DNA from: Paraglaciecola polaris LMG 21857
GTDB lineage: Bacteria; Pseudomonadota; Gammaproteobacteria; Enterobacterales; Alteromonadaceae
DNA: 64,000 nt
Assembly: GCF_000315055.1 (NCBI RefSeq)
Contig: NZ_BAER01000044.1
Coordinates: 186,001-250,000, forward strand
Reading direction: 5' to 3'
Below, piece by piece: positions 1 through 64,000 of this stretch. Numbering within the stretch: the first letter of the stretch is position 1; each line of letters starts with the position of its first letter. Made by a program: the position numbers and the translations under genes. The notes beneath the pieces are model-generated. The model saw nothing but the letters and a program-made list of their open reading frames with translations. It was not told where the DNA came from and searched no databases.

Positions 1-1
1 G

Positions 2-1045
2 AATGCACTTTCACGTCCTACACTGGGCCACTTAGATCCAGCATTTATTCAATTGATGGACGAAATAAAACAACTGCTGCAATATGCTTTTAAAACCGAT
101 AATCAATTAACTATGCCTATTTCTGCGCCCGGCTCGGCAGGTATGGAATCCGTGTTTGTTAATCTACTTGAGCCAGGTGACAAAGTTATTGTCTGCCAAA
201 ATGGCGTATTTGGCGGTCGCATGCAGCAAAATGTAGAACGCTGTGGTGCAACAGCCGTTATGGTGCAAGATACATGGGGCAAACAAACTGATTTAAATAA
301 ACTGGAAGATGCCTTAAAAGCCACACCCGATGCCAAAGCCGTCGCTTTTGTGCATGCTGAAACCTCTACCGGGGTACGCAATGATGCTAAAGCGATTTGT
401 GCTCTGGCGAAACGTTATGATTGCCTAACAATAGTGGATGCAGTGACGTCTCTAGGGGGCATTGAGCTTGATGTGGATGGTTGGCAAATCGATGCAATAT
501 ACTCGGGTACCCAAAAGTGTTTATCATGTGTACCTGGCTTGTCGCCAGTGTCTTTTAGTCAAGAAGCTGTTGAGGTCATTAAGAGTCGTAAAAGCAAAGT
601 TCAAAGTTGGTTTCTAGATATGGAGCTGGTGATGGGCTATTGGGGTCAAGGCGGAAAACGGGCCTATCACCATACTGCGCCGGTTAATAGCTTGTATGCT
701 TTGCACGAATCACTGCGTATTTTACATAATGAAGGTCTTTCATCTGCATTTCTTCGCCACCAAGAAATGCATGTAGCATTAAAAGTTGGCCTAGAAAAGA
801 TTGGCTTGGAGTTTGTTGTTGATCAAGCTTATCGCTTGCCGCAATTGAACATGGTGAGTATTCCCCAGGGCGTCGATGATGCACAGGTCCGTAGCCAATT
901 GCTCAATGAGTACGGCTTAGAAATAGGCGCTGGGCTAGGGGAGTTAGCTGGTAAAGTATGGCGTATCGGATTAATGGGATACGGCTGTAATAAAAAGAAT
1001 GTGGATTACTGCGTAAACGCTTTAACGTCTGTTTTGGCGCGTTAG
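2..1045 (+). CDS. Class V aminotransferase (alanine/serine-glyoxylate family), 5' end outside window
   Basis: PLP-dependent aminotransferase of the alanine-glyoxylate/serine-pyruvate type. The reading frame is open to the left edge: codons from base 2 read NALSRPTLGHLDPAF, the typical family N-terminus, so the first methionine inside the window is not the start. About 347 residues are visible, so only a short N-terminal piece is missing. The Schiff-base lysine is in GTQKCLSC, and the C-terminal GKVWRIGLMG stretch matches the family. It is a distant paralogue of the ureidoglycine aminotransferase encoded further right on the other strand. The amino donor cannot be told from sequence. A 13-bp hairpin follows the stop codon. 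Confidence 0.9.
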   Translation, partial: NALSRPTLGHLDPAFIQLMDEIKQLLQYAFKTDNQLTMPISAPGSAGMESVFVNLLEPGDKVIVCQNGVFGGRMQQNVERCGATAVMVQDTWGKQTDLNKLEDALKATPDAKAVAFVHAETSTGVRNDAKAICALAKRYDCLTIVDAVTSLGGIELDVDGWQIDAIYSGTQKCLSCVPGLSPVSFSQEAVEVIKSRKSKVQSWFLDMELVMGYWGQGGKRAYHHTAPVNSLYALHESLRILHNEGLSSAFLRHQEMHVALKVGLEKIGLEFVVDQAYRLPQLNMVSIPQGVDDAQVRSQLLNEYGLEIGAGLGELAGKVWRIGLMGYGCNKKNVDYCVNALTSVLAR

Positions 1046-1052
1046 TATATTC

Positions 1053-1090
1053 ATTCATACGCAGGCACCGCCTGTACCCTGCGTATGAAT
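1053..1090. terminator. 13-bp hairpin after the aminotransferase gene
   Basis: Perfect inverted repeat (arms ATTCATACGCAGG and its complement, 12-nt loop) between two convergent genes. There is no clear T-tract on either side, so intrinsic termination is likely but not certain. Confidence 0.55.
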
Positions 1091-1160
1091 TCATTCGGTA
1101 AGCGAAAACTTACTGTTCTCCATGTTAAAGCGACGACTTAAATCACAAAACGTCACTCTA

Positions 1161-1997
1161 CTAGCGAACTAAACGGCGTTTAATAAGTTTGAAGTTAACC
1201 TTCCACATGGTTTTTAATTTGTTTTTCAGGCTTTTTGATTGCCACACATCAAAGGGTACACGCTTGTTTGCCAACGCTTGCTCTACCTCGGAATTAAGGT
1301 GAAATGCGTTAATTGCTGACCAAGGGACATTATCAAAGCCCAAAAACGTATTTACCTTGTTTTCCATATGAATAACCGACATCCACATACGTTTATTGCG
1401 TACCGTCTTAAGTTCTTTCACCTCACTCCATTGGCCATGTCGTTCTAAATACCACACGGTTTTAATGTGTCCTTTTTGCTCAATCAGGCTGAGAAACGGG
1501 TTGTGCACGTGAGAGCGCTTAGCAAAACACACTTGTGGTTCCACTTGCAGGGTATAACCATCGACAAAATCTATGCCCATAAAGGCTTGTTCAGCGAAAT
1601 GGCTCTGCACTTCCTTAATGTAGTCTTGATGCAAACTATCGTCATTGTCCAAACGCGACGTGATGACGTAGGGTTCCCACAAACGCTGATTTATTTGCGC
1701 TTGAGATTGGGTAAGAAACGCGTCCATTCCGTCAATATAAATTGGGGTGAATTGGCTAAAGGTAAGTTCTAATCTCGCAATTACCGAGCGGAATTTATCA
1801 GGGGTCGTATTATCGAAAAAAACCAGCCAAGTAAAATTCTGTTCTGTTTGCGCCGCTAAAGAGGAGAAGCAATAGTTTTCGAAGAGAGCTAAGCGATTCT
1901 CCATCCAGGTGTCGGTTAATACCTGCGTGTTACTTTTAGACGTTTGCCAATCTTTTTTACGCAGATTAAAACGAGTGATCACAAAATGTTGAAACAT
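1161..1997 (-). CDS. Putative rhamnosyltransferase-like glycosyltransferase
   Basis: Resembles the putative rhamnosyltransferase family (Rhamno_transf, PF11316): it begins with FVITRFN, carries FTWLVFFDNTTP and has the acidic sugar-nucleotide motif TSRLDNDD. It probably transfers a sugar in cell-surface polysaccharide synthesis at the cytoplasmic face. I place the start at the ATG giving MFQHFVITRFN, because the family begins there; a GTG 57 bases upstream is in frame but adds a non-conserved leader. No polysaccharide cluster is visible around it, so its target is unknown. It converges on the aminotransferase gene. Confidence 0.7.
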   Translation of the reverse strand: MFQHFVITRFNLRKKDWQTSKSNTQVLTDTWMENRLALFENYCFSSLAAQTEQNFTWLVFFDNTTPDKFRSVIARLELTFSQFTPIYIDGMDAFLTQSQAQINQRLWEPYVITSRLDNDDSLHQDYIKEVQSHFAEQAFMGIDFVDGYTLQVEPQVCFAKRSHVHNPFLSLIEQKGHIKTVWYLERHGQWSEVKELKTVRNKRMWMSVIHMENKVNTFLGFDNVPWSAINAFHLNSEVEQALANKRVPFDVWQSKSLKNKLKTMWKVNFKLIKRRLVR

Positions 1998-2401
1998 GAA
2001 CCTACCAAAATCAATTATAACGGAGCGTGTATTGTGCCAAAAATTATCATGCACCGCTTATGAATCTGTTAGACACAAGCCCTTATTTTCATTTTTTATT
2101 CAATGCTTTTTAAGATAATAGCTAGGATTAACCACCCTGAAATATTTATTTTTATATTCATCATCAATATTTATAGCCAAAAAAATAAAAAGTAAGCAGG
2201 CACCAACTACCTCTGCACCCTTTATGAATACTGAAGATTCTAGAGTGATTAGGTCAATCTGTGTACTTTTTATTGTTGAGCTAATTGTGATTAATGCATG
2301 AGTAATGCTTGAGTGATCAAGCATTTGTTTTGTTTGTGCGCTTGATGTAAAGTGCTCAGGATCACTAATAATCAACATCTAGTTAATTGGAGAAAATCAC
2401 A
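1998..2401. other. AT-rich intergenic region, divergent promoters
   Basis: Non-coding stretch between the divergent glycosyltransferase and MarR genes. It holds a perfect 8-4-8 palindrome near its right end (listed separately). A 92-codon minus-strand frame here looks like chance. I see nothing else. Confidence 0.5.
2305..2324. promoter_or_regulatory. Palindrome, candidate MarR operator
   Basis: ATGCTTGA-GTGA-TCAAGCAT is a perfect 8-4-8 inverted repeat centred about 87 bp upstream of the MarR start. MarR proteins often bind such palindromes in their own promoters; the link is inferred from position. Confidence 0.5.
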
Positions 2402-2824
2402 ATGGGCCAACTTCCCCCATCGTTAGAGCTACTGTTTTCACTGTCTGGTACCGTTGGTAAACTCAGCAAAAAAGCAGACCGTGCGCTGGCGGTACACGGT
2501 ATAAGTTTGAGTGAGTTTATGGTTCTGCATTACTTAAATTACGCACAGAATCAGGTGATGAGCCGCACTGAGTTGGCCGATGCTGTTAACTTGACTGCAT
2601 CAGGTGTGACCCGTTTGTTGACGCCAATGGAAAAAATTCATTTGGTTGAAAAGGAAAAAAACAATCGTGATGCACGTGTGAGTTTAGTCAAACTAACGTT
2701 TACTGGGCGGGACATATATAAGTATGCGTTCTTGAGTTGCAAAAATACCTTTGATGAATCGGTAAAAGATATTAGCGCGAAGCAACTATCAACCGTACTA
2801 GAGGTGTTAAACAAATTAAGTTGA
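2402..2824 (+). CDS. MarR-family transcriptional regulator
   Basis: A 140-residue winged-helix regulator of the MarR family. The central MSRTELADAVNLTASGVTRL stretch is the DNA-recognition helix-turn-helix, followed by the acidic wing region around NNRDARV. The start is the ATG preceded by GGAG at good spacing; the in-frame TTG 15 bases upstream overlaps that ribosome site and is unlikely. It heads a run of same-strand genes (ModF-like ATPase, acetyltransferase, glutaminase). Autoregulation through the palindrome upstream is likely but inferred. The ligand is unknown. Confidence 0.85.
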   Translation: MGQLPPSLELLFSLSGTVGKLSKKADRALAVHGISLSEFMVLHYLNYAQNQVMSRTELADAVNLTASGVTRLLTPMEKIHLVEKEKNNRDARVSLVKLTFTGRDIYKYAFLSCKNTFDESVKDISAKQLSTVLEVLNKLS

Positions 2825-2882
2825 ACGCTTGTCGCATTATTAACACCGTTTTATTTAACAAAGAAGTTAACGAAGGACATAC

Positions 2883-4349
2883 ATGAGTATTGATTTAATG
2901 AGCGTTAATGCCGAATTCCCTTCAGGGTTTTGTTTAGATAACATTACTTGGTCAATAACATCAGGCCAGCATTGGGTGATTGTTGGTAAAAATGGCGCGG
3001 GTAAGTCAGCCTTAGTCGCATTGCTTGCTGGTTATGCAGAAATTAATCAAGGTAACATAAATTCTACATTTACGCGGATAGCGTTAGTTTCTTATGAAAG
3101 CCAGCAGCGCTTAATAGAGCAGGAGAGGAAAAAAGATTCGGCTGATATTCTAGATATAGTCCCTGTACCGAGCAAGGTGCATGAAATTTTATGGCAAGGT
3201 AACAACAATAAAAATTCAACTCAATTAGCTTTTTATCAAAGGCTAATTGAGTTGTTTGATTTTTCAGGGTTGTTAACCCGCAATTTTGTCGATCTATCAA
3301 CGGGTGAAACGCGAAAATTGCTTTTGATCAAGGCGCTATTATCACAACCCCAATTGCTCATTTTAGACGAGCCGTTTGATGGTTTAGACAATAGAATGCA
3401 CCACAACTTAAATCTATTGTTGAGCGAATTGCAAAAAGATATATCCATGGTGTTTGTACTTAATCGATGGTCTGAAATCCCTCCTTTTGTGACGCATTAT
3501 GGTTTGGTTTCCCAGGGACAACTTCAGTCGGTCTTACTAGCAGATGAGAGAGGACTCATTCAAGATTTGAGACGATTATTAAGCTTGCAACAGACCGATT
3601 TGGTGTTGCCCGCAATTGAGCCCTGCGTTACGCGTAACCACTTCGAGACAGGAGAAACGTTAGTTAAACTCAATGGGGTGGAAATAAAGTATCCGCAAGG
3701 TTTTGTCATCAAAGACCTTTACTGGGAAATAGAATGTGGTCAGCATTGGCAACTAAGTGGTCCTAATGGTTCAGGTAAAACCTGTCTATTGCAATTAATT
3801 TCGGGTGATCACCCTCAATGCTATGTGAATGATATTTACGTGTTTAGATTTAAGCGCGGAAGTGGTGAAAGTATTTGGGATATCAAGCAAAATATTGGAT
3901 TTCTTTCCAACGCTTTTCACCTTTCTTATCGCGTAAACTGTAGTTTACTGCATGTGATACTTTCGGGATTTTACGACAGCATAGGTTTGTATCAGCAGCC
4001 GACAAAACAACAATCCACCTTAGCGCGACAATGGCTAGCATTGATAGATTTAGCTGAGCATGAACGCACTCCGTTTCAGCAATTATCTTTCGGCGACCAA
4101 CGTTTAGCACTAATCATTCGAGCCATGGTTAAGCATCCACCGTTACTGATTTTGGATGAGCCGTGCAATGGACTGGACGAAATTAATCGTTTGCGTATCC
4201 TGTCTGTCATTGAACGTATTGCATTAAGTGATAAAACCTCGGTGATTTACGTCAATCACCATGCTGATGATGTTATCAGGGGGATCAATAATCACATTAT
4301 GTTGGAAGGTGACTCACCCCATGCCACATTTCGTCGACTTAATGGATAA
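2883..4349 (+). CDS. modF: ModF/PhrA-like double ABC ATPase
   Basis: Two fused ABC ATPase domains in 488 residues, matching E. coli ModF (about 490). Domain 1 has Walker A GKNGAGKS (35-42), signature LSTGE (138-142) and Walker B LLILDEP (158-164). Domain 2 has GPNGSGKT (293-300), LSFGDQ and LLILDEP. No membrane segment is present and no permease lies nearby, so it is cytosolic; ModF is linked to molybdate transport loci by name, but its role is poorly known. It follows the MarR gene by 58 bp and is followed by an acetyltransferase gene. An unusual 13-bp inverted repeat lies inside the coding sequence between the signature and Walker A of domain 1. Confidence 0.85.
   Translation: MSIDLMSVNAEFPSGFCLDNITWSITSGQHWVIVGKNGAGKSALVALLAGYAEINQGNINSTFTRIALVSYESQQRLIEQERKKDSADILDIVPVPSKVHEILWQGNNNKNSTQLAFYQRLIELFDFSGLLTRNFVDLSTGETRKLLLIKALLSQPQLLILDEPFDGLDNRMHHNLNLLLSELQKDISMVFVLNRWSEIPPFVTHYGLVSQGQLQSVLLADERGLIQDLRRLLSLQQTDLVLPAIEPCVTRNHFETGETLVKLNGVEIKYPQGFVIKDLYWEIECGQHWQLSGPNGSGKTCLLQLISGDHPQCYVNDIYVFRFKRGSGESIWDIKQNIGFLSNAFHLSYRVNCSLLHVILSGFYDSIGLYQQPTKQQSTLARQWLALIDLAEHERTPFQQLSFGDQRLALIIRAMVKHPPLLILDEPCNGLDEINRLRILSVIERIALSDKTSVIYVNHHADDVIRGINNHIMLEGDSPHATFRRLNG
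3217..3254. repeat. Perfect 13-bp inverted repeat inside modF
   Basis: Arms CAACTCAATTAGC (3217-3229) and GCTAATTGAGTTG (3242-3254) with a 12-base loop. The repeat encodes part of domain 1 (TQLAFYQRLIELF). This is much longer than expected by chance in coding DNA. Confidence 0.8.
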
Positions 4350-4382
4350 TACGTAAATTTGAACCTAATAAGTGGAAACGTT

Positions 4383-4979
4383 ATGAGTGATATTGAGATC
4401 AGAAATGCCACCGTCAGTGACTTTATGCGTATTGTTGAGCTTAATCAGGCTGAGGTAGCCCATACCAGTCAAATGGATTTTGCGGCGCTGAGCAAGCTGC
4501 ATTCATTAGCGGCGTACCATAGAGTTATTGAGATAGACGGTGTCATTGCTGGGTTTTTACTGGTGATGGGGCCTGATAGTCAGTACATCAATGATAATTA
4601 TGACTGGTTTAAAAAACATCACGCTAACTTTATGTATATCGACCGAATTGTGCTCAGTCACGAGTATCAAGGTAAGCAGCTTGGACAAGGGTTATATTAC
4701 GACCTTTTTGCGTTTTCTAAACAACAAGGGATAGAACAGGTGGTATGCGAATATAATGTTGAACCGCCTAATTTACCCTCCGCAAAATTCCATCAGCGCT
4801 TAGGTTTTAGCGAGGTGGGAAGTCAGTGGCTACCCTTGAATAAGTTTTCAGCTAACGAAGGAATAGTTCAACCAATGGATAACAGCGTCAGCGAGAATTA
4901 TCGTGTACAGGATTTATCTGAAACCCTAGATAGAAGCACGCACAAAAAAGTATCTATGCAGTGCCGTACCTTAGCGTAA
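4383..4979 (+). CDS. GNAT family N-acetyltransferase
   Basis: GCN5-related acetyltransferase of 198 residues. The acetyl-CoA binding core is visible as IDRIVLSHEYQGKQLGQGLY, a Q/R-x-x-G-x-G/A-type loop, followed by VCEYNVEPPNLPSAKFHQRLGF. The ATG with GGAAA upstream is the better start; the TTG 24 bases earlier lacks one. The last 40 residues beyond the fold are polar and look non-conserved. The substrate is unknown. It lies 33 bp after the ModF-like gene, probably in the same transcript. Confidence 0.85.
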   Translation: MSDIEIRNATVSDFMRIVELNQAEVAHTSQMDFAALSKLHSLAAYHRVIEIDGVIAGFLLVMGPDSQYINDNYDWFKKHHANFMYIDRIVLSHEYQGKQLGQGLYYDLFAFSKQQGIEQVVCEYNVEPPNLPSAKFHQRLGFSEVGSQWLPLNKFSANEGIVQPMDNSVSENYRVQDLSETLDRSTHKKVSMQCRTLA

Positions 4980-5087
4980 TTCTAAGCTAAACCGGTCGCG
5001 AGTCCTGTGAAACACGCACCTTTGGCTTGTTATGCAAGATAAAGCGCACGTGTTCGGGAAAGAATTGACATTTATTAAGGGCTGATT

Positions 5088-6008
5088 GTGCAAGAAATAG
5101 TTGATAGTATTTACCATGAAATGCGAGCCCGAACAGAGCGTGGTAAGGTCGCAAATTACATTCCTCAATTGGCCTGTGTTGATCCTAACCAATTCGCTCT
5201 TACCGTCGTCACACAAGATGGGCAAGTGTTTAATGCCGGTTGTGCTGAAACCCTATTTTCTATCCAAAGTATTTCCAAAGTTTTCACCTTAACAATTGCC
5301 CTTGGCAAAATGGGGGATACTTTGTGGACAAGGGTGGGGCGGGAGCCATCGGGTGATCCTTTTAATTCAATCGTACAACTGGAACACGAAGGTGGGATCC
5401 CCCGAAACCCCTTTATCAATGCCGGTGCAATCGCAGTTGCAGATGCCGTTATGGGTCACAATGCACCAAAAGAAACGCTTGCGGAAATCCTGCATTTTGT
5501 GCGTTTTGTCGCCAACGACGACAGTATTTCAATCGATGAAAAAGTTGCCCAGTCAGAGATGAAGACAGGTAGTAGAAATGCCTCACTGGCCCATTTCATG
5601 GCATCCTTTAAACGCTTAGACAACCCGGTCGATAGCGTTCTTGGCACGTACTTTCATCACTGCTCAATATCCATGTCAACAGAACAATTGGCCAAGGCGG
5701 GGATGTTTCTAGTCTCCAACGGCACCAACCATTGCACGGGTGTGCGTGTTGTGCCGGAGCATAGAGCCAGGCGTATCAACTCACTGATGTTGATGTGCGG
5801 ACATTATGACGGCTCAGGTGAGTTTGCCTATCGTGTGGGCTTACCGGGTAAAAGCGGTGTCGGTGGTGGTATTTTAGCGATTGCACCGGGTAAAGCATCG
5901 ATAGCTGTCTGGTCTCCGGGTTTGGATAAAATAGGTAATAGCAAATTAGGTACAGAGGCATTGGAAATGCTTGTGCAGCGCACAGGTTGGTCAATTTTCG
6001 GGAATTAA
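5088..6008 (+). CDS. glsA: Glutaminase
   Basis: Hydrolyses L-glutamine to glutamate and ammonia; serine-dependent beta-lactamase-fold glutaminase, 306 residues, the normal bacterial length. The nucleophile and its base are in SISK (Ser61-Lys64), preceded by the family-typical IPQLA and followed by [20 protein letters not shown] and GKSGVGGG. The start is GTG with a weak ribosome site. It stands alone 108 bp after the acetyltransferase gene. Cytoplasmic; in enteric bacteria the glsB/glsA enzymes support nitrogen supply or acid tolerance, but nothing in the sequence says which applies here. Confidence 0.95.
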
Positions 6009-6115
6009 ACCCTTACTTTTTTAAAAATACCATATAAAATAATAAGATATGGATTTATTCCGTGATATGGCTTTATCCTATTGAAGTCGGTTTTTAGCTG
6101 TTTTAGGGAAGTTCA

Positions 6116-6736
6116 ATGCCAAATCAGAGTCACTTTTACCAGCCCAACCAAGGGCACGGCCTCAAGCATGATCCATTCAACGCACTGATTGCTCCGCGTC
6201 CTATTGGTTGGATCTCCAGCAAAAGTTCAGAGGGGGTGTTGAATCTAGCGCCTTACAGCTTTTTTAATGCCTTTAACTATCATCCACCGATTATTGGCTT
6301 TGCCAGTATCGGTTACAAAGACACGGTGGAAAATATTCAACAAACTGGTGAGTTTTGCTGGAACCTAGTTAGCGCATCTTTAGTCGATAAGATGAATTTA
6401 ACCAGTGCTGCACTGCCACGTAATGAAAGCGAGTTTGAATCCGCGGGATTAACACTCGGTCAATCCAAAGTAATTGATGTACCCCACGTTGCCTTGAGTC
6501 CTGCTGTATTTGAGTGCCGCAAAAGTCAAATTATCCAATTGACTGGCGCGAACGGAGAATTGGTCGATACATGGATGGTATTGGGTGAAGTTGTGGGTGT
6601 ACATATTGATACAGCTTTTATTGACGATGGCGTTTATAACACAGCTGCTGCAGAGCCCGTTTTGCGCGGTGGGGGGGCAGGTGACTATTTTAGTATCACT
6701 GCAGCACAGAAATTTACCATAAATAGACCACAGTAA
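6116..6736 (+). CDS. Flavin reductase-like (FMN-binding split barrel) protein
   Basis: A 206-residue member of the flavin reductase-like/DIM6-NTAB family that binds FMN in a split beta-barrel. The diagnostic N-terminal block is IAPRPIGWISSKSSEG, followed by NLAPYSFFNAF and HPPIIGFAS. Known relatives reduce flavins or act as flavoprotein oxygenase components; no partner oxygenase is next to it. A cupin gene follows after 31 bp, so the two are probably co-transcribed and may handle the same compound. Confidence 0.85.
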   Translation: MPNQSHFYQPNQGHGLKHDPFNALIAPRPIGWISSKSSEGVLNLAPYSFFNAFNYHPPIIGFASIGYKDTVENIQQTGEFCWNLVSASLVDKMNLTSAALPRNESEFESAGLTLGQSKVIDVPHVALSPAVFECRKSQIIQLTGANGELVDTWMVLGEVVGVHIDTAFIDDGVYNTAAAEPVLRGGGAGDYFSITAAQKFTINRPQ

Positions 6737-6767
6737 AGCGCCAGAGCAGTATTATATAGAGGAATAT

Positions 6768-7079
6768 ATGGAAATTATAAGAAGTAAAAAATTTACCTCC
6801 TCCCTTCCTTGGGGGGCTATGAAAATAGCGAATATGAATGGTATTACTACTAAGTTACATTGGACAAATGAGCCGTACAGATGGCACGAGAATGAAGGTG
6901 AGGAAGTCTTTGTTGTACTCGACGGTATGGTAGAAATACAATATAAAATCAATAGTGTAGTGTATACGGACTTGCTCAATCAGGGCGATATTTTCTATGC
7001 CACAGAAGGCACTGAGCATGTCGCCAGTCCCATTGGTGAAGCGCGTATTCTAGTGATCGAAAAAGAAGGCAGCATTTAG
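6768..7079 (+). CDS. Small cupin-domain protein
   Basis: A 103-residue single-domain cupin. Metal-binding motif 1 is visible as RWHENEGEEVFVVLDG and motif 2 as GDIFYATEGTEHVASP, giving the usual His/Glu metal ligands. The ATG has GAGGA at good distance. Such small cupins can be enzymes or ligand-binding proteins; none of its features decide. It lies directly downstream of the flavin reductase-like gene and ends before a bidirectional terminator. Confidence 0.85.
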   Translation: MEIIRSKKFTSSLPWGAMKIANMNGITTKLHWTNEPYRWHENEGEEVFVVLDGMVEIQYKINSVVYTDLLNQGDIFYATEGTEHVASPIGEARILVIEKEGSI

Positions 7080-7147
7080 CAACTAGCGCGTTGTATTTAC
7101 CCTTATCATTATCCTCGAAATCAGCTGAAATAGTGCGAGCAAAAACG

Positions 7148-7178
7148 AGCGGTCATTACTTTTAGCTAAATGACCGCT
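7148..7178. terminator. Bidirectional terminator between cupin and allantoate genes
   Basis: Perfect 10-bp stem AGCGGTCATT/AATGACCGCT with an 11-nt loop. On the minus strand the stem is followed by CG and five T; on the plus strand by TTT. It serves two convergent transcripts. Confidence 0.8.
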
Positions 7179-7184
7179 TTACTA

Positions 7185-8414
7185 CTATTCGGCGTAATCC
7201 TCGATAAAGGCAAACATCACCTTGAGCGCAGCTTCAATGTCATTTACATCGACGGCCTCACCTGGGTGATGGCTCAAACCTTTTTCACAGCGCATAAACA
7301 ACATAGCGACTGGGCATATTTTTGCCAACGCCATGGTATCGTGTCCAGCACCAGAACTGAGTGTAAAAGGCGGCATTTTGTTTTTTTCACAGGCGGTTAA
7401 TAGTTGGCGTTGTAATTCATCGTCGCATTTTACTGCCAGCGCTTGATGGGTCGCCGCGATATCCATATGGATACGTCTCTTAGCCGCGATACTGTGCAAT
7501 TGCTCCATAATAAGGCTGAGAGTTTCATCGCGTAAGGTATCGTCGATACTGCGAATATCAAGGCTAAAGGTCGTGGCACCAGAAATGACATTGACCGCAC
7601 CAGAGAGACATTTAAGTTGACCCACAGTGGCAACAATGCCTTTTTCTATGGCGAGTCGCTCGATGACGAGGATCATTTCACTGGCGGCAGCTAAGGCATC
7701 TTGACGCATAGGCATAGGCACCGTACCAGCATGACCAGCTAAACCTTTTAATGTAATGGCGAAGCGTTTCGCGCCGGCAATACCATTTACCACGCCTACC
7801 GATAAATCGTGTTCTTCAAGCACAGGGCCTTGTTCGATATGAAATTCGAAAAAATCATCGACGTTTTTATTGTTACGCCCTGCGCTATGTATTGCGTCAA
7901 TATCAAGGCCTGCATCGAGGAATGCTTGAGTTAATGAGACGCCGTTTTCATCTGTTAATGTGTTCCATTTTTCGTTCCACGTTCCAGCAACGGCGCAACT
8001 TCCGAGTAATGTTGCGCCAAAGCGAGTGCCTTCTTCATCACCAAAACCAACCAGTTCCAAATGAAATGGCAGAGCAATATGATGGTCATGTATATATTGA
8101 ATCAAACTTAGCGGCGCTAGCACACCCAGGATCCCGTCGTACTTTCCACTATTGGGAACCGTATCCAAATGACTGCCGATAACCAATGTTTTTGCATCCG
8201 GATTTGCACTCGCATAACGTCCCCATTGATTGGCTGCAGCGTCCTGCCAAGTGTGCATACCAGCTTGTTGCATCCATAGGGCAACCTGGCGGTTAACCTG
8301 CAAGTGCTCGGGGGTTAAGTATCGTCGATCAATACAGTCGGTATCTTGGCTAATGTGCGCTAACACATCGCAACGCTCATAGGTTTGAATCGCGTAAGGC
8401 GCAAATGTGGTCAT
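7185..8414 (-). CDS. allC: Allantoate amidohydrolase / M20 carbamoylase-type amidase
   Basis: Zinc peptidase M20-family amidohydrolase of 409 residues. Visible metal and catalytic motifs are GSHLDTVP, DGILGV, GDEEGTRFG, FHIEQGP, GAGHDTM and GLSHHPGE. Members cleave N-carbamoyl amino acids or allantoate. The neighbouring ureidoglycine aminotransferase, whose stop codon overlaps this start as TAATG, makes allantoate (to ureidoglycine, CO2 and ammonia) the likely substrate. It is the last gene of the five-gene ureide operon and is followed by a terminator. Confidence 0.88.
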   Translation of the reverse strand: MTTFAPYAIQTYERCDVLAHISQDTDCIDRRYLTPEHLQVNRQVALWMQQAGMHTWQDAAANQWGRYASANPDAKTLVIGSHLDTVPNSGKYDGILGVLAPLSLIQYIHDHHIALPFHLELVGFGDEEGTRFGATLLGSCAVAGTWNEKWNTLTDENGVSLTQAFLDAGLDIDAIHSAGRNNKNVDDFFEFHIEQGPVLEEHDLSVGVVNGIAGAKRFAITLKGLAGHAGTVPMPMRQDALAAASEMILVIERLAIEKGIVATVGQLKCLSGAVNVISGATTFSLDIRSIDDTLRDETLSLIMEQLHSIAAKRRIHMDIAATHQALAVKCDDELQRQLLTACEKNKMPPFTLSSGAGHDTMALAKICPVAMLFMRCEKGLSHHPGEAVDVNDIEAALKVMFAFIEDYAE

Positions 8415-9634
8415 TAACCTTTCCCGCTATAAACATTGAATGCACAGTCGATTGCTTGCCCAGGATGCAGCTTGTGCCCCCCTCGACGAAGTAAGGTTTC
8501 TAGCGATTGTAAGGTATGTAATACCGTGTCTTGACGGGCGTTGTAGCCCATAGTGCCAATACGCCAAATTTTACCGTGCAGGGGACCGAAACTGGTGCCA
8601 ATTTCAATATTGAAATCATGAAGTAATTGATGACGTATGTGTTCGCCGTCTACGCCACTCGGTATGTGTACACCCACAACATTATTCATTTTGTGGGTTA
8701 AATCACCGAATGGTTGAAGGTTCATCCCTTGAATACCGGCTAACATTGCTTTGCCATGTAACTCATGGCGAGCAATAGATTCAGTTACCCCTTCTTCAAG
8801 TAGATTGATGGCACACTCCCGAGCGCAATAGAGCATAGAGGTGGCTTCAGTGTGATGATTTAGCCGCTCTTCTCCCCAATAATCAAGGATCATAGGAATA
8901 TCGAAGTAATTAGAGCGGATCCGGCTACCACTGCCCGCGCTATGATGGTCAGCTTTTATGCCGGCTTCCACATGTTGGCGAGAACGCACTAAATCCACAT
9001 AACGCTCACTGAGCGTAATAGGCGCACTGCCGCTGGGTCCGCCTAAACATTTCTGTAAACCTACCGACACGGCATCAAGTTGCCATTTATCCGTTTCAAA
9101 CGGATTACCGCCGATAGATGCAGTGGCATCAGAATAGAAAATGACATCATGGCGACGACAGATATCGCCAATCTGATCCAATGGCTGCAACATAGTCGTG
9201 GATGTGTCTCCTTGTACTAGGGCAAGGACTTTGGGTTGGACCTGTTTGATCGCATCTTCAATTTGTTGAGGTTCGAACACTTCCCCCCAAGTCGCTTCAA
9301 TACAATGCACATCAGCGCCTGCGCGCTCAGCAATTTCTTTGAGTAGATGACCAAAACGACCAAATACAGGCACTAATACTTTATCACCAGGTTCAATACA
9401 GGATACTAAAACGGCTTCTATGCCAGCTCTGGACGTACCGTCGATGAGTAACGTGGCTTTGTTGTTAGTGCGAAAAACATCGCGATACAAGCTCATTACT
9501 TCATTCATATAACCCGTCATAACGGGATCATATTGACCTATCAATTGGGTAGACATGGCGCTTAACACCCGAGGATAACAGTTAATGGGTCCGGGACCCA
9601 TAAGTAGACGGGGAGGAGGCGTAAGGTGTTTCAC
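8414..9634 (-). CDS. pucG: (S)-ureidoglycine-glyoxylate aminotransferase (PucG-like)
   Basis: Class V PLP aminotransferase, 406 residues. The PLP lysine is K195 in VGLQKCLGG and the cofactor aspartate D169 in SDAT. Q34 in GQYDP and N259 in EERLNHH fall where, as I recall, Bacillus PucG has the two residues that distinguish ureidoglycine from alanine (Q37, N264). It would convert ureidoglycine plus glyoxylate to oxalurate plus glycine. The translationally coupled allantoate amidohydrolase gene supplies its unstable substrate, which strongly supports this call over a generic alanine-glyoxylate enzyme. Confidence 0.85.
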   Translation of the reverse strand: MKHLTPPPRLLMGPGPINCYPRVLSAMSTQLIGQYDPVMTGYMNEVMSLYRDVFRTNNKATLLIDGTSRAGIEAVLVSCIEPGDKVLVPVFGRFGHLLKEIAERAGADVHCIEATWGEVFEPQQIEDAIKQVQPKVLALVQGDTSTTMLQPLDQIGDICRRHDVIFYSDATASIGGNPFETDKWQLDAVSVGLQKCLGGPSGSAPITLSERYVDLVRSRQHVEAGIKADHHSAGSGSRIRSNYFDIPMILDYWGEERLNHHTEATSMLYCARECAINLLEEGVTESIARHELHGKAMLAGIQGMNLQPFGDLTHKMNNVVGVHIPSGVDGEHIRHQLLHDFNIEIGTSFGPLHGKIWRIGTMGYNARQDTVLHTLQSLETLLRRGGHKLHPGQAIDCAFNVYSGKG

Positions 9635-9697
9635 TATGAGTTGTGCTCCAAGGTAAAAATTAAAGGGAATAGACTAAATCTGTATTGAAAAATGCTG

Positions 9698-10519
9698 TCA
9701 GATAAACAACTGGGCTAACATACGTGTACCGGTTATTAATAAAACGACAGCGAAAATCTTTTTCAACATATTGGCATCAAGCTTTGCGGCAATACCAGCA
9801 CCAATAGGGGCAAAGAAAACGGTAAGTGGCACAATGCAGACAAAACCAACAAGATTAATGTACCCATAGGTGCCTAGCGGCGCGTCGACCGGGGTTTGAC
9901 CAAATATCAACAAATACAAGGCCGCTGGTAAGGAAATGATCAAGCCAATTGCTGCGGCAGTACCCACAGCTTTATGGGCAGGGTAGTTAAATGCTGTTAA
10001 AATTGGCACAGATAAAGTACCGCCGCCAATACCGACCATGGAACTGAAAAAGCCAATGCATCCAGCGATCATGGACTGGCCAACCCGGCCAGGCAAACTC
10101 TCAGCTAATGCAGATTTACCGCTTCTAAACAACATGTTGAGGGCGGATAACGTCGCCACAATACCAAATAAAGTCGTCAGGTAACGACCATCCACTTTTG
10201 TTACTAACCAGCTACCAATTAGTACACCTATCAGAATCAACAAACCCCATTGCTTGAGCAACTCTGCATCTACATTGCCCTTTTTGCGATGGGAGCGAAT
10301 GGAGCTGATCGAGGTCGGAATAATGGTCGCTAATGACGTGCCAGTGGCGATATACATAGCGCTCTGTGGGCTAACACCGAAAGATTGAAACAAAAAAAAC
10401 AACACGGGTACGATGACAATACCGCCTCCCACACCTAATAAACCTGCCAGAAGGCCGGCGAAAACGCCGGTGCCGATTAACGCGGCGATAGTCGGCAGAT
10501 TGTTTAACACTAATTCCAT
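9698..10519 (-). CDS. TauE/SafE family membrane transporter
   Basis: Inner-membrane protein of 273 residues with about eight hydrophobic segments and the two internal-repeat glycine motifs of the family, GLLGVGGGIVIVP near the N-terminus and MVGIGGGTLSVP in the middle. TauE/SafE proteins move sulfonates, sulfite or other organic anions. Its place inside the ureide operon, between the Ntn hydrolase and aminotransferase genes, suggests it carries a pathway anion such as oxalate, oxamate or allantoate; this is inference from context only. Confidence 0.85.
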   Translation of the reverse strand: MELVLNNLPTIAALIGTGVFAGLLAGLLGVGGGIVIVPVLFFLFQSFGVSPQSAMYIATGTSLATIIPTSISSIRSHRKKGNVDAELLKQWGLLILIGVLIGSWLVTKVDGRYLTTLFGIVATLSALNMLFRSGKSALAESLPGRVGQSMIAGCIGFFSSMVGIGGGTLSVPILTAFNYPAHKAVGTAAAIGLIISLPAALYLLIFGQTPVDAPLGTYGYINLVGFVCIVPLTVFFAPIGAGIAAKLDANMLKKIFAVVLLITGTRMLAQLFI

Positions 10520-10586
10520 AATTTTCTCATTTGCTTTCGTTATTTAACCATTTGGCTTGTGTACTGGTAATCAATATTTATGTCGT

Positions 10587-12173
10587 TTACTTGAAGGTGT
10601 GAGCCGCAAAGGCGTTACCGTCGCTGCGAGGATCCGTCGCTGCTGAAACGGTATCATCGGCGCGCATTACCACTGCACCGGCATGCCCCATTAACTCATT
10701 ACACGAATCGACAAGTGCAATGTCGTGCCCTTTGCTGGCGAGATCGTGTTGAATGTCCTCGGCTAGGTCTCGCTCAATTTTGAGGTTGTGACTTTCATCG
10801 CCCCACGTTCGGCCTAATAACCAACGACCCAAGCGAATTGATTCTGGCAATGATTTTTGTTGGTAAATGTAGCGTGCAAATAGTGCCGCTTGCGTTTGTG
10901 GTTGGCCTTCTCCGCCCATAGTGCCATAGCTTAAACGACGACCATCTTTTAGCTCGGCAAACGCTGGATTCAAAGTGTGAAATGGCTTCATGCCAGGTGC
11001 AAGTTGCTGTTGATGGCCGGCTTGCAATGAGAAAGACGTACCACGGTTATTCCACACGATACCGGTTTGTGGAGATACCACGCCACTACCAAATTCCCAG
11101 TAAATGCTTTGAATGTAACTGACCATTCTGCCTTCGCTGTCACAGGCACCCATCCAGATGGTGTCCCCCGGTTTAGCCTGATGTGGCCACGGCAGAGCTT
11201 GCTCTAAACTAATATTGGTTAGCATGGCATCAATTGATTCGACAGAGAGTAAGCTTTGCAACTCGATACTCAACCGGCTTTGATCCGCCACATACTGATT
11301 GCGTTTAATGAAGGCTTGTTTAGTGCATTCAACCAATAAATGTACAAACTCGGCTTCGTTTGTGGCTAGGTGCTGCACTTTGTCAAATAACGCCAGTATC
11401 AATAGTGAGGCAATACCTTGGGTCGGCGCGGGTAGATTATACAGTTTACCCACTGAGGTGTTGACTGAAAGCGGCGTCACCATCTTAGCTTCATACGCTT
11501 TGATGTCTTCAAGGGTAATGGGAGAGCCTGCGGCTTGTAAATCTTCAGCTAACGCTTGCGCTATTTCGCCGTTATAAAAATCGTTAAGCCCATTTTCGGC
11601 GAGCGTAGTGAGCGTTTTAGCAATAGCTGGCAGTTTGAGTATTTTGCCTTTTTGGAGGCTTTTACCTTTTATTAGAAATTGCTCGAAATGTGGAATCGTA
11701 GACAAATCATCAAATGTTTTTTCACTGGCATCTTGTAGGCTTTGCGTGACCTCAATACCCCATTGTGCTTGACCAATCGCCGGGGCGAGCAGTTCACTTA
11801 AGGGGATTCCGCTTTGCCATGTATGGCTTACCTCTAATGCTTTTTGCCAACCTGCCACAGCACCAGCCATGGTTAATGCGGCTTTTGGGCCACGAGAAGG
11901 GATCGCAGAATGTTGTGCGTAATAAGCAAGGTCGGCTTTAGCGCATGCGGTGCCGCTAGCATCAATTGCCACTGGGGCTTTACCTGGCTCACTAATCAAC
12001 CAAAAGCCGTCGCCTCCTAAGCTGTTCATATGTGGGTATACCACAGAAATTGATGCGGCTGCCGCGACCATTGCTTCGATGGCGGTTCCGCCATGCTGTA
12101 ATACATTTTGACCTACTTGGCTAGCCGCATAATGAGGGGCGGTAAAGCCAACCGGTCGTGGTGAATTGCTCAT
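10587..12173 (-). CDS. Gamma-glutamyltransferase-family Ntn hydrolase, probable oxamate amidohydrolase (HpxW-like)
   Basis: A 528-residue member of the gamma-glutamyltranspeptidase family without a signal peptide. The expected self-cleavage site and nucleophile is Thr338 in KPGDTIWMG, followed by SYIQSIYWEFGSGVV and the glycine-rich GTMGGEGQPQTQ. The closest characterised match I know is HpxW of Klebsiella, oxamate amidohydrolase, which ends uric-acid catabolism by making oxalate and ammonia. The operon with allantoate amidohydrolase and ureidoglycine aminotransferase supports that role. It overlaps the upstream amidase gene by ATGA, so the two are translationally coupled and may work together. 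Confidence 0.78.
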   Translation of the reverse strand: MSNSPRPVGFTAPHYAASQVGQNVLQHGGTAIEAMVAAAASISVVYPHMNSLGGDGFWLISEPGKAPVAIDASGTACAKADLAYYAQHSAIPSRGPKAALTMAGAVAGWQKALEVSHTWQSGIPLSELLAPAIGQAQWGIEVTQSLQDASEKTFDDLSTIPHFEQFLIKGKSLQKGKILKLPAIAKTLTTLAENGLNDFYNGEIAQALAEDLQAAGSPITLEDIKAYEAKMVTPLSVNTSVGKLYNLPAPTQGIASLLILALFDKVQHLATNEAEFVHLLVECTKQAFIKRNQYVADQSRLSIELQSLLSVESIDAMLTNISLEQALPWPHQAKPGDTIWMGACDSEGRMVSYIQSIYWEFGSGVVSPQTGIVWNNRGTSFSLQAGHQQQLAPGMKPFHTLNPAFAELKDGRRLSYGTMGGEGQPQTQAALFARYIYQQKSLPESIRLGRWLLGRTWGDESHNLKIERDLAEDIQHDLASKGHDIALVDSCNELMGHAGAVVMRADDTVSAATDPRSDGNAFAAHTFK

Positions 12174-13384
12174 AAGGATTTCTCTAATAACATGCGGGCG
12201 ATTCCAATTAATTGTTTGTCATGATTTTTTTGGCCAATTAATGAAAATCCCATAGGTGCATGGGGGTTAATTGCTAAGGGAACATGTAACTGAGGCAGGC
12301 CACATAAACCTGCGATACAGGTCAGCCTCATCAGGGTATTCCGATAAGTTGTTAATTCGTCACCTGGGGTGTTCAAAAATGGAGCAGGACCAGGTGTTGT
12401 GGGTAAAAATATCATATCGCACTGGGTAAACAGATCATTAATATGTGCAATAAAAATTTGTTGCTGAACGAGTGCCTGCTGATACTGACGTAGGTTAATA
12501 GTGGCGCACCAAGTGAATCGTTGTTGTATATCCACCGCGAATTTAGGTTGATGCTCGGTGATCCATTGACCGTGAGTTTGCCAAATTTCGTACCCTTGCA
12601 ATATGCGAAACGTTTCACTTGCTTGACTTAATAGTGTGTCTGATAAGCCCGATGTTAAGGGACATGGCTCATTCACCATCGCGTGATAGGCCGCGTCAAG
12701 GACTTGCGAATACTCGCATTGAGCCATTAATTCAGGCGACAAACTAATGCGTGGTTTCTTAAGCTGTATATTAGGTAAACCGTTACTGAAACTATCCGTA
12801 AAAAGCACATCCGCTACCGCACATAGACTGTCTAAGTCTCGAGTCATCCAGCCGACGGTATCAAAACTGGGAGCCAAACCGACCATGTGCTCACAGCTAA
12901 TCCGCCCATGAGTCGGGCGCAAGCCGAATAAACCATTGTAACTAGCCGGAACACGTATTGAGCCGCCAGTATCTGTGCCAAGACCTATCACAGCGCTGCC
13001 TTCTCGCACTGCCACGGCAGAACCACTCGATGAGCCACCGGGTAGACGCTCCGGGCTGGAAACATTGAAAGGCGTGCCGTAATGAATATTTTGCCCATTT
13101 AAACTATATGCCAGCTCATCGGTAATGGTTTTACCGACTAATGCTGCACCTTGTTGTAACAGTTTATCAACGACAGGAGACGTATGCTCAGCAATCGGAT
13201 GGCTGGCCAACCAATCGGGATTACCCGCTGTGGTGGGCAGCCCCTTTATATGAAACAAATCCTTTACCGCCAGTGTCATTCCTGACAACGGTAAGTTGCT
13301 TGATGTAACGTCGTCTGCTGTTTTATTGTCTACTTGCCATACGTAAGGTGTGTGACTGGTAAAATGTTTAGCGGTGTGACTCAT
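12170..13384 (-). CDS. Amidase-signature family amidase
   Basis: Amidase signature enzyme of 404 residues with the Ser-cisSer-Lys triad: lysine in LAVKDLFHIKG and the two serines in PGGSSSGSAVA and DTGGSIRVPAS. It is shorter than GatA and resembles the roughly 400-residue amidases found beside HpxW-type genes. It is the first gene of the ureide operon and overlaps the Ntn hydrolase gene by four bases. A perfect palindrome lies 33 bp upstream of the start. Substrate unproven: oxalurate or another carbamoyl or amide intermediate is possible, because no oxalurate carbamoyltransferase gene is present in this window. Confidence 0.85.
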   Translation of the reverse strand: MSHTAKHFTSHTPYVWQVDNKTADDVTSSNLPLSGMTLAVKDLFHIKGLPTTAGNPDWLASHPIAEHTSPVVDKLLQQGAALVGKTITDELAYSLNGQNIHYGTPFNVSSPERLPGGSSSGSAVAVREGSAVIGLGTDTGGSIRVPASYNGLFGLRPTHGRISCEHMVGLAPSFDTVGWMTRDLDSLCAVADVLFTDSFSNGLPNIQLKKPRISLSPELMAQCEYSQVLDAAYHAMVNEPCPLTSGLSDTLLSQASETFRILQGYEIWQTHGQWITEHQPKFAVDIQQRFTWCATINLRQYQQALVQQQIFIAHINDLFTQCDMIFLPTTPGPAPFLNTPGDELTTYRNTLMRLTCIAGLCGLPQLHVPLAINPHAPMGFSLIGQKNHDKQLIGIARMLLEKSL

Positions 13385-13416
13385 GTTTCTTATAAAGTTG
13401 ACCAGATGGTCTTACA

Positions 13417-13432
13417 TGAAACAAATGTTTCA
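13417..13432. promoter_or_regulatory. Palindromic operator of the ureide operon (RpiR-type)
   Basis: TGAAACA-AA-TGTTTCA, a perfect 7-2-7 palindrome 33 bp before the amidase start. TGAAA/TTTCA palindromes are typical of RpiR-family regulators, and an RpiR gene lies about 2.4 kb upstream. The pairing is inferred. Confidence 0.65.
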
Positions 13433-13558
13433 GTGTTTAGTCAAGAGAAACATTGATTATGTTCAGTATATATTCGGATTTAACAAGTATTTAATAAATA
13501 TCGTTTTATAATCAGCGATAAAGGTTATAACGTCGGGTACGTTTTATTTTATTTTTAA

Positions 13559-13607
13559 TGAAACAAGATCAGGATAACTCCCTGATCAAAACCTTGATCT
13601 TGTTTCA
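13559..13607. repeat. Nested inverted repeats between fumC and the ureide operon
   Basis: Outer arms TGAAACAAGATCA (13559-13571) and TGATCTTGTTTCA (13595-13607) are perfectly complementary over 13 bp. Inside, GATCAGG (13567-13573) and CCTGATC (13581-13587) form a competing hairpin. It lies 40 bp past the fumarase stop codon, so it may end that transcript, although no long T-tract follows. The outer arms repeat the TGAAACA half-site of the nearby operator. Confidence 0.7.
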
Positions 13608-13647
13608 ATGTAACTAATATCGATTCCCGTCTGTATTATCACTGATG

Positions 13648-14985
13648 CTATGTCATTGACTTTGGATCGAGCAAGTCGCGTAATTCATCCAGTGGAATAT
13701 CGGTCATTTCTGCAGCCACATCAACCACAGGACGTTCTTGCTCATAAGCGGCTTTAGCGATGAGTGCACCTTTCTCGTAACCGACTCTATTGTTAAGGGC
13801 TGTGACTAATATTGGATTCATACTTAACGATTTAGCCATCTTTTGGGAATTAGCCTGCATAGTGACAATAGCTTTGTGGGTAAGAGCGTTAATGCCATTG
13901 GTTAACAGAGTCAAACTACTGAGTAGGTTATACCCTATGAGTGGCAACATGGTATTAAGCTGAAAATTACCAGATTGACCTGCGATGGTAATACTTTGAT
14001 GATAGCCCATCACCTGTGCGCAAACCATGGCGACAGCTTCAGGGATCACAGGATTGACTTTACCCGGCATTATGCTGCTACCGGCTTGCAATTTCTGCAG
14101 TGATATTTCTCCAAGGCCCGTTAGCGGTCCGCTGTTCATCCAGCGTAAATCATTGCATATCTTCATAAGACTGACCGCCAATGTATTTAGATGACCACTG
14201 ACCTCTACCGCTGTATCTTGGCTGCTTATCGCAGCAAAGTAGTTATCAGCGGGTACAAATCGTAGCCCAGTTAACTGACTGAGGTTTTGACACGCCGCCG
14301 CAGCAAAATCGGGATGAGTATTAATGCCCGTGCCTACCGCAGTGCCACCTAATGCTAATGTAGATATACGTGGCAATACTTCGACTAGTCGACTGATAGC
14401 CTGTTGGATTTGCTTGCTCCAGCCGCTTAATTCTTGACCAAGGGTAATGGGCATGGCGTCCATAAGATGGGTGCGCCCCGTTTTCACGGTATCACGGTAT
14501 ACCAAGCTTTTGGCATCAATCGCCGACATTAAACTTTGTAGCGCGGGAACGAGTTCTTGGCTTATAGCGATAGTTGCACTGACGTGAATCGCACTGGGAA
14601 TAACGTCGTTAGAGCTTTGTCCCATATTCACATGGTCGTTAGGATGAACCGGTCGGCCTAATTTATGACCGGCCAGGGTGGCAATTACTTCATTGGCGTT
14701 CATATTCGTACTGGTACCGGATCCCGTTTGAAACACATCGACCATAAACGCATTATCGTGCTGACCTTCTGCCACTTCCATGGCTGCGCGTTGTATATCG
14801 ATCGCTATTTCACTGTCGAGCCCAGCGTGTTCGGCATTTGCCTTAGCAGCACAAGCTTTTAGTAGTGCCAAGGCATGAATAAACGTACTTGGCATGGGTA
14901 GGCCACTGATCTGAAAGTTTTCAAGGGCCAGAGAGGTTTGCTCTTTGTATAACAAATCTTTGTGAGCGGGTTGAGAAGTTTGCAT
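13648..14985 (-). CDS. fumC: Class II fumarate hydratase
   Basis: Interconverts fumarate and malate; iron-independent class II enzyme, 445 residues (FumC is about 467). Key blocks are TGSGTSTNMNANEVIA, HPNDHVNMGQSSNDVIP, KTGRTHLMDAMP and the superfamily signature GSSIMPGKVNP. The N-terminus is shorter than usual and reads KEQTSLALENF where FumC usually has GAQT. AAGGAA precedes the ATG. It lies 9 bp downstream of a host-attachment-family gene and is probably co-transcribed with it. It converts fumarate, not a ureide, so it need not belong to the operon below. Confidence 0.9.
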   Translation of the reverse strand: MQTSQPAHKDLLYKEQTSLALENFQISGLPMPSTFIHALALLKACAAKANAEHAGLDSEIAIDIQRAAMEVAEGQHDNAFMVDVFQTGSGTSTNMNANEVIATLAGHKLGRPVHPNDHVNMGQSSNDVIPSAIHVSATIAISQELVPALQSLMSAIDAKSLVYRDTVKTGRTHLMDAMPITLGQELSGWSKQIQQAISRLVEVLPRISTLALGGTAVGTGINTHPDFAAAACQNLSQLTGLRFVPADNYFAAISSQDTAVEVSGHLNTLAVSLMKICNDLRWMNSGPLTGLGEISLQKLQAGSSIMPGKVNPVIPEAVAMVCAQVMGYHQSITIAGQSGNFQLNTMLPLIGYNLLSSLTLLTNGINALTHKAIVTMQANSQKMAKSLSMNPILVTALNNRVGYEKGALIAKAAYEQERPVVDVAAEMTDIPLDELRDLLDPKSMT

Positions 14986-14994
14986 GGGGTTTCC

Positions 14995-15510
14995 TTAGTG
15001 AGATGTGCCAGGATAGAGTTCATCAACCAAGAGTTTACGTAACGTATTTGGTAACGCATGGGTTCGAACATTGGTCAGATCTTTATCTACTTCAGCTATT
15101 ACTTTATGGATTAAGGTTTTAGGTAGTAAATGACGTAACTCCCCAAGGGTTTTAGGGGATGCAATGATGATAAGGCTAAGGAAATTATCAGTGTTTTTTT
15201 GCAAAAAACTCACTATCTCAGTAGCAAAAATGTGCTTTTCGTGATCATGTGGATCCGTTGGACGTTCGAAAGCGCTACGGCCGCCGCTGGCTGAGTTCAC
15301 AGCACGTCCACGTTCTGTGGTGACTAAATCTCTTGAAGCTTCATGGGTGTGACTAAGCTGTTCGACAACCTGCAGAGATTCAAATATATGTTGATATTCA
15401 CATACAGTGGCTTGTGCACCATTGGCTATCAATACCCACTTTTTTGCCGAGGAGGAGGTTGAAGCCGTGTTAGCGGCGCGAGTCGATTTTGATTGAGATC
15501 GTGGCAACAT
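14995..15510 (-). CDS. Host attachment protein family (BaeRF-like)
   Basis: A 171-residue protein of the Pfam Host_attach family (PF10116), related to the bacterial eRF1-like (BaeRF) group. The conserved core is WVLIANGAQATVCEY, the GRAVNSASGGRSAFE region and SPKTLGELRHLLP. The first 22 residues are serine- and lysine-rich and look disordered. Despite the name, its molecular role is uncertain; relatives have been proposed to act in stress or on ribosomes. ATG with AAGGA at good spacing. Probable two-gene operon with fumC. Confidence 0.8.
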   Translation of the reverse strand: MLPRSQSKSTRAANTASTSSSAKKWVLIANGAQATVCEYQHIFESLQVVEQLSHTHEASRDLVTTERGRAVNSASGGRSAFERPTDPHDHEKHIFATEIVSFLQKNTDNFLSLIIIASPKTLGELRHLLPKTLIHKVIAEVDKDLTNVRTHALPNTLRKLLVDELYPGTSH

Positions 15511-15784
15511 ACAGTGTTCCTTTTTAAGGTGATTAGGCTCATTGAATATTTGCTAAAAATATACCGTTTTTAGGTATGCATTAACCCTGTTCCCGCTTTC
15601 CTATTTGCACTAGATGAGTGAAAGAAACAGAGAAAAATTGCAGCTGAACAATAGTACTTGGTGTGATAACTATTTTTTCAAGGTAAACGGCCAAATATCT
15701 AACCGGATATTGCTCATTGGATTGTAAAATTTAGGGTACGGAGAATGACAAGGGTAGAAACCGAGAACAGCGCAAATGCGCTTG

Positions 15785-16597
15785 TTATTCGAGCTCGTCT
15801 AGTTGCTCATAAAGGGATGAAATCTCGCTAATACGTTGATCTGCTGATTTGTCTAACAAGGTAAATACCTGATTGCAGATAATCGAAATAACACTCATAG
15901 GGGCTGCATAACTGTCTAGTGCTTGTTCTTGACCCAATTGACAGATGATAAGTTGTTTCACTTGTTCAGCATAAATCTGGCCAGAAGGATCGGCGAATAA
16001 GGCCACATTATGATGCTGAAGTTTGTCCAGCAGGGGTTTGAATATCTTTGGTCTGCGTCTAAAACCAATCAAAATGACTAACTCATCATCACTGATGTCA
16101 CGCAATTCTTCACTTAAGGTTTGCCCAGGTTGCGGCAAAAGGCGTACTTTGCTGCGAATTTGTAATAATTGCTGGCGAAAGTGCAGGGCGACAGGGTAGC
16201 TATTACGAAAACCAATTATCGTAATCCGTGACGATTCGCAAATCGATGTGATCAGTCCATTCAATTGGTCTTGGTCTATATTGCTCCAGGTTTGCTCAAT
16301 ACGCTGAATTTCCCGATTTAATGCCCCACCTTGATTCGACTCCATATACATAGGATATCCATTAGCGCGAAAGGCATTTAACTCCTGTTTTGCATCGTGA
16401 TGGGAGTCGTAGCCTAACTGTCGGAAAAACCGACTGACGGTGGCTTTTGAGGTATGGGTTTTTTGAGCGATTTCCGCCACAGAACAACTTAAGACGTCAA
16501 GCGGCGTGTGTTGCAGATGATCAGCAATTAAACGGGCGTTAGGGGAGAGTCCTTGATATTGCTGTTCTATGCGTTTAATAAACGGAATTTTTGCCAA
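15785..16597 (-). CDS. RpiR-family transcriptional regulator (HTH + SIS)
   Basis: A 270-residue regulator with an N-terminal HTH_6 domain (CSVAEIAQKTHTSKATVSRF forms the helix-turn-helix, roughly residues 38-57) and a C-terminal SIS domain (around ITIIGFRNSYPVALHFR and VILIGFRR). RpiR proteins sense sugar phosphates or other metabolites, and several control purine or ureide catabolism. It is the nearest regulator to the allantoate operon and the best candidate for the TGAAACA palindrome in front of that operon. It is separately transcribed. Confidence 0.88.
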   Translation of the reverse strand: MAKIPFIKRIEQQYQGLSPNARLIADHLQHTPLDVLSCSVAEIAQKTHTSKATVSRFFRQLGYDSHHDAKQELNAFRANGYPMYMESNQGGALNREIQRIEQTWSNIDQDQLNGLITSICESSRITIIGFRNSYPVALHFRQQLLQIRSKVRLLPQPGQTLSEELRDISDDELVILIGFRRRPKIFKPLLDKLQHHNVALFADPSGQIYAEQVKQLIICQLGQEQALDSYAAPMSVISIICNQVFTLLDKSADQRISEISSLYEQLDELE

Positions 16598-16914
16598 AAT
16601 AGAGATATCGCTGAATCAAAATAGGCATATAGCTTATACCAATTACCTTAGATAAAGGAACTCTGGGCTAGAAAGTATCTTAGAAGTCATCACTGATAGA
16701 CGACTTTAATGGGCGAAGTGGGTATTGCCGTGTAATCATCAGCTAGCATCAATGCTTTGTTAATTGCTGGTCAATAGCGCAAGCGTTAAGTAATTTGCAA
16801 TCATCTCAAACTATTATATCCCTAAAGACAGTGCTAGCATTGGCCGTTAGGTATATTACCCGGTTATGCAGTATTACTTGCTGTGGGTCGATTGAGTGAA
16901 ATGATGAGGAATTT
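16598..16914. other. Intergenic region between rpiR and cobB
   Basis: Divergent promoter region of about 317 bases. Apart from short weak palindromes (for example AGCAT-CA-ATGCT near 16746) I see no gene, RNA or strong regulatory motif. Confidence 0.4.
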
Positions 16915-17640
16915 GTGCTGAGTTTAGCTAGATCGTATCAAAATGTAGTTGTCCTGACAGGGGCCGGTATATCAGCTGAATCTGGACTGCGTACCTTTCG
17001 CGACAATAACGGCTTGTGGGAAGATCATTCAGTACAGGACGTAGCAACGCCTGAAGCTTTCACGCGGGATCCTGAATTAGTTTATCGTTTTTATAATCTG
17101 CGTCGTGAACAGCTGCAAAGCCCAGCAGTCAAGCCAAACGCAGCGCATGATGCCTTGGCTGAGTTTGAGCAATCCCATCATGGAAACGTATTGATAGTGA
17201 CTCAAAATGTGGATGATTTACATGAACGTGCGGGTAGTCAAAATGTGCTACATATGCATGGTGAATTGCTTAAGGCTCGCTGCTGTCATAGTCAACGCAG
17301 TTTTAATATGCGCGAAAACTTTAATGGCGCCTCTAGGTGTGTATGTTGCCAGCCTAGCCAAGCCATTCGTCCTGATATCGTTTGGTTTGGTGAAATGCCC
17401 TTTTTTATGGATGAAATTGAACTAGCCGTACGTGAAGCCGATGTGTTTATCTCCATTGGTACGTCGGGTAACGTCTATCCGGCTGCTGGATTGGTGCAAA
17501 TAGCGGATCGTTATGGTGCTCACACGGTGGAGCTTAATCTCGCGCCAAGTGATGGCCATAGTTATTTTTTAGAAACGCATTATGGTTTGGCAAGTTCTGT
17601 CGTAGCGCAATATTTAGCACAATATCAAAAGGAAGCATGA
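16915..17640 (+). CDS. cobB: NAD-dependent protein deacylase (sirtuin, CobB-like)
   Basis: SIR2-family deacylase of 241 residues. NAD-binding [15 protein letters not shown] is at 17-30, TQNVDDLH near 96-103, and the catalytic histidine is H115 in HMHG. Y60 and R63 in FYNLR form the Y-x-x-R pair of class III sirtuins that also remove succinyl or malonyl groups. Cysteines at 123, 142, 144 and 145 match the reduced zinc knuckle of E. coli CobB, which it closely resembles. Start is GTG after GAGGA. The next gene starts two bases after its stop codon. Confidence 0.93.
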
Positions 17641-17641
17641 C

Positions 17642-18277
17642 GTGGATTTAAGCCTTTACTGGGGGGAGTTTTTGACCATAGCGGCAGTACATCTGTTAGC
17701 GGTAGCCAGTCCCGGCCCCGACTTTGCGATTGTGTTAAAACACAGTATTAATTATGGTCGTCGATGCGCCATGATCACCAGTATTGGAGTGGGTGCGGCA
17801 ATATTGCTGCACGTTACTTACTCACTGTTAGGGATTGGCTTGTTACTCAAAACTAATCCTCTGTTATTTAAAATTTTTAGTTATGTTGCTGCTGCATATT
17901 TAATTTACATCGCAATTGGCGCGCTACGTAGCTCTGCTCCTGATAACAAAGACAGAACACAACACGGCAGTAACGTAAATCAGATCAGTGATAAAAAGGC
18001 CTTTACTGTCGGCTTTTTAACAAATGGTTTGAATCCAAAAGCGACATTATTTTTCCTTTCGGTATTTGCCGTTGCGGTCTCTGCTGATACACCGAATAGC
18101 ATCAAGCTTATTTACGGTTTATATCTGGCCTTTGCCACCGGTGTTTGGTTCTGCTTTTTGTCTTATTTACTCAGTACGCGTAAAGTGCGCACCTTCATTA
18201 GCCAATACAGTCATTGGTTCGACAGAGTGATGGGAGCAGTACTATTACTTTTGGCTGCCAAACTGGTTCTAGCATAA
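17642..18277 (+). CDS. LysE/RhtB-family amino-acid exporter
   Basis: A 211-residue inner-membrane translocator with about six hydrophobic segments and the family N-terminus VASPGPDFAIVLKHSI. LysE/RhtB proteins export amino acids such as threonine, homoserine, lysine or arginine; the substrate here is unknown. Start is GTG, with AAGGA inside the end of the sirtuin gene, implying co-transcription with cobB. Confidence 0.88.
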   Translation: MDLSLYWGEFLTIAAVHLLAVASPGPDFAIVLKHSINYGRRCAMITSIGVGAAILLHVTYSLLGIGLLLKTNPLLFKIFSYVAAAYLIYIAIGALRSSAPDNKDRTQHGSNVNQISDKKAFTVGFLTNGLNPKATLFFLSVFAVAVSADTPNSIKLIYGLYLAFATGVWFCFLSYLLSTRKVRTFISQYSHWFDRVMGAVLLLLAAKLVLA

Positions 18278-18362
18278 TAATCTGCCGGCGAACAATTGAC
18301 TTTACGCTGGTATTATCAAGATAGATCTTGTTGCTAATCTAGCTATTAATAAAGGGTAACGT

Positions 18363-19106
18363 GTGGAACAACAGAATAAATATACACAGGGCGGCGATAT
18401 CAATAAGTCACTTATGGGTGAAACTCAGCTTAATTTAGGTAGCTGCGTAAAAGAAGGATGGGCGCTATCAAAACGTCACTTTTACAGTATCCTACAAGGT
18501 GGCTTGTTTACCTTGGGTGTTATTTTATTGCTGCTGATGTTAATTGGTAACTATGTCAGCACGGATGACTTGCAAAGTCCTTCTGTTTCCCTGAGCTTCG
18601 GTTTGAATTTGTTATTTACCTTGGTCACGACGCCGCTTATCACCGCATTAATGATGATGGGTATCAGTCATAGTGTCGGATTGCAAACAACATTTTTAGG
18701 TTTAGTGAAACGTTTGGTTGCTTCGGCGATGCTTATTTTTTGTGCTCTAATGTTAGGGGCTTTGGTTAATTTAGGCTTGGCGTTGTATATATTGCCGGGC
18801 ATTTATTTAGCCATGTCTACCGGTTTCACACTGTTACTTTTGGTTGAAAAAAAATATCGTCCTAGTCAGGCTATACTGACATCCATGCGTGTGTTCAATC
18901 GTTATTGGTTGCCTTTGAGTCAATTTTATATCGTGTCGTTTATATTATTCATAGCTGGGTTATTTACGTTTGGGATTGCGCTAATTTGGCTAGTACCTTG
19001 GTACCTTCATACTAAAGGCGTGTTGTACCGAACTTTATTTGGTGTTGAAGTAATTGGCCAACCCACTAGCACCACAGATAATAAAGATTCGGTTTTCTAT
19101 GCCTAA
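18363..19106 (+). CDS. Multi-pass inner-membrane protein (YciC/DUF975-like)
   Basis: A 247-residue protein with about six membrane segments (for example LFTLGVILLLLMLIG and LALYILPGIYLAMSTGF) and a polar N-terminus. The pattern, with conserved ILPGIYLA and a late LVPWYLHTKGVLYRTLFG, resembles the YciC/UPF0259 or glycerophosphoryl-diester-phosphodiesterase membrane group. YciC relatives have been linked to membrane lipid handling. The start is GTG with AAAGGG upstream. It overlaps the following Bax-like gene by eight bases. Confidence 0.65.
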   Translation: MEQQNKYTQGGDINKSLMGETQLNLGSCVKEGWALSKRHFYSILQGGLFTLGVILLLLMLIGNYVSTDDLQSPSVSLSFGLNLLFTLVTTPLITALMMMGISHSVGLQTTFLGLVKRLVASAMLIFCALMLGALVNLGLALYILPGIYLAMSTGFTLLLLVEKKYRPSQAILTSMRVFNRYWLPLSQFYIVSFILFIAGLFTFGIALIWLVPWYLHTKGVLYRTLFGVEVIGQPTSTTDNKDSVFYA

Positions 19107-19959
19107 CTCAAATAATCAATTTCAAACATTACGCTATTTTGCCGCTGCACTGACGCTATTCGCCATCATGTATGTTGCGGATAACTATTTTGATGCCCAG
19201 TTGCCCGACACAAACTTGCAGCTGAATGAAATAGAATTGCGTATTCTAATCGACGACTTAGAGCGTAAACCTCAAGCTTCGCCTCATTATGCGTCGAGTA
19301 AAAAAGTGCCTAACTTCAATGATTATGATGACGTTACCGAGAAAAAACAGGCATTCTTTGCCTATCTTTTGCCTGAAATACGTCACCAAAACAATATTAC
19401 CCTGATTAAACGCAAAGCGGTTGTCAGTATGACCGAGCAATTAGCAAATAAGACTAACCTGAGTCCGTTTAGTGTTAAGCTTTTAAAAAATCTACGTCGT
19501 GAATACAAAATCGAAAAAAACTTGTCGAATAAGCAAGCTATGCCCGTATTACTAAAGCGTATTGATATGATCCCAGCTGAGTTGGTATTGATTCAAGCAG
19601 CAAATGAATCCGGGTGGGGGACGTCTCGTTTTGCCCGTCAAGGGTACAATTTTTTTGGTTTATGGTGTTTCAAGCAAGGCTGTGGTTTTGTCCCTAAGCG
19701 CAGAAATGAAGGCACAGTGCATGAAGTGGCTAAATTTAAAGATTTATCCCACGCAGTAAAAACCTACATCAGAAACCTTAACCGGCATTATGCGTATCAA
19801 GAATTACGCGATATCAGAGCGAACCTTCGAGCACAGGATAAACCTATCACTGCCAAAGCGTTAGTCCATGGGTTACAAAGCTACTCTGAACGTGGTCAAG
19901 ACTATATCGACGAATTGCTGAGTATGATGAGAGTTAATAAAGAGCACATGAATTTATGA
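19099..19959 (+). CDS. Bax-like glucosaminidase-domain protein
   Basis: A 286-residue exported or membrane-anchored protein: one N-terminal hydrophobic segment, a linker, and a C-terminal lysozyme-like glucosaminidase domain with IPAELVLIQAANESGWGTS, where the Glu is the likely catalytic residue, then YNFFGLWCFKQGCGFVPKRR. This matches the Bax/FlgJ-type murein hydrolase family. The ATG giving MPNSNNQ is preferred over an in-frame start 45 bases earlier that lies deep in the preceding gene. It overlaps its neighbours on both sides, so the three genes form an operon. Confidence 0.82.
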   Translation: MPNSNNQFQTLRYFAAALTLFAIMYVADNYFDAQLPDTNLQLNEIELRILIDDLERKPQASPHYASSKKVPNFNDYDDVTEKKQAFFAYLLPEIRHQNNITLIKRKAVVSMTEQLANKTNLSPFSVKLLKNLRREYKIEKNLSNKQAMPVLLKRIDMIPAELVLIQAANESGWGTSRFARQGYNFFGLWCFKQGCGFVPKRRNEGTVHEVAKFKDLSHAVKTYIRNLNRHYAYQELRDIRANLRAQDKPITAKALVHGLQSYSERGQDYIDELLSMMRVNKEHMNL

Positions 19960-20624
19960 AAAAGTGGTTATTAGCAGCTTGTATTATGCAAAGCTGCTTA
20001 GCAGTAGCACAAGAAGAACCGAATACCGTCTCTAAATCCACTCAGCCATCGGTAAATGTGGATTACAGTAATTTTTACAGTCATGTTCGTAAGTTAAGCG
20101 CTGAGGACACAAACGCCCTGCAGTTTGCGTTTGGTTTTAAACATGTGCGTACTGGAGCTCTGTGTCATATAACCTCAGGGTATATACATACTCAAAAGCA
20201 AGATATTCCATTAACGATTTCTGCCGAGCAACGTTTTACCGTTCCCAGTGAAAAAGCCCTGAAGCTTGCGAATGCCAAGGTTGCTCTAACAATCATAGAG
20301 CCCGCTAATCAGTGTGATATGTCAGTGCAGCTTGAAACCACACCACAGTGGTTAAAGTCTGAATACAGCTCTGAGGAGCTTGCTCTGCTGTTTGGTCAGT
20401 ATCAGACATTTTTCGATGATATGGGCAGCTTTTTGGCGTTTTTAATGCCATCGGTAGACGGACTAGTTATCCACTTTTCTGACCATAAATTGACACGCAA
20501 ACTAGAGAACGGCTTACAAATTGATAATGGCCGTTTGCTGCTAGATAAGCGCTGGTTAGGTGAGGAAATGCCTTTGTCGTTACCTTACGTACCGTTACGC
20601 ATAACCGCTAAAACCACCAGGTAA
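19956..20624 (+). CDS. DUF2987-like periplasmic protein
   Basis: A 222-residue protein with a clear signal peptide (MKKWLLAACIMQSCLAVA then QEE), matching the DUF2987 family seen in Alteromonadales and Vibrio. The mature part has two cysteines (CHITS and NQCDMS) that could form a disulfide. Function unknown. ATGA overlap with the Bax-like gene indicates coupling, which suggests an envelope or peptidoglycan role. A strong hairpin follows its end. Confidence 0.7.
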   Translation: MKKWLLAACIMQSCLAVAQEEPNTVSKSTQPSVNVDYSNFYSHVRKLSAEDTNALQFAFGFKHVRTGALCHITSGYIHTQKQDIPLTISAEQRFTVPSEKALKLANAKVALTIIEPANQCDMSVQLETTPQWLKSEYSSEELALLFGQYQTFFDDMGSFLAFLMPSVDGLVIHFSDHKLTRKLENGLQIDNGRLLLDKRWLGEEMPLSLPYVPLRITAKTTR

Positions 20625-20661
20625 TAGGATGTGTAGTTTAATAGGCTACTGACAAAAGGTT

Positions 20662-20691
20662 AGTCAAAATAACAATGCGCTTATTTTGACT
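20662..20691. terminator. Bidirectional terminator between DUF2987 and rssA
   Basis: Perfect 11-bp inverted repeat AGTCAAAATAA/TTATTTTGACT with an 8-nt loop, followed on the plus strand by TTTATT. It separates two convergent genes. Confidence 0.75.
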
Positions 20692-20748
20692 TTTATTGTA
20701 TATGGTTATTCTAGCGAAAACTCACTGCTTAAACGGCTGCGAATAATG

Positions 20749-21714
20749 TCAGTCGAGCCTGAGTTGATAACGAATTTGGTCAGCGATCCGCTTAACACTA
20801 TTGCGCCCTTCCTCAATGAGTTCGCCAGCACGATAAAACTCCATCATGCCAAAATCTCGTAGTTGTGGTTCGATTAAAATATCGGGCGGATTACCCGCTA
20901 AACGCGAACGTGTCACGCGGGCTTGAAGTATGTCCAACGAACCGGCCATGACACCAATCATGCTCGGTGGATGACTCTTACTTGTACGAGGTTTAGCCAC
21001 TTCACTGTGTAAGTCAACGTCGTCCTGAGCATCGGGTTTATCATCGTCTTTCTCTTTGCGATCACCTTTAAACCATTTTGATAAGTGGCTTTGACTTTTA
21101 CTGAATACGTCCGATATTTTCTGTTGGTTACGTTCCCGCTCTTTTTCATTGTTGTCCATCGCTTGGGGACGAAAATCAGCACTGAGGTTTACCGCAAATA
21201 CAATATCGGCACCTAAATGGCGACACAAGTTGACGGGAACGGGATTGACCACGCCACCGTCGACCAGCCAACGGTCGTTAAACGTCGTTGGGGGGAATAA
21301 ACCAGGTATGGCACACGAGGCGCGCACCGCGTCCACCACTGAACCGGTTAGAAAGTTAATTTCTCGGCCACTGTATAAATCCGTCGCGACACAAGCAAAG
21401 GGTTTACATAGTTCTTCAAAGGTTTCCTCACTGAAATTATCTTGTAGCGCTTTGAATACTTTCAAACCGCTAACTAAACCACCTCGATATAAGCCCACTC
21501 CCATTAAAGCGAAAACTTGCCACTCCGTTAAACTGCGTACCCATTCTTCTAATGGTGCAAGCTTATTAGATGAATAGGCAGCACCTACGTAAGCACCAAT
21601 AGAGCAACCGGCGACCACATCAATCTTAATCCCGAGTTCTTCAAGGGCTTGTATGACGCCGATATGTGCCCAACCGCGGGCTGCGCCGCTACCAAGGGCT
21701 ATTCCTATCTTCAC
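20749..21714 (-). CDS. rssA: Patatin-like phospholipase (RssA-like)
   Basis: A 321-residue patatin-like protein with oxyanion motif GSGAARGWAHIG, nucleophile serine in GCSIG and catalytic aspartate in DGGVV. Length and motifs fit RssA/YchK (about 300). An extra charged, probably disordered insert of some 55 residues rich in K, D and E follows VNLSADF. Acyl hydrolase activity on lipids is expected, but the true substrate is unknown. It begins 9 bp after the ttcA stop codon and is likely co-transcribed with it. Confidence 0.88.
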   Translation of the reverse strand: MKIGIALGSGAARGWAHIGVIQALEELGIKIDVVAGCSIGAYVGAAYSSNKLAPLEEWVRSLTEWQVFALMGVGLYRGGLVSGLKVFKALQDNFSEETFEELCKPFACVATDLYSGREINFLTGSVVDAVRASCAIPGLFPPTTFNDRWLVDGGVVNPVPVNLCRHLGADIVFAVNLSADFRPQAMDNNEKERERNQQKISDVFSKSQSHLSKWFKGDRKEKDDDKPDAQDDVDLHSEVAKPRTSKSHPPSMIGVMAGSLDILQARVTRSRLAGNPPDILIEPQLRDFGMMEFYRAGELIEEGRNSVKRIADQIRYQLRLD

Positions 21715-21723
21715 TGTGTACTC

Positions 21724-22653
21724 CTAATCGAGTTGGGTAATGGCCACGAACTGGGTGTTATCTTGCTTTACGGGGGCTAGTTCCAAAGGATCAAATGCCA
21801 TATCGCCCTCGTTTTCACCTAGCGGATGTTGACTCAGATCAGTAAAATTGAAAGCGCTTGGATCGGCAAGGTGAGAGGGAACGACATTTTGCAACGCTTT
21901 AAACATAGTTTCGATGCGCCCTGGGAACTGTGTATTCCACTGATTCAACATCTGCTTGACGTGTTTACGTTGCAAGTTTTCCTGTGACCCACATAAATTG
22001 CACGGAATAATTGGAAACCCTTTGTGCTGGGCATAGTCGGCAATATCTTGTTCACGGCAATAGGCAAGGGGCCGTATCACCACATTTTTGCCATCATCGC
22101 TGGTTAACTTAGGCGGCATCGATTTCAAACGGCCATTATGAAACATGTTCAAAAACAAGGTTTCCAGCATATCGTCTCTGTGGTGGCCAAGCGCTATCTT
22201 AGTCACACCCAATTTAATCGCATTAGTGTATAAAATGCCCCGGCGAAGGCGTGAGCATAATGAACAGGTCGTTTTTCCCTCAGGTACTTTATCTATGACA
22301 ATCGAGTAGGTATCTTCCTCGATAATTGTGTAATCAACGCCTAACTCGTTGAGATAGTTAGGCAACACGTGTTCAGGAAAACCAGGTTGTTTTTGGTCTA
22401 AATTAACCGCGATAATCGAAAAATGGATAGGCGCTGATTTTTGCATATGGAGCAAAATATCGAGCATGGTATAGCTGTCTTTCCCTCCGGATAAACAAAC
22501 CATCACCTTGTCACCTTCTTCGATCATATTGAAATCAGCTATCGCTTGGCCAGTTTTACGGCGCAATTTATTGGTGAGCTTTTTGATATTTATCGCTGTC
22601 GGCGATGCAGTATTAAGTGTGGTATCAGATTTATTACTAAGAGCATGATTCAT
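21724..22653 (-). CDS. ttcA: tRNA 2-thiocytidine biosynthesis protein TtcA
   Basis: Makes 2-thiocytidine at position 32 of certain tRNAs; ATP- and Fe-S-dependent enzyme of 309 residues. The PP-loop [11 protein letters not shown] binds ATP. Two CxxC motifs, CSLCSR and CNLCGS, hold the 4Fe-4S cluster. Conserved [18 protein letters not shown] is also present. The last 45 residues are less conserved. In related genomes ttcA is near uspE and fnr; here uspE is close by but fnr is not. Confidence 0.95.
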
Positions 22654-22792
22654 GAATAGGGCAACTAGTGGATAATGAAAAGAAAATACCGGCGGATTAT
22701 AGCGAAGTTATTAGGTTTATTTAAGCTACATTCGCTTGCCGATAACACAAAAATGATTACCCTATAGTCTCAGTTCATTTATCAGGAATGTT

Positions 22793-23506
22793 ATGTCGTT
22801 TGCCGTTGACATTGAAAACCTCAGTTTTACCTGGCCAAAACAAGACACACCCACCTTAACAATACCCCGTTGGCAGGTTGCACAGGGTGAGCATGTATTT
22901 TTGCAAGGTCATTCTGGTAGCGGCAAATCAACGTTACTCAATTTACTGTGTGGTGTGTTAGTGGCCAATAATGGTCGGTTATCGGTGCTCGACCATGAAC
23001 TTAATCAATTGTCGTCACGTCAGCGTGATCGATTTCGAGCTCGCAAGTTAGGTGTTATATTTCAGCAATTCAATCTGCTACCTTATTTAACGGCGAAGGA
23101 AAATATTCAACTGGGTCAATGGTTTACCGATCGTGCAAATGCCATAAAACCCCACACCGATGCCAGTGAGCATTTTGAGCAATTAACCACATCATTAGGA
23201 TTAAATCAGCAACTACTCAACAAGCAAGCTTCAACGCTAAGTGTGGGGCAGCAGCAACGCGTAGCGGTAGCCAGAGCACTCATCTGTCAACCCCAGCTGA
23301 TCATTGCCGATGAACCCACTTCGGCACTTGATACTGAGCATCGAGATCGTTTTATTGATTTACTACTGACACAAAGTCGAGCTCACAAGGCGTCTGTTAT
23401 ATTCGTTAGTCATGACCGATCACTGGCTGGTGCCTTTCATTCACAGATTAATATGCAGGAGTTGAATCGTGGGCACATCGAACAAGAGGTAAGTCATGTT
23501 AGCTAA
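22793..23506 (+). CDS. ABC transporter ATP-binding protein (LolD/ZrgC-like)
   Basis: A 237-residue ABC ATPase of the MacB/LolD type: Walker A GHSGSGKST, Q-loop FQQFNLLPYLTAKEN, signature LSVGQQQR and Walker B LIIADEPTSALD. Its stop codon lies inside the start of the permease gene (11-base overlap), so the two form one transporter. The combination with a histidine-rich permease suggests the ZrgBC zinc system of Vibrio rather than lipoprotein release, but this is inference. Confidence 0.88.
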   Translation: MSFAVDIENLSFTWPKQDTPTLTIPRWQVAQGEHVFLQGHSGSGKSTLLNLLCGVLVANNGRLSVLDHELNQLSSRQRDRFRARKLGVIFQQFNLLPYLTAKENIQLGQWFTDRANAIKPHTDASEHFEQLTTSLGLNQQLLNKQASTLSVGQQQRVAVARALICQPQLIIADEPTSALDTEHRDRFIDLLLTQSRAHKASVIFVSHDRSLAGAFHSQINMQELNRGHIEQEVSHVS

Positions 23507-24833
23507 ACTGACCCTTGCCAGTCTAAAAGCGCGAAAATTAATGGTTGGATTAACCGTCTTTTCTATTGCTGTCAGTATGTTCGTGTTATTCAGTGTTGAA
23601 CACTTGCGTACTGAGGTACGCGCTAATTTTGAGCGGGCCGTTTCTGGGGTCGATCTCATCGTGGGTGCACGCACCAGTCAGTTGAATTTGCTGCTGTATT
23701 CTGTGTTCCACATTGGTAGTCCAAGTAGCAACATTACCTGGCATGAATATCAGAAGTTGGCAGATATGAAACAGGTTAAGTGGGCGGTCCCTATCTCCTT
23801 AGGCGACTCTCATCAGGGCTTTCCTGTGGTTGGCACAACGCCAGCATATTTTTTGCACTATCGTTATGCTGATAAACAAGCGTTACGTTTTGTCGCTGGG
23901 GAAGCATTCGACAATCCTAAGGGCATGGTACTTGGCGCAAAAGTCGCTCAGCAACTGATGTATCAACCAGAACAAGCCGTGGTGTTGGCTCATGGCACGG
24001 GTAAGGTCAGTTTTACCAAGCACAGTCAATTTCCATTTGCCGTGCAGGGCATTTTGGACGTCACCGGAACACCGATTGATCAAAGTGTGTTTGTGCCAAT
24101 CGAATCAATTGATGTTATGCACAAGCAAGGTTTCTCAAATTTTAAACGTCAGATTATTAATAAGCACGCAAGCAAGAAATCAAACGCTACGACCCAAACG
24201 GCGGGGAAGGCTGACGGGCATGCAGAAGATAATGCTCATTCACCCCATGACGAGCATGCTAGTCATCAAGATGCTCATAACAATATACAGCTCAGTGCCA
24301 TCTACCTAGGATTAACTAGCAAGATTTCAACCTTGCAAGTACAGCGCAGTATCAATACAGACCGACAGGCGCCTATGTCAGCGATTTTACCTGGGGTGGC
24401 CTTAGCCGAACTGTGGAATCTAATGAAAGGTATTGAGAGTAGTTTGAGCCTGGTTTCAAGTTTAATATTACTGGCCGCTATGTTAGGTATGTTAACTATG
24501 CTGCTTGCCTCCATGCACGAAAGGCAAAGGGAAATCGCGGTGCTTAGAGCGCTTGGCGCGAATGCATTTTTAATCGTATTGTTGATTGAATGCGAGGCGT
24601 TATGTTTGGCATTAACAGGGTGTATTTTGGGTTATTTGATGACAAACGGTGCGATATGGTTACTAACAGACTTTGTGCAGACGAAATTTGGCTTATTGAT
24701 TAGCCCACTGGGGTATTCAGATGCATTAATTCATTACACTATATTGGCTTTAGGGCTAGCAGGGTTGTTGGCATTAGGGCCGGCATTGAGTGCTTATCGT
24801 GGAGCACTCAATCGTGGTTTGACCGCCCCCTAA
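23496..24833 (+). CDS. FtsX-like ABC permease with histidine-rich loop (ZrgB-like)
   Basis: A 445-residue MacB/FtsX-type permease: one N-terminal membrane segment, a large periplasmic domain and three C-terminal membrane segments starting at SSLILLAAMLGMLTMLLA, with the family motif ERQREIAVLRALGA. Around residues 225-265 it has a polar stretch with about nine histidines and several acidic residues, which looks like a metal-binding loop. Vibrio ZrgB is a comparable permease for zinc. The periplasmic DUF2796 partner expected for that system is not next to it. Neighbours to the right are on the opposite strand. Confidence 0.82.
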   Translation: MLAKLTLASLKARKLMVGLTVFSIAVSMFVLFSVEHLRTEVRANFERAVSGVDLIVGARTSQLNLLLYSVFHIGSPSSNITWHEYQKLADMKQVKWAVPISLGDSHQGFPVVGTTPAYFLHYRYADKQALRFVAGEAFDNPKGMVLGAKVAQQLMYQPEQAVVLAHGTGKVSFTKHSQFPFAVQGILDVTGTPIDQSVFVPIESIDVMHKQGFSNFKRQIINKHASKKSNATTQTAGKADGHAEDNAHSPHDEHASHQDAHNNIQLSAIYLGLTSKISTLQVQRSINTDRQAPMSAILPGVALAELWNLMKGIESSLSLVSSLILLAAMLGMLTMLLASMHERQREIAVLRALGANAFLIVLLIECEALCLALTGCILGYLMTNGAIWLLTDFVQTKFGLLISPLGYSDALIHYTILALGLAGLLALGPALSAYRGALNRGLTAP

Positions 24834-24846
24834 TGTATCTATTTTA

Positions 24847-24880
24847 ATCAGAGGCGAATTGTTATCAGTCCGCCTCTGAT
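24847..24880. terminator. Bidirectional terminator between ABC permease and uspE
   Basis: Perfect 10-bp stem ATCAGAGGCG/CGCCTCTGAT with a 14-nt loop between convergent genes. Confidence 0.7.
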
Positions 24881-24894
24881 CAATAGAGTACCTG

Positions 24895-25827
24895 CTATGC
24901 ACAGCTCACTGGTGATTCGTAGCCATCCGGTTTAATGGCTAGCACATCACAGTTTAATTTATCGATGACATGCTCAGCAGTATTACCGATTAACACCCCT
25001 GAAATCCCCTGACGTCCCACCGTGCCTAGGATAACCAGTTCGGCATCTATCTTATCTGCTAAAGCGGGGATGACGTCCTCTGGTAACCCTTGTTCAATGT
25101 GGCTGCATCGCTCAGGAATATCATGCTTCTGGGCATGACGTGACATGGCATGTTTATGATGGTCTTTAACTGAATCGCTGTAAACCTGAGGATCAAATTC
25201 AGGGATCTCTATGGCAATGTTAACCGGTGTACCGGGGTAAGCATTGACCAAATGTACTTCTGATGACAGCAATTTAGCAAAAGCCTTAGCCGTGCGGGTG
25301 ACGCAGTCGTTTAAGGCAGTGTGATCATCATCTTCGACCCCAACGCTGACAGCGGCAAGTACCTTACCCTGAGTGGGCCAGTCATGATCTTTAACTAACA
25401 ATACCGGGACAGGACTTTTACGCATAATATGCCAATCTGTGGGGGTAAAAATGACTGCTTTTAAGGTGTCGTTTAATTGCGTACCTTTAACAATAAGATC
25501 GTAATCATGTTTGATCACCCGACAAATAATGCTTTCCCAGGCGCGATTATGCCACTCCACGTTTAAATCGATCTTTAAGCCGCTTGCTTTTTCTATCGGG
25601 GCAACCAAATCCGCTAACCACGCACTTTTGTCTTCAATCACGGCGAAGCGCATATTTTCACGCTCATCAGTAGATAACATAGTGGTCATTTCATAGGAAA
25701 GGTCATAAATAGGCAAAAAGGCAGTGATTTTTGCTTGGGTAATATGGGCGATTTCAATGGCGCGCAAAAGCGATTTTTGCTGGTCATCTTCAGGATCGAT
25801 AACTGCGAGTATTTTTTGATATTTCAT
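24895..25827 (-). CDS. uspE: Tandem universal stress protein UspE
   Basis: Two universal stress domains in about 310 residues, very like E. coli UspE: KILAVIDPEDDQQ, AFLPIYDLSYEMTTMLS and AVIFTPTDWHIMRKSPVPVL in domain 1, and ELVILGTVGRQGISG with GNTAEHV in domain 2. UspE supports stress survival, adhesion and motility in E. coli. GGAG sits 7 bases before the second of two adjacent ATG codons, which I take as the start; a GTG-type start 27 bases upstream has no support. An FNR-like box lies about 84 bp upstream. In related genomes fnr is the neighbour here, but it is missing. Confidence 0.93.
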   Translation of the reverse strand: MKYQKILAVIDPEDDQQKSLLRAIEIAHITQAKITAFLPIYDLSYEMTTMLSTDERENMRFAVIEDKSAWLADLVAPIEKASGLKIDLNVEWHNRAWESIICRVIKHDYDLIVKGTQLNDTLKAVIFTPTDWHIMRKSPVPVLLVKDHDWPTQGKVLAAVSVGVEDDDHTALNDCVTRTAKAFAKLLSSEVHLVNAYPGTPVNIAIEIPEFDPQVYSDSVKDHHKHAMSRHAQKHDIPERCSHIEQGLPEDVIPALADKIDAELVILGTVGRQGISGVLIGNTAEHVIDKLNCDVLAIKPDGYESPVSCA

Positions 25828-25904
25828 CATTATTCTCCGTCGCTGATGTGACACTTTGAGTGTATGAGACTAACGTTAAATTTGCCATCCAAGTTACTAT
25901 TTTA

Positions 25905-25918
25905 CTGATTTAACGCAA
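25905..25918. promoter_or_regulatory. Weak FNR-type box upstream of uspE
   Basis: CTGATTTAACGCAA is a degenerate match to TTGAT-N4-ATCAA, centred about 84 bp upstream of the uspE start. A similar sequence sits at nearly the same distance before the second usp gene. Low certainty alone. Confidence 0.35.
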
Positions 25919-25998
25919 GTTATTTTCATACATTGACTGAAAAACAGGCTAGGTATGGGATTTGTATCGCCCCAAGGAAGACAAGATGGTGCTGTGTG

Positions 25999-26661
25999 TT
26001 AATTATATGCGCGCCAGAGCATGTGAAACGCGAATCCAAGTAAACATAAGGCGACAACTTGACGTGTTTTAGGGTTGGCCAATAACGTCTTAAGCGATTC
26101 GACGCCCGCTGCCATTACAATTAACGCGGGCAGGGTGCCTAGCCCAAAAAACAACATGATCATTGCACCGTTAGCCGCGCTGCCGCTGGCCAGACTCCAA
26201 GTCAGCGTAGAATACACTAAGCCACATGGCAGCCAACCCCAAATTACGCCGTAAGGTAGCGCATATAGTGGATTTTTAAAGGGTAATAATGATTTAGATA
26301 AAGGCCGTATGAATCGCCACAATTTGGCACCTGCACGCTCTAAATAGTGTAAACCGCGCCACCAATTGCCCACATAACAGGCCATTGCAACTAAAAATAA
26401 AGCACTAATGGTTTGTAAAATGGGCAAATTAGCCAGTAAGTCGTTGCGCGCAACCATGCTACCAAGATAACCCGTGAACGCCCCTAGCAGGGTGTAGCTA
26501 AAAATGCGTCCAATATTGTAGGTCACTACGTAAGGCCATTGCTTGGCGCCTTTGGGCACAGCAAAGCTAAAGGCACTGACGACACCACCACACATGCCAA
26601 AGCAATGCACACTGCCCGCTAAACCAATCAAAAAAGCAGACGCGATACTAAGGCTTGTCAT
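25999..26661 (-). CDS. Cytochrome-biogenesis-type membrane protein (UreH/DsbD-like) of the cco locus
   Basis: A 220-residue inner-membrane protein with about six segments, matching the UreH_2/TauE-SafE-like cytochrome biogenesis family commonly next to ccoS. The N-terminal motif HCFGMCGG contains two cysteines and is the family hallmark; a second is GWLPCGLVYS. These residues suggest copper or thiol handling for cbb3 oxidase assembly, but no activity is established that I know. The ATG overlaps the ccoS end by 14 bases, so it is translated as part of the ccoHIS group. Confidence 0.82.
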   Translation of the reverse strand: MTSLSIASAFLIGLAGSVHCFGMCGGVVSAFSFAVPKGAKQWPYVVTYNIGRIFSYTLLGAFTGYLGSMVARNDLLANLPILQTISALFLVAMACYVGNWWRGLHYLERAGAKLWRFIRPLSKSLLPFKNPLYALPYGVIWGWLPCGLVYSTLTWSLASGSAANGAMIMLFFGLGTLPALIVMAAGVESLKTLLANPKTRQVVALCLLGFAFHMLWRAYN

Positions 26662-26860
26662 CAATGATAGCTTGTTTGTTTTTTGCCGAGTCAGACTCGT
26701 CAGTTTGCGCTTTAGGTTTTATGTCGTCATCGAATAAAATGCTGTAGCCGTGGCGTTCAAGATCGTCAAACTGATTGCTTTTTACCGCCCAAAAGAAAAT
26801 TCCGATGGCGAGCGCAACAATAATGATGGCTAAGGGGATCAAGATATAAATAATGCTCAT
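26648..26860 (-). CDS. ccoS: Cbb3 oxidase maturation protein CcoS
   Basis: A 70-residue protein with one N-terminal membrane segment (IYILIPLAIIIVALAIGIFFWAV) followed by the CcoS hallmark QFDDLERHGYSILFDDD. It is required for insertion of heme and copper into cbb3 oxidase in Rhodobacter. It follows ccoI by 18 bp and overlaps the next membrane-protein gene. Confidence 0.93.
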   Translation of the reverse strand: MSIIYILIPLAIIIVALAIGIFFWAVKSNQFDDLERHGYSILFDDDIKPKAQTDESDSAKNKQAIIDDKP

Positions 26861-26878
26861 AAAAATGCCTTGCCTGTT

Positions 26879-29263
26879 TTACTTAAGTAATCGAACCGAG
26901 TTAATGACCACTATGATAGAGCTAAGTGACATGCCAATAACGGCCATCCACGGGGTCAGTACGCCGCTTACTGCCAAAGGTAATACCAATATATTGTAGC
27001 CTAAGGCCCACGCCATATTTTGCCTTATTTTTTGCTTACATCGATGGGCGATGGTGAATAAATTGGGCAATTTACCCAGCGCGTTTTTGAGTAAGATAAT
27101 ATCTGCTGAAGACTTGGCTAGGTCAGCACCAGCGCCTAATGTAACAGCAACATCGGCTTGCGCTAAGACGGGTGCATCATTGATGCCGTCGCCTATCATT
27201 AACACGCTGTGCTGCTCCGACTGTAAATTTTGCACAAACGCCAATTTATCTCGGGGGGATTGCTCGGCTAACCAATTTGAAATACCCAAACTATCAGCAA
27301 TTTGCTGTACGTTGGTTTTGTTATCACCACTGAGCAAACTGATGTCTTTGCGACTCAAACGGCGCAGCATGTCACTGGCATCAGGGCGCAAGGTATCACT
27401 TAGAGTAAATCCACACACAAACTGCCCGCCAATGCGCATCACTATACTGCTACCAGTTAACGCCCTTGGTACCGCATTCGTTGTGCTTGATAGCGTGTGA
27501 GTACCAAGAAGCTCAACCCATTTTTGATTGACCTTGCCACTGACGCCTTCGCCTAAAGTAAAACTGAATTCTGTGACATCGGGGAAAGCCAAACTGTTAT
27601 TAAACGCACGTGCAATGGGGTGCTCTGAAAATTGTTCAACACTATGGGCATAGCGCAGCAACGTTTCGTCACTTAAGTCTGAAATGTTATTCATGGCGGC
27701 GATAGATATTTTACCCTGTGTCAGGGTGCCGGTTTTATCCAGTACGACGTGATCGATTTGAGTCAATTGCTCGAGTACATCAGAGCGCTTGAGCAACACT
27801 CCTTGTTTATTCAGATTTGCCATAGCAAAGGACAAGGCTGATGGCGTCGCCAGCCCAAGCGCACAAGGGCAGGTCGCGATAAGTACGGATATGGCAATCC
27901 AGAATGCCTCAGGATTACCTTGCCACCACCAAAAGATAAAACTACCCAGCGAAAAGAATAAAACAGCCATCACAAAGTACTGAGAAAATTGGTCGGCCAT
28001 GGTGGCAATCTTTGGTTTGTTAGCCATTGCTTGCTCTTGCAAACGGGCGATTTGATTGACCAAAGCATATTTAAATGCGGATGTGACCCGTATCGTCAGG
28101 GTACCGCTTTTATTTATGGTACCGCCGTATACGGAATCATCTGGGTTTTTATCGACGGGATAAAACTCCCCAGTTAACAATGATTCATCGATTTGCGCGC
28201 TACCGCTTAAAACGACGCCATCAATAGGAACGGTTTCCCCAGCTTTTACCAAGATAACATCATCGAGTTGCAGAGATTTTGCTAAGGTCGGTTGCAGTTG
28301 TTCTTCAATCAGCAAATTTGCGGTTAAGGGAATGTATTGCAACATGTTTGCTGAAATTTGTGCCGCTTTATGCCGCGCCTGATGTTCGATGAATCGGCTG
28401 ACCAAAAGTAAAAATATAAACATACAGACGGACTCAAAGTACACCTGACCTTGCTCGAATACAGTGGCCCATACACCAGAGAAGTAGGTGGCGAGCAGGG
28501 CGATAGAGACGGGCACATCCATATTCACTGTACGGCCTTTTAATGCTTTATAGGCGCTATGGTAAAAGCCGGCGCCAGAATAGAACACTACAGGCGTACT
28601 TAATATCAGGCTCACCCAACTAAAAAATGAACTGGTTTCCCGCTCCAAATCACCAAACAAATCAAAATATACACCAACCGCTAACATCATAACTTGCATG
28701 GTCATCAAGCCGGCAAGCCCAATACGTTTAAGTTGTGTTTTGTGAGACTGTTGAAACAAGGCTTCGTGTTGTTCTTGTTGAAAGGGACTTGGGTGATAAC
28801 CGATACGCTCAATGGATGCCATGATTTGGCTGAGAGTCACGACATCGGAGTACCAGCTAACTAATGCGCGATTTGCGGTAACATTCACTGATACCTGTTT
28901 AATGCCTTTTACTTTGCTTAATTGCTTTTCGATCAGCCAACCACAGGCCGCGCAGCTAATACCGCTCAAGCTTAATTGTATTTCACTGACATCCCCCTGA
29001 TGAATAACAAAGTCTTGCTGAATACTCTGTTCATCGAATATGGCTAATTGATCTAAGGTCTCTTGAAGATTATCGTCTGCCTTAACACTAGGCTCTGTCC
29101 GAAAACGGTAATAATCATCTAAGCCATTTTCAACGATTGCTTGGGCAACCGCTTGGCAACCAGGGCAACACATAATGCGATTGTGATCTAAAATTATGGT
29201 GCAATATTTATCGCCATTCACCGCGGGCAAGCCGCAATGGTAGCAGTTAACTATCTGTGTCAT
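26879..29263 (-). CDS. ccoI: Copper-transporting P-type ATPase CcoI/FixI
   Basis: Inner-membrane P1B ATPase of 794 residues that supplies copper to cbb3 oxidase. Order of features: N-terminal CxxC-rich segment (CYHCG, MCCPGC) typical of FixI/CcoI, HMA domain with GISCAACGW, membrane helices, the TGE motif in [22 protein letters not shown] as the intramembrane metal site, phosphorylation DKTGTLTQGK and hinge [15 protein letters not shown]. The FixI-type N-terminus and the ccoH and ccoS neighbours separate it from the CopA-type efflux pump encoded later in this window. Its start overlaps the ccoH stop as TAATG. Confidence 0.95.
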   Translation of the reverse strand: MTQIVNCYHCGLPAVNGDKYCTIILDHNRIMCCPGCQAVAQAIVENGLDDYYRFRTEPSVKADDNLQETLDQLAIFDEQSIQQDFVIHQGDVSEIQLSLSGISCAACGWLIEKQLSKVKGIKQVSVNVTANRALVSWYSDVVTLSQIMASIERIGYHPSPFQQEQHEALFQQSHKTQLKRIGLAGLMTMQVMMLAVGVYFDLFGDLERETSSFFSWVSLILSTPVVFYSGAGFYHSAYKALKGRTVNMDVPVSIALLATYFSGVWATVFEQGQVYFESVCMFIFLLLVSRFIEHQARHKAAQISANMLQYIPLTANLLIEEQLQPTLAKSLQLDDVILVKAGETVPIDGVVLSGSAQIDESLLTGEFYPVDKNPDDSVYGGTINKSGTLTIRVTSAFKYALVNQIARLQEQAMANKPKIATMADQFSQYFVMAVLFFSLGSFIFWWWQGNPEAFWIAISVLIATCPCALGLATPSALSFAMANLNKQGVLLKRSDVLEQLTQIDHVVLDKTGTLTQGKISIAAMNNISDLSDETLLRYAHSVEQFSEHPIARAFNNSLAFPDVTEFSFTLGEGVSGKVNQKWVELLGTHTLSSTTNAVPRALTGSSIVMRIGGQFVCGFTLSDTLRPDASDMLRRLSRKDISLLSGDNKTNVQQIADSLGISNWLAEQSPRDKLAFVQNLQSEQHSVLMIGDGINDAPVLAQADVAVTLGAGADLAKSSADIILLKNALGKLPNLFTIAHRCKQKIRQNMAWALGYNILVLPLAVSGVLTPWMAVIGMSLSSIIVVINSVRLLK

Positions 29264-29772
29264 TAGGGCTTAAAGGTTATGCTATCTGTTTGTGGTAAGG
29301 ACAGGGTTTGTTGCACCTTCCATGTTTGATCATGGGGCGTCAGGGCGACCTGCCACTTACCCGTCAAATCGTGTTCAGCTATACCGCGATATACGCCTTG
29401 GGCATCTCTGAACAAATCTATGACCTGATCTTTGGGTGCTTGAGTGACATGATAAAACGCTAACCGCAGGGCTGCGCCACTTTGTGGTGCACCACTGATA
29501 AAACGTAAACTAACCTGCTGTTGGTCCACAGTCAGTTGAGTTTCAATCATGAGATCTTTTGCTTTTTGTACTTTTTCAAGGCTAATATTAATCGCTTTGC
29601 CCTGTTTATAATAATCATCAACCACCATGGCGTCTTGCCCGTCGAATGCAAAGCGCAGCATATTGAAACTCAAGATCATAGAGCATACTGGAATGGTAAT
29701 AAGAAACCACGGCCAAAACTGCTTATACCATTTTTTGTTTTCAGTAATTGATGGCTCTGAAATAGGGGACAT
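29263..29772 (-). CDS. ccoH: Cbb3 oxidase assembly protein CcoH/FixH
   Basis: A 169-residue FixH-family protein: a cytoplasmic N-terminus, one membrane segment (FWPWFLITIPVCSMILSFNM), then a periplasmic domain with the hallmark DDYYKQGKAIN. It stays associated with the oxidase during assembly together with CcoI. It is separated from ccoP by an intrinsic terminator, so ccoHIS expression partly depends on read-through or its own promoter. Confidence 0.92.
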   Translation of the reverse strand: MSPISEPSITENKKWYKQFWPWFLITIPVCSMILSFNMLRFAFDGQDAMVVDDYYKQGKAINISLEKVQKAKDLMIETQLTVDQQQVSLRFISGAPQSGAALRLAFYHVTQAPKDQVIDLFRDAQGVYRGIAEHDLTGKWQVALTPHDQTWKVQQTLSLPQTDSITFKP

Positions 29773-29798
29773 AACAACCTTAAATAAATGATGAATAT

Positions 29799-29822
29799 AA
29801 AAAAGCCTCGCACAAGCGAGGC
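29799..29822 (-). terminator. Intrinsic terminator between ccoP and ccoH
   Basis: On the minus strand GCCTCG-CTTGTG-CGAGGC is followed directly by six T. It lies about 22 bp past the ccoP stop codon and splits ccoNOQP from ccoHIS. Confidence 0.85.
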
Positions 29823-29843
29823 CTATTCTAACCGAAAACGGTT

Positions 29844-30797
29844 TTATTTACCTTGCGATAAACTGTAAACATATGCTGCAACCAAGTGGATTTTTTCATC
29901 CCCCAAGGTTTTCTTGAACGAGGGCATCACACCGTTACGGCCATACGTTAGGGTTTCAGTAACGGCTTTATGACTGCCGCCGTATAACCAAATATTATCG
30001 GTTAAATTCGGCGCACCTATCGCTTGATTACCTTTTCCGTCAGGGCCATGACAAGCAGAACAAATGGCAAAGCGGACTTTACCTTTTTCCGCTAAGTCGG
30101 GGTCAACCTGACGACCGCTAAGGCTTAGGGCATAAGCTACTACTTCTTCAATACCTTTCTCACCAAACGAATCGAGTTGTGCAGGCATAGCGGCTTGACG
30201 TCCAAGCGTTAAGGTTTCAGTGATTTTGGCTGGCGTGCCGCCGTATAACCAATCATTATCTGTTAGGTTAGGGAAGCCACGTTGACCGCGGGCATCAGAA
30301 CCATGACACTGAGAACAATTCTGACTAAACAAGCGTTGACCCACTTTTAACGCTTCTGGGTCTTGGGCTAATGTTTCAATCGGTTGTTTAGCATAAGCAG
30401 CAAAAATAGGGGCAAAGCGTTCTTCAGCAAAGTCTAATTCACGGTCGTACTGAACGATATCGCCATTTTCTTTTGCCGCAATGCGCGCCGCTTCTGACTC
30501 AGCCAGTGAACGAATGTCTTGGTTTGAACTTTTCCATCCAAGCAAGCCTTCGAAACTGCCTAATCCAGGGTAAAGTAAGAAATACAAGAAGCCCCAAATA
30601 ATGGTGGCATAAAACATAATCGTCCACCAACGTGGTAGCTGATTGTTTATTTCAAGAATACCATCAAATTCATGATGCATATCATCGCCTTCAGCAACAC
30701 CTGTTTTGTTGCTTAAGCACCAACGCAATAATAAAAAACAACCAATAATTGTTCCCAGCGTGATAACTGTGATCCAAATGCTCCAAAAGCTACTCAT
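29844..30797 (-). CDS. ccoP: Cbb3 oxidase diheme subunit CcoP
   Basis: Membrane-anchored diheme cytochrome c, about 317 residues. Two membrane segments near the N-terminus (IWITVITLGTIIGCFLLL and WWTIMFYATIIWGFLYFLL) are followed by two cytochrome c domains with heme motifs CSQCH and CSACH, each with a distal methionine region (AAMPAQ and GVMPSF). The start MSSFWSIW, eight bases inside the end of ccoQ, fits the family better than an upstream in-frame start. It passes electrons to CcoO and CcoN. Confidence 0.95.
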   Translation of the reverse strand: MSSFWSIWITVITLGTIIGCFLLLRWCLSNKTGVAEGDDMHHEFDGILEINNQLPRWWTIMFYATIIWGFLYFLLYPGLGSFEGLLGWKSSNQDIRSLAESEAARIAAKENGDIVQYDRELDFAEERFAPIFAAYAKQPIETLAQDPEALKVGQRLFSQNCSQCHGSDARGQRGFPNLTDNDWLYGGTPAKITETLTLGRQAAMPAQLDSFGEKGIEEVVAYALSLSGRQVDPDLAEKGKVRFAICSACHGPDGKGNQAIGAPNLTDNIWLYGGSHKAVTETLTYGRNGVMPSFKKTLGDEKIHLVAAYVYSLSQGK

Positions 30798-30963
30798 GTG
30801 TGCCTGACTCCCGCTTCTCTTTTTTGTCCTCATCAGCAAAAATCAGATTGGCGGCTTCGTCGAAGCCTACCTTAGATTTTTTACTGTAGGCCCAAATAAC
30901 AATACCTATAAATACAGCAAATACGATTAGGGTAAATATGGTTCCAGTGATTGCGTAATCCAT
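30790..30963 (-). CDS. ccoQ: Cbb3 oxidase small subunit CcoQ
   Basis: A 57-residue protein read from the gap between ccoO and ccoP. It starts MDYAITGTIFTLIVFAVF with one membrane segment ending IWAYSKKSKVGFDEAA, the classic CcoQ layout (single helix, then a positive and an acidic stretch). Its ATG is one base after the ccoO stop codon and its end overlaps ccoP by eight bases. It stabilises the oxidase complex. Confidence 0.93.
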   Translation of the reverse strand: MDYAITGTIFTLIVFAVFIGIVIWAYSKKSKVGFDEAANLIFADEDKKEKRESGTHE

Positions 30964-30964
30964 A

Positions 30965-31570
30965 TTATTTCAACGCTGTCCCAAGAGACTGCAAATATGC
31001 AACTAATGCATCAATCTCATATTTCCCTTCAACCGCTGCTTTTGCACCTGCTATATCTTCATCGGTGTAAGGCACACCAAAACCACGAAATACGGTTAGC
31101 TTTTTAGCGGTGAGATCACCTGTCAACTGGTTTTCAAACAACCAAGGAAAACCAGGCATGTTGGACTCAGGTACAACGTCACGCGGATTTCTCAAATGAA
31201 CACGGTGCCATTCATCACTATAACGACCACCTACGCGGGCCAAATCAGGACCGGTACGTTTTGAACCCCACAGGAATGGATGCTCCCAAACAGACTCACC
31301 GGCAACTGAATAATGGCCATAACGCTCTGTCTCGGCACGAAATGGACGGATCATTTGACTATGGCAGCCCACACAACCTTCACGAATATAAATATCGCGC
31401 CCTTCCATTTCTAGGGCAGTGTAGGGTTCAAGACCATCAACTGGTTTCATTGTTTGCTGTTGAAACATTAACGGTGTGATCTCAACCATGGCGCCCAAAC
31501 TGATGGCCACCAAGATTAAAATAGTTAATAAACCAACGTTTTTTTCTACTAACTCGTGTGCATTTCTCAT
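30965..31570 (-). CDS. ccoO: Cbb3 oxidase monoheme subunit CcoO
   Basis: Membrane-bound cytochrome c of 201 residues. One N-terminal helix ([19 protein letters not shown]) is followed by the heme motif [12 protein letters not shown] and a distal Met in [10 protein letters not shown]. It accepts electrons from CcoP and passes them to CcoN. It lies 11 bp after ccoN in a tightly packed operon. Confidence 0.96.
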
Positions 31571-31581
31571 CTAATCTGCTC

Positions 31582-33021
31582 CTACGCTGGCTGTACTTCG
31601 GCGTCTGAACGAGCAGGCTCGTCTTCAGACTTAGAACGGATGGTCATGTAACAGTTATATGCCATGATAAACATACCAACTACCACAAATAGACCGCCAA
31701 CAAAGCGCACAAAGTAGAAAGGTTTAGATGCTTCAAGAGCTTCAACAAAACTATAGGTCAAGGTGCCGTCAGAATTGACTGCGCGCCACATTAGGCCTTG
31801 TAAAACACCCGACATCCACATGGCAACTATGTATAACACCACACCGATTGTCGCTAACCAGAAGTGAACGTTGATCAGATAAATACTGTGCATTTTAGGT
31901 TTATTGAACAACACCGGGATAAGGTGATAAATCGAACCAATGGAAACCATAGCAACCCAACCTAACGCACCAGAGTGCACGTGACCAATTGTCCAGTCAG
32001 TGTAATGGGATAGGGCGTTAACGGTTTTAATTGCCATCATCGGACCTTCAAAGGTCGACATGCCATAGAACGACAACGACACCACAAGAAAGCGCAAAAC
32101 GGGGTCGGTGCGTAATTTATGCCAAGCACCGGAAAGTGTCATAATACCGTTTATCATGCCGCCCCATGAAGGAACGAACAAAATGATCGACATCACCATA
32201 CCAACAGATTGAGTCCAATCAGGCAGTGCAGTGTAATGCAGATGGTGAGGGCCTGCCCATATGTACAGCGAAATCAGTGCCCAAAAATGAACAACCGATA
32301 AGCGGTATGAATAAACTGGGCGACCCGCTTGTTTAGGCACGAAGTAGTACATCATGCCCAAGAAACCAGCGGTGAGGAAGAAACCTACTGCATTATGCCC
32401 GTACCACCATTGCATAATGGCATCTACTGCACCGGCATAAATCGAATACGATTTAAATAACGAGACGGGAATAGCCATACTGTTACCGATATGCAGGACT
32501 AATACGGTCAAGATAAATGCCCCGAAGAACCAGTTGGCAACATAAATATGAGAAACCTTGCGGATAATCATAGTGCCGAAAAAGTTAATCATATAGGCGG
32601 TCCAAACCAGCGCAAGCAGGATATCGATTGGCCATTCTAATTCTGCATACTCTTTTGTCGAAGTTAATCCCATTGGTAGGGTAATAACCGCAGACAGGAT
32701 GACAGCTTGCCACCCCCAAAAGGTAAATGATGCCAATTTGTCACTGAATAAACGGACCTGAGAGGTACGCTGAACCACATAAAATGAGGTTGCCATCAAT
32801 GCACACCCGCCAAACGCAAAAATAACCGCGTTAGTATGTAAAGGTCGTAAACGTGAAAACGTTAACCAAGGTGTGTCGAAATTAAGGGCTGGCCAATATA
32901 ATTGGGCCGCAATAAACACGCCTAATGACATGCCAATTATGCCCCAGACGACCGTCATAACTGCAAACTGACGTACTACTTTATAGTTGTAGTCAGGGTG
33001 TACTTGAATCGCTTCACTCAT
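31582..33021 (-). CDS. ccoN: Cbb3 oxidase catalytic subunit CcoN
   Basis: Catalytic subunit of the high-affinity terminal oxidase, 479 residues, with about twelve membrane helices. It carries the heme-copper histidines (for example [31 protein letters not shown], the [13 protein letters not shown] copper-site region and [13 protein letters not shown]). It reduces oxygen to water at low oxygen. First gene of ccoNOQP. One perfect FNR box and one imperfect box lie upstream, fitting induction at low oxygen. Confidence 0.97.
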
Positions 33022-33103
33022 TTTAATGAATCTTCCACTTCAATAAGGATGTATGTGTATCTCGTGTGTGTCTTAGCGCATGTTTGTTTTGTGTATGCGT
33101 ACA

Positions 33104-33117
33104 TTGACAGGTGTCAT
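33104..33117. promoter_or_regulatory. Imperfect FNR-type box proximal to ccoN
   Basis: TTGACAGGTGTCAT contains TGACA-GG-TGTCA, a perfect short palindrome resembling an FNR/ANR site, centred about 90 bp before ccoN. Confidence 0.45.
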
Positions 33118-33224
33118 CTATGCCCATACACAAAATTAGCATACTAAAAACCCGCGTATAATAATCAAAACAGGGCTAAAAAGATAGGCTCAAACGCACT
33201 TGTAAGCCGTGTTTCTATGTTGCA

Positions 33225-33244
33225 AACTTGATGCAAATCAAGTT
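33225..33244. promoter_or_regulatory. fnr box: Perfect FNR box in the ccoN / unknown-gene divergent promoter
   Basis: AACTTGATGCAAATCAAGTT is an 8-4-8 palindrome containing the exact consensus TTGAT-N4-ATCAA. It lies 213 bp from ccoN and 26 bp (centre) from the GTG of the divergent gene. It could activate ccoNOQP, control the divergent gene, or both. The FNR encoded in this window has the matching ETISR recognition helix. Confidence 0.85.
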
Positions 33245-33260
33245 ATTAAAATAGCCATCT

Positions 33261-33722
33261 GTGAATCGTCTACTTATTACCCGTTTATGGCCCGTCGTGG
33301 CGGTGGCCATTTTGATCGCCTTTGCTTACGTTTATTCATCACCAGAGGTGAAAATTCAACAGGGCGCACAATGTCAGTTAGTTGGCACCCAAACTTGTGT
33401 GGCGGTTTTGCAAGACCGGCAATTCAGCGCGCGCCTGCTGCAAGCCGCTGAAGTGGAAGAAGAGTTGTACATAGAATTGGCTTACCCTAGTCAATACGAA
33501 CTGCAGCAAAGCTACATTCAGGGCATCAATATGTACATGGGCCAAACCGCTTTAATTAAAACTACCTCAAGGGACGATGGGGAGATAAACCTTGCCCAAT
33601 ATATGTTTTTCTTAGGCGCATGCAGTGAACGAAATATGCGTTGGCAACTGGTATTACTTTTTGTAAATCCAGCGACCTTGGACGAAAAACGGTTATTTTT
33701 TAATTTTCAAACCCATTTTTAA
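33261..33722 (+). CDS. Unknown membrane-anchored protein divergent from ccoN
   Basis: A 153-residue protein not recognised by me. One N-terminal membrane segment (LWPVVAVAILIAFAYVY) is followed by a soluble domain that would face the periplasm. Conserved-looking features are a cysteine pair at 38 and 46, INMYMGQ (M91, M93) and FLGACSERNMRW (C121, M126), residues that could bind copper or form a disulfide. The GTG start lies just after a perfect FNR box. The shared promoter with ccoN suggests a part in cbb3 oxidase biogenesis, but this is inference. Confidence 0.75.
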   Translation: MNRLLITRLWPVVAVAILIAFAYVYSSPEVKIQQGAQCQLVGTQTCVAVLQDRQFSARLLQAAEVEEELYIELAYPSQYELQQSYIQGINMYMGQTALIKTTSRDDGEINLAQYMFFLGACSERNMRWQLVLLFVNPATLDEKRLFFNFQTHF

Positions 33723-33740
33723 CCGGCGCTTAAGCACCGG
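33723..33740. repeat. Hairpin after the unknown gene
   Basis: CCGGCGCTTAAGCACCGG is a nearly perfect palindrome (one mismatch) starting within a few bases of the stop codon. It may help terminate the plus-strand transcript ahead of the main terminator. Confidence 0.5.
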
Positions 33741-33769
33741 CCGTTTGGCATGAATACAGCGCACATAAA

Positions 33770-33800
33770 AAACGCCTAGGTAGTAACTGGCTAGGCGTTT
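33770..33800. terminator. Bidirectional terminator, unknown gene / bfr
   Basis: Perfect 10-bp stem AAACGCCTAG/CTAGGCGTTT with an 11-nt loop; the A-rich left flank gives a T-rich tail on the minus strand. Lies between convergent genes. Confidence 0.8.
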
Positions 33801-33826
33801 CATAATCGTGATGACCAAACATGGGT

Positions 33827-34294
33827 TTACATTTGAGACTGCAAGTAGTTAGAAAGCCCAATACGCTTAATTAACCCTAGTTGCTGCTCTAACCAATGAG
33901 CATGATCCATTTCAGTATCATCTAATAACACCATAAGCATGTCACGGGTCACATAATCTTGTTCAGATTCGGCAACAGCAATAACTTCTTTAAGTTTATC
34001 ACCCACTGCGTATTCAACCCGCAAGTCACTCTCTAGCATAGAAGGCACATCTGTACCTATAAGCAAACCATCGCGATCAACCATATTAGGTGTGCCCTCG
34101 AGGAACAAAATACGTTCGATAAGCTTAGTGGCATGACCTTTTTCATCATCGAATTCATGATTAATGCGTTCGTAAAGTTTGTTTAATCCCCAGTCTAAAT
34201 ACATTTGAGAATGCACAAAGTATTGATCCATCGCTGCTAATTCATAAGCGAGTAGAGCATTCAAGCCTGATATAACGTTACTTTTACCTTGCAT
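33827..34294 (-). CDS. bfr: Bacterioferritin, ferroxidase-type subunit
   Basis: A 155-residue bacterioferritin. By alignment with E. coli Bfr it keeps all ferroxidase ligands (E18, E51, H54, E94, E127, H130; see HEFDDEKGHAT and TEMDHAHW), but the heme ligand Met52 is replaced by lysine. It should therefore oxidise Fe(II) without binding heme in homodimers. The gene before it encodes the complementary subunit and the two overlap as TAATG, so equal synthesis and a mixed 24-mer are likely. Confidence 0.92.
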   Translation of the reverse strand: MQGKSNVISGLNALLAYELAAMDQYFVHSQMYLDWGLNKLYERINHEFDDEKGHATKLIERILFLEGTPNMVDRDGLLIGTDVPSMLESDLRVEYAVGDKLKEVIAVAESEQDYVTRDMLMVLLDDTEMDHAHWLEQQLGLIKRIGLSNYLQSQM

Positions 34295-34773
34295 TAGTCT
34301 TCCCCTTCAATAACTTGGGCTTGTAGATAATTTTGTAAACCCATATGTTTAATTTGATATTGCTGAGTTTCCAGCCAATCCAAATGCTCTTCTTCGTATT
34401 CAAGAATGTCTTCTAATAACTCACGGGAAACGTAATCCTGTTCTTGTTCACATAAGCTGATGGCATTTTTTAATACTGGGATCTGATGTTGTTGAAATGT
34501 CATGTCACATTGCAACATTTCTTCCGTTTCTTCACCGATAAGCAATTTACCGAGCATTTGCAGGTTCGGTAAACCTTGCAAAAACAAGACACGCTCAATA
34601 ATGGCATCAGCTTGTTTCATGTCCTTAATGGATTTTTTGTAGCACTTTTTGTCCAGCGCATTCAATCCCCAATTTTTATACATTCTAGCATGCAAAAAAT
34701 ACTGGTTAATTGACGTTAACTCACCCGTTAATACCTCATTTAAAGCAGAGACGACTTTTTTACTGCGCAACAT
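34294..34773 (-). CDS. bfr: Bacterioferritin, heme-binding subunit with degenerate ferroxidase centre
   Basis: A 159-residue bacterioferritin. The heme ligand Met52 is kept (KSIKDMKQAD), but ferroxidase ligands are changed: Glu51 to Asp, His54 to Gln and Glu94 to Gln, while Glu127 and His130 remain. It would hold heme for electron transfer and iron release but oxidise iron poorly. Paired bfr genes with this division of labour are known in Pseudomonas, Neisseria and Magnetospirillum. It is transcribed first and coupled to the ferroxidase subunit gene. Confidence 0.92.
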   Translation of the reverse strand: MLRSKKVVSALNEVLTGELTSINQYFLHARMYKNWGLNALDKKCYKKSIKDMKQADAIIERVLFLQGLPNLQMLGKLLIGEETEEMLQCDMTFQQHQIPVLKNAISLCEQEQDYVSRELLEDILEYEEEHLDWLETQQYQIKHMGLQNYLQAQVIEGED

Positions 34774-35044
34774 AATTTCACCTATTTATAAACGCGATAA
34801 AGCGCAAACTTGGCTTATCTTTCACCGAATGCCGCGAGTATAGTTTATAAATACAGATAAATCAAAAAACCTTTTTATTTCATATAGATAGAGAATGAAA
34901 ATGAGAATAGTTGACGATTGTATCTTGATTCCTAGTTGCTAAAAAGGTGAGAGGAACAGCCGGTTAGTTAAACCAGTGATTAGATTAGGAAAATTCAACC
35001 TAACCCTGGTGCAAACAAACATCATTTACTATGAGATAGAACGA

Positions 35045-36121
35045 TTACACCGCTGTGTTCGTTTCTAGTGTCATGGCGGTATCCAATACTATCCCAGTAG
35101 ACGGACGGCCAATGCCTTTTAGTAATCGACCCAAAATATCAGCTCCGGTAATAAGGCGGGGTAATTCAGAAGACCACACCACTATGACATCAGCATGCAG
35201 CACTTCATCAGAACTGACATCAATATCTTGAGTGATTTTCAGCCGTTGCATCGCATCACCCAAGGTGCAGTTTTTATCTTCAATGATAAGCGGTCGATGA
35301 CAAAATTTATAAGCATCACAAGGAATGTTATCCACTAAGGTGGCGCGAATAAACCCATCGGCGTCCAACATCAGTAATGGGTTACGCTGCTCGTCTAATA
35401 ACAAAACCCATTTATGACCTGATGCGTTGACCGCATTAACAAAATCAGCAAACCCTTCACTTCCTTGTTCCGGCAATAGGGGTAAATCAAGTTTACAAGG
35501 CATGGTCAGCATGCTTTTTGGATCAATCACTTCGCCTTCTTCGTTTACTGTGATGTTATCGATCTGCAAAAAGTTAAGTGCACCGACACCTTGTACGTGC
35601 TCAACATCGGTTTCGTCGGCATCTATGTGCGCGTTTATAATGGCGGTTAACTCTTTTTCACGAAAATAGGTGATACCTTCACGGCCTAACCAGCCATCTA
35701 AAATCAACGCCGTTGGTTTGGCGACTATGAATAACAGTACTTGGTAGAATCGAATGATAGGCGTGAGCTTAGATGCCACTTGTAATGCATTGCGTGAAAA
35801 ATAAGCTTGGGGAAAAATTTCACCCAAAAAAGTGATAACGATAGTGGAAAACATAAACGAATACATGCCTGCTAGGACAGAATCGGACAGTAAAGTGAGT
35901 AAAACGTTTATGGATACGTTGCCCCATAATATCGTTGATAACAAAAAATTAGAGTCTTCTCGCATGGACAGGATCACCGATGCGTTCGTGTTGCCTTGTT
36001 TGGCTTCAACATCTAATTGCAAGCGGCTCAAGCTGAAAAACGCTAAATTTAAGCCAGAAAAAATAGCCGACTGGGTGACACAAAACGCGATACCCAACCA
36101 AATCAATATATCTACAGTCAT
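35045..36121 (-). CDS. CNNM (DUF21) family transporter with CBS-type region
   Basis: A 358-residue inner-membrane protein. The DUF21/CNNM domain fills the first half, with three to four helices (for example FCVTQSAIFSGLNLAFFSLS and STIVITFLGEIFPQAYFSRNA). A cytosolic CBS-pair-like region starting at ITVNEEGEVIDPKSML follows, and there is no CorC_HlyC domain. CNNM/CorC proteins move or regulate Mg2+ and other divalent cations. It is divergent from the small gene-cmpX-sigX operon and has its own copy of the same TGTGAC-N17-CGTCAA promoter, linking it to that regulon. Confidence 0.82.
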   Translation of the reverse strand: MTVDILIWLGIAFCVTQSAIFSGLNLAFFSLSRLQLDVEAKQGNTNASVILSMREDSNFLLSTILWGNVSINVLLTLLSDSVLAGMYSFMFSTIVITFLGEIFPQAYFSRNALQVASKLTPIIRFYQVLLFIVAKPTALILDGWLGREGITYFREKELTAIINAHIDADETDVEHVQGVGALNFLQIDNITVNEEGEVIDPKSMLTMPCKLDLPLLPEQGSEGFADFVNAVNASGHKWVLLLDEQRNPLLMLDADGFIRATLVDNIPCDAYKFCHRPLIIEDKNCTLGDAMQRLKITQDIDVSSDEVLHADVIVVWSSELPRLITGADILGRLLKGIGRPSTGIVLDTAMTLETNTAV

Positions 36122-36211
36122 GTTATTTCTCGTGTGTTAAGAGCTAAGCTCCTAATATTATTATATATTCAAGCACCGGCATGTTTTAGATATGACCAGC
36201 AGTGCATAAGG

Positions 36212-36240
36212 TTGACGAGTCTGCAGGCCATAAAGTCACA
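36212..36240 (-). promoter_or_regulatory. Candidate ECF (SigX-type) promoter for the CNNM gene
   Basis: On the minus strand, -35 TGTGAC (36240-36235), 17-bp spacer, -10 CGTCAA (36217-36212), about 90 bp before the CNNM start. Same architecture as three plus-strand promoters in this locus. Confidence 0.65.
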
Positions 36241-36305
36241 CAATATGTGTTTTTCTTTATTGCTATTCGCGGTGCCGATAACGCCGATAAAAATTAGTGG
36301 TGTAA

Positions 36306-36334
36306 TGTGACTTTTCAGACGTTTTGTTCGTCCA
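36306..36334 (+). promoter_or_regulatory. Candidate ECF (SigX-type) promoter of the cmpX-sigX operon
   Basis: -35 TGTGAC (36306-36311), 17-bp spacer, -10 CGTCCA (36329-36334), about 83 bp upstream of the first gene. Implies autoregulation of the sigma factor. Confidence 0.72.
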
Positions 36335-36416
36335 GTAACTAAGGACATAAGCTCAAGATTATACCCACTTAGATGAATACCAGCACCAACAGGTTATTTC
36401 CAGTAGGAGTAAATAC

Positions 36417-36659
36417 GTGAATAATGAATATTATCAAGAACTTGAACGAAAACTTGCTGAGGATATCTTAGCCAATCAGGTGCTTCCTGAGCCTGAAGCA
36501 CTGGCAGCAAAAGTGACTAAACAAGATAAATCGAAAGAAATAGTCCGCCTTGGCGTGCATGGCGTGCATGGCGTGTTTTCTATGCTACTGACCTTATTTG
36601 CACCCTTGATGATGAGTCACAGTAAAAAATTATTAAAGAAAAAGGTTAAATCCCAATGA
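36417..36659 (+). CDS. Small protein in CrfX position
   Basis: An 80-residue protein with no domain I recognise. The N-terminal half is acidic and helical (YYQELERKLAEDILANQ), then LGVHGVHGVFSMLLTLFAPLMMSH forms a hydrophobic stretch ending in a lysine-rich tail, so it is probably membrane-associated. The internal GVHGVHGV comes from a short DNA repeat. In Pseudomonas a small gene, crfX, occupies the same place before cmpX and sigX; size and position match, but homology is unproven. GTG start with GGAG; ATGA overlap with the channel gene. Confidence 0.75.
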   Translation: MNNEYYQELERKLAEDILANQVLPEPEALAAKVTKQDKSKEIVRLGVHGVHGVFSMLLTLFAPLMMSHSKKLLKKKVKSQ

Positions 36660-37486
36660 AAGAAAATATCAGTATTTGGTTTGAAGCGGTTTCCAGTTCG
36701 CTTACCACGTTATTAGCGGAAATTGCCGCGTTCCTGCCATCTTTATTTGCCGCATTTATCATATTGTTGGTCGGTTACTTTATATCGCGGGTGTTAAGGT
36801 TTGCCGTTTTCGCTGTGCTTAAAAAAGTTGGCTTAGATAAGTTAGCCCAAGCAACTGGGATCGATCAGCAGTTATCCAAATTCGGTAGCCAGGTATCAGT
36901 ATCGAGTACCTTAGCTATGTTAGTGTTTTGGATCACCTTTCTGGTTTTTATTGTGACCGCTGCGGACTCTCTTGGTTTATCTCAGTTAGGCGAAACAATG
37001 GATCAGTTTCTGCGTTTTATTCCTAAAATCATTGCCGCTACTCTTATTCTACTTTTTGGCCTCGCGGCTGCAAACTTAATCAAAAATGCTATTTTCAATG
37101 CAGCCAAAGCGGCCGATTTCGATTTTGCCCGGCCCCTGTCTAAAGCATCTTATGGCTTGGTGGCGATTCTGACCTTGTCATTGACCATCAATCAATTGGA
37201 TATCAACACAGTATTGCTGGATACCATTATCGCGATAGCGTTGGGCACGCTGGGTGTTGCTACGGCTATTTCTTTAGGTTTAGGCAGCCGAGAAGCCTCG
37301 AAAAATATTATTTATTCCTTATACATATCCGACACGGTAAAGGTCGGCGATACCGTGACCACCAAGGATGGCATTAAAGGGGATGTGGTGGAAATTACTG
37401 CGGTAGTAACGATTATTCGAACCCAAGATGAGAGCCTTAAAGTGATTGATAATAAATCCTTTCTAGATGGCCTAACCATACATTAG
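36656..37486 (+). CDS. cmpX: Small mechanosensitive channel-like protein (CmpX-like)
   Basis: A 276-residue MscS-related membrane protein with conserved TM-helix repeats (PF05552): IAAFLPSLFAAFIILLVGYFISRVLRF and FIPKIIAATLILLFGLAAANLIKN. Pore-like segment IIAIALGTLGVATAISLGLGSR is followed by a short beta domain (VKVGDTVTTKDGIKGDVVEI). It matches CmpX-type channels, which in Pseudomonas lie directly upstream of sigX and affect SigX activity. Here the sigma factor gene begins five bases after its stop. It may sense membrane tension and feed this into the sigma factor, which is an inference. Confidence 0.85.
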   Translation: MKENISIWFEAVSSSLTTLLAEIAAFLPSLFAAFIILLVGYFISRVLRFAVFAVLKKVGLDKLAQATGIDQQLSKFGSQVSVSSTLAMLVFWITFLVFIVTAADSLGLSQLGETMDQFLRFIPKIIAATLILLFGLAAANLIKNAIFNAAKAADFDFARPLSKASYGLVAILTLSLTINQLDINTVLLDTIIAIALGTLGVATAISLGLGSREASKNIIYSLYISDTVKVGDTVTTKDGIKGDVVEITAVVTIIRTQDESLKVIDNKSFLDGLTIH

Positions 37487-37491
37487 CAATA

Positions 37492-38037
37492 ATGCATGGG
37501 CCGAATCATTTGCAGCATTTAACGGATATTCAATTAGTCAAACGTACCTTGCAACGCCGGGGTGATGCATCGTTGGCGTTTGCTAAATTGTATGGCCGAT
37601 ACCAAGCTAAAATCGCAGCATATATTGCAGCGAAAGTCTTATACAACCCGTCTTTAGTGGATGATGTTTTACAAGACACGTTTATGACCGCTTGGCATAA
37701 ATTAGAGCAACTAAAAGAACACGATAAATTCTTTCCTTGGGTCGTCACTATTGCTCGTAATACCGCCATGGATGTATTACGAGAAAAGAAGCGCGTGGAC
37801 GACATTAGCCACTTATTGAATCAAGACGAACCCGAAACTGGAGAAGAGCTAGATCTTGGGGCGACAGAGCAAATGTTAGCCAATCTTGACCCCGTTGATC
37901 GAGAGATTGTTGTAATGAAAGCGGTATTAGAATGTTCATTTGAAGAAATAAGTTTGCAATTGGGCTTAGCGCTAAGTGCAACTAAAATGCGGTATTATCG
38001 TGCCCTTGATAAAGTAAAGTCCGACGCCGTTATTTAG
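37492..38037 (+). CDS. sigX: ECF sigma factor (SigX-like)
   Basis: A 181-residue extracytoplasmic-function sigma factor. Region 2 is visible in FAKLYGRYQAKIAAYIAAKV and DDVLQDTFMTAWHKL, with WVVTIARNTAMDVLR as region 2.4, and region 4 in LDPVDREIVVMKAVLECSFEEI with SATKMRYYRALDKVK. No anti-sigma gene is adjacent, as for Pseudomonas sigX. Gene order with cmpX before and an oprF-like gene after also matches Pseudomonas. Four similar promoters in the locus are its likely targets, including its own operon. Confidence 0.88.
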   Translation: MHGPNHLQHLTDIQLVKRTLQRRGDASLAFAKLYGRYQAKIAAYIAAKVLYNPSLVDDVLQDTFMTAWHKLEQLKEHDKFFPWVVTIARNTAMDVLREKKRVDDISHLLNQDEPETGEELDLGATEQMLANLDPVDREIVVMKAVLECSFEEISLQLGLALSATKMRYYRALDKVKSDAVI

Positions 38038-38081
38038 CCTGCAACACCCCACATCAAACTTTCCATTAGTCCAAAATCAAT

Positions 38082-38110
38082 TGTGACTTTTTCAATACGC
38101 CTTACGTCTA
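38082..38110 (+). promoter_or_regulatory. Candidate ECF (SigX-type) promoter of the LapA-like gene
   Basis: -35 TGTGAC (38082-38087), 17-bp spacer, -10 CGTCTA (38105-38110), about 73 bp before the LapA-like start. Confidence 0.7.
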
Positions 38111-38182
38111 TTCATTAAAGCAACGTTATGTAAATACACTGGTCGTGCGTGGAAATGCGCATTTTATAATAGGAGTTAATCT

Positions 38183-38386
38183 ATGAACTTAAAGCGATAT
38201 ATCTACCTAACCTTGGGTGTTTTGTTCGGGATATTTGTACTGCAAAATATGCAGCTAGATCACGTCAGCTTCTTATTCTGGGATTTTGCGATGCCACGTT
38301 TGCTTCTTATCCTCAGCACACTATTAATCGGGATTGCGATTGGCGTATTGGTTCCATTTAAAAAATTTATACCCGGTAAAAAATAG
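38183..38386 (+). CDS. LapA-domain (DUF1049) small membrane protein
   Basis: A 67-residue protein with two membrane helices around the DUF1049/LapA hallmark FVLQNMQLDHVSFLFWDFAMPRLLL. LapA of E. coli works with LapB in controlling lipopolysaccharide synthesis; here no lapB is adjacent. AGGAG precedes the ATG. It has its own sigma-X-type promoter and lies between the sigma factor and the OprF-like gene, pointing to an envelope stress role. Confidence 0.83.
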   Translation: MNLKRYIYLTLGVLFGIFVLQNMQLDHVSFLFWDFAMPRLLLILSTLLIGIAIGVLVPFKKFIPGKK

Positions 38387-38396
38387 ATTGCGACGC

Positions 38397-38425
38397 TGTG
38401 ACTATTTTAAAACACGCATCGTCTA
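38397..38425 (+). promoter_or_regulatory. Candidate ECF (SigX-type) promoter of the OprF-like gene
   Basis: -35 TGTGAC (38397-38402), 17-bp spacer, -10 CGTCTA (38420-38425), about 93 bp before the OmpA/OprF-like start. Confidence 0.7.
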
Positions 38426-38517
38426 TTGATTAAATTGCTCACTTTATTGTTTTCTGCGTTCAGCGTTCAGCGTGGGCAAACAACATAAACATTAGAATGA
38501 TTTAAAGGAATATAAAA

Positions 38518-39618
38518 ATGAAAACACACACACTAGCTCTTGCGATATCGTTTGCGTTTATTGGCGCTTACGCCAATGCACAAGAAGCAAATGAAAAAGA
38601 AATATGGGGTGCTATTTTTGCTGAGCATTATTCTGTGTACCCTGAAAAATTTGAGCCAAATACCGCATATGATAGTGGTTTAGGCTGGGGTGCAGAAATT
38701 GGCATGAAACTGAATCCTAGTTGGGGTTTCCGATTTGAATTTGCCAAATTAGACCTAGACGCGGAACGTGGCAGTGGCAACATCACAGGTGAGCGTATCG
38801 GTGTGGATGCTTTATATTTTATTGAACAAAGTAACTACTATATTTTTGCTGGTTTGAAGAATCAACGCTTAGATGAAAGCTATCGCATGGCGGATTTAGG
38901 TTTGGGTGCGCATTGGCACATAAACGACAAATGGAAAGTCGTCACTGAGCTAGCAGGATATTATGACTTCGGGCAAGGTAACCCTGAGTACAGCGCTAAA
39001 TTAGGTTTAGCCTATAGTTTTGGGAAAACTGCTTCAAAAGGTGTAACGAAAGACTCAGATAATGATGGTGTCATTGACCAACGTGATTTATGCCCAAACA
39101 CGCCTTACGGCACAGCAGTGGATGTAGACGGCTGTACACTAAAAGCCATGGACAGCGACAATGACGGCGTGGTTGATGGTCAAGATCAATGTGCTAACAC
39201 ACCAATCAACGATAAAGTTGATGTTAAAGGTTGTAGTGTTTTTACTGACGAGTCATTGACTATGTCATTGAAGATTTTGTTTGATAACAACTCAAGTTTG
39301 TTAACCAACATTGATGTGGAAAGCGTAGATGAATTCGTCGCGTTTATGCGCCGCTACGGTACCACAAATGCTGTTATAGAAGGTTATGCCTCGGCGCCGG
39401 GTACGGACGAATACAATATGCAGTTGTCAGTTGAACGTGCTAAAGCAGTGCGCCAATATTTGATTGACCAGCACGGTATCAACGGGGAGCGTTTAGAAGC
39501 CGTAGGTTATGGTGAAACTAAACTGTTGGATAAAGCCAATACCCGTGAAGCGAATAAGAAAAACCGTCGTATTGAAGCCCACGTTACCGCCACGGTTAAA
39601 ATTGCTGTGACCAAGTAA
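38518..39618 (+). CDS. OmpA/OprF-like outer membrane protein with TSP3 repeats
   Basis: A 366-residue outer membrane protein: signal peptide (about 22 residues, cleaved near AYANA-QE), an eight-stranded beta-barrel to about residue 175, two thrombospondin type 3 calcium-binding repeats (DSDNDGVIDQRD and DSDNDGVVDGQD, with paired cysteines), then a C-terminal OmpA peptidoglycan-binding domain (IEGYASAPGTDEYNMQLSVE and ANKKNRRIEAHV). It ties the outer membrane to the wall. Position after cmpX-sigX mirrors oprF in Pseudomonas. A strong terminator follows. Confidence 0.92.
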   Translation: MKTHTLALAISFAFIGAYANAQEANEKEIWGAIFAEHYSVYPEKFEPNTAYDSGLGWGAEIGMKLNPSWGFRFEFAKLDLDAERGSGNITGERIGVDALYFIEQSNYYIFAGLKNQRLDESYRMADLGLGAHWHINDKWKVVTELAGYYDFGQGNPEYSAKLGLAYSFGKTASKGVTKDSDNDGVIDQRDLCPNTPYGTAVDVDGCTLKAMDSDNDGVVDGQDQCANTPINDKVDVKGCSVFTDESLTMSLKILFDNNSSLLTNIDVESVDEFVAFMRRYGTTNAVIEGYASAPGTDEYNMQLSVERAKAVRQYLIDQHGINGERLEAVGYGETKLLDKANTREANKKNRRIEAHVTATVKIAVTK

Positions 39619-39676
39619 GCGATCAAAGAGTTTTTACGGTATTTTAAACCTTAAGATCAGTAACATTTCTTCAGCT

Positions 39677-39702
39677 AAGGCACTCATATGAGTGCCTTTT
39701 TT
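39677..39702 (+). terminator. Intrinsic terminator after the OprF-like gene
   Basis: Palindrome AAGGCACTC-ATAT-GAGTGCCTT followed by six T (T-tract 39697-39702). Confidence 0.9.
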
Positions 39703-39758
39703 ATGGCACAATAACCATCAGTGTATATCTCTTGCCGAGAAGACATGACGGCGGTCGT

Positions 39759-40799
39759 ATGAAAAATGTTGTTAATTCGTTCAATTTACCACAGGTATTT
39801 CATGTGCAATCACTCATAAATTATTCGTTATCTTGTGCACTTGCGTTTACGACGGCGGCAGGTGCCGCGCAGCAATTAGGTTCAGGAGAGAAAACCATCG
39901 AGCAGTGTTTGCTCAAACAAATGGAATTGTCGTCTGATGACGTTACGCTGGGCGAGTTACGGTTAATTTGCGCACAAGACAACGATAACCGATTACGTAA
40001 ACGTGATCGACTGGAACATAGGGCGTCACTTAATCCCTTTGCATTATTGCCCCACAAACCCAACTATTTATTACCTGTTACATTTGCCAACATCAGTAAA
40101 CGGCCATACGGCAGTGATCCCAAAGCTGAGAAGTACCAAGATACAGAAGCTAAATTTCAGATTTCGTTAAAGTACCTAGCGGTTGAGGATTTAATGTGGG
40201 ACGGCTTAGATGTACAAGTTGCATTTACGGTGGCGAGTTATTGGCAAGCCTATAACGGTGAAATATCAGCCCCCTTTAGGGAAACAAATTACGAGCCTGA
40301 GATCATTTTTAATTATAGCCGCCCTTGGACAATACTCGGACTACCAATAGACCAAACTTACATTTCACTCAATCATCAGTCCAACGGCCAGACTGGAGAG
40401 CTGTCACGCAGCTGGAATCGCATCATTGGAGGCGTGGTTTTTGCTCAAAATGCGAATGTGACCTGGGGGTTACGTACTTGGTGGCGGATACCTGAAGATG
40501 ACAAGGTTAGCCTAGACGATCCAGAGGGAGACGATAATCCCTTTATTGAACGTTATATGGGGTATGGAGAACTTGGCGCACTCTGGAGCTTTTCTGACAA
40601 CCACAGCTTGGAACTACTGCTGCGTAATAACTTTAGAAGTGATAACCGCGGTGCCATTCAGCTCGGCTGGACCTTCCCTATTACGCGCCACTTGCGGGGC
40701 TACGTAGAGTATTTTAATGGTTATGGAGAGAGCTTAATTTATTATAACCAGCATACCGAGCGATTAGGCATTGGGGTTAAACTAACCAACTGGCTATAA
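39759..40799 (+). CDS. pldA: Outer membrane phospholipase A (OMPLA)
   Basis: Outer membrane phospholipase A1 of about 346 residues. The catalytic triad of OMPLA is visible: His and Ser in LNHQSNGQ and Asn in SRSWNR. The C-terminus ends in aromatic residues (LTNWL), typical for barrel insertion. The N-terminal leader is long, with a hydrophobic stretch (INYSLSCALAFTTAAGAAQ) that fits a signal peptide. ATG at MKNVVN is preferred to a TTG 27 bases upstream. The enzyme degrades misplaced outer-leaflet phospholipids under envelope stress. Confidence 0.9.
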   Translation: MKNVVNSFNLPQVFHVQSLINYSLSCALAFTTAAGAAQQLGSGEKTIEQCLLKQMELSSDDVTLGELRLICAQDNDNRLRKRDRLEHRASLNPFALLPHKPNYLLPVTFANISKRPYGSDPKAEKYQDTEAKFQISLKYLAVEDLMWDGLDVQVAFTVASYWQAYNGEISAPFRETNYEPEIIFNYSRPWTILGLPIDQTYISLNHQSNGQTGELSRSWNRIIGGVVFAQNANVTWGLRTWWRIPEDDKVSLDDPEGDDNPFIERYMGYGELGALWSFSDNHSLELLLRNNFRSDNRGAIQLGWTFPITRHLRGYVEYFNGYGESLIYYNQHTERLGIGVKLTNWL

Positions 40800-40828
40800 A
40801 ACAATCGTTAATCTACATTGTTGTTAGC

Positions 40829-43036
40829 TTACGATGGCGCTCGCAGAGCTAACTTGATGACGTTATTTAATTCGTGAAACATCACAGGCTTGACTAAGTG
40901 ATATGCCATTCCTGCTTCTTTGGTCCTTAATTTATCCTCTTCGTACGCATTGCCCGTCAGTGCGACTATTTCCGTTTCCACACCTCGAGCCTTAATACTA
41001 CGGGTGGTTTCGATACCACTCATATCCGGTAAATTGATATCCATCAGAATAAGATTAAATTCTTTAGTCGTTGCAAGATGCAGCGCCATTGTGCCTGTAT
41101 CGGCGAGTTCTACAGTATGGCCATTACGTTCCAGCATGGTTTTCACTACTTCTGCGTTAATTGGCTCATCCTCAACCAGTAAAACTCTAGCGGGTACAAA
41201 GGCTTCAGTTTTTAAGATGTTTTTGCGGGCCAGAATGCGAATCGAATCAATAAAGCGGTTTTTGTCCATGGGTTTAGCAAATCCCTGCCACATGTCGACA
41301 AATTTAAGCTGAGTATGGTTAATGGACTCTGGTGACGCAGAGATAAAGATAAAGGGTGGGGCACTGTTATCAAACATAGCGTGAATCGTCTCAGCCAATT
41401 CATAACCATTAAAACCTGGCATATGAATGTCGATAATTAGTCCTGCGTAATCCAGTACCGCATCTTTTTTCAATAGAAATTTGGAGGCAGATTCAAATAC
41501 GTCAACCTCGAAACCGTCATTTTGTAGAATGTTAGCGATATACAAACGGCTGGTTTCTAAATCGTCGATGACCGCAAATTTGGCTTGTGCGATATGTGCG
41601 GCGTCGTCATAGGTCAACTGCGCTTTTTGGGTACTTTTTCCAAGGGGAACAGACAATTTAAAGGTACTGCCTTTGCCAATTGCACTGTTTAGCGTAAGTG
41701 TTCCGCCCAGACCTTCGGCAAATTCTTTAGCAATTGTTAATCCTAAGCCCGTTCCACTGACGTTGTTGTTTTCCCCTTTAGTTACTTGAGTAAACTTCTC
41801 GAAAACTCGACTGTGATCCTCTGTAGCGATCCCGATACCCGTGTCACTGACAAATATATTTAATTGATATTTTCGGTTTACTATGTCCAGTTTGACATTG
41901 ATCGAAACCCCGCCTTTTTCGGTAAATTTAATCGCGTTATTGACTACATTTTGCAACGCTTGAGATAGTCGAAGAGGGTCGCCCTTAACAAAGTCTGGTA
42001 GCGACGTGGACGTGCAAAACGAAAACTCTAAGCCTTTTTTCTCTGCGCTGGCTGTAATGGGGGCAATTACCGTATCCAATACTTTAATCAGTTCGAAGTC
42101 TATGTTTTCAAACGTCAGCACTTTCGCCTCAATGCGCGAAATATCAAGAATTTCATCGACTAAAGACAATAATTGATGACCCGCACTCTGGGCTTTTTGT
42201 AAATAGACATTTTGTTTTGCACTATCAGGCTCTTGTTGAGCAAGTTCTAACATGCCAAACATACCGCTAATAGGGGAACGAAGCTCGTGGCTCATATTCG
42301 ATAAAAACTGTGATTTGGCTTTGATCGCCAAATGCGCTTCACGGTTCACTTGGTACGTTCGTTTACTGTTGTCAGCGAATTTAGCAATGATCCTAAGGAG
42401 CAATTTTTCAATCGGGTAAATAAGGGCGATGATCGTCATAATAAAGACAATGAGGCTGAAGATGCTGGCAAAAATACTCACATTGACCATATGACGATTG
42501 CTTTGCGCTAAGTTTTGCTGAAATTGCACTTCGGCTTTTTCTAGGCGATCAGTCAGCGCGAAATAGGTAGTAGGCAACACTGACTCTTGCTGTGCATTTC
42601 TCTCTTGGGTCGATTCTAAAGTCTGTTTTGCAAAGGCAAAAAATGTAGATGTGAGTGTATCAATATTGGTTTTATCCCCGCTAAACAAGTCATGTAAGGA
42701 GTTATTGCCGCCTTGATAAACCGTACGCGGTAAATCACTGTGAACGAGGTAGGTGTGATTATCATTAAATTGATTCATTAAAACGATTGTTTGGCGTTTT
42801 AATGTTTGTGTTTTAATCTCGGCTATTGGATTCCCAGAACGGTAAAGGTTTAATGCAATGCTGCGCACTAAGGTAGATTGTTGATTGGCAATTTGTATGA
42901 ATTGTTGTGCCGCCGCACGCTTTTCAGCGCTTGAGTAGGTATACAGCCAAGGTATCGCCAGTAAACTTAGAGTCATCACGAAATAGACGAGATAGCAGCG
43001 CCTAATTTTATGTCTAATGATCCGTTCAATGTTCAA
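40829..43036 (-). CDS. Hybrid sensor histidine kinase with two receiver domains
   Basis: A 735-residue membrane kinase: helix 1 (about 16-34), periplasmic sensor (about 35-184), helix 2 (185-207), HisKA with phospho-acceptor H250 in NMSHELRSP, a HATPase domain (NVVNNAIKFTEKGG, DTGIGI, GTGLGLTI), then two receiver domains. The first has IIDIHMPG, the second LLVEDEP and LILMDINLPDMSG with its phospho-Asp. No histidine phosphotransfer domain or cognate regulator is adjacent. The signal is unknown. Confidence 0.92.
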   Translation of the reverse strand: MNIERIIRHKIRRCYLVYFVMTLSLLAIPWLYTYSSAEKRAAAQQFIQIANQQSTLVRSIALNLYRSGNPIAEIKTQTLKRQTIVLMNQFNDNHTYLVHSDLPRTVYQGGNNSLHDLFSGDKTNIDTLTSTFFAFAKQTLESTQERNAQQESVLPTTYFALTDRLEKAEVQFQQNLAQSNRHMVNVSIFASIFSLIVFIMTIIALIYPIEKLLLRIIAKFADNSKRTYQVNREAHLAIKAKSQFLSNMSHELRSPISGMFGMLELAQQEPDSAKQNVYLQKAQSAGHQLLSLVDEILDISRIEAKVLTFENIDFELIKVLDTVIAPITASAEKKGLEFSFCTSTSLPDFVKGDPLRLSQALQNVVNNAIKFTEKGGVSINVKLDIVNRKYQLNIFVSDTGIGIATEDHSRVFEKFTQVTKGENNNVSGTGLGLTIAKEFAEGLGGTLTLNSAIGKGSTFKLSVPLGKSTQKAQLTYDDAAHIAQAKFAVIDDLETSRLYIANILQNDGFEVDVFESASKFLLKKDAVLDYAGLIIDIHMPGFNGYELAETIHAMFDNSAPPFIFISASPESINHTQLKFVDMWQGFAKPMDKNRFIDSIRILARKNILKTEAFVPARVLLVEDEPINAEVVKTMLERNGHTVELADTGTMALHLATTKEFNLILMDINLPDMSGIETTRSIKARGVETEIVALTGNAYEEDKLRTKEAGMAYHLVKPVMFHELNNVIKLALRAPS

Positions 43037-43100
43037 AATATTGACTCTCTCGGTATATCAAATGTAACAATCGCAACCTATTTGCCAGTAAACAGGCTAA

Positions 43101-43616
43101 TCAGTAACTAAGCTGCACATGACGAGACTGGATCAATAAACCACGGGTGGATGCAGTACTAAAAGGCGTGTTAGATAAAGTGAAGTCGACCAATGTTAAG
43201 TCGGGTAAATGATTAACAATTGTGCGCTTAATTGCCGATATCAAAGGTGCTGAATCACCGAAAAGCTGATGAGCATTAGTGGGATCGTCAAATAATAAGT
43301 TGTCTAACACCAGATGTTTGTCGACGGGGTCGAATACTATCTGTCCGGTCAACTTACAGGGTACTTTTACCCAACTGCCATCACTTTGCGTGAGCATAGA
43401 TACTTCAACAGAAACATTTTGTTCCAGCACATCCAAAATAAGTTTTGGTTCGGCAAATGCCGCTTTTATACCTTTAAAGTCCAAAGTGAACGGAAATTGT
43501 TGATTGAGTTGATGGCTAATTTGTTTAACTGACACGCGATGTTTATTATGCTGTCCAGCGAAAGTTGAACAACTTAACACCGCTAATATGCTAAAACAGG
43601 TTATTGCCTTTTTCAT
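43101..43616 (-). CDS. DUF1439 (YceB-like) putative lipoprotein
   Basis: A 171-residue secreted protein matching the DUF1439/YceB family: signal-like MKKAITCFSILAVLSC followed by VSVKQISHQLNQQFPF. The VLSC sequence could be a lipobox, making it an outer- or inner-membrane lipoprotein, though the box is not canonical and cleavage after STFAG is also possible. These proteins have a lipid-binding-like fold but an unknown role. Transcribed alone. Confidence 0.75.
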   Translation of the reverse strand: MKKAITCFSILAVLSCSTFAGQHNKHRVSVKQISHQLNQQFPFTLDFKGIKAAFAEPKLILDVLEQNVSVEVSMLTQSDGSWVKVPCKLTGQIVFDPVDKHLVLDNLLFDDPTNAHQLFGDSAPLISAIKRTIVNHLPDLTLVDFTLSNTPFSTASTRGLLIQSRHVQLSY

Positions 43617-43975
43617 GATTACGCCCTTACTACAACGCCAAACTTTAATTGAGTCTAATCCTTTTTTATAATTAATCTCTGCTACTTTAGGCTAAAAAAT
43701 TATTAAGTGACAGCAATAACATAGCGCTATATTGGGGATTGTCGTTGCTAAAAAATGGCGCTGAATAGTGATTGAACTCGGGTAAATAAATTTATCTTCT
43801 ATATACTGACTTTAATATTATTTTCTCAGAGAGATATTTTATTCTCAAAAGCGATTTTTTATCGCAAATTTAAGTTCAACTGCAGTAAATAACCACGAGC
43901 GGGCATTGGCATATGAAGATTGACTTCATTGCCCGATAGAAGGTTTGTTTTACCTAATTGAATGGAGGTTAATGC
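43617..43975. other. Intergenic region upstream of glgC
   Basis: About 359 bases of AT-rich divergent promoter DNA. It contains a 5-5-5 hairpin GCGAT-TTTTT-ATCGC near 43851 and a larger hairpin close to glgC (listed). No gene seen. Confidence 0.45.
43900..43935 (+). promoter_or_regulatory. Leader hairpin upstream of glgC
   Basis: CGGGCA pairs with TGCCCG and ATGAAG with CTTCAT around a 5-base loop, with a 7-base bulge on the left arm. It ends 40 bases before the glgC ATG and may act in mRNA stability or post-transcriptional control; no mechanism is shown. Confidence 0.5.
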
Positions 43976-45292
43976 ATGGTCATCGCAACATCTCGGTATG
44001 TCAGTCAGTTAACTAAAGATACATTGGCACTGGTGCTCGCAGGGGGGAAAGGCACTCGCTTATGTGAATTGACAGAGGATCAATCCAAGCCAGCCTTACA
44101 TTTTGGTGGTAAATTTCGCGTTATCGACTTCTCGCTTTCCAATTGTGTTAATTCAGGTATCAAGCAAATCGGTATTGTTACCCAATATAAGGCACATTCT
44201 CTGTTGCGCCACTTATCTCAAGGCTGGAGCCACTTAAATCGTGACATGGGTGAATTTGTGGAATTATTACCTGCAACGCAACAATGTTCATCTAATTGGT
44301 ATCAAGGCACCGCCGATGCGTTATTTCAAAACATCGCTTTTATCAAAGAACAAAAACCCAAATATGTTTTGGTATTGGCAGGTGATCATATTTATAAAAT
44401 GGATTATGCCGATATGTTGGCGCAACACGTACAAAGTGGCGCTGATTTAACAATTGGCGGGATAGAAGTACCCGTCAACGAAGCGGCGAATGCGTTTGGG
44501 GTGATGCAAGTGAATGAAAATGGACGCGTGATAACCTTTCGTGAAAAGCCCGCAGTACCAAGCACACTGCCAGGCGATCCATCAATGGCACTCGCTTCAA
44601 TGGGCATATACGTGTTCAATACGGATTTTCTAATTAATGAATTACAAAAAGATGCTGATGCGTTGGACTCAAAACATGACTTTGGCAATGACATTGTGCC
44701 CCAATGTATTGCAAACTGTGAAGTTCACACATTTCGCTTTCGAGATCCCGTGACACAATTGCGACCTTATTGGAAAGACGTTGGAACCTTAGATTCATTC
44801 TGGCAGGCGAATATTGATCTCATCGAAGTGACACCCAAGTTAGACATTTACGACAACTCTTGGCCCATATGGACATATCAAAAGCAGTCGCCACCAGCAA
44901 AATTTGTGTTCAATAACAATAATCGCCGAGGAAGTGCAACAGACTCTATGGTGTCAGGGGGCTGCATAATTTCCGGCGCAACCATAGATCGCTCACTATT
45001 ATTTTTTGATGTACATGTGCATTCATATAGCACGATCACCGAATCGGTTATTTTACCGAATGTGGAAGTGGGAAGGGATGTTCATATTCACCGGGCAATT
45101 ATTGCGCAAGGCTGCTGTATTCCTAGCGGTACAAAAATTGGTCTCGATCACGCGTTAGACCGCGCTAGGGGCTTTAGAATCAGTCCGAATGGCGTAGTGT
45201 TAGTGACGTCAACCATGCTGGAGAAAAACCGTAAACTGTCCCCTTGGGAACAAGCTGGTCAGCCAAATCAAGACAATATCATGCATGACTAA
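43976..45292 (+). CDS. glgC: Glucose-1-phosphate adenylyltransferase
   Basis: Makes ADP-glucose from glucose-1-phosphate and ATP for glycogen synthesis; 438 residues, close to E. coli GlgC (431). Nucleotidyltransferase motif LAGGKGTRL, then [20 protein letters not shown], substrate block FREKPA and a C-terminal left-handed helix domain with [23 protein letters not shown] precedes the ATG. It stands alone: no glgA, glgB or glgP nearby. Confidence 0.96.
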
Positions 45293-45321
45293 AAATATGC
45301 ATCTGACGTATTGATTATCGG

Positions 45322-45960
45322 TCACGTGACTTCAAGCATGGTCATCAACGTAACCAACTCAGCCACAGATGAGACATGCATTTTTCCCATAACAGCGGCA
45401 CGATGGATCTCGATTGTACGTTGACTTAGGTTAAGCTCACCAGCAATGACTTTATTGGAATTCCCTGCGACAACGCGTTTTAGCACTTCTTGTTCTCTAG
45501 GGGTAAGTTGTGCAACCCGCTCGTTTACGCGAGCTTGTTGTTCATAATGAATGCAACGTTGTTGGTCAATTTGCAGCGCATTATGAATACTATCGATCAG
45601 CGTTTGCTCGTGAAAGGGCTTTTGCAAAAACTCTACAGCGCCATCTTTCATCGCTTGCACAGCCATTGGCACATCACCGTGGCCGGTAATAAAAACAATG
45701 GGTAAGTGGCATTGGTGTGTTAACAACCATTTTTGACATTCTAAGCCGCTCATACCTGGCATACGAATGTCCAACAGTATACAACCTTGCAAGTTAACTA
45801 ATTCGGCAGGTTGGAATGCTTGGATAAATGCATCTGGAGCAGCAAATAACTCAGTGTTCAACGACACAGAGTTAAGCAACATACCGATGGAATCCCGGAC
45901 TGCGTCATCGTCATCGATGACATAAACCGTTGGGGTGTAGAAAGTGTGTGTATCGTCCAT
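45322..45960 (-). CDS. fixJ: FixJ-family response regulator
   Basis: A 212-residue two-domain regulator: receiver domain with acidic pocket VIDDDDAV and phospho-Asp64 in ILLDIRMPG, and a LuxR-type helix-turn-helix (LTPREQEVLKRVVAGNSNKVIAGELNLSQRTIEIH). It begins 20 bp after the kinase gene and is its likely partner. In rhizobia phosphorylated FixJ turns on fixK, an FNR-family gene; here an FNR gene lies just beyond the kinase. Confidence 0.92.
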   Translation of the reverse strand: MDDTHTFYTPTVYVIDDDDAVRDSIGMLLNSVSLNTELFAAPDAFIQAFQPAELVNLQGCILLDIRMPGMSGLECQKWLLTHQCHLPIVFITGHGDVPMAVQAMKDGAVEFLQKPFHEQTLIDSIHNALQIDQQRCIHYEQQARVNERVAQLTPREQEVLKRVVAGNSNKVIAGELNLSQRTIEIHRAAVMGKMHVSSVAELVTLMTMLEVT

Positions 45961-45980
45961 AAAAATTCAATGATAACCGG

Positions 45981-47168
45981 TTATAAAGGATTGCCATGTT
46001 CGGCTATGTAGGCTGGTAAGGTAAAACTAAATACACTGCCAGTAGATAAGCCAGGTTCGTACCATAACCGCCCCTGGTGTGACAAAACAATGGACTGACT
46101 AATGGACAGGCCCATACCCATGCCGCTGCTTTTAGTAGTAAAAAAGGGGGTAAACAACTGAGCTACGTCTTGAGGTTTTATGCCTGTACCGCTGTCAATA
46201 ACAGACACCTCGATATACTGACTATCGTGCCAACATGCCTTTACTTGCAAAGGAGATTCAGTATGTTGCTCCATAGCATCAACCCCATTTCGCAGCAGGT
46301 TTAGCAATACTTGCTGCACTTGAACGGCATCGACATGCACTAACTGTTCGCCGACATCGGGAGGAATGTCCAGTGTCACCCCATGCTCTAGCAACCGAGT
46401 ATCAATTTGCGCCATGCTCAGGGTGTCATATATGAGTTTACTGACAGTGACCGCTTCTCTATGGCTAGTGCCTTTTTGCATAAACCCCCGCAAACGTTGA
46501 ATAACGTCGCTGGCGCGTATGGCCTGTTGATTGATTTTGTCTAAGGTGATGGTCAGCGTTTGGTACAATTGACTGTCTTGGTCATTGGACTGCCTTAACA
46601 AATTAATACAGCTTTGCGCGTAAGCACTGACCGCTGTAAGCGGCTGGTTAACTTCGTGAGCGATACCCGCGGCCATCTCGCCCATGGTGCTCAAACGAGT
46701 GACATGGGCAAGGCGTTCCCGTTGTTCGATCGCATCGTTTCTGGCTTGTACCTTATCTGTTATGTCTCGAATAATACCGACAAATTGTTTATGGCTGGCA
46801 TTTTTAACGTCACCAACAGAAAGATCGATGGGGAAGATATCGCCGTTTTTCTTACGGGCTTTGACTTCACGCCCAATGCCGATAATTTTGGCTTGCAACG
46901 TGGACGCGTAATTGCGCAGGTAACCGTCATGTTGCTCACGGTACGGCTGGGGCATCAGCTTATTGATATTCTGCCCTATGACTTCGTCACTGGCATAACC
47001 AAACAAGGTTTCTGCTGCACTGTTGAATAATTCTATATGGCCGAGGTGATCAATAATAATGATCCCATCTACGGCGGCATCTAATAATGCAGTTAGTTTA
47101 GCTTTTGCGTCTTGATTTGCTTGTGGTGTCATAACACTTTTTTGGTTTGGTGCAACCGATAACGACAT
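45981..47168 (-). CDS. fixL: FixL-like heme-PAS oxygen sensor kinase
   Basis: A soluble 395-residue kinase: one PAS domain (about 24-140), HisKA with H171 in AGIAHEVNQPL, and a HATPase domain (LLNLLRNGVDAM, DSGTGI, GMGMGLSIS). The PAS domain has MPQPYREQHDGYL and IIGIGREV; H80 and R100 correspond to the heme-iron ligand H200 and distal R220 of Bradyrhizobium FixL, so heme-based oxygen sensing is expected. No membrane segment. Divergent from fnr and upstream of fixJ. Confidence 0.92.
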   Translation of the reverse strand: MSLSVAPNQKSVMTPQANQDAKAKLTALLDAAVDGIIIIDHLGHIELFNSAAETLFGYASDEVIGQNINKLMPQPYREQHDGYLRNYASTLQAKIIGIGREVKARKKNGDIFPIDLSVGDVKNASHKQFVGIIRDITDKVQARNDAIEQRERLAHVTRLSTMGEMAAGIAHEVNQPLTAVSAYAQSCINLLRQSNDQDSQLYQTLTITLDKINQQAIRASDVIQRLRGFMQKGTSHREAVTVSKLIYDTLSMAQIDTRLLEHGVTLDIPPDVGEQLVHVDAVQVQQVLLNLLRNGVDAMEQHTESPLQVKACWHDSQYIEVSVIDSGTGIKPQDVAQLFTPFFTTKSSGMGMGLSISQSIVLSHQGRLWYEPGLSTGSVFSFTLPAYIAEHGNPL

Positions 47169-47202
47169 GCTATAGGTATTTTCCGCAATATTATACGCAT
47201 AA

Positions 47203-47228
47203 CACCGAATATCAAAACATGTTCGGTG
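47203..47228. promoter_or_regulatory. Inverted repeat in the fixL-fnr divergent promoter
   Basis: CACCGAA (47203-47209) and TTCGGTG (47222-47228) are perfect complements separated by 12 bases. A candidate operator for FixJ, FNR or another regulator; unassigned. Confidence 0.5.
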
Positions 47229-47297
47229 CGAGGTAAAATTGAATAGATAACTTAAAATCCTTTTCTATTAAAGCCATTTGCTTGTAAGGAATTCAGT

Positions 47298-48092
47298 ATG
47301 ACCCAAACTCAGTTTAAACAAAGTCCTACGTGCGAACATTGTGCTCTATCAAGAAACTGCACAGAAAAAACCGAGTCAAATGGATTTACCGCTAACAATC
47401 CTGTGTTAACGCACAAAATTTACCATAAAGGCGATAACCTTTACGGTGCGGGTGATGCATTTAATGCTTTGTATATTATGCGCTCAGGTTCAGCTAAGGC
47501 TTGTATTACCTCAGTGGACGCACAGGAACAAATCGTCGAATTTTGTTTCCCCGGCGATCTCATTGGCATTGATGGCTTTGCTCAGCGTCAACATGCCCAT
47601 ACTGTGACATTTCTTGAAACAAGCAGCGTGTGTTATATCAGTTTAACCTCAGTGAATGCCTTGTTGGCGCAATCTGAAATGGGTCGTCAACAGTTGCTGG
47701 GCAACATGAGCAACAGCTTGATACATCAGCAACAGCAAACCATGAGCTTCCATTGTATGACGTCAACCCAGCGTTTGGCGGCATTCTTACTCGATTTATC
47801 AACTCGCTTAACCCATCGTGGTTTATCGAGTCACCAATTAACCTTGAGTATGACACGTATCGATATTGCTAATTATTTAGGCATGGCGATTGAAACCATT
47901 AGTCGCTTACTGACCAATATGCAGCAGCAGGGCTTGATTCACGTTCAACGTCGTCAAGTGACATTACTGGATATTAATCAGCTACGCAGCTTATGCAATA
48001 ATCTAGCTGACGCTGATAATGCATTGATATTTGCCCAAAACAACGGGGCATTTCAGCTAAGTTCACTCGGCGCACAACCTCTTTTGCAATAA
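47298..48092 (+). CDS. fnr: FNR-family oxygen-responsive regulator
   Basis: A 264-residue CRP/FNR regulator with the oxygen-sensing 4Fe-4S cysteines C12, C15 and C21 (CEHCALSRNC) and a fourth in SSVCYIS. The recognition helix ends GMAIETISRLL, with the E-x-x-S-R residues that read TTGAT half-sites in E. coli FNR. It should activate low-oxygen genes; exact or near FNR boxes lie before ccoN and ldhA in this window. The last 40 residues extend past the E. coli length. Location beside fixLJ instead of uspE is unusual. Confidence 0.95.
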   Translation: MTQTQFKQSPTCEHCALSRNCTEKTESNGFTANNPVLTHKIYHKGDNLYGAGDAFNALYIMRSGSAKACITSVDAQEQIVEFCFPGDLIGIDGFAQRQHAHTVTFLETSSVCYISLTSVNALLAQSEMGRQQLLGNMSNSLIHQQQQTMSFHCMTSTQRLAAFLLDLSTRLTHRGLSSHQLTLSMTRIDIANYLGMAIETISRLLTNMQQQGLIHVQRRQVTLLDINQLRSLCNNLADADNALIFAQNNGAFQLSSLGAQPLLQ

Positions 48093-48126
48093 CTGATAAG
48101 CAGAGGGGAAGCTAATGATTTATTAT

Positions 48127-48142
48127 ATTAGAAAAATCTAAT
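48127..48142. promoter_or_regulatory. Palindrome in the rhodanese promoter
   Basis: ATTAGA-AAAA-TCTAAT, a perfect 6-4-6 palindrome overlapping the -35 position relative to TATAAT at 48160-48165. Likely an operator for an unidentified regulator. Confidence 0.45.
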
Positions 48143-48210
48143 GTAACGACATTTGTGTGTATAATATCCCATTCAGATTGAACATCACTGCACAAATGCT
48201 CGAGGAGTCT

Positions 48211-48558
48211 ATGCTTAAAACTATCCCCCAACTTATGAGTGAGATTAACCCAGATATTTTATGTCTTGATTGCGAGGCGGCAGCGTCTCAGCGTCGTCAA
48301 GACAACGGCCTGTTGGTCGATGTTCGTGAGCCCAGTGAATATGCTGAGGCATCGGTACCTGGTGCGTTAAACTTCCCACGAGGGCTATTAGAAATGAAAA
48401 TGTTAGCGCACCAGTCCGATGAATCGAGTCCCATCTATCTGCACTGTGCCAGTGCTGTACGGGCGAAACTGGCAGCGGAGCAACTCATGCGAATTGGATA
48501 TAACAAAGTGTATGTGATAACCGGAGAATTAAGCGATATCATTCGGGCGCATTCCTAG
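48211..48558 (+). CDS. Rhodanese-like sulfurtransferase
   Basis: A 115-residue single rhodanese domain: LLVDVREPSEYAEASVPGALNFPRG and the active-site loop LHCASAVRA, whose cysteine would carry the persulfide. The ATG preceded by GAGGAG is chosen over a GTG 54 bases upstream, which lies on the -10 element. It probably moves sulfane sulfur in the cytoplasm. Its 3' end overlaps the convergent phosphofructokinase gene by 20 bp. Confidence 0.87.
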   Translation: MLKTIPQLMSEINPDILCLDCEAAASQRRQDNGLLVDVREPSEYAEASVPGALNFPRGLLEMKMLAHQSDESSPIYLHCASAVRAKLAAEQLMRIGYNKVYVITGELSDIIRAHS

Positions 48559-49660
48559 CCACTGATTTATGATAAGCAAGGTGCTCGGTACCAAAGCATA
48601 TACCCATCGCAATAGCAGTACCCAAGGTGGGATCATCGTCAGGAATGAAGCGGGTTTTGTTTGCCACACAAGCCAACGCCACATGGGATAACTGATTACC
48701 TTTTTGTACCACGGCACGATTGAATTGTCCGCTAGCCACCAACGTGGCGGCATAACTGCCCAAGTTTGTAGCGAAAATCCTATCAAACGAAGTAGGGGAG
48801 CCACCGCGCTGAATATGGCCAAGCGTGGTGGCCCTGATTTCAGCATCTAAATGCACAGAAAGCTGTTGTTTTAGTTGCTCACCGATCCCGCCTAAGCGCT
48901 GGGGTTCAGGGCTATTATCTAATATTTCTCGCACACATACGTTGCCATCGGCGGGCTTTGCCCCTTCAGCGATGACCACAATGGAAAACTGATGGGAACC
49001 CATTCGAGTACGACAAGCTTGGGCAACCTGGTCAATATGATAGGGATGTTCAGGTATTAATATGGTGTCTGCACCGCCCGCAATGCCTGCGTGCAGGGCA
49101 ATCCAACCGGCATTCCGGCCCATAGTTTCGACAATCATAATACGTTTATGGGACTGACCTGTGGTACGCAATCGATCGATTGCTTCGGTGACAATACTCA
49201 CCGCAGTATCAAAACCGAAGGTGCGTTCGGTACACATCAAATCATTGTCTATGGTTTTAGGCACGCCAACTATATTCATGCCGAGCTTGGTTAACTCATA
49301 TCCTATGCTTAAAGTACCGTCACCGCCGATAATCACCAACGCATCGAGACCGAGTTCATCATAATAGGCTTTGACCCGAGATGAGTAATCCTCGCCGTGA
49401 TAATCAAACGGATTGGCCCGATTGTGAGTGCCAATTAGGGTGCCGCCTAAGGACAAAATACCACTGCAATCCTGATAACTGAGCGTTCGGCTACGGCGTT
49501 CAATAAAGCCCAAAAAACCATCTTCAATGCCTATTATTTCAGCTTGAACCGTTAGCATTAATGTTTTTGCCACCCCGCGAATAGCGGCATTGAGACCCGG
49601 GCAGTCCCCACCACCAGTTAATACGGCGACACGTAGTTTAGCTTGGGTAATCGACACCAT
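48539..49660 (-). CDS. 6-phosphofructokinase (mixed-type, probably ATP-dependent)
   Basis: A 373-residue phosphofructokinase. The nucleotide loop is GGDGTLS with Gly115 in the ATP-type position, while PKTIDND carries Lys135 where E. coli PfkA has Gly, as in pyrophosphate enzymes. This G/K mixture is the pattern of group III ATP-dependent PFKs, so ATP is the likely donor. Other blocks: TGGGDCPGLNAAIRG, GRNAGWIALHAGI and LGHIQRGGSP. It overlaps the end of ldhA by 23 bases, so both are in one transcript aimed at glycolysis and lactate formation. Confidence 0.92.
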   Translation of the reverse strand: MVSITQAKLRVAVLTGGGDCPGLNAAIRGVAKTLMLTVQAEIIGIEDGFLGFIERRSRTLSYQDCSGILSLGGTLIGTHNRANPFDYHGEDYSSRVKAYYDELGLDALVIIGGDGTLSIGYELTKLGMNIVGVPKTIDNDLMCTERTFGFDTAVSIVTEAIDRLRTTGQSHKRIMIVETMGRNAGWIALHAGIAGGADTILIPEHPYHIDQVAQACRTRMGSHQFSIVVIAEGAKPADGNVCVREILDNSPEPQRLGGIGEQLKQQLSVHLDAEIRATTLGHIQRGGSPTSFDRIFATNLGSYAATLVASGQFNRAVVQKGNQLSHVALACVANKTRFIPDDDPTLGTAIAMGICFGTEHLAYHKSVARNAPE

Positions 49661-50636
49661 TTTGTATCACTCCATTGTGTTCAAATTGACTGATATTTTC
49701 CAACGTAACATGAGCAATTTTTCCCATGGCCTCCTGAGTAAAGAACGCCTGATGGCAAGTTACTAACACGTTAGGGAAGGTGAGCAGTCGAGAAAATACA
49801 TCGTCTTGTATAACGCTAGAAGAAAAATCTTCAAAGAACAATGTCTCTTCTTCTTCGTACACATCCAAGCCAAGCAGCCCTATTCGTTGTGCTTTAAGAG
49901 CGTTTATGACCGCTTTGGTGTCGACCAGTTTTCCGCGACTCGTGTTGATTAGGGTCACGCTTGACTTCATCAGCTCCAGCGCACGTTCATCAATAAGATG
50001 GAAAGTCTCGTCATTAAGCGGGCAATGCAGTGAAATTACATCACTCAATGTCAGCAGTTCAGTCAGAGAAACGTATTCAACACCTGACTGGACACAATCT
50101 GGATCCGGCGTCACATCATAGGCAATAACACGACACCCAAAGCCTTGCATAATTTTGCTAAAAATTTGGCCGATTTTACCCGTGCCGATAACGCCGACCG
50201 TTTTGCCATGCAAGTCGAAACCGATTAAGTTATGCAGTGAAAAATCACCTTCTCGCACCCTGTTATGGGCACGGTGGATCCGCCTATTCAGTGTCAGTAA
50301 CAATGCCACCGCATGCTCTGCGACTGCATAAGGGGAATAAGCCGGTACGCGCACAACAGGCAGCTCAAGGCGCTGCGCCGCTGCTAAATCAACATGGTTA
50401 TAACCAGCAGAGCGCAGGGCAATTAATTTTACTCCTTTATCTTTTAGCACATTGAGTACTTGGGCGTCCACGCAGTCATTAATAAATACACAAACGGCGG
50501 TTTCATCCGTAACTAGGTTGACGGTTTGATGATTGAGGTGTGGCTCATAAAAGCGAAATTCATGGTGATGATGGGTGTTTTCTTGCAGGAAATATTCTCG
50601 GTCATACACTTTGCTATTAAAAAATGCGATTTTCAT
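49638..50636 (-). CDS. ldhA: Fermentative D-lactate dehydrogenase
   Basis: A 332-residue NAD-dependent 2-hydroxyacid dehydrogenase, closely like E. coli LdhA: MKIAFFNSKVYD, ALRSAGYNHVDL with catalytic Arg, the Rossmann motif VGVIGTGKIG, DVYEEEETLFFEDFSS, and catalytic His in CHQAFFTQEA. It regenerates NAD by reducing pyruvate to D-lactate. The ATG after AAGGAA is chosen; an in-frame ATG 51 bases upstream lacks support. An FNR-type box 75 bp upstream suggests induction without oxygen. Confidence 0.93.
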   Translation of the reverse strand: MKIAFFNSKVYDREYFLQENTHHHHEFRFYEPHLNHQTVNLVTDETAVCVFINDCVDAQVLNVLKDKGVKLIALRSAGYNHVDLAAAQRLELPVVRVPAYSPYAVAEHAVALLLTLNRRIHRAHNRVREGDFSLHNLIGFDLHGKTVGVIGTGKIGQIFSKIMQGFGCRVIAYDVTPDPDCVQSGVEYVSLTELLTLSDVISLHCPLNDETFHLIDERALELMKSSVTLINTSRGKLVDTKAVINALKAQRIGLLGLDVYEEEETLFFEDFSSSVIQDDVFSRLLTFPNVLVTCHQAFFTQEAMGKIAHVTLENISQFEHNGVIQNGVDYPS

Positions 50637-51016
50637 TGCGCAGTTCCTTGCGTTCATATGAATTAAGATTAATCGATAGTGTACCAATTCATATACAAAG
50701 CGTGTTGATGAAGAACAATTTTTCAGTTTTTGCTATCAAAATATCGAGCAAACGACGTTATACACGGATCATAGGATAACTTTCATCACGTAGCGGCCTT
50801 GTGCGACAAAATATCATGACAGGTGAACACTGACATGAGATAAGTGGGGATATAATTACACGTTTAAAATTATCGAATGAGATAAATCTGGTTATTGGTT
50901 ACGTTACAATACGTGATGACCTGCCAATGTGATGCCGATTTACTAGAACAGGAACACAAATTGCTTAACAACAATATAAAATGAGCATTAATGTGTACAT
51001 CGAGGAGTGTAGTATT
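50637..51016. other. Divergent intergenic region ldhA / diguanylate cyclase
   Basis: About 380 bases. It contains the FNR-type box for ldhA (listed) and otherwise no gene or RNA that I can support. Confidence 0.45.
50705..50718 (-). promoter_or_regulatory. FNR-type box upstream of ldhA
   Basis: TTGATGAAGAACAA matches TTGAT-N4-ATCAA at nine of ten positions, centred 75 bp before the ldhA ATG, suitable for a class II activated promoter with a leader of about 34 bases. Confidence 0.65.
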
Positions 51017-51937
51017 TTGAATCAAGCTGCGACAACGCTTACTAAGGTTTCCCTTGAGAATGCCCGTATTTTGGTGGTCGATGACCAACCTATAAATATT
51101 CAGGTTATTAATCAGGTACTGGGAGATTGTTACCACTTGAGGTTTGCCAAATCTGGGCAAGCAGCGTTAGACATTTGTTTATCTGACCCACCTGATTTAA
51201 TTTTGATGGATGTCGTCATGCCAGAATTAGACGGGCTTACGACCTGTAAAATTATCAAAAACACCCCTGAAATAAGCGACATTCCGGTTGTATTTATTAC
51301 ATCTTTGCAAAAATCTGAAGAAGAAAATGCCTGTTGGCAAGCTGGGGGCATTGACTACATGGTTAAACCAGTCAACCCGTTACCCTTAAGGAACCGGGTT
51401 AATGCCCATTTGACCCTGAAATTTCAAGCTGATTTGTTGAAAAAACTAGCCTATTTGGACGGGTTAACCGGCGTTTATAATCGACGTTACCTTGATGAGT
51501 ATTTAATCCAGCAAACGGCCCAGGCCAAACGCTCCAACCAACCATTATCACTATTAATGGTCGACATCGATTATTTCAAACAATTTAACGACGAATATGG
51601 CCATTTATTTGCGGATGATCAGCTAAAGCAAACTGCGTTAAGCATAAAAAAAACCCTGCAACGTCCAACGGATATAGTCGCGCGTTTTGGCGGTGAAGAA
51701 TTTGTATGCGTACTACCAGACACAGGAAAGTTAGGTGCACGGCATGTTGCAGAGTCAATTATGCAGAATATAGCAGCGTTAAAAATAACCCATAAACTAT
51801 CCCCTCATCAGTATTTAACGGTCAGTATAGGCACAGCAACTATTGAGGCTAAGCAAGACTATGGGACAGATTTAATTGCGATTGCGGATAAGCATTTATA
51901 TAAAGCCAAGCAAACTGGACGTAATAAAGCGATATAG
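51017..51937 (+). CDS. Response regulator with GGDEF domain (diguanylate cyclase)
   Basis: A receiver domain (VVDDQPIN, phospho-Asp in LILMDVVMPELDG, KPVNPLPL) joined to a GGDEF domain with intact active site FGGEEF and an RPTD inhibitory I-site five residues before it, so it should make cyclic di-GMP with product inhibition. GAGGAG lies nine bases before a TTG codon that I take as the start; an ATG 36 bases upstream, with no ribosome site, is the alternative. No partner kinase is adjacent. Confidence 0.88.
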   Translation: MNQAATTLTKVSLENARILVVDDQPINIQVINQVLGDCYHLRFAKSGQAALDICLSDPPDLILMDVVMPELDGLTTCKIIKNTPEISDIPVVFITSLQKSEEENACWQAGGIDYMVKPVNPLPLRNRVNAHLTLKFQADLLKKLAYLDGLTGVYNRRYLDEYLIQQTAQAKRSNQPLSLLMVDIDYFKQFNDEYGHLFADDQLKQTALSIKKTLQRPTDIVARFGGEEFVCVLPDTGKLGARHVAESIMQNIAALKITHKLSPHQYLTVSIGTATIEAKQDYGTDLIAIADKHLYKAKQTGRNKAI

Positions 51938-52270
51938 TTAGGCAATAAGCAAGATGTATTTGTCCCGCCCACGTAGTTCAGTGAGTCAGGACAGTACTGT
52001 AGCTAGGTTTTAATTATAACGAACTTGCCATCCCGCAACTGATTGACCTAACCCTTTTTTATGTCTATACCGGACGTCTCCATGCATTCTTTGTTGCGCT
52101 TCATATAACGCCCCGTAAAAAGTACCTCAGCGGTTACCTCGCTAGCGTGTATTCAACATTATTTTCAAATACATTGATTTAGACTTGACCTATGAGCAAG
52201 ACATAGGTTTAACATCATGGTATTCATTTAATAAAGTGACTGACAGTATTCACCAAACGAGGAGCACCTT
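51938..52270. other. Intergenic region before the copper operon
   Basis: About 333 bases. The right part holds a MerR-type promoter (listed). The left 200 bases contain only a small ACAGTACTGT palindrome; no gene or RNA seen. Confidence 0.45.
52185..52215 (+). promoter_or_regulatory. MerR/CueR-type promoter with 19-bp spacer
   Basis: -35 TTGACC and -10 TAACAT are 19 bp apart. The spacer holds the dyad ACCTATG-AGCAAGA-CATAGGT (52188-52208). This over-long spacer with central dyad is the signature of MerR-family activated promoters; it drives the regulator, copA and cupredoxin genes. Confidence 0.87.
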
Positions 52271-52732
52271 ATGTTAGTAAAGCAGCTCGCCAAATTGATG
52301 GCCGTTACCCCAGATACGGTGCGTTATTACACCAGAGTTAAGCTATTAAACCCTATGAGCAGCGATTCCAATGGCTATCACCAATATAGTCCGGCGGATC
52401 AGAAACGCTTACGGTTTATTTTAAGTGCACGTCAGTTGGGTTTCTCGATAAAAGATATTCAAAATATTATTCAAGAATCAGAGCAGGGTAATTGCCCTTG
52501 TCCACTGACCCGAAAATTAATCAGTCAGCGATTGCTTGAAACCGAGGCCTTATTTCAAGAAACATTAAAACTACGTAACCGTATGCAATCTGCGCTTAAA
52601 CAGTGGGATTCAGCCCCGAACGGCGCCAGCAGCGAGCAGGTCTGTAGTTTGATTGAAACATTTGTTGATACCACTATCGTTGATACCACTATCGTTGATA
52701 CCACTATAGCGGAGGAAAGTCATGAGTCGTAA
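52271..52732 (+). CDS. MerR-family metal regulator (CueR-like)
   Basis: A 153-residue MerR protein: N-terminal helix-turn-helix [21 protein letters not shown] with the wing [10 protein letters not shown], a long dimer helix, then CPCPLTRKL and a late cysteine (EQVCSLIE) that may bind metal. It differs from E. coli CueR in cysteine placement. Its genes order and promoter suggest copper(I) control of the copA operon. The C-terminus ends in three copies of VDTTI coded by a 15-bp tandem repeat. It overlaps copA by 11 bases. Confidence 0.85.
52664..52708 (+). repeat. 15-bp tandem repeat, three copies, in the MerR gene
   Basis: GTTGATACCACTATC repeated three times (last copy differs in its final base), encoding VDTTI x3 at the protein's C-terminus. 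Being a multiple of three, copy changes keep the frame. Confidence 0.9.
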
Positions 52733-54971
52733 TAACAGTAATGTAAGTCAGAGTTTCATCATCGAAGGAGCCAGTTGTGCTAGCTGTGTCGGTAAAATTG
52801 AAAAAGCATTAAACGGCGTATCAGGTGTTGAACAGGTTGAGATGAATTTCGCTCAGCGCACGGTCAGTGTGGATGGCAACGTAAAGAGTCAAACGTTAAT
52901 CAAAGCAGTTGAAGATATTGGTTACGGTGCTAAGCCAATGAACAGTGAATCCGAGCAGGATGCGCTAGATGAAAAAGCCGAAGCTGATACAGCGCATTAT
53001 AAAGTATTGATGCGCAATATGTATATGGCTTTGGGCTTAGGTGTCCCTTTGATGCTGTACGGGCTGTTCATCGGCGACATGAGTGTAAACACGCCCGAGC
53101 AACGTATTGTTTGGTCAATTATTGGGCTAGTCACGTTGGCCGTGATGATCGGTTCTGGTAAACACTTTTACACTGGTGCTTGGCAGTCATTTAAAAATCA
53201 TTCCGCTAACATGGATACCTTAATTGCATTAGGAACAGGAACAGCCTGGGCGTATTCAATGTTAGTGCTCATCGCACCTGATATGCTACCGGAAGTCGCG
53301 CGGCATGTTTATTTTGAAGCCTCAGCCATGATTATTGGCTTAATCAATCTAGGATTGGCCTTCGAAGTAAAAGCGAGAGGGCGCACATCCGAAGCAATTA
53401 AGCGTTTGATCGGCTTACAAGCCAAAACCGCTCGCGTTGTTAAAGACGGGCAAGAGCAAGATATTGATGTGGAGCTGGTACAACTTGGCAACCATGTTCG
53501 AGTGCGACCCGGCGAAAAAATCCCCGTTGATGGGAAGGTAATCGATGGCAAAAGTAGCATAGATGAATCCATGTTAACGGGTGAGCCCATGCCAGTAAGC
53601 AAAGATATTGATGACAAAGTGGTCGCCGGTAGTATTAACAAGACGGGCAGTTTGCTGTTTGAGGCAACGCACGTAGGCAAAGATACGACCTTGTCGCACA
53701 TTATAAATATGGTCAAGCGTGCGCAAAATTCGAAGCCTTCTATCGGGCGATTAGCGGATGTGATATCCGGATATTTCGTGCCCATAGTCATGATTTTAGC
53801 GGTCATTGCTGGGCTGGCTTGGCTTAATTTTGGCCCTCAACCATCTATCGCCTACGCGATTGCTGCGGTGACAACTGTATTGATTATTGCCTGTCCTTGC
53901 GCGTTAGGGTTAGCCACACCTATGTCTGTTATGGTCGGGATTGGGAAGGCAGCAGAAGCCGGTATTTTGATCAGAAATGGTGAAGCCCTGCAAACCGCGT
54001 CTAAAATCACCACCATGATTTTGGACAAAACCGGCACTATTACCCAAGGACAACCCGAAGTAACGGATGTCGTGATGTTTAATCAGCAGAACCAGCAGCA
54101 AATTATGCCCTTGATAGCGAGCCTAGAAAACGGTTCAGAACACCCTTTAGCGGAAGCAATTGTGGCCTATGCAAAAGAACAGTCTTACCAGATTGAGCAA
54201 GTTAGTGATTTTGATGCCATTACTGGGAAAGGCGTAACGGCGATGTTAAATGGTGAGCGGTTATTGTTTGGCAACCAAGCATTGATGACGCAATTTGATA
54301 TTGATGTAGCGCCTGCTGTTGATAAGGCGCAGACGTTAGCCAGTGATGCTAAAACGCCTATGTACTTTGCGAAAGGAAACACATTTTGTGCTCTGGTTGC
54401 AGTAGCCGACCCAATTAAGTCAGATTCAATCGACGCAATAAAACGTCTTCAAGACAAGGGTATTCACCTCGTCATGCTGACGGGCGACAATGAAGCGACG
54501 GCAAAAGCCGTAGCAAAACGCGTAGGCATTGACGACTACATCGCGCAAGTTATGCCACAGGATAAAGTCAACGAAGTCATCAAACGCCAAGAAAACGGCG
54601 AGGTAGTGGGTATGACAGGCGACGGCATTAACGACGCGCCAGCACTGGCGCAGGCGGATGTAGGTTTTGCAATTGGTACCGGAACCGATGTCGCAATTGA
54701 AAGCGCCGATGTCACCTTAATGCGTGGTTCGCTGCACGGACTGGCGGATGCATTGGCAGTAAGCCAAGCGACCATCACCAACATCAAGCAAAATTTAGTC
54801 GGCGCATTTGTATATAACATCGCAGGTATTCCGATTGCTGCTGGGGTGTTATTTCCGTTCTTTGGCATTTTGCTCAATCCAATTGTCGCTGGAGCGGCGA
54901 TGGCAATGTCATCTTTAACCGTTGTCAGCAACGCCAACCGCTTGCGTTTCTTTAAGCCGCAAGATCACTAA
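52722..54971 (+). CDS. copA: Copper-exporting P-type ATPase CopA
   Basis: P1B-1 ATPase of 749 residues exporting Cu(I) from the cytoplasm. One HMA domain with CASC near the N-terminus, membrane helices, TGEPMP, intramembrane [13 protein letters not shown], phosphorylation [11 protein letters not shown] motif SEHPLAEAI and hinge [15 protein letters not shown]. The last helices have [13 protein letters not shown] and [16 protein letters not shown], as in CopA. Upstream MerR gene and downstream cupredoxin gene complete an efflux operon. Confidence 0.95.
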
Positions 54972-54997
54972 TAACCGAACAAGTAAGGAGTCAACAA

Positions 54998-55351
54998 ATG
55001 CTGTTAATCAACCTATTAGGTGTATTACTCATTGCCGCGATTATATGGTGGTTCTGGTTATACAAACCTCGGCAGGTCGCGTCAAATAATAACCAAGTGA
55101 ACATCGTAGTTAACAACGGTGTGTATCAACCAGGCAATATCAAAGTGAGCGCCGGTGAAAAAGTAAAACTGCGTTTTGATCGACAAGACTCAGCCCCCTG
55201 CGCTGAAATGGTTATATTTCCCCAATTGGATATTAGCCATGAATTAAAGATGGGGCCGGATAATAAGATTGCTCTTCCTGCACTTGAGCACGGTGAATAT
55301 GATTTTCATTGTCAGATGCAAATGTATAAGGGCAAATTAATCGTCGAGTGA
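54998..55351 (+). CDS. Membrane-anchored cupredoxin-domain protein
   Basis: A 117-residue protein: N-terminal helix (LLGVLLIAAIIWWFWLY), then a cupredoxin domain facing the periplasm with SAPCAEMVIFPQLDISHEL and FHCQMQMYKG. The His, Cys and Met residues could bind copper. It starts 26 bp after copA and is probably a periplasmic copper acceptor or chaperone for the pump. Confidence 0.82.
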   Translation: MLLINLLGVLLIAAIIWWFWLYKPRQVASNNNQVNIVVNNGVYQPGNIKVSAGEKVKLRFDRQDSAPCAEMVIFPQLDISHELKMGPDNKIALPALEHGEYDFHCQMQMYKGKLIVE

Positions 55352-55389
55352 TACTTGCTCAATTATGATTTAGTGACGTGTAAATATTT

Positions 55390-55410
55390 CACCTGATTAG
55401 GTGGGTTTTT
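55390..55410 (+). terminator. Terminator after the copper operon
   Basis: Short stem CACCT-GATT-AGGTG followed by GG and five T. Confidence 0.7.
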
Positions 55411-55452
55411 CCGCATCAGATTGAAACATCTTTTACGTCTTAATATCTCATG

Positions 55453-55492
55453 AGCCCCTGTCCTTTAATTTACAAGGGCGGGAGCTTTTTTT
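55453..55492 (+). terminator. Second intrinsic terminator
   Basis: A 13-bp stem with one mismatch and two G-T pairs, AGCCCCTGTCCTT against AAGGGCGGGAGCT, then a run of seven T. It insulates the small gene downstream from copper-operon read-through. Confidence 0.72.
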
Positions 55493-55508
55493 AATCTTGC
55501 AGTTTGAG

Positions 55509-55524
55509 TGGCATATCCTTTGCT
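55509..55524 (+). promoter_or_regulatory. Candidate sigma-54 promoter
   Basis: TGGCATATCCTTTGCT matches TGGCAC-N5-TTGCW with GG and GC exactly ten bases apart (-24/-12 spacing). It lies 65 bp before the ATG of a small gene, with a 5-5-5 hairpin (AGCTC-GAAAA-GAGCT) in the predicted leader. Confidence 0.62.
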
Positions 55525-55588
55525 CTAATGAAATTAAGCTCGAAAAGAGCTCAACAAATTATCAATTTAAAGGGTAGGGAGAGTCACA

Positions 55589-55765
55589 ATGAAAACATTC
55601 CACGATAGATATAATCTACACACCGACATCGAATCTATTGAAAATTATATTGATGGTACATTTCGTAAAATTAATCGAACGTCCCGCTCTTTACATAAAC
55701 CAGCGCCAAGTAGCCGCAAGGCAAGCTGGCATGAGCGAGAAAATGAAAGTACGCCCCATCACTGA
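55589..55765 (+). CDS. Small unknown protein behind a sigma-54-type promoter
   Basis: A 58-residue frame, hydrophilic and basic, rich in His, Arg and Ser, with no membrane segment: it starts MKTFHDRYNLHTDIESIENY and ends in STPHH. GGGAG sits seven to eight bases before the ATG, a good ribosome site. I do not recognise a family. A second frame overlaps its end (roughly 55731-55862, MSEKMKVRPITD..., with CLQC) but has a poorer start. The promoter and two terminators before it argue for a real, separately controlled gene. Confidence 0.45.
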   Translation: MKTFHDRYNLHTDIESIENYIDGTFRKINRTSRSLHKPAPSSRKASWHERENESTPHH

Positions 55766-55895
55766 CACTTGCCAGCAATCGATAGTTTATATTTTTTGTC
55801 TTCAATGTTTAGAGCAAGATAAAAGCCAAGGCTACCAACGCTTTTTCATTGAAGATGTGTGACTTGATTCGATGTCAGACCTTTACACTAGGGCG

Positions 55896-56774
55896 CTATT
55901 TAACGATTAATTCTTTTAATTGGCTGATAAACCACTTTTCAATGTGGCCAATGGACTTATCACAACGTGTTACCACGCCGACTTCCAACATGGTACTGGA
56001 AAACAACTGAGCGCAGTCTCTGACGTGAATATGGTTTGCAAACCAATTTGAATCGGCTATGTGTTCTGGCACCATTGCCCAGCCTTGATTTTGCACAGCC
56101 AGATCACAGATTACGTAATAACTGTCTATATACCAATGACTCGGACTAAAGGCTTGCTCTCGCCCTTCACCGGAACGATTGCACAGCACCAATTGTCGAT
56201 GGGCTTGCAATTGTGTACGCGACAACGAAGCAAGTTTTGCCAGTGGATGGCCTTTGCCAAAAATAAGGATTTTTTTAAAGTAACCTAATGAATTAAATTC
56301 TACATCCATCGGCAGTGCAGTACTTTTTAACATCAAACCAATATCAGCTTGCTCGTTTGCAATCACATTGGCCACATCATCACGAGAGCCGCTGGTAATG
56401 ACCAAGTTAATTTGCGGGAACTGCTGGCCAAACCGACTGAAAATAGTACTGGTTGTCTCTATGGGCACGGCTTCGTCCATGGCAATGCGCAAGGATATAA
56501 GATCATGATCCGCGGCGAACTGTGCCCGTGAGCCAAAGCGCTGGCATTGTGCTAACACGAATTGGGCTTCCGGTAGCATTTGTTGTCCAAGCTCAGTGAG
56601 CACAGGATAGCGGGGGTTTCTATCAAATAACTCAAAACCCAAATCTATCTCTAAATTGGCTATCGCACTGCTTATTCTAGATTGCGCTTTCCCTAACTTA
56701 CGCGCGGCAGAGGAAAACGAACCTAAATGAGCGGCAGTCACAAATGCCTGTAATTGATCTAGTGTCCAATTCAC
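55896..56774 (-). CDS. LysR-family transcriptional regulator
   Basis: A 292-residue LysR regulator: N-terminal winged helix-turn-helix (LDQLQAFVTAAHLGSFSSAARKLG) and an effector-binding domain. It is divergent from a MATE efflux gene, and a palindrome lies between them, so it likely controls that transporter and itself. Effector unknown. Confidence 0.9.
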   Translation of the reverse strand: MNWTLDQLQAFVTAAHLGSFSSAARKLGKAQSRISSAIANLEIDLGFELFDRNPRYPVLTELGQQMLPEAQFVLAQCQRFGSRAQFAADHDLISLRIAMDEAVPIETTSTIFSRFGQQFPQINLVITSGSRDDVANVIANEQADIGLMLKSTALPMDVEFNSLGYFKKILIFGKGHPLAKLASLSRTQLQAHRQLVLCNRSGEGREQAFSPSHWYIDSYYVICDLAVQNQGWAMVPEHIADSNWFANHIHVRDCAQLFSSTMLEVGVVTRCDKSIGHIEKWFISQLKELIVK

Positions 56775-56805
56775 CTGACTCTCCTGAACGTTAAAGGCTT
56801 ATATC

Positions 56806-56822
56806 TATCCGATTATCGGATA
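56806..56822. promoter_or_regulatory. Palindrome between LysR and MATE genes
   Basis: TATCCGAT-T-ATCGGATA, a perfect 8-1-8 palindrome with the T-N11-A feature of LysR sites, in the divergent promoter. Confidence 0.6.
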
Positions 56823-56887
56823 CTAATCAACTTTTAACTATCAACTATCTGACTACAATGGCTAAAATTATTACATGAGAGGTCGTT

Positions 56888-58227
56888 ATGTCAGGTTCAC
56901 TTGTTGCGCAGGAAAATAAGCAGGTTGCGCGTACATTCTGGCGCTTTGCGATTCCATCGATTATCGCCATGTTGGTCAGCGGCGTGTATCAAATTATTGA
57001 TGGAATTTTTGTTGGTTACTTTGTGGGTGAACAAGGCTTAGCGGGGATCAATCTTGCCTTGCCTTTGTTGTCTGTGATTATTGGTCTGGGCTTATTAGTC
57101 GGTATGGGCGGCGGCAGTGTGTTATCGAATTTTAGAGGTGAGAATAACACCCAAGCCGTAAGCCGCACTTTAAGCACCGCGCTATATTTAATGATTATCA
57201 GTGGCGTGATTATCTCGGGTCTACTGCTGATATGGGGGACATGCTGTTACATATGCAAGGAGGAAAAAATGCGCCTGGTGGTGACTATCTAGTGATTATG
57301 TCTTATGCCGCCGTTATTACCATAGGCTCATCTGCGATGCCGATCCTGATTAGAAATGATAATAAACCCACTTTAGCCACCCAGTTTATAGTCATCGGGG
57401 CACTATTAAATATCGTATTAGATTACGCATTGATTGGTCATTTCGAGATGGGTTTACGAGGCGCTGGTATCGCTACCGTCATCGCACAATTGCTTACGTG
57501 TTTGTTATGCCTTGGTTACTTTTTAAGGGGCAATGATAGCGTTTCTATTAACTTAGTTCAGTACGACCGGCATATATGCCTTAGAATAATGCAGCTTGGC
57601 AGTTCAAGTTTCGTAATGTTTCTTTACTTTGGTTTTACGCTATCACTGCATAACACATTACTGACGTCATACGGTGGCCTTAACCATGTGGCAGCTTTTT
57701 CAATCGTCGGTTACATAGCAAGCTTGTATTACTTTTTTGCTGAGGGATTAGCGGGCGGTGTGCAGCCACCGGTGAGCTATTACCAAGGTGCAAAGCAATA
57801 TCATAATACGCTGCGTACCTTGAAAATCGCTACTTACGTTATTATCGGTTCTGGTCTGTTGATGGTGCTGGTAATCAACATTTTGCCAAACATATTTACT
57901 AGTCTATTTACTAACGACCAAGCACTCACTTTTATTGCCATTCATGGCTTGAAGCTACATTTATTCACGCTTTACTTAGACGGTTTGTTTTTTCTAGTTG
58001 CCATCTATTTTGTGGCGATAGGCAAGGGAGGGGCTGCGCTGTTTGTGTCATTAGGTAATGTATTGGTGCAACTACCTTTTCTATGGATACTGCCTAAATA
58101 TATGGGCATTGATGGCGTATGGTTAGCCGTCCCTTTATCCAATTTAGTTTTCGCTTGTGCCGTCATACCTATGTTTTGGCGCAGTGTTAACCAATTCAAA
58201 AAAACGGATGAGCCCTATTTGGTATGA
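56888..58227 (+). pseudogene. MATE multidrug efflux gene, frameshifted at a G run
   Basis: Two overlapping frames encode one MATE/NorM-type transporter of about 446 residues. The N-terminal piece (56888-57292) has the family start FWRFAIPSIIAMLVSGVYQIIDGIFVG and runs out of frame after GLLLIWG. The C-terminal piece continues as DMLLHMQGG and VIMSYAAVITIGSSAMPILIRNDNKP to the end near 58227. One extra G in the five-G run at 57234-57238 would join them exactly. It could be a true mutation, phase variation or a read error. If whole, it would expel drugs or cations with Na+ or H+. Confidence 0.8.
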
Positions 58228-58298
58228 TGACTACTTTGCATGCTGCACCACAACACATTTTACCCGTATTTAATAGGTGGGCAGCATGCACTAAGTCG

Positions 58299-59181
58299 CT
58301 AGGGTTGTATGATCATTACATCAGTTTTTAGCAGTGTGAGAACACTTTCGGCTGTATTGCCCAGTATTTTTGCTTTCAAGCCCTTACGGCCGACACTGCC
58401 CATTATTACTAACGCAGCGCCAATGTCTGATGCAACACTGGGCACCACTTTATCCGCATACCCAGTTTTGATATGAATATTGTCTTGGTCAATATTATCG
58501 TCAGCAAACATAGCTTGAATCTTGGGAATATATTTGCGTTTTGCTGCTTTTAAAGCTTTGCTTTTATCAATAATACCTAGGTCTTGTAGTATCGGTGAAA
58601 GCGCTAAGGCAAAACATACATGCAATGGCATATTATTCTCCGCAGCGAGACGTTTACCTGTTTCAATGACTTTTTGATTGAGTGCTTGTTTGGCTTTCTT
58701 TTTTGATGCCATGTCTAATGTGATCATTATAGCTTGTTTTTTCCGCCATTTTTTTTCGGCAACAAGCAGTAAAGGCGCGCTACCACTGCGCAAAAGATGC
58801 CAATCTGTGGGTACATAAAAAAGCATGTTCACTGCGATGGCCTGTTTTGATGATCAAATCGTATTTGTTCTTTGCACAATGGCTGGTAACCCAGCTAGTA
58901 ATGTCTTTGCTCCATACCATTTCGTCTGTGGTGTTTTTGGGTAACGAGTGAGTAGCAATAGTTTCATCTAACCAAGTGCTGTTGGCTTGCATAATTTTGT
59001 CTTTGACCAGCGCGATATCGGGTTTTGTCATGTTGTCATCGAGCAAGGATAATCGGTCATAACAAAAGCCAGCAATGTGTAATCTAGCCTTAAATTGCTC
59101 AGCCATTAAGGCAGCGTGAGCCAGTGCCTTTTGCGATGAGCCTTTGGGATCCGCAATCACTAAAATACGCTTAACGTTCAA
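58299..59181 (-). pseudogene. UspE-like tandem universal stress protein, frameshifted at an A/T run
   Basis: Two frames make one UspE-like protein of about 293 residues. The N-terminal part (MNVKRILVIADPKGSSQ) runs to LIIKTGHRSEHAF; the next residues in UspE, YVPTDWHLLRSGSAPLLL, are in the other frame. Removing one base from the six-A run at 58817-58822 restores the reading. The C-terminal domain has the family end GNTAESVLTLLKTDVMIIQP. Start is TTG after AAGGAG. A weak FNR-type box and a hairpin lie upstream. Decayed gene or sequencing error cannot be separated by sequence. Confidence 0.78.
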
Positions 59182-59202
59182 TCTCTTCTCCTTGTTATTG
59201 CC

Positions 59203-59220
59203 AAGCAACGGTAGTTGCTT
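59203..59220. repeat. Leader hairpin upstream of the Usp gene
   Basis: AAGCAAC-GGTA-GTTGCTT, a perfect 7-4-7 inverted repeat just before the ribosome site of the usp gene; possible leader structure. Confidence 0.6.
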
Positions 59221-59255
59221 AACATTTATCTTAGTCTGTTTTTTATACCGATTAA

Positions 59256-59269
59256 TTGCGTTAAAACAA
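59256..59269. promoter_or_regulatory. Weak FNR-type box upstream of the second usp gene
   Basis: TTGCGTTAAAACAA, shared pattern with the box before uspE, at nearly the same distance (about 81 bp) from the start. Degenerate, low certainty alone. Confidence 0.35.
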
Positions 59270-59573
59270 GTTTATGCGTTAAATATCGCTTAGTTTGTCA
59301 ATTGACCAAGTGAAAATCCGTGATTTGGCCATTGCAAGTGAATAATTTTAACCACTTAATACATGACCGAGTGATAATGTAAAGCGTCAACGTAGCAACT
59401 CTATACTAAATCATAAAGATATATTGATAGCGGCCGAAACCATAAATAAGCTTTATTAATTCTTTGATTACTAGCCAATTTTCTGGCGTTATACGACTAA
59501 AGTATATACGCTATTCTCCAGTACAACGACAGGTGTTCGTTGATGATTCCCCAGGATATAAAGGTTCTTATTA

Positions 59574-62500
59574 ATGGCGCAACAGGCAATGTCTTCAATT
59601 CGTTCTGGGTTCAAATTCCATAAACACGTATTACTGCTTACTTTAATTTCCATCCTGATTATCTTTAGTAGCACTATCGCAGTGTTTGAATTCCAACTGA
59701 GCCACTCTGTTACCAGTGAAGTGAAAAGTGCACTATCTGGCACCGCTGAACAAATTAACCAGCAAGTGAAGGCGCGCCTTGATAACTATCGTCATGACCT
59801 GCGATTTTTGCATGCCACACCACCGGTCACTGGTATGCCCCGAGCGGTTAATAACGGCGGAATCGACCCTCTTGACAGCACATCCTCTGAGCAGTGGCGC
59901 AGCCGTTTGGAAACTATTTTTGCTGCATTTTTACAAAGTAATACTGAATATGACCAACTAAGAGTGATCAGTGCTGATGTCGGCGGTATGGAACTGGTCA
60001 GGGTCGACCGAGTCGATGGCAAAATTGAAGTTGTTTCTCAGAATCATTTGCAAAGTAAAGGTAAAAGCGATTATTTCAGTGCGAGCTCAACGCTCTCTGC
60101 AGGGCAAATCTATATGTCTCGTATATCTCTAAACCGTGAGTTTGGAAAATTGGATTTTCCGTATCGCCCTATGTTGCGTTTATCACTACCGATTTTTGAT
60201 GATAATGGCACACGCTTTGGCTTTCTCATTGTTAATATAAATGCGCAGCAGCTATTTAATTCCCTAGAAAATATACCTGAATACCCCAACGTATTGATCA
60301 TGACCGACAGTGAAGGTTACTTTTTGATCACGCCTGATGGTGATTACAAATATAGCCGAGATCTTTCGCCTGAACATAAATGGGGTACGATCTTCAATAC
60401 CACAGACACTCTATCGCGGCATTTTACCCAAATCACTTATCAGGCACAGTCGGGACAGTCCTATTACGCATTAAGTCAAAAAGTAGTAGTGGCAGGGGAT
60501 ATAGAAAGTGGATTTCTTTGGGCCCACCTTATGGTGCCAGAAAGTTATATTCACGATATAGAAATGAGTCGGCGTACCAGTGTTTACGCATTCTTATTTT
60601 CGGTGACAGCTATTATGCTCATTGTGTTGAGCTTCTTTAACCGAAGTGTCAAAAAAAGTCAGCAATTAGCGGATGAACGAGCGCAATCGGCGGCGATTGT
60701 AAACGCCTCACAAGATGCCATCATCAGTGTGAACGTTACCGGCGAAGTCACCAGTTGGAATAATGCAGCTGAATCACTACTTGGCATGAACGAGCAATAT
60801 GTCACAGGTAAAACACTGAAGAATTTAGGCTTATTTGACGATATTCAACTCGGTGACATTTTTGAGCAGCTAAGCGAACGTAACAGCCAACAGCATGCAG
60901 AGACCCAAATCGAAACCAAGCAAAAAGAATGGTTGCACTTATCCTTGTCTTTCTCTGGGATCGCGAATGAAGATGGTGACGTCAAAGGCGTGGCGATTAT
61001 CGCGCGAAATGTCACTATCGAGCGCATCGCCGAGGAAAAAATTAAGCAAGCAAACACTGAATTAGAGGAAAAAGTCGCAAGCCGAACCTTAGAACTACAA
61101 AAAGCCAGCCGGGTGAAAAGCGCTTTTATTTCCAACATTAGTCATGAAATGCGTACCCCCCTGAATGGCATAATTGGTACATTGAATTTGGTTAAACGTG
61201 AGTCATTAAGCGAAAATCAGATGCGCTACATCGAAATGACGGAAGTCAGCGTGAGCTCTTTGTCTGCTTTGGTGAATGATGTACTTGATTTGTCTAAGAT
61301 TGAAGCGGGTAAACTCGACTTAGACTTTAAGTCGTTCAACCCCACCAATTTAATTGAAAGCTTATGTGGCAGCATGGCAGTCAAAGCCCAGGAAAAAGGC
61401 CTGGAGTTTATCGTCGATGTGTCTGGCCTAGAGTGTCAATCAATGGTCAGCGATCCACATAGATTCTCACAAATCATGACAAACCTGATTAACAACGCGA
61501 TCAAATTTACCGAAACTGGGTACATAAAAGTAATTGCGCATACTGAATTGACCAGCGATGAGAAACTTGTTTTGCATTGCGCGATTGCAGATTCAGGCGA
61601 GGGCATAGCAAAAGAAAATCAAGATAAATTGTTCACTGCGTTCTCCCAAGAAGACAGCAGTGTTGCGTCAAAGCATGGCGGTACAGGGCTAGGTCTATCG
61701 ATATGCCGTCAGTTAGTGACGCTATTAAAAGGTGAAGTGAGTTTTGAGTCAGAGAAAAACCAAGGTAGTGTTTTTTACTTTTCGATAAGTTCTGATATTA
61801 ACCAATGTAAAGTGGCCAAAGCGATTCCTCAATTAATCAATACCAGCACTGTGGTGTTAATTGAGCACGGTGAATTGTACCGCAGTACATGTCGTATGAT
61901 TGAAGCATTAGGAGGCCATATTTTGGCACCGGAGGCGTTTGCCAGCATGGTTGCGGGTGAAAAAGAAATTGCGACGTTAGAAAACCAACAACTCCCTGAT
62001 TATATCGTGGTGGATCAACAGCACCCGTTCTTACTTAGACTAGACGGAGCATGGAAAAACACCATTTCAATCAACAATGGTGCGGCCAAAGTCGTCTTGC
62101 TTAAACGCGATGGTGAACCCACAGCTTGGCTAGAAAATATTCGCCCGACTGTACTCACCAAACCTATTTTACGCTCAGAGTTTATTCAAAAAGTGGCTAC
62201 GCTAAACCCCGGTGAAGATAGTGAAACGGATGAAATGAACCTAGAAAGTGTTGTTGGCAACGCTCGTGTGACGCCTGAACATCAACACCCTGATATCGAT
62301 AAAATAAAGGGTGCTAGAGTATTAGTGGTTGATGACAATGAGATTAACATTGAGGTTGCTAAGGGCATATTAGCTGATTTGCCGATTACGCTTTTTCAAG
62401 CGATGAACGGTAAAGAAGCGTTGCAACAATTAACCTTAGCACAGCGTAGAGATGAGCCAATCCACTGTGTGGTAATGGACTGCCAGATGCCCATAATGAA

Positions 62501-62720
62501 TGGCTATGAAGCAAGTCAACGTATTCGAAAAGGCGAAGCAGGGGAGATATACAAGGATATTCCCATTATTGCTATGACGGCCAATGCCATGCTAGGCGAG
62601 CGAAATAAGTGCCTAAGTGCTGGCATGAGTGACTATTTAACCAAGCCTGTTAATGAAGATATAGTCAAAGAGAAAGTCACTAAGTGGACGTTATCTGCGT
62701 ACCACGCAAGTGATGAATAA
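59574..62720 (+). CDS. Large hybrid sensor histidine kinase with PAS and receiver domains
   Basis: A 1048-residue membrane kinase: helix 1 (19-37), a double-Cache-like periplasmic sensor (about 40-335), helix 2 (about 338-356), PAS (about 370-485), a coiled coil, HisKA with H524 in NISHEMRTPLNG, a HATPase domain (NLINNAIKFTETG, DSGEGI, GTGLGLSI), a degenerate receiver-like segment (about 760-880) and a C-terminal receiver with VVDDNEIN and VVMDCQMPIMNG. No phosphotransfer domain. The signal and output are unknown; no regulator is adjacent. Confidence 0.92.
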   Translation: MAQQAMSSIRSGFKFHKHVLLLTLISILIIFSSTIAVFEFQLSHSVTSEVKSALSGTAEQINQQVKARLDNYRHDLRFLHATPPVTGMPRAVNNGGIDPLDSTSSEQWRSRLETIFAAFLQSNTEYDQLRVISADVGGMELVRVDRVDGKIEVVSQNHLQSKGKSDYFSASSTLSAGQIYMSRISLNREFGKLDFPYRPMLRLSLPIFDDNGTRFGFLIVNINAQQLFNSLENIPEYPNVLIMTDSEGYFLITPDGDYKYSRDLSPEHKWGTIFNTTDTLSRHFTQITYQAQSGQSYYALSQKVVVAGDIESGFLWAHLMVPESYIHDIEMSRRTSVYAFLFSVTAIMLIVLSFFNRSVKKSQQLADERAQSAAIVNASQDAIISVNVTGEVTSWNNAAESLLGMNEQYVTGKTLKNLGLFDDIQLGDIFEQLSERNSQQHAETQIETKQKEWLHLSLSFSGIANEDGDVKGVAIIARNVTIERIAEEKIKQANTELEEKVASRTLELQKASRVKSAFISNISHEMRTPLNGIIGTLNLVKRESLSENQMRYIEMTEVSVSSLSALVNDVLDLSKIEAGKLDLDFKSFNPTNLIESLCGSMAVKAQEKGLEFIVDVSGLECQSMVSDPHRFSQIMTNLINNAIKFTETGYIKVIAHTELTSDEKLVLHCAIADSGEGIAKENQDKLFTAFSQEDSSVASKHGGTGLGLSICRQLVTLLKGEVSFESEKNQGSVFYFSISSDINQCKVAKAIPQLINTSTVVLIEHGELYRSTCRMIEALGGHILAPEAFASMVAGEKEIATLENQQLPDYIVVDQQHPFLLRLDGAWKNTISINNGAAKVVLLKRDGEPTAWLENIRPTVLTKPILRSEFIQKVATLNPGEDSETDEMNLESVVGNARVTPEHQHPDIDKIKGARVLVVDDNEINIEVAKGILADLPITLFQAMNGKEALQQLTLAQRRDEPIHCVVMDCQMPIMNGYEASQRIRKGEAGEIYKDIPIIAMTANAMLGERNKCLSAGMSDYLTKPVNEDIVKEKVTKWTLSAYHASDE

Positions 62721-62744
62721 ATTCAAAGTTTCAGCGCTTGTGCT

Positions 62745-63053
62745 TCAATCATGTGGCACACAATACAAATCATAGAGTGTAGTAATAATCGCTTTTACTT
62801 CTGCACTGGCGAGGGTATAGAAAATGGTTTGTGCATCGCGTCTTGTGAGCACTAAATTCTCTCGTCTCAAGGCAGCAAGATGTTGTGACAAACTCGATTG
62901 GGGAATAGTCACTTGTTGATTAAGCTCAGACACTGACATTTCACCATCATTTAATAAACACAATAATAGCAGTCTATGCGGATTAGCCATTGCCTTTAAT
63001 AGGGCGGCTGCTTTATCTGCGTTATCGTGCATGTCCTCAGGTGTCATTGGCAT
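62745..63053 (-). CDS. ArsR-family regulator of BigR/SqrR type (persulfide sensor)
   Basis: About 102 residues of ArsR winged helix: MANPHRLLLLCLLNDGEMSV, SSLSQHLAALRRENLVLTRRDAQTIFY. Two cysteines, at 32 and 98 counting from MPMTPED, occupy the positions of the sulfide-sensing pair in BigR and SqrR. These proteins repress genes until persulfides form a link between the cysteines. The start is uncertain: ATG at MPMTPED or MHDNADK; both overlap or abut the YeeE-like gene end. Operon order with two sulfur transport genes supports the call. Confidence 0.83.
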   Translation of the reverse strand: MPMTPEDMHDNADKAAALLKAMANPHRLLLLCLLNDGEMSVSELNQQVTIPQSSLSQHLAALRRENLVLTRRDAQTIFYTLASAEVKAIITTLYDLYCVPHD

Positions 63054-63492
63054 TTTCAACGGTTTTACTTTTATATTTAGATGCCAATAGCATACCAATT
63101 AGCATTGACAGTAGGAAAGCAATAATGCCCAGATTACCGCTACTTAGATTGGTAATGCCCGGGCCAGGGCAAATTCCAGTTAATCCCCAACCTATACCAA
63201 AAATACTTGCCCCGAATAACAAAGGTTTATCAATTTTACGCTTAGTGGGTAGATGAAAATAGTCACCGAGCAGTGCCTTATTTTTGTTGCGAACAAGCAC
63301 CCAATACAGCGGCATATATACCGCGATACCGCCAAGCATCACAAAGGCTAACGCGGGATCCCAGTCACCTAAAACATCGAGAAAGCCAAGGACTCGCGCG
63401 GGATCAACCATAGTCGAAACCGTTAAGCCCGCACCAAAAAGTAGCCCTGAAATCAGTGCGGTTATATTATTGGCAGTGAAAGCGCGACTCAT
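63037..63492 (-). CDS. YeeE/YedE-family membrane protein (second half)
   Basis: A 151-residue membrane protein with about four helices and the family motif GLTGICPGPG, whose cysteine is typical of sulfur-handling YeeE/YedE (DUF395, PmpB-type) proteins. It pairs with the gene before it (four-base overlap) to form a split transporter, thought to carry thiosulfate or sulfane sulfur. Followed by the ArsR gene. Confidence 0.83.
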   Translation of the reverse strand: MSRAFTANNITALISGLLFGAGLTVSTMVDPARVLGFLDVLGDWDPALAFVMLGGIAVYMPLYWVLVRNKNKALLGDYFHLPTKRKIDKPLLFGASIFGIGWGLTGICPGPGITNLSSGNLGIIAFLLSMLIGMLLASKYKSKTVENANDT

Positions 63493-63950
63493 ATCGATAA
63501 GTCCAAAATGTGTCTAGTGACTGCAACCGTTAGGATTGCGCTGAGCATAAAAAATGCTGTCGCTATTATAGAGCGTGTTGAAAATCGGCTAATGCCACAT
63601 ATTCCATGACCGCTGGTACATCCTGAACCTAGCTGGGTGCCAAACCCAACGAGTAAACCACCAAGCACCATAATGAGTTCATTTTGCCCAAAAGCCCCTG
63701 ATTTTGTATCAAGCACAGTGGTTAAAGATTCAGGCAAAGAATAACCAAAAGCGCTTGTTAAAAGTGGGGCGATTGCTAAGCCTGCTAGAAAGTACCAGCG
63801 CCAACGATTATTTACAGCTGATGACGAAAATGCAGAGAAGGTAATACCTGAAATCCCCGCTACGCGGCCATTAAACAGCATAAGTGCGAACGCGGAAAAA
63901 CCAATTAGGGCACCACCAATGAGTGCTTGAACATATACATCTGTAGTCAT
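63489..63950 (-). CDS. YeeE/YedE-family membrane protein (first half)
   Basis: A 153-residue membrane protein with about four helices, PmpA-type: FNGRVAGISGITFSA and the cysteine motif GSGCTSGHGICGISR, the conserved sulfur-path motif of YeeE. First gene of the operon YeeE-YedE-ArsR. A long palindrome sits 22 bp upstream of its ATG, probably the operator of the ArsR protein. Confidence 0.85.
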   Translation of the reverse strand: MTTDVYVQALIGGALIGFSAFALMLFNGRVAGISGITFSAFSSSAVNNRWRWYFLAGLAIAPLLTSAFGYSLPESLTTVLDTKSGAFGQNELIMVLGGLLVGFGTQLGSGCTSGHGICGISRFSTRSIIATAFFMLSAILTVAVTRHILDLSI

Positions 63951-63971
63951 ATTTGATTAAAAACATCAGTT

Positions 63972-64000
63972 AATATCGTTATTCGCGAATATACGATATT
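63972..64000. promoter_or_regulatory. Large palindromic operator of the sulfur operon (BigR-type)
   Basis: Core TATTCGCGAATA (63980-63991) is a perfect 12-bp palindrome flanked by AATATCG (63972-63978) and CGATATT (63994-64000), giving a near-symmetric AT-rich 29-bp site. BigR-type ArsR proteins bind such AT-rich palindromes. It may extend past the window edge. Confidence 0.7.

Follow-up and report, generated by a model that had tools for sequence, protein, structure and literature searches.

A putative SigX-type promoter element precedes a sigma factor operon and cation-transport and envelope genes in Paraglaciecola polaris

A locus in the stretch of Paraglaciecola polaris LMG 21857 DNA analysed here (64,000 nucleotides, the window) very probably belongs to a SigX-type, self-activating regulon that covers two cation-transporter families, CNNM and MgtE. 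Comparison of sequences provides the predicted promoter element, its conservation, its co-occurrence with a sigma factor/CmpX channel pair and the list of candidate targets.

Results

The gene content of the locus, as described in a sequence-only reading of the window, was confirmed by Pfam search. A CNNM-domain membrane protein of 358 aa, a putative divalent-cation transporter, is encoded on the minus strand (35045..36121; PF01595, 118.8 bits). On the plus strand follow an ORF for a small 80-aa protein, a putative sigma regulator occupying the place of CfrX (36417..36659; no match in Pfam or NCBIfam), a CmpX-like MscS-type channel of 276 aa (36656..37486; PF05552 and PF00924; 34% identical to CmpX of the pseudomonad G220) and, directly downstream of the channel gene, a SigX-like ECF sigma factor of 181 aa (37492..38037; PF04542, PF08281). 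Next come a LapA-like membrane protein of 67 aa (38183..38386, plus strand; PF06305 at 26.8 bits, short of the Pfam threshold of 28) and an OmpA/OprF-like outer-membrane protein of 366 aa (38518..39618, plus strand), in which the OmpA C-terminal domain scored 71.7 bits and the OprF membrane domain 23.7 bits against a cut-off of 23.5.

Pattern search recovered all four exact TGTGAC-N17-CGTC elements at the positions and on the strands first proposed, each a putative SigX-type promoter. They precede the CNNM gene (36212..36240, minus strand; TGTGACTTT-N14-CGTCAA), the small gene-cmpX-sigma operon (36306..36334, plus strand; TGTGACTTT-N14-CGTCCA), where the element would mediate autoregulation, the LapA-like gene (38082..38110, plus strand; TGTGACTTT-N14-CGTCTA) and the OmpA-like gene (38397..38425, plus strand; TGTGACTAT-N14-CGTCTA). 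The second hexamer ends 90, 82, 72 and 92 bp from the start codons of the CNNM, small, LapA-like and OmpA-like genes, respectively; the earlier account gave a range of 73-93 bp.

With up to one mismatch allowed, seven matches occur in the window (shuffle mean 2.25, with 2 of 100 shuffles reaching 7), and only the four locus elements are exact. The bare motif is not enriched across the organism's own genome, where TGTGAC-N16-18-CGTC has 19 occurrences and the reversed control 29; it was therefore rejected as a genome-wide marker, TTT after TGTGAC being needed as well. What is exceptional is the clustering, with 2.2 kb containing 4 of all 11 exact N17 matches in the genome, and the agreement in letters that the earlier reading had not named, TTT after TGTGAC and TAnT after CGTC. 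A scoring matrix trained on 37 sites from the six other sigma-carrying genomes ranked the four sites first to fourth in the 64 kb (35.1, 30.5, 22.9 and 21.2). The highest-scoring position elsewhere in the window, which is intragenic, scored 12.9, and the best score among 20 random 64-kb sequences was 11.4. The motif at 10787 is intragenic and was set aside.

The sigma cluster and its motif are present in 7 of 22 genomes of the genus, the six other sigma factors being 86-93% identical to that of the window, and the gene order is kept in the sigma-carrying genomes, with CNNM absent in G006. Conservation in relatives had been proposed as a check on the original reading, and the motif proved to be conserved: it stands before the small gene and the LapA-like gene in 7/7 genomes and before CNNM in 6/6 of those having the gene, but the promoter of the OmpA-like gene is found in only 5/7, being absent in G002 and G006; these counts are not independent, because the seven genomes are close kin. 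At orthologous sites the spacer is only 47% identical, compared with 96% for the TTT and 79% for the base triplet that follows CGTC; the boxes themselves are 99-100% identical, in part through selection, since the sites were found by those letters.

The proposed regulon of four sites holds as to the shared promoter, but it is wider than four. Where the sigma factor is present, the motif also lies upstream of mgtE (7/7), a rimK paralogue (6/7 exact) and gss (5/5); in genomes lacking both sigma types it was found before CNNM in 0/2, mgtE in 1/2, rimK in 0/11 and gss in 0/3. Pooled over orthologous upstream regions, the counts are 24/25 with the sigma factor and 1/18 with neither type (Fisher test; the genomes are kin and not independent). 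The suggested link to cation transporters is thus upheld by the motif before both CNNM and mgtE. The second rimK copy of the seven sigma genomes carries the motif in 0/7 cases, and gss of the second SigX type in 0/4. In G017, a draft genome that is 92% complete, two motifs precede mgtE, and no such sigma factor or CmpX was found. Exact motifs also lie inside a maf-like gene (G000, G006, G007 and G008) and an RND-like gene (G015), the two genes having been identified by eye; these intragenic hits were not counted as targets.

The best NCBIfam model for the window sigma factor is SigX (NF007222; 90.8 bits, or 89.9 in the genome search), and the score lies below the curated cut-off of 194 bits. 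A first quick tree of 70 rows did not place the window type with SigX, the seven sigma factors joining a long-branched ECF sequence. In a second tree of ECF sigma factors, that of the window forms a clade with pseudomonad SigX (support 97/90). This second tree omitted nine long, short or truncated rows: E_L026 (only 19 aa), E_L258, E_L055, E_L058, E_L069, E_L054, E_L052 and E_L057 (long or odd branches), and D_G135, in which the sigma frame runs into other sequence.

Across two families the motif follows the sigma/CmpX pair. Among ECF loci with cmpX beside the sigma gene, TGTGAC-N16-18-CGTC occurs within 1.5 kb in 40/50, or in 38/46 without four repeats of one place, compared with 0/70 ECF loci lacking cmpX (69 distinct). 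In seven of the eight distinct misses among the cmpX-bearing loci, the motif lies farther out or reads AGTC or CGTT. The element is found upstream of cfrX in 29/30 pseudomonad loci (28 with N17, one with N18) and on the oprF side in 0/30. Among the 29 loci measured, 28 have its CGTC ~20-34 bp upstream of the earliest possible cfrX start; in the exception the frame was wrongly picked. This distance would fit the 13-nt 5'UTR reported for cfrX, whose promoter the same paper describes as not yet validated.

The earlier claim of a cmpX-sigX-oprF-like locus in an alteromonad stands, on gene order, tree and shared element. As in the Pseudomonas cmaX/cfrX-cmpX-sigX/oprF region, a small gene, an MscS-type channel and an ECF sigma factor are followed by an OmpA-type protein, a cation transporter adjoins, and TGTGAC-N17-CGTC precedes the small gene. 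SigX of Pseudomonas is classified as ECF102 (PMC8999054), and expression of cfrX, cmpX, sigX and oprF is reported to be down in a P. aeruginosa sigX mutant. Where Pseudomonas has CorA (cmaX), the window has a divergent CNNM gene preceded by a motif of its own; it also differs in the LapA-like gene between the sigma gene and the OmpA-like gene, in the motif before the OmpA-like gene itself and in the sigma factor, which is ~30% identical. The parallel drawn with Pseudomonas therefore extends to the neighbouring cation transporter but not to a SigX-type promoter on it, because CorA, in the one Pseudomonas-family genome examined, lies on the same strand as the motif and stops just short of it, and P. 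aeruginosa cmaX is reported to be under AlgU control.

Other SigX-type loci of Alteromonadaceae (G001, G004, G016, G019, G023, G445 and G022) share the cfrX-like/cmpX/sigma module with TGTGAC-N17-CGTC or -AGTC; in G022, TGTGAC-N16-CGTT faces both cfrX and a divergent OmpA-type gene. Near this second SigX type lie CNNM and rimK (G001, G016 and G019), gss (G001 and G016) and MgtE (G019). Compared with the window, the sigma factors of G001, G004, G016, G019 and G023 are 26-28% and the channels 30-31% identical, the operon begins with the OmpA-type gene in G004, G023 and G445, and the small protein is homologous to pseudomonad CfrX. SigAb of Acinetobacter, sometimes annotated sigX, is likewise an ECF sigma factor with a compact direct regulon, but is reported to recognise GTCAAC/CGTT and to have the anti-sigma proteins AabA and AabB; the main text of that paper never uses the word mechanosensitive. 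In titles and abstract openings, which included few subscription papers, no description of a regulon such as the present one was found.

The sequence-only reading held that the locus lacks an anti-sigma gene. This is open to doubt, since the position of the small gene corresponds to that of CfrX in Pseudomonas, for which an anti-sigma role has been proposed. Homology of the window small protein to CfrX was not detected by hhalign (E = 0.12 against pseudomonad CfrX, 0.089 against the second-type small protein), whereas the second-type small protein matches pseudomonad CfrX with E = 7.5e-9. A structure model of the small protein with two helices is of low confidence and not informative (pLDDT 64, pTM 0.27).

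Discussion

With high confidence, we propose to read the locus as a SigX-like sigma module for envelope stress that would switch on its own operon and the targets listed above through the shared element. The operon would supply the MscS-type channel, a small protein that may restrain the sigma factor, and the ECF sigma factor itself, the likely reader of TGTGACTTT-N14-CGTCTAnT. Since the element lies before its own operon, the sigma factor would switch that operon on in positive feedback; the self-amplification suggested earlier agrees with the occurrence of this promoter before the sigma operon in the seven genomes and before cfrX in pseudomonads. It would also turn on the divergent CNNM, LapA-like and OmpA/OprF-like genes and, elsewhere, those for the MgtE transporter, the RimK-like ligase paralogue and Gss, a bifunctional glutathionylspermidine synthetase/amidase. 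CmpX and the small protein may hold or release the sigma factor upon membrane disturbance, and the output may adjust divalent-cation transport, polyamine chemistry and the outer membrane. The response to membrane tension and the lipopolysaccharide control suggested in the earlier reading are hypothetical parts of this scheme.

The sensing step alone is subject to another explanation, compatible with the promoter part of this proposal, in which the real regulon answers Mg2+ or ionic conditions through its transporters and CmpX is not a tension sensor. Three transporter families (CNNM, MgtE and CorA) are neighbours or targets, and cmpX overexpression in P. aeruginosa is reported to have left sigX and cfrX expression unchanged. 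However, CmpX is the constant partner, being present in 11/11 genus genomes with either sigma type, P. aeruginosa sigX is reported to respond to membrane stiffening and cold, and its transcription, according to a citing paper, is lower without cmpX. We regard the ionic explanation as conceivable, though distinctly short of an even chance.

It is very unlikely that the element is a promoter for another or a general sigma factor, which the SigX-like gene merely adjoins. The organism's genome does have other ECF sigma genes (seven matches, that of the window included), and in G017 the motif precedes mgtE although no SigX-like sigma factor is recognisable there; against this, the motif tracks the sigma/CmpX pair over two families (40/50 versus 0/70 other ECF loci) and the sigma factor over orthologous upstream regions (24/25 versus 1/18, among kin that are not independent). 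A half-site of a CRP/Vfr-type activator with a coincidental CGTC was rejected as having almost no likelihood: TGTGA equals the CRP half-site, whose palindromic second half TCACA follows after six bases, but the full palindrome occurs in 0/44 sites, only 3 come within one mismatch of TCACA, and at a constant distance the second box reads CGTC, in most cases with TA after it.

Taking the SigX-like module as the preferred explanation, we tentatively suggest, at slightly less than even confidence, that SigX modules are an old, exchangeable circuit coupling membrane state to divalent-cation supply. The transporter would have been replaced (CorA in pseudomonads, CNNM and MgtE in alteromonads) while the promoter and the sigma/channel pair stayed fixed across two families, polyamine and RimK-type chemistry would have been recruited, and in the window branch the role of CfrX would fall to a small protein that either has no relation to it or has diverged beyond recognition.

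The mechanism of SigX activation is an open question, and the SigX promoter consensus was described as 'not precisely defined' in a 2020 paper (PMC7641640). Because the same signal precedes the sigma factor's own genes and several metal-transport and envelope genes, the target list can be read from the DNA. The element predicts start sites, supplies reporters and points to CmpX and the small protein as the components to delete. Since it is kept across Pseudomonadaceae and Alteromonadaceae, with a compact list of targets in Paraglaciecola, both the activation and the consensus of SigX become directly testable.

The locus and its four elements

The leftmost gene of the locus, on the minus strand, encodes a CNNM-domain protein; the plus strand then carries an 80-aa ORF followed by the genes for an MscS-type channel (CmpX-like) and an ECF sigma factor, and farther right those for a LapA-like protein of 67 aa and an OmpA-like one. 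The sequence-only reading had described four copies of TGTGAC-N17-CGTC, each before a gene, and these were recovered in full: all four (window 36212-38425) are exact and lie 72–92 bp upstream of the CNNM, small, LapA-like and OmpA-like genes. A pair of ferritin-like genes (window 33827-34773, ~40–43% alike, one of the two covered by the Pfam test) adjoins the locus in 7/7 genomes of the genus that carry this sigma factor (the sigma genomes). A phospholipase A1 gene (PF02253, window 39732-40799), with no motif found just upstream of it in the window, follows the OmpA-like gene in the same seven.

Motif statistics

In the window's genome, the bare pattern with spacers of 16–18 is not enriched (19 occurrences genome-wide vs 29 for the reversed control), and 4 of the 11 exact N17 matches fall inside the 2.2 kb that these elements span. 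In a scan of 22 genus genomes, the seven sigma genomes had 53 copies of TGTGACT-N16-CGTC (control 21) and the other fifteen had 21 (control 53). The longer form TGTGACTTT-N14-CGTC gave 41 sites in the sigma genomes and 7 in the other fifteen; 36 of the 41 lie upstream of one of six target genes (6 at CNNM, 7 each at the small gene, lapA-like and mgtE, 4 at rimK and 5 at gss), the remainder lying within a maf-like gene (four) and an RND-like gene (one). The exact motif inside the maf-like gene (L081:3445, L121:1998, L122:1961, L123:2001), common to four of the seven sigma genomes, sits 197 bp upstream of an RNase G/E-like gene (the two genes being named by eye) and is probably a coding coincidence.

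Over 44 sites (43 exact, plus the rimK site of the window's genome with one mismatch), the consensus reads TGTGACTTTtt-N12-CGTCTAnT. Compared pairwise across genomes, the two boxes, by whose very letters most sites were found, are 99% and 100% identical, the TTT 96%, the three bases after CGTC 79%, the spacer 47% and the flanks 55%. A matrix trained without the sites of the window's genome scored the four window sites above every other place in the 64 kb.

Conservation in the genus

The window-type sigma factor is present in 7/22 genus genomes and a second SigX type in four (G001, G004, G016, G019), with neither detected in the remaining eleven at E 1e-45. A scan of named genomes returned eight loci, four of them close (86–92%). 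Three of the four are in Paraglaciecola chathamensis, P. mesophila and P. sp. 20A4; the fourth (L273), from a MAG that bears the label uncultured Colwellia, has a sigma factor at Paraglaciecola-level identity (86%), reflecting either a mislabelled bin or a transfer. These matches place the window in Paraglaciecola (Alteromonadaceae) or a very close neighbour.

Of the four sites, three were fully conserved in the relatives: the motif precedes the small gene and the lapA-like gene in 7/7 sigma genomes, and CNNM in the 6/6 that have it (221 bp upstream in G002; no CNNM of the window kind was found in G006). The ompA-like gene fell short at 5/7, no motif being found in the 220 bp examined upstream in G002 and G006. 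Away from the locus, the motif lies upstream of mgtE in 7/7, of gss in the 5/5 having that gene, and of a rimK paralogue in 6/7, with one mismatch in the seventh. Orthologues in genomes with neither sigma type lacked it before rimK (0/11 loci, 10 genomes), gss (0/3) and CNNM (0/2), CGTC or AGTC being accepted as second box in these checks; mgtE of the same subtype had it in 1/2. It was absent from the second rimK copy of the seven sigma genomes (0/7) and from other mgtE copies (0/19 loci). The pooled orthologue count is 24/25 with the sigma factor vs 1/18 with neither (Fisher 7e-10), counts that are not independent since the seven genomes are close kin.

The sole exception is G017 (190 contigs, 92% completeness), where neither a SigX-like sigma nor a CmpX could be recognised in the assembly. 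Its motif upstream of mgtE is present twice, as back-to-back copies of TGTGACTTT-N14-CGTC at L268:597(-) and L268:611(+) in the interval that separates mgtE from an AstE-like gene (assigned by eye). CNNM and rimK also stand head to head with the motif absent in L307, L308, L309 and L310 (G017, G019, G004 and G003), so that this pairing exists apart from the promoter.

Identity of the sigma factor, channel and small protein

SigX is the best NCBIfam model for the window sigma factor (90.8 bits, far below the cut-off of 194). A careful tree of 61 rows placed the seven window-type sequences, the second type, that of G022 and pseudomonad SigX together (97/90), a grouping with pseudomonad SigX that a quick tree of 70 rows did not recover. 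The window sigma factor is therefore called SigX-like here, outside the SigX model family. The window CmpX shares 34% identity with its counterpart in the Pseudomonas-family genome G220. CmpX occurs in 11/11 genus genomes with either sigma type; among the other 11, distant matches were found only in G010 and G018, and none in nine at E 1e-40. Pseudomonad CfrX has a homologue in the second-type small protein (E 7.5e-9), whereas the window small protein matches neither (E 0.12 and 0.089, respectively).

Pseudomonads and other ECF loci

Among pseudomonads, 51/59 genomes matched, and in 29 of the 30 listed sigX loci examined, cfrX is preceded by TGTGAC-N17/18-CGTC (28 N17, one N18); on the oprF side, TGTGAC-N15-19-CGTC/T was found in 0/30. 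Across ECF loci, TGTGAC-N16-18-CGTC lies within 1.5 kb in 40/50 with cmpX (38/46 with the repeats L056, L240, L239 and L237 removed) and in 0/70 without it (69 distinct places, because L009 and L247 coincide). In G135, two divergent TGTGAC-N18-CGTC copies, L176:1301(-) and 1323(+), lie upstream of an operon of small gene, cmpX and sigma; close to the end of the contig, the sigma reading frame continues into other sequence.

In published work, cfrX, cmpX, sigX and oprF fall in a P. aeruginosa sigX mutant (PMC3832394), SigX responds to membrane stiffening and cold (PMC7641640), a mechanosensing complex of CfrX, CmpX and OprF is proposed (PMC8999054), and cmpX overexpression brings no rise in sigX or cfrX (PMC10965496). 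The SigX consensus is called 'not precisely defined' in a later paper (PMC7641640); since a SigX logo is printed in PMC4362757, we do not claim the motif as new for Pseudomonas.

A second SigX type in the Alteromonadaceae

The second-type sigma and channel are 26–28% and 30–31% identical to the window's. This type also occurs in G023, with a like one in G445, both of the same family as the window; sigma matches above 200 bits came from only four among 295 genomes of the order (G023, G445, G022 and the window's). Second-type loci comprise a CfrX-like gene, cmpX and the sigma gene (the small gene of G004 did not pass the ORF filter used for listing). An OmpA-domain gene, its domain tested in G023 only, comes first in G004, G023 and G445, preceded by TGTGAC-N17-CGTCTA in the latter two and TGTGAC-N17-AGTCTA in G004 (by eye). 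In G022, TGTGAC-N16-CGTT faces cfrX and a divergent OmpA-type gene.

The stretches examined in G001 and G016 also contain CNNM, gss, MscS-like genes (assigned by eye, the first apparently shortened) and rimK, the last faced by TGTGAC-N17-AGTC. That of G019 contains CNNM, MscS-like genes and two MgtE-domain genes, with rimK and its own TGTGAC-N17-CGTC a few kb farther on. TGTGAC-N17-CGTC precedes mgtE in G001 and G019, and gss lacked the motif in all four second-type genomes (0/4). Genes of kinds that carry the motif in the window's type thus stand beside the sigma gene in some second-type loci. Between two MscS-like genes of the G019 cluster (L174:9120-11296) lie an MgtE protein and, encoded separately, an MgtE_N/CBS protein that lacks the transporter domain. 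An exact TGTGACTTT-N14-CGTC stands between rimK and the next genes, directed away from rimK, at G001 L171:2199 and G016 L173:1313.

Proposed mechanism

Genome comparison shows the candidate promoter element, its putatively autoregulatory position and its predicted targets. Control of lipopolysaccharide by the locus, based on a sub-threshold LapA match, is a weak suggestion. We propose that a disturbed membrane would change CmpX and the small protein and thereby free the sigma factor, which would then act in positive feedback. The output may extend to the CNNM and MgtE transporters, whose domains were matched and which, as members of their families, are presumed to carry Mg2+, to polyamine chemistry via gss (PF03738 with CHAP), to a RimK-type ligase, and to the outer membrane through the OmpA-like and LapA-like proteins.
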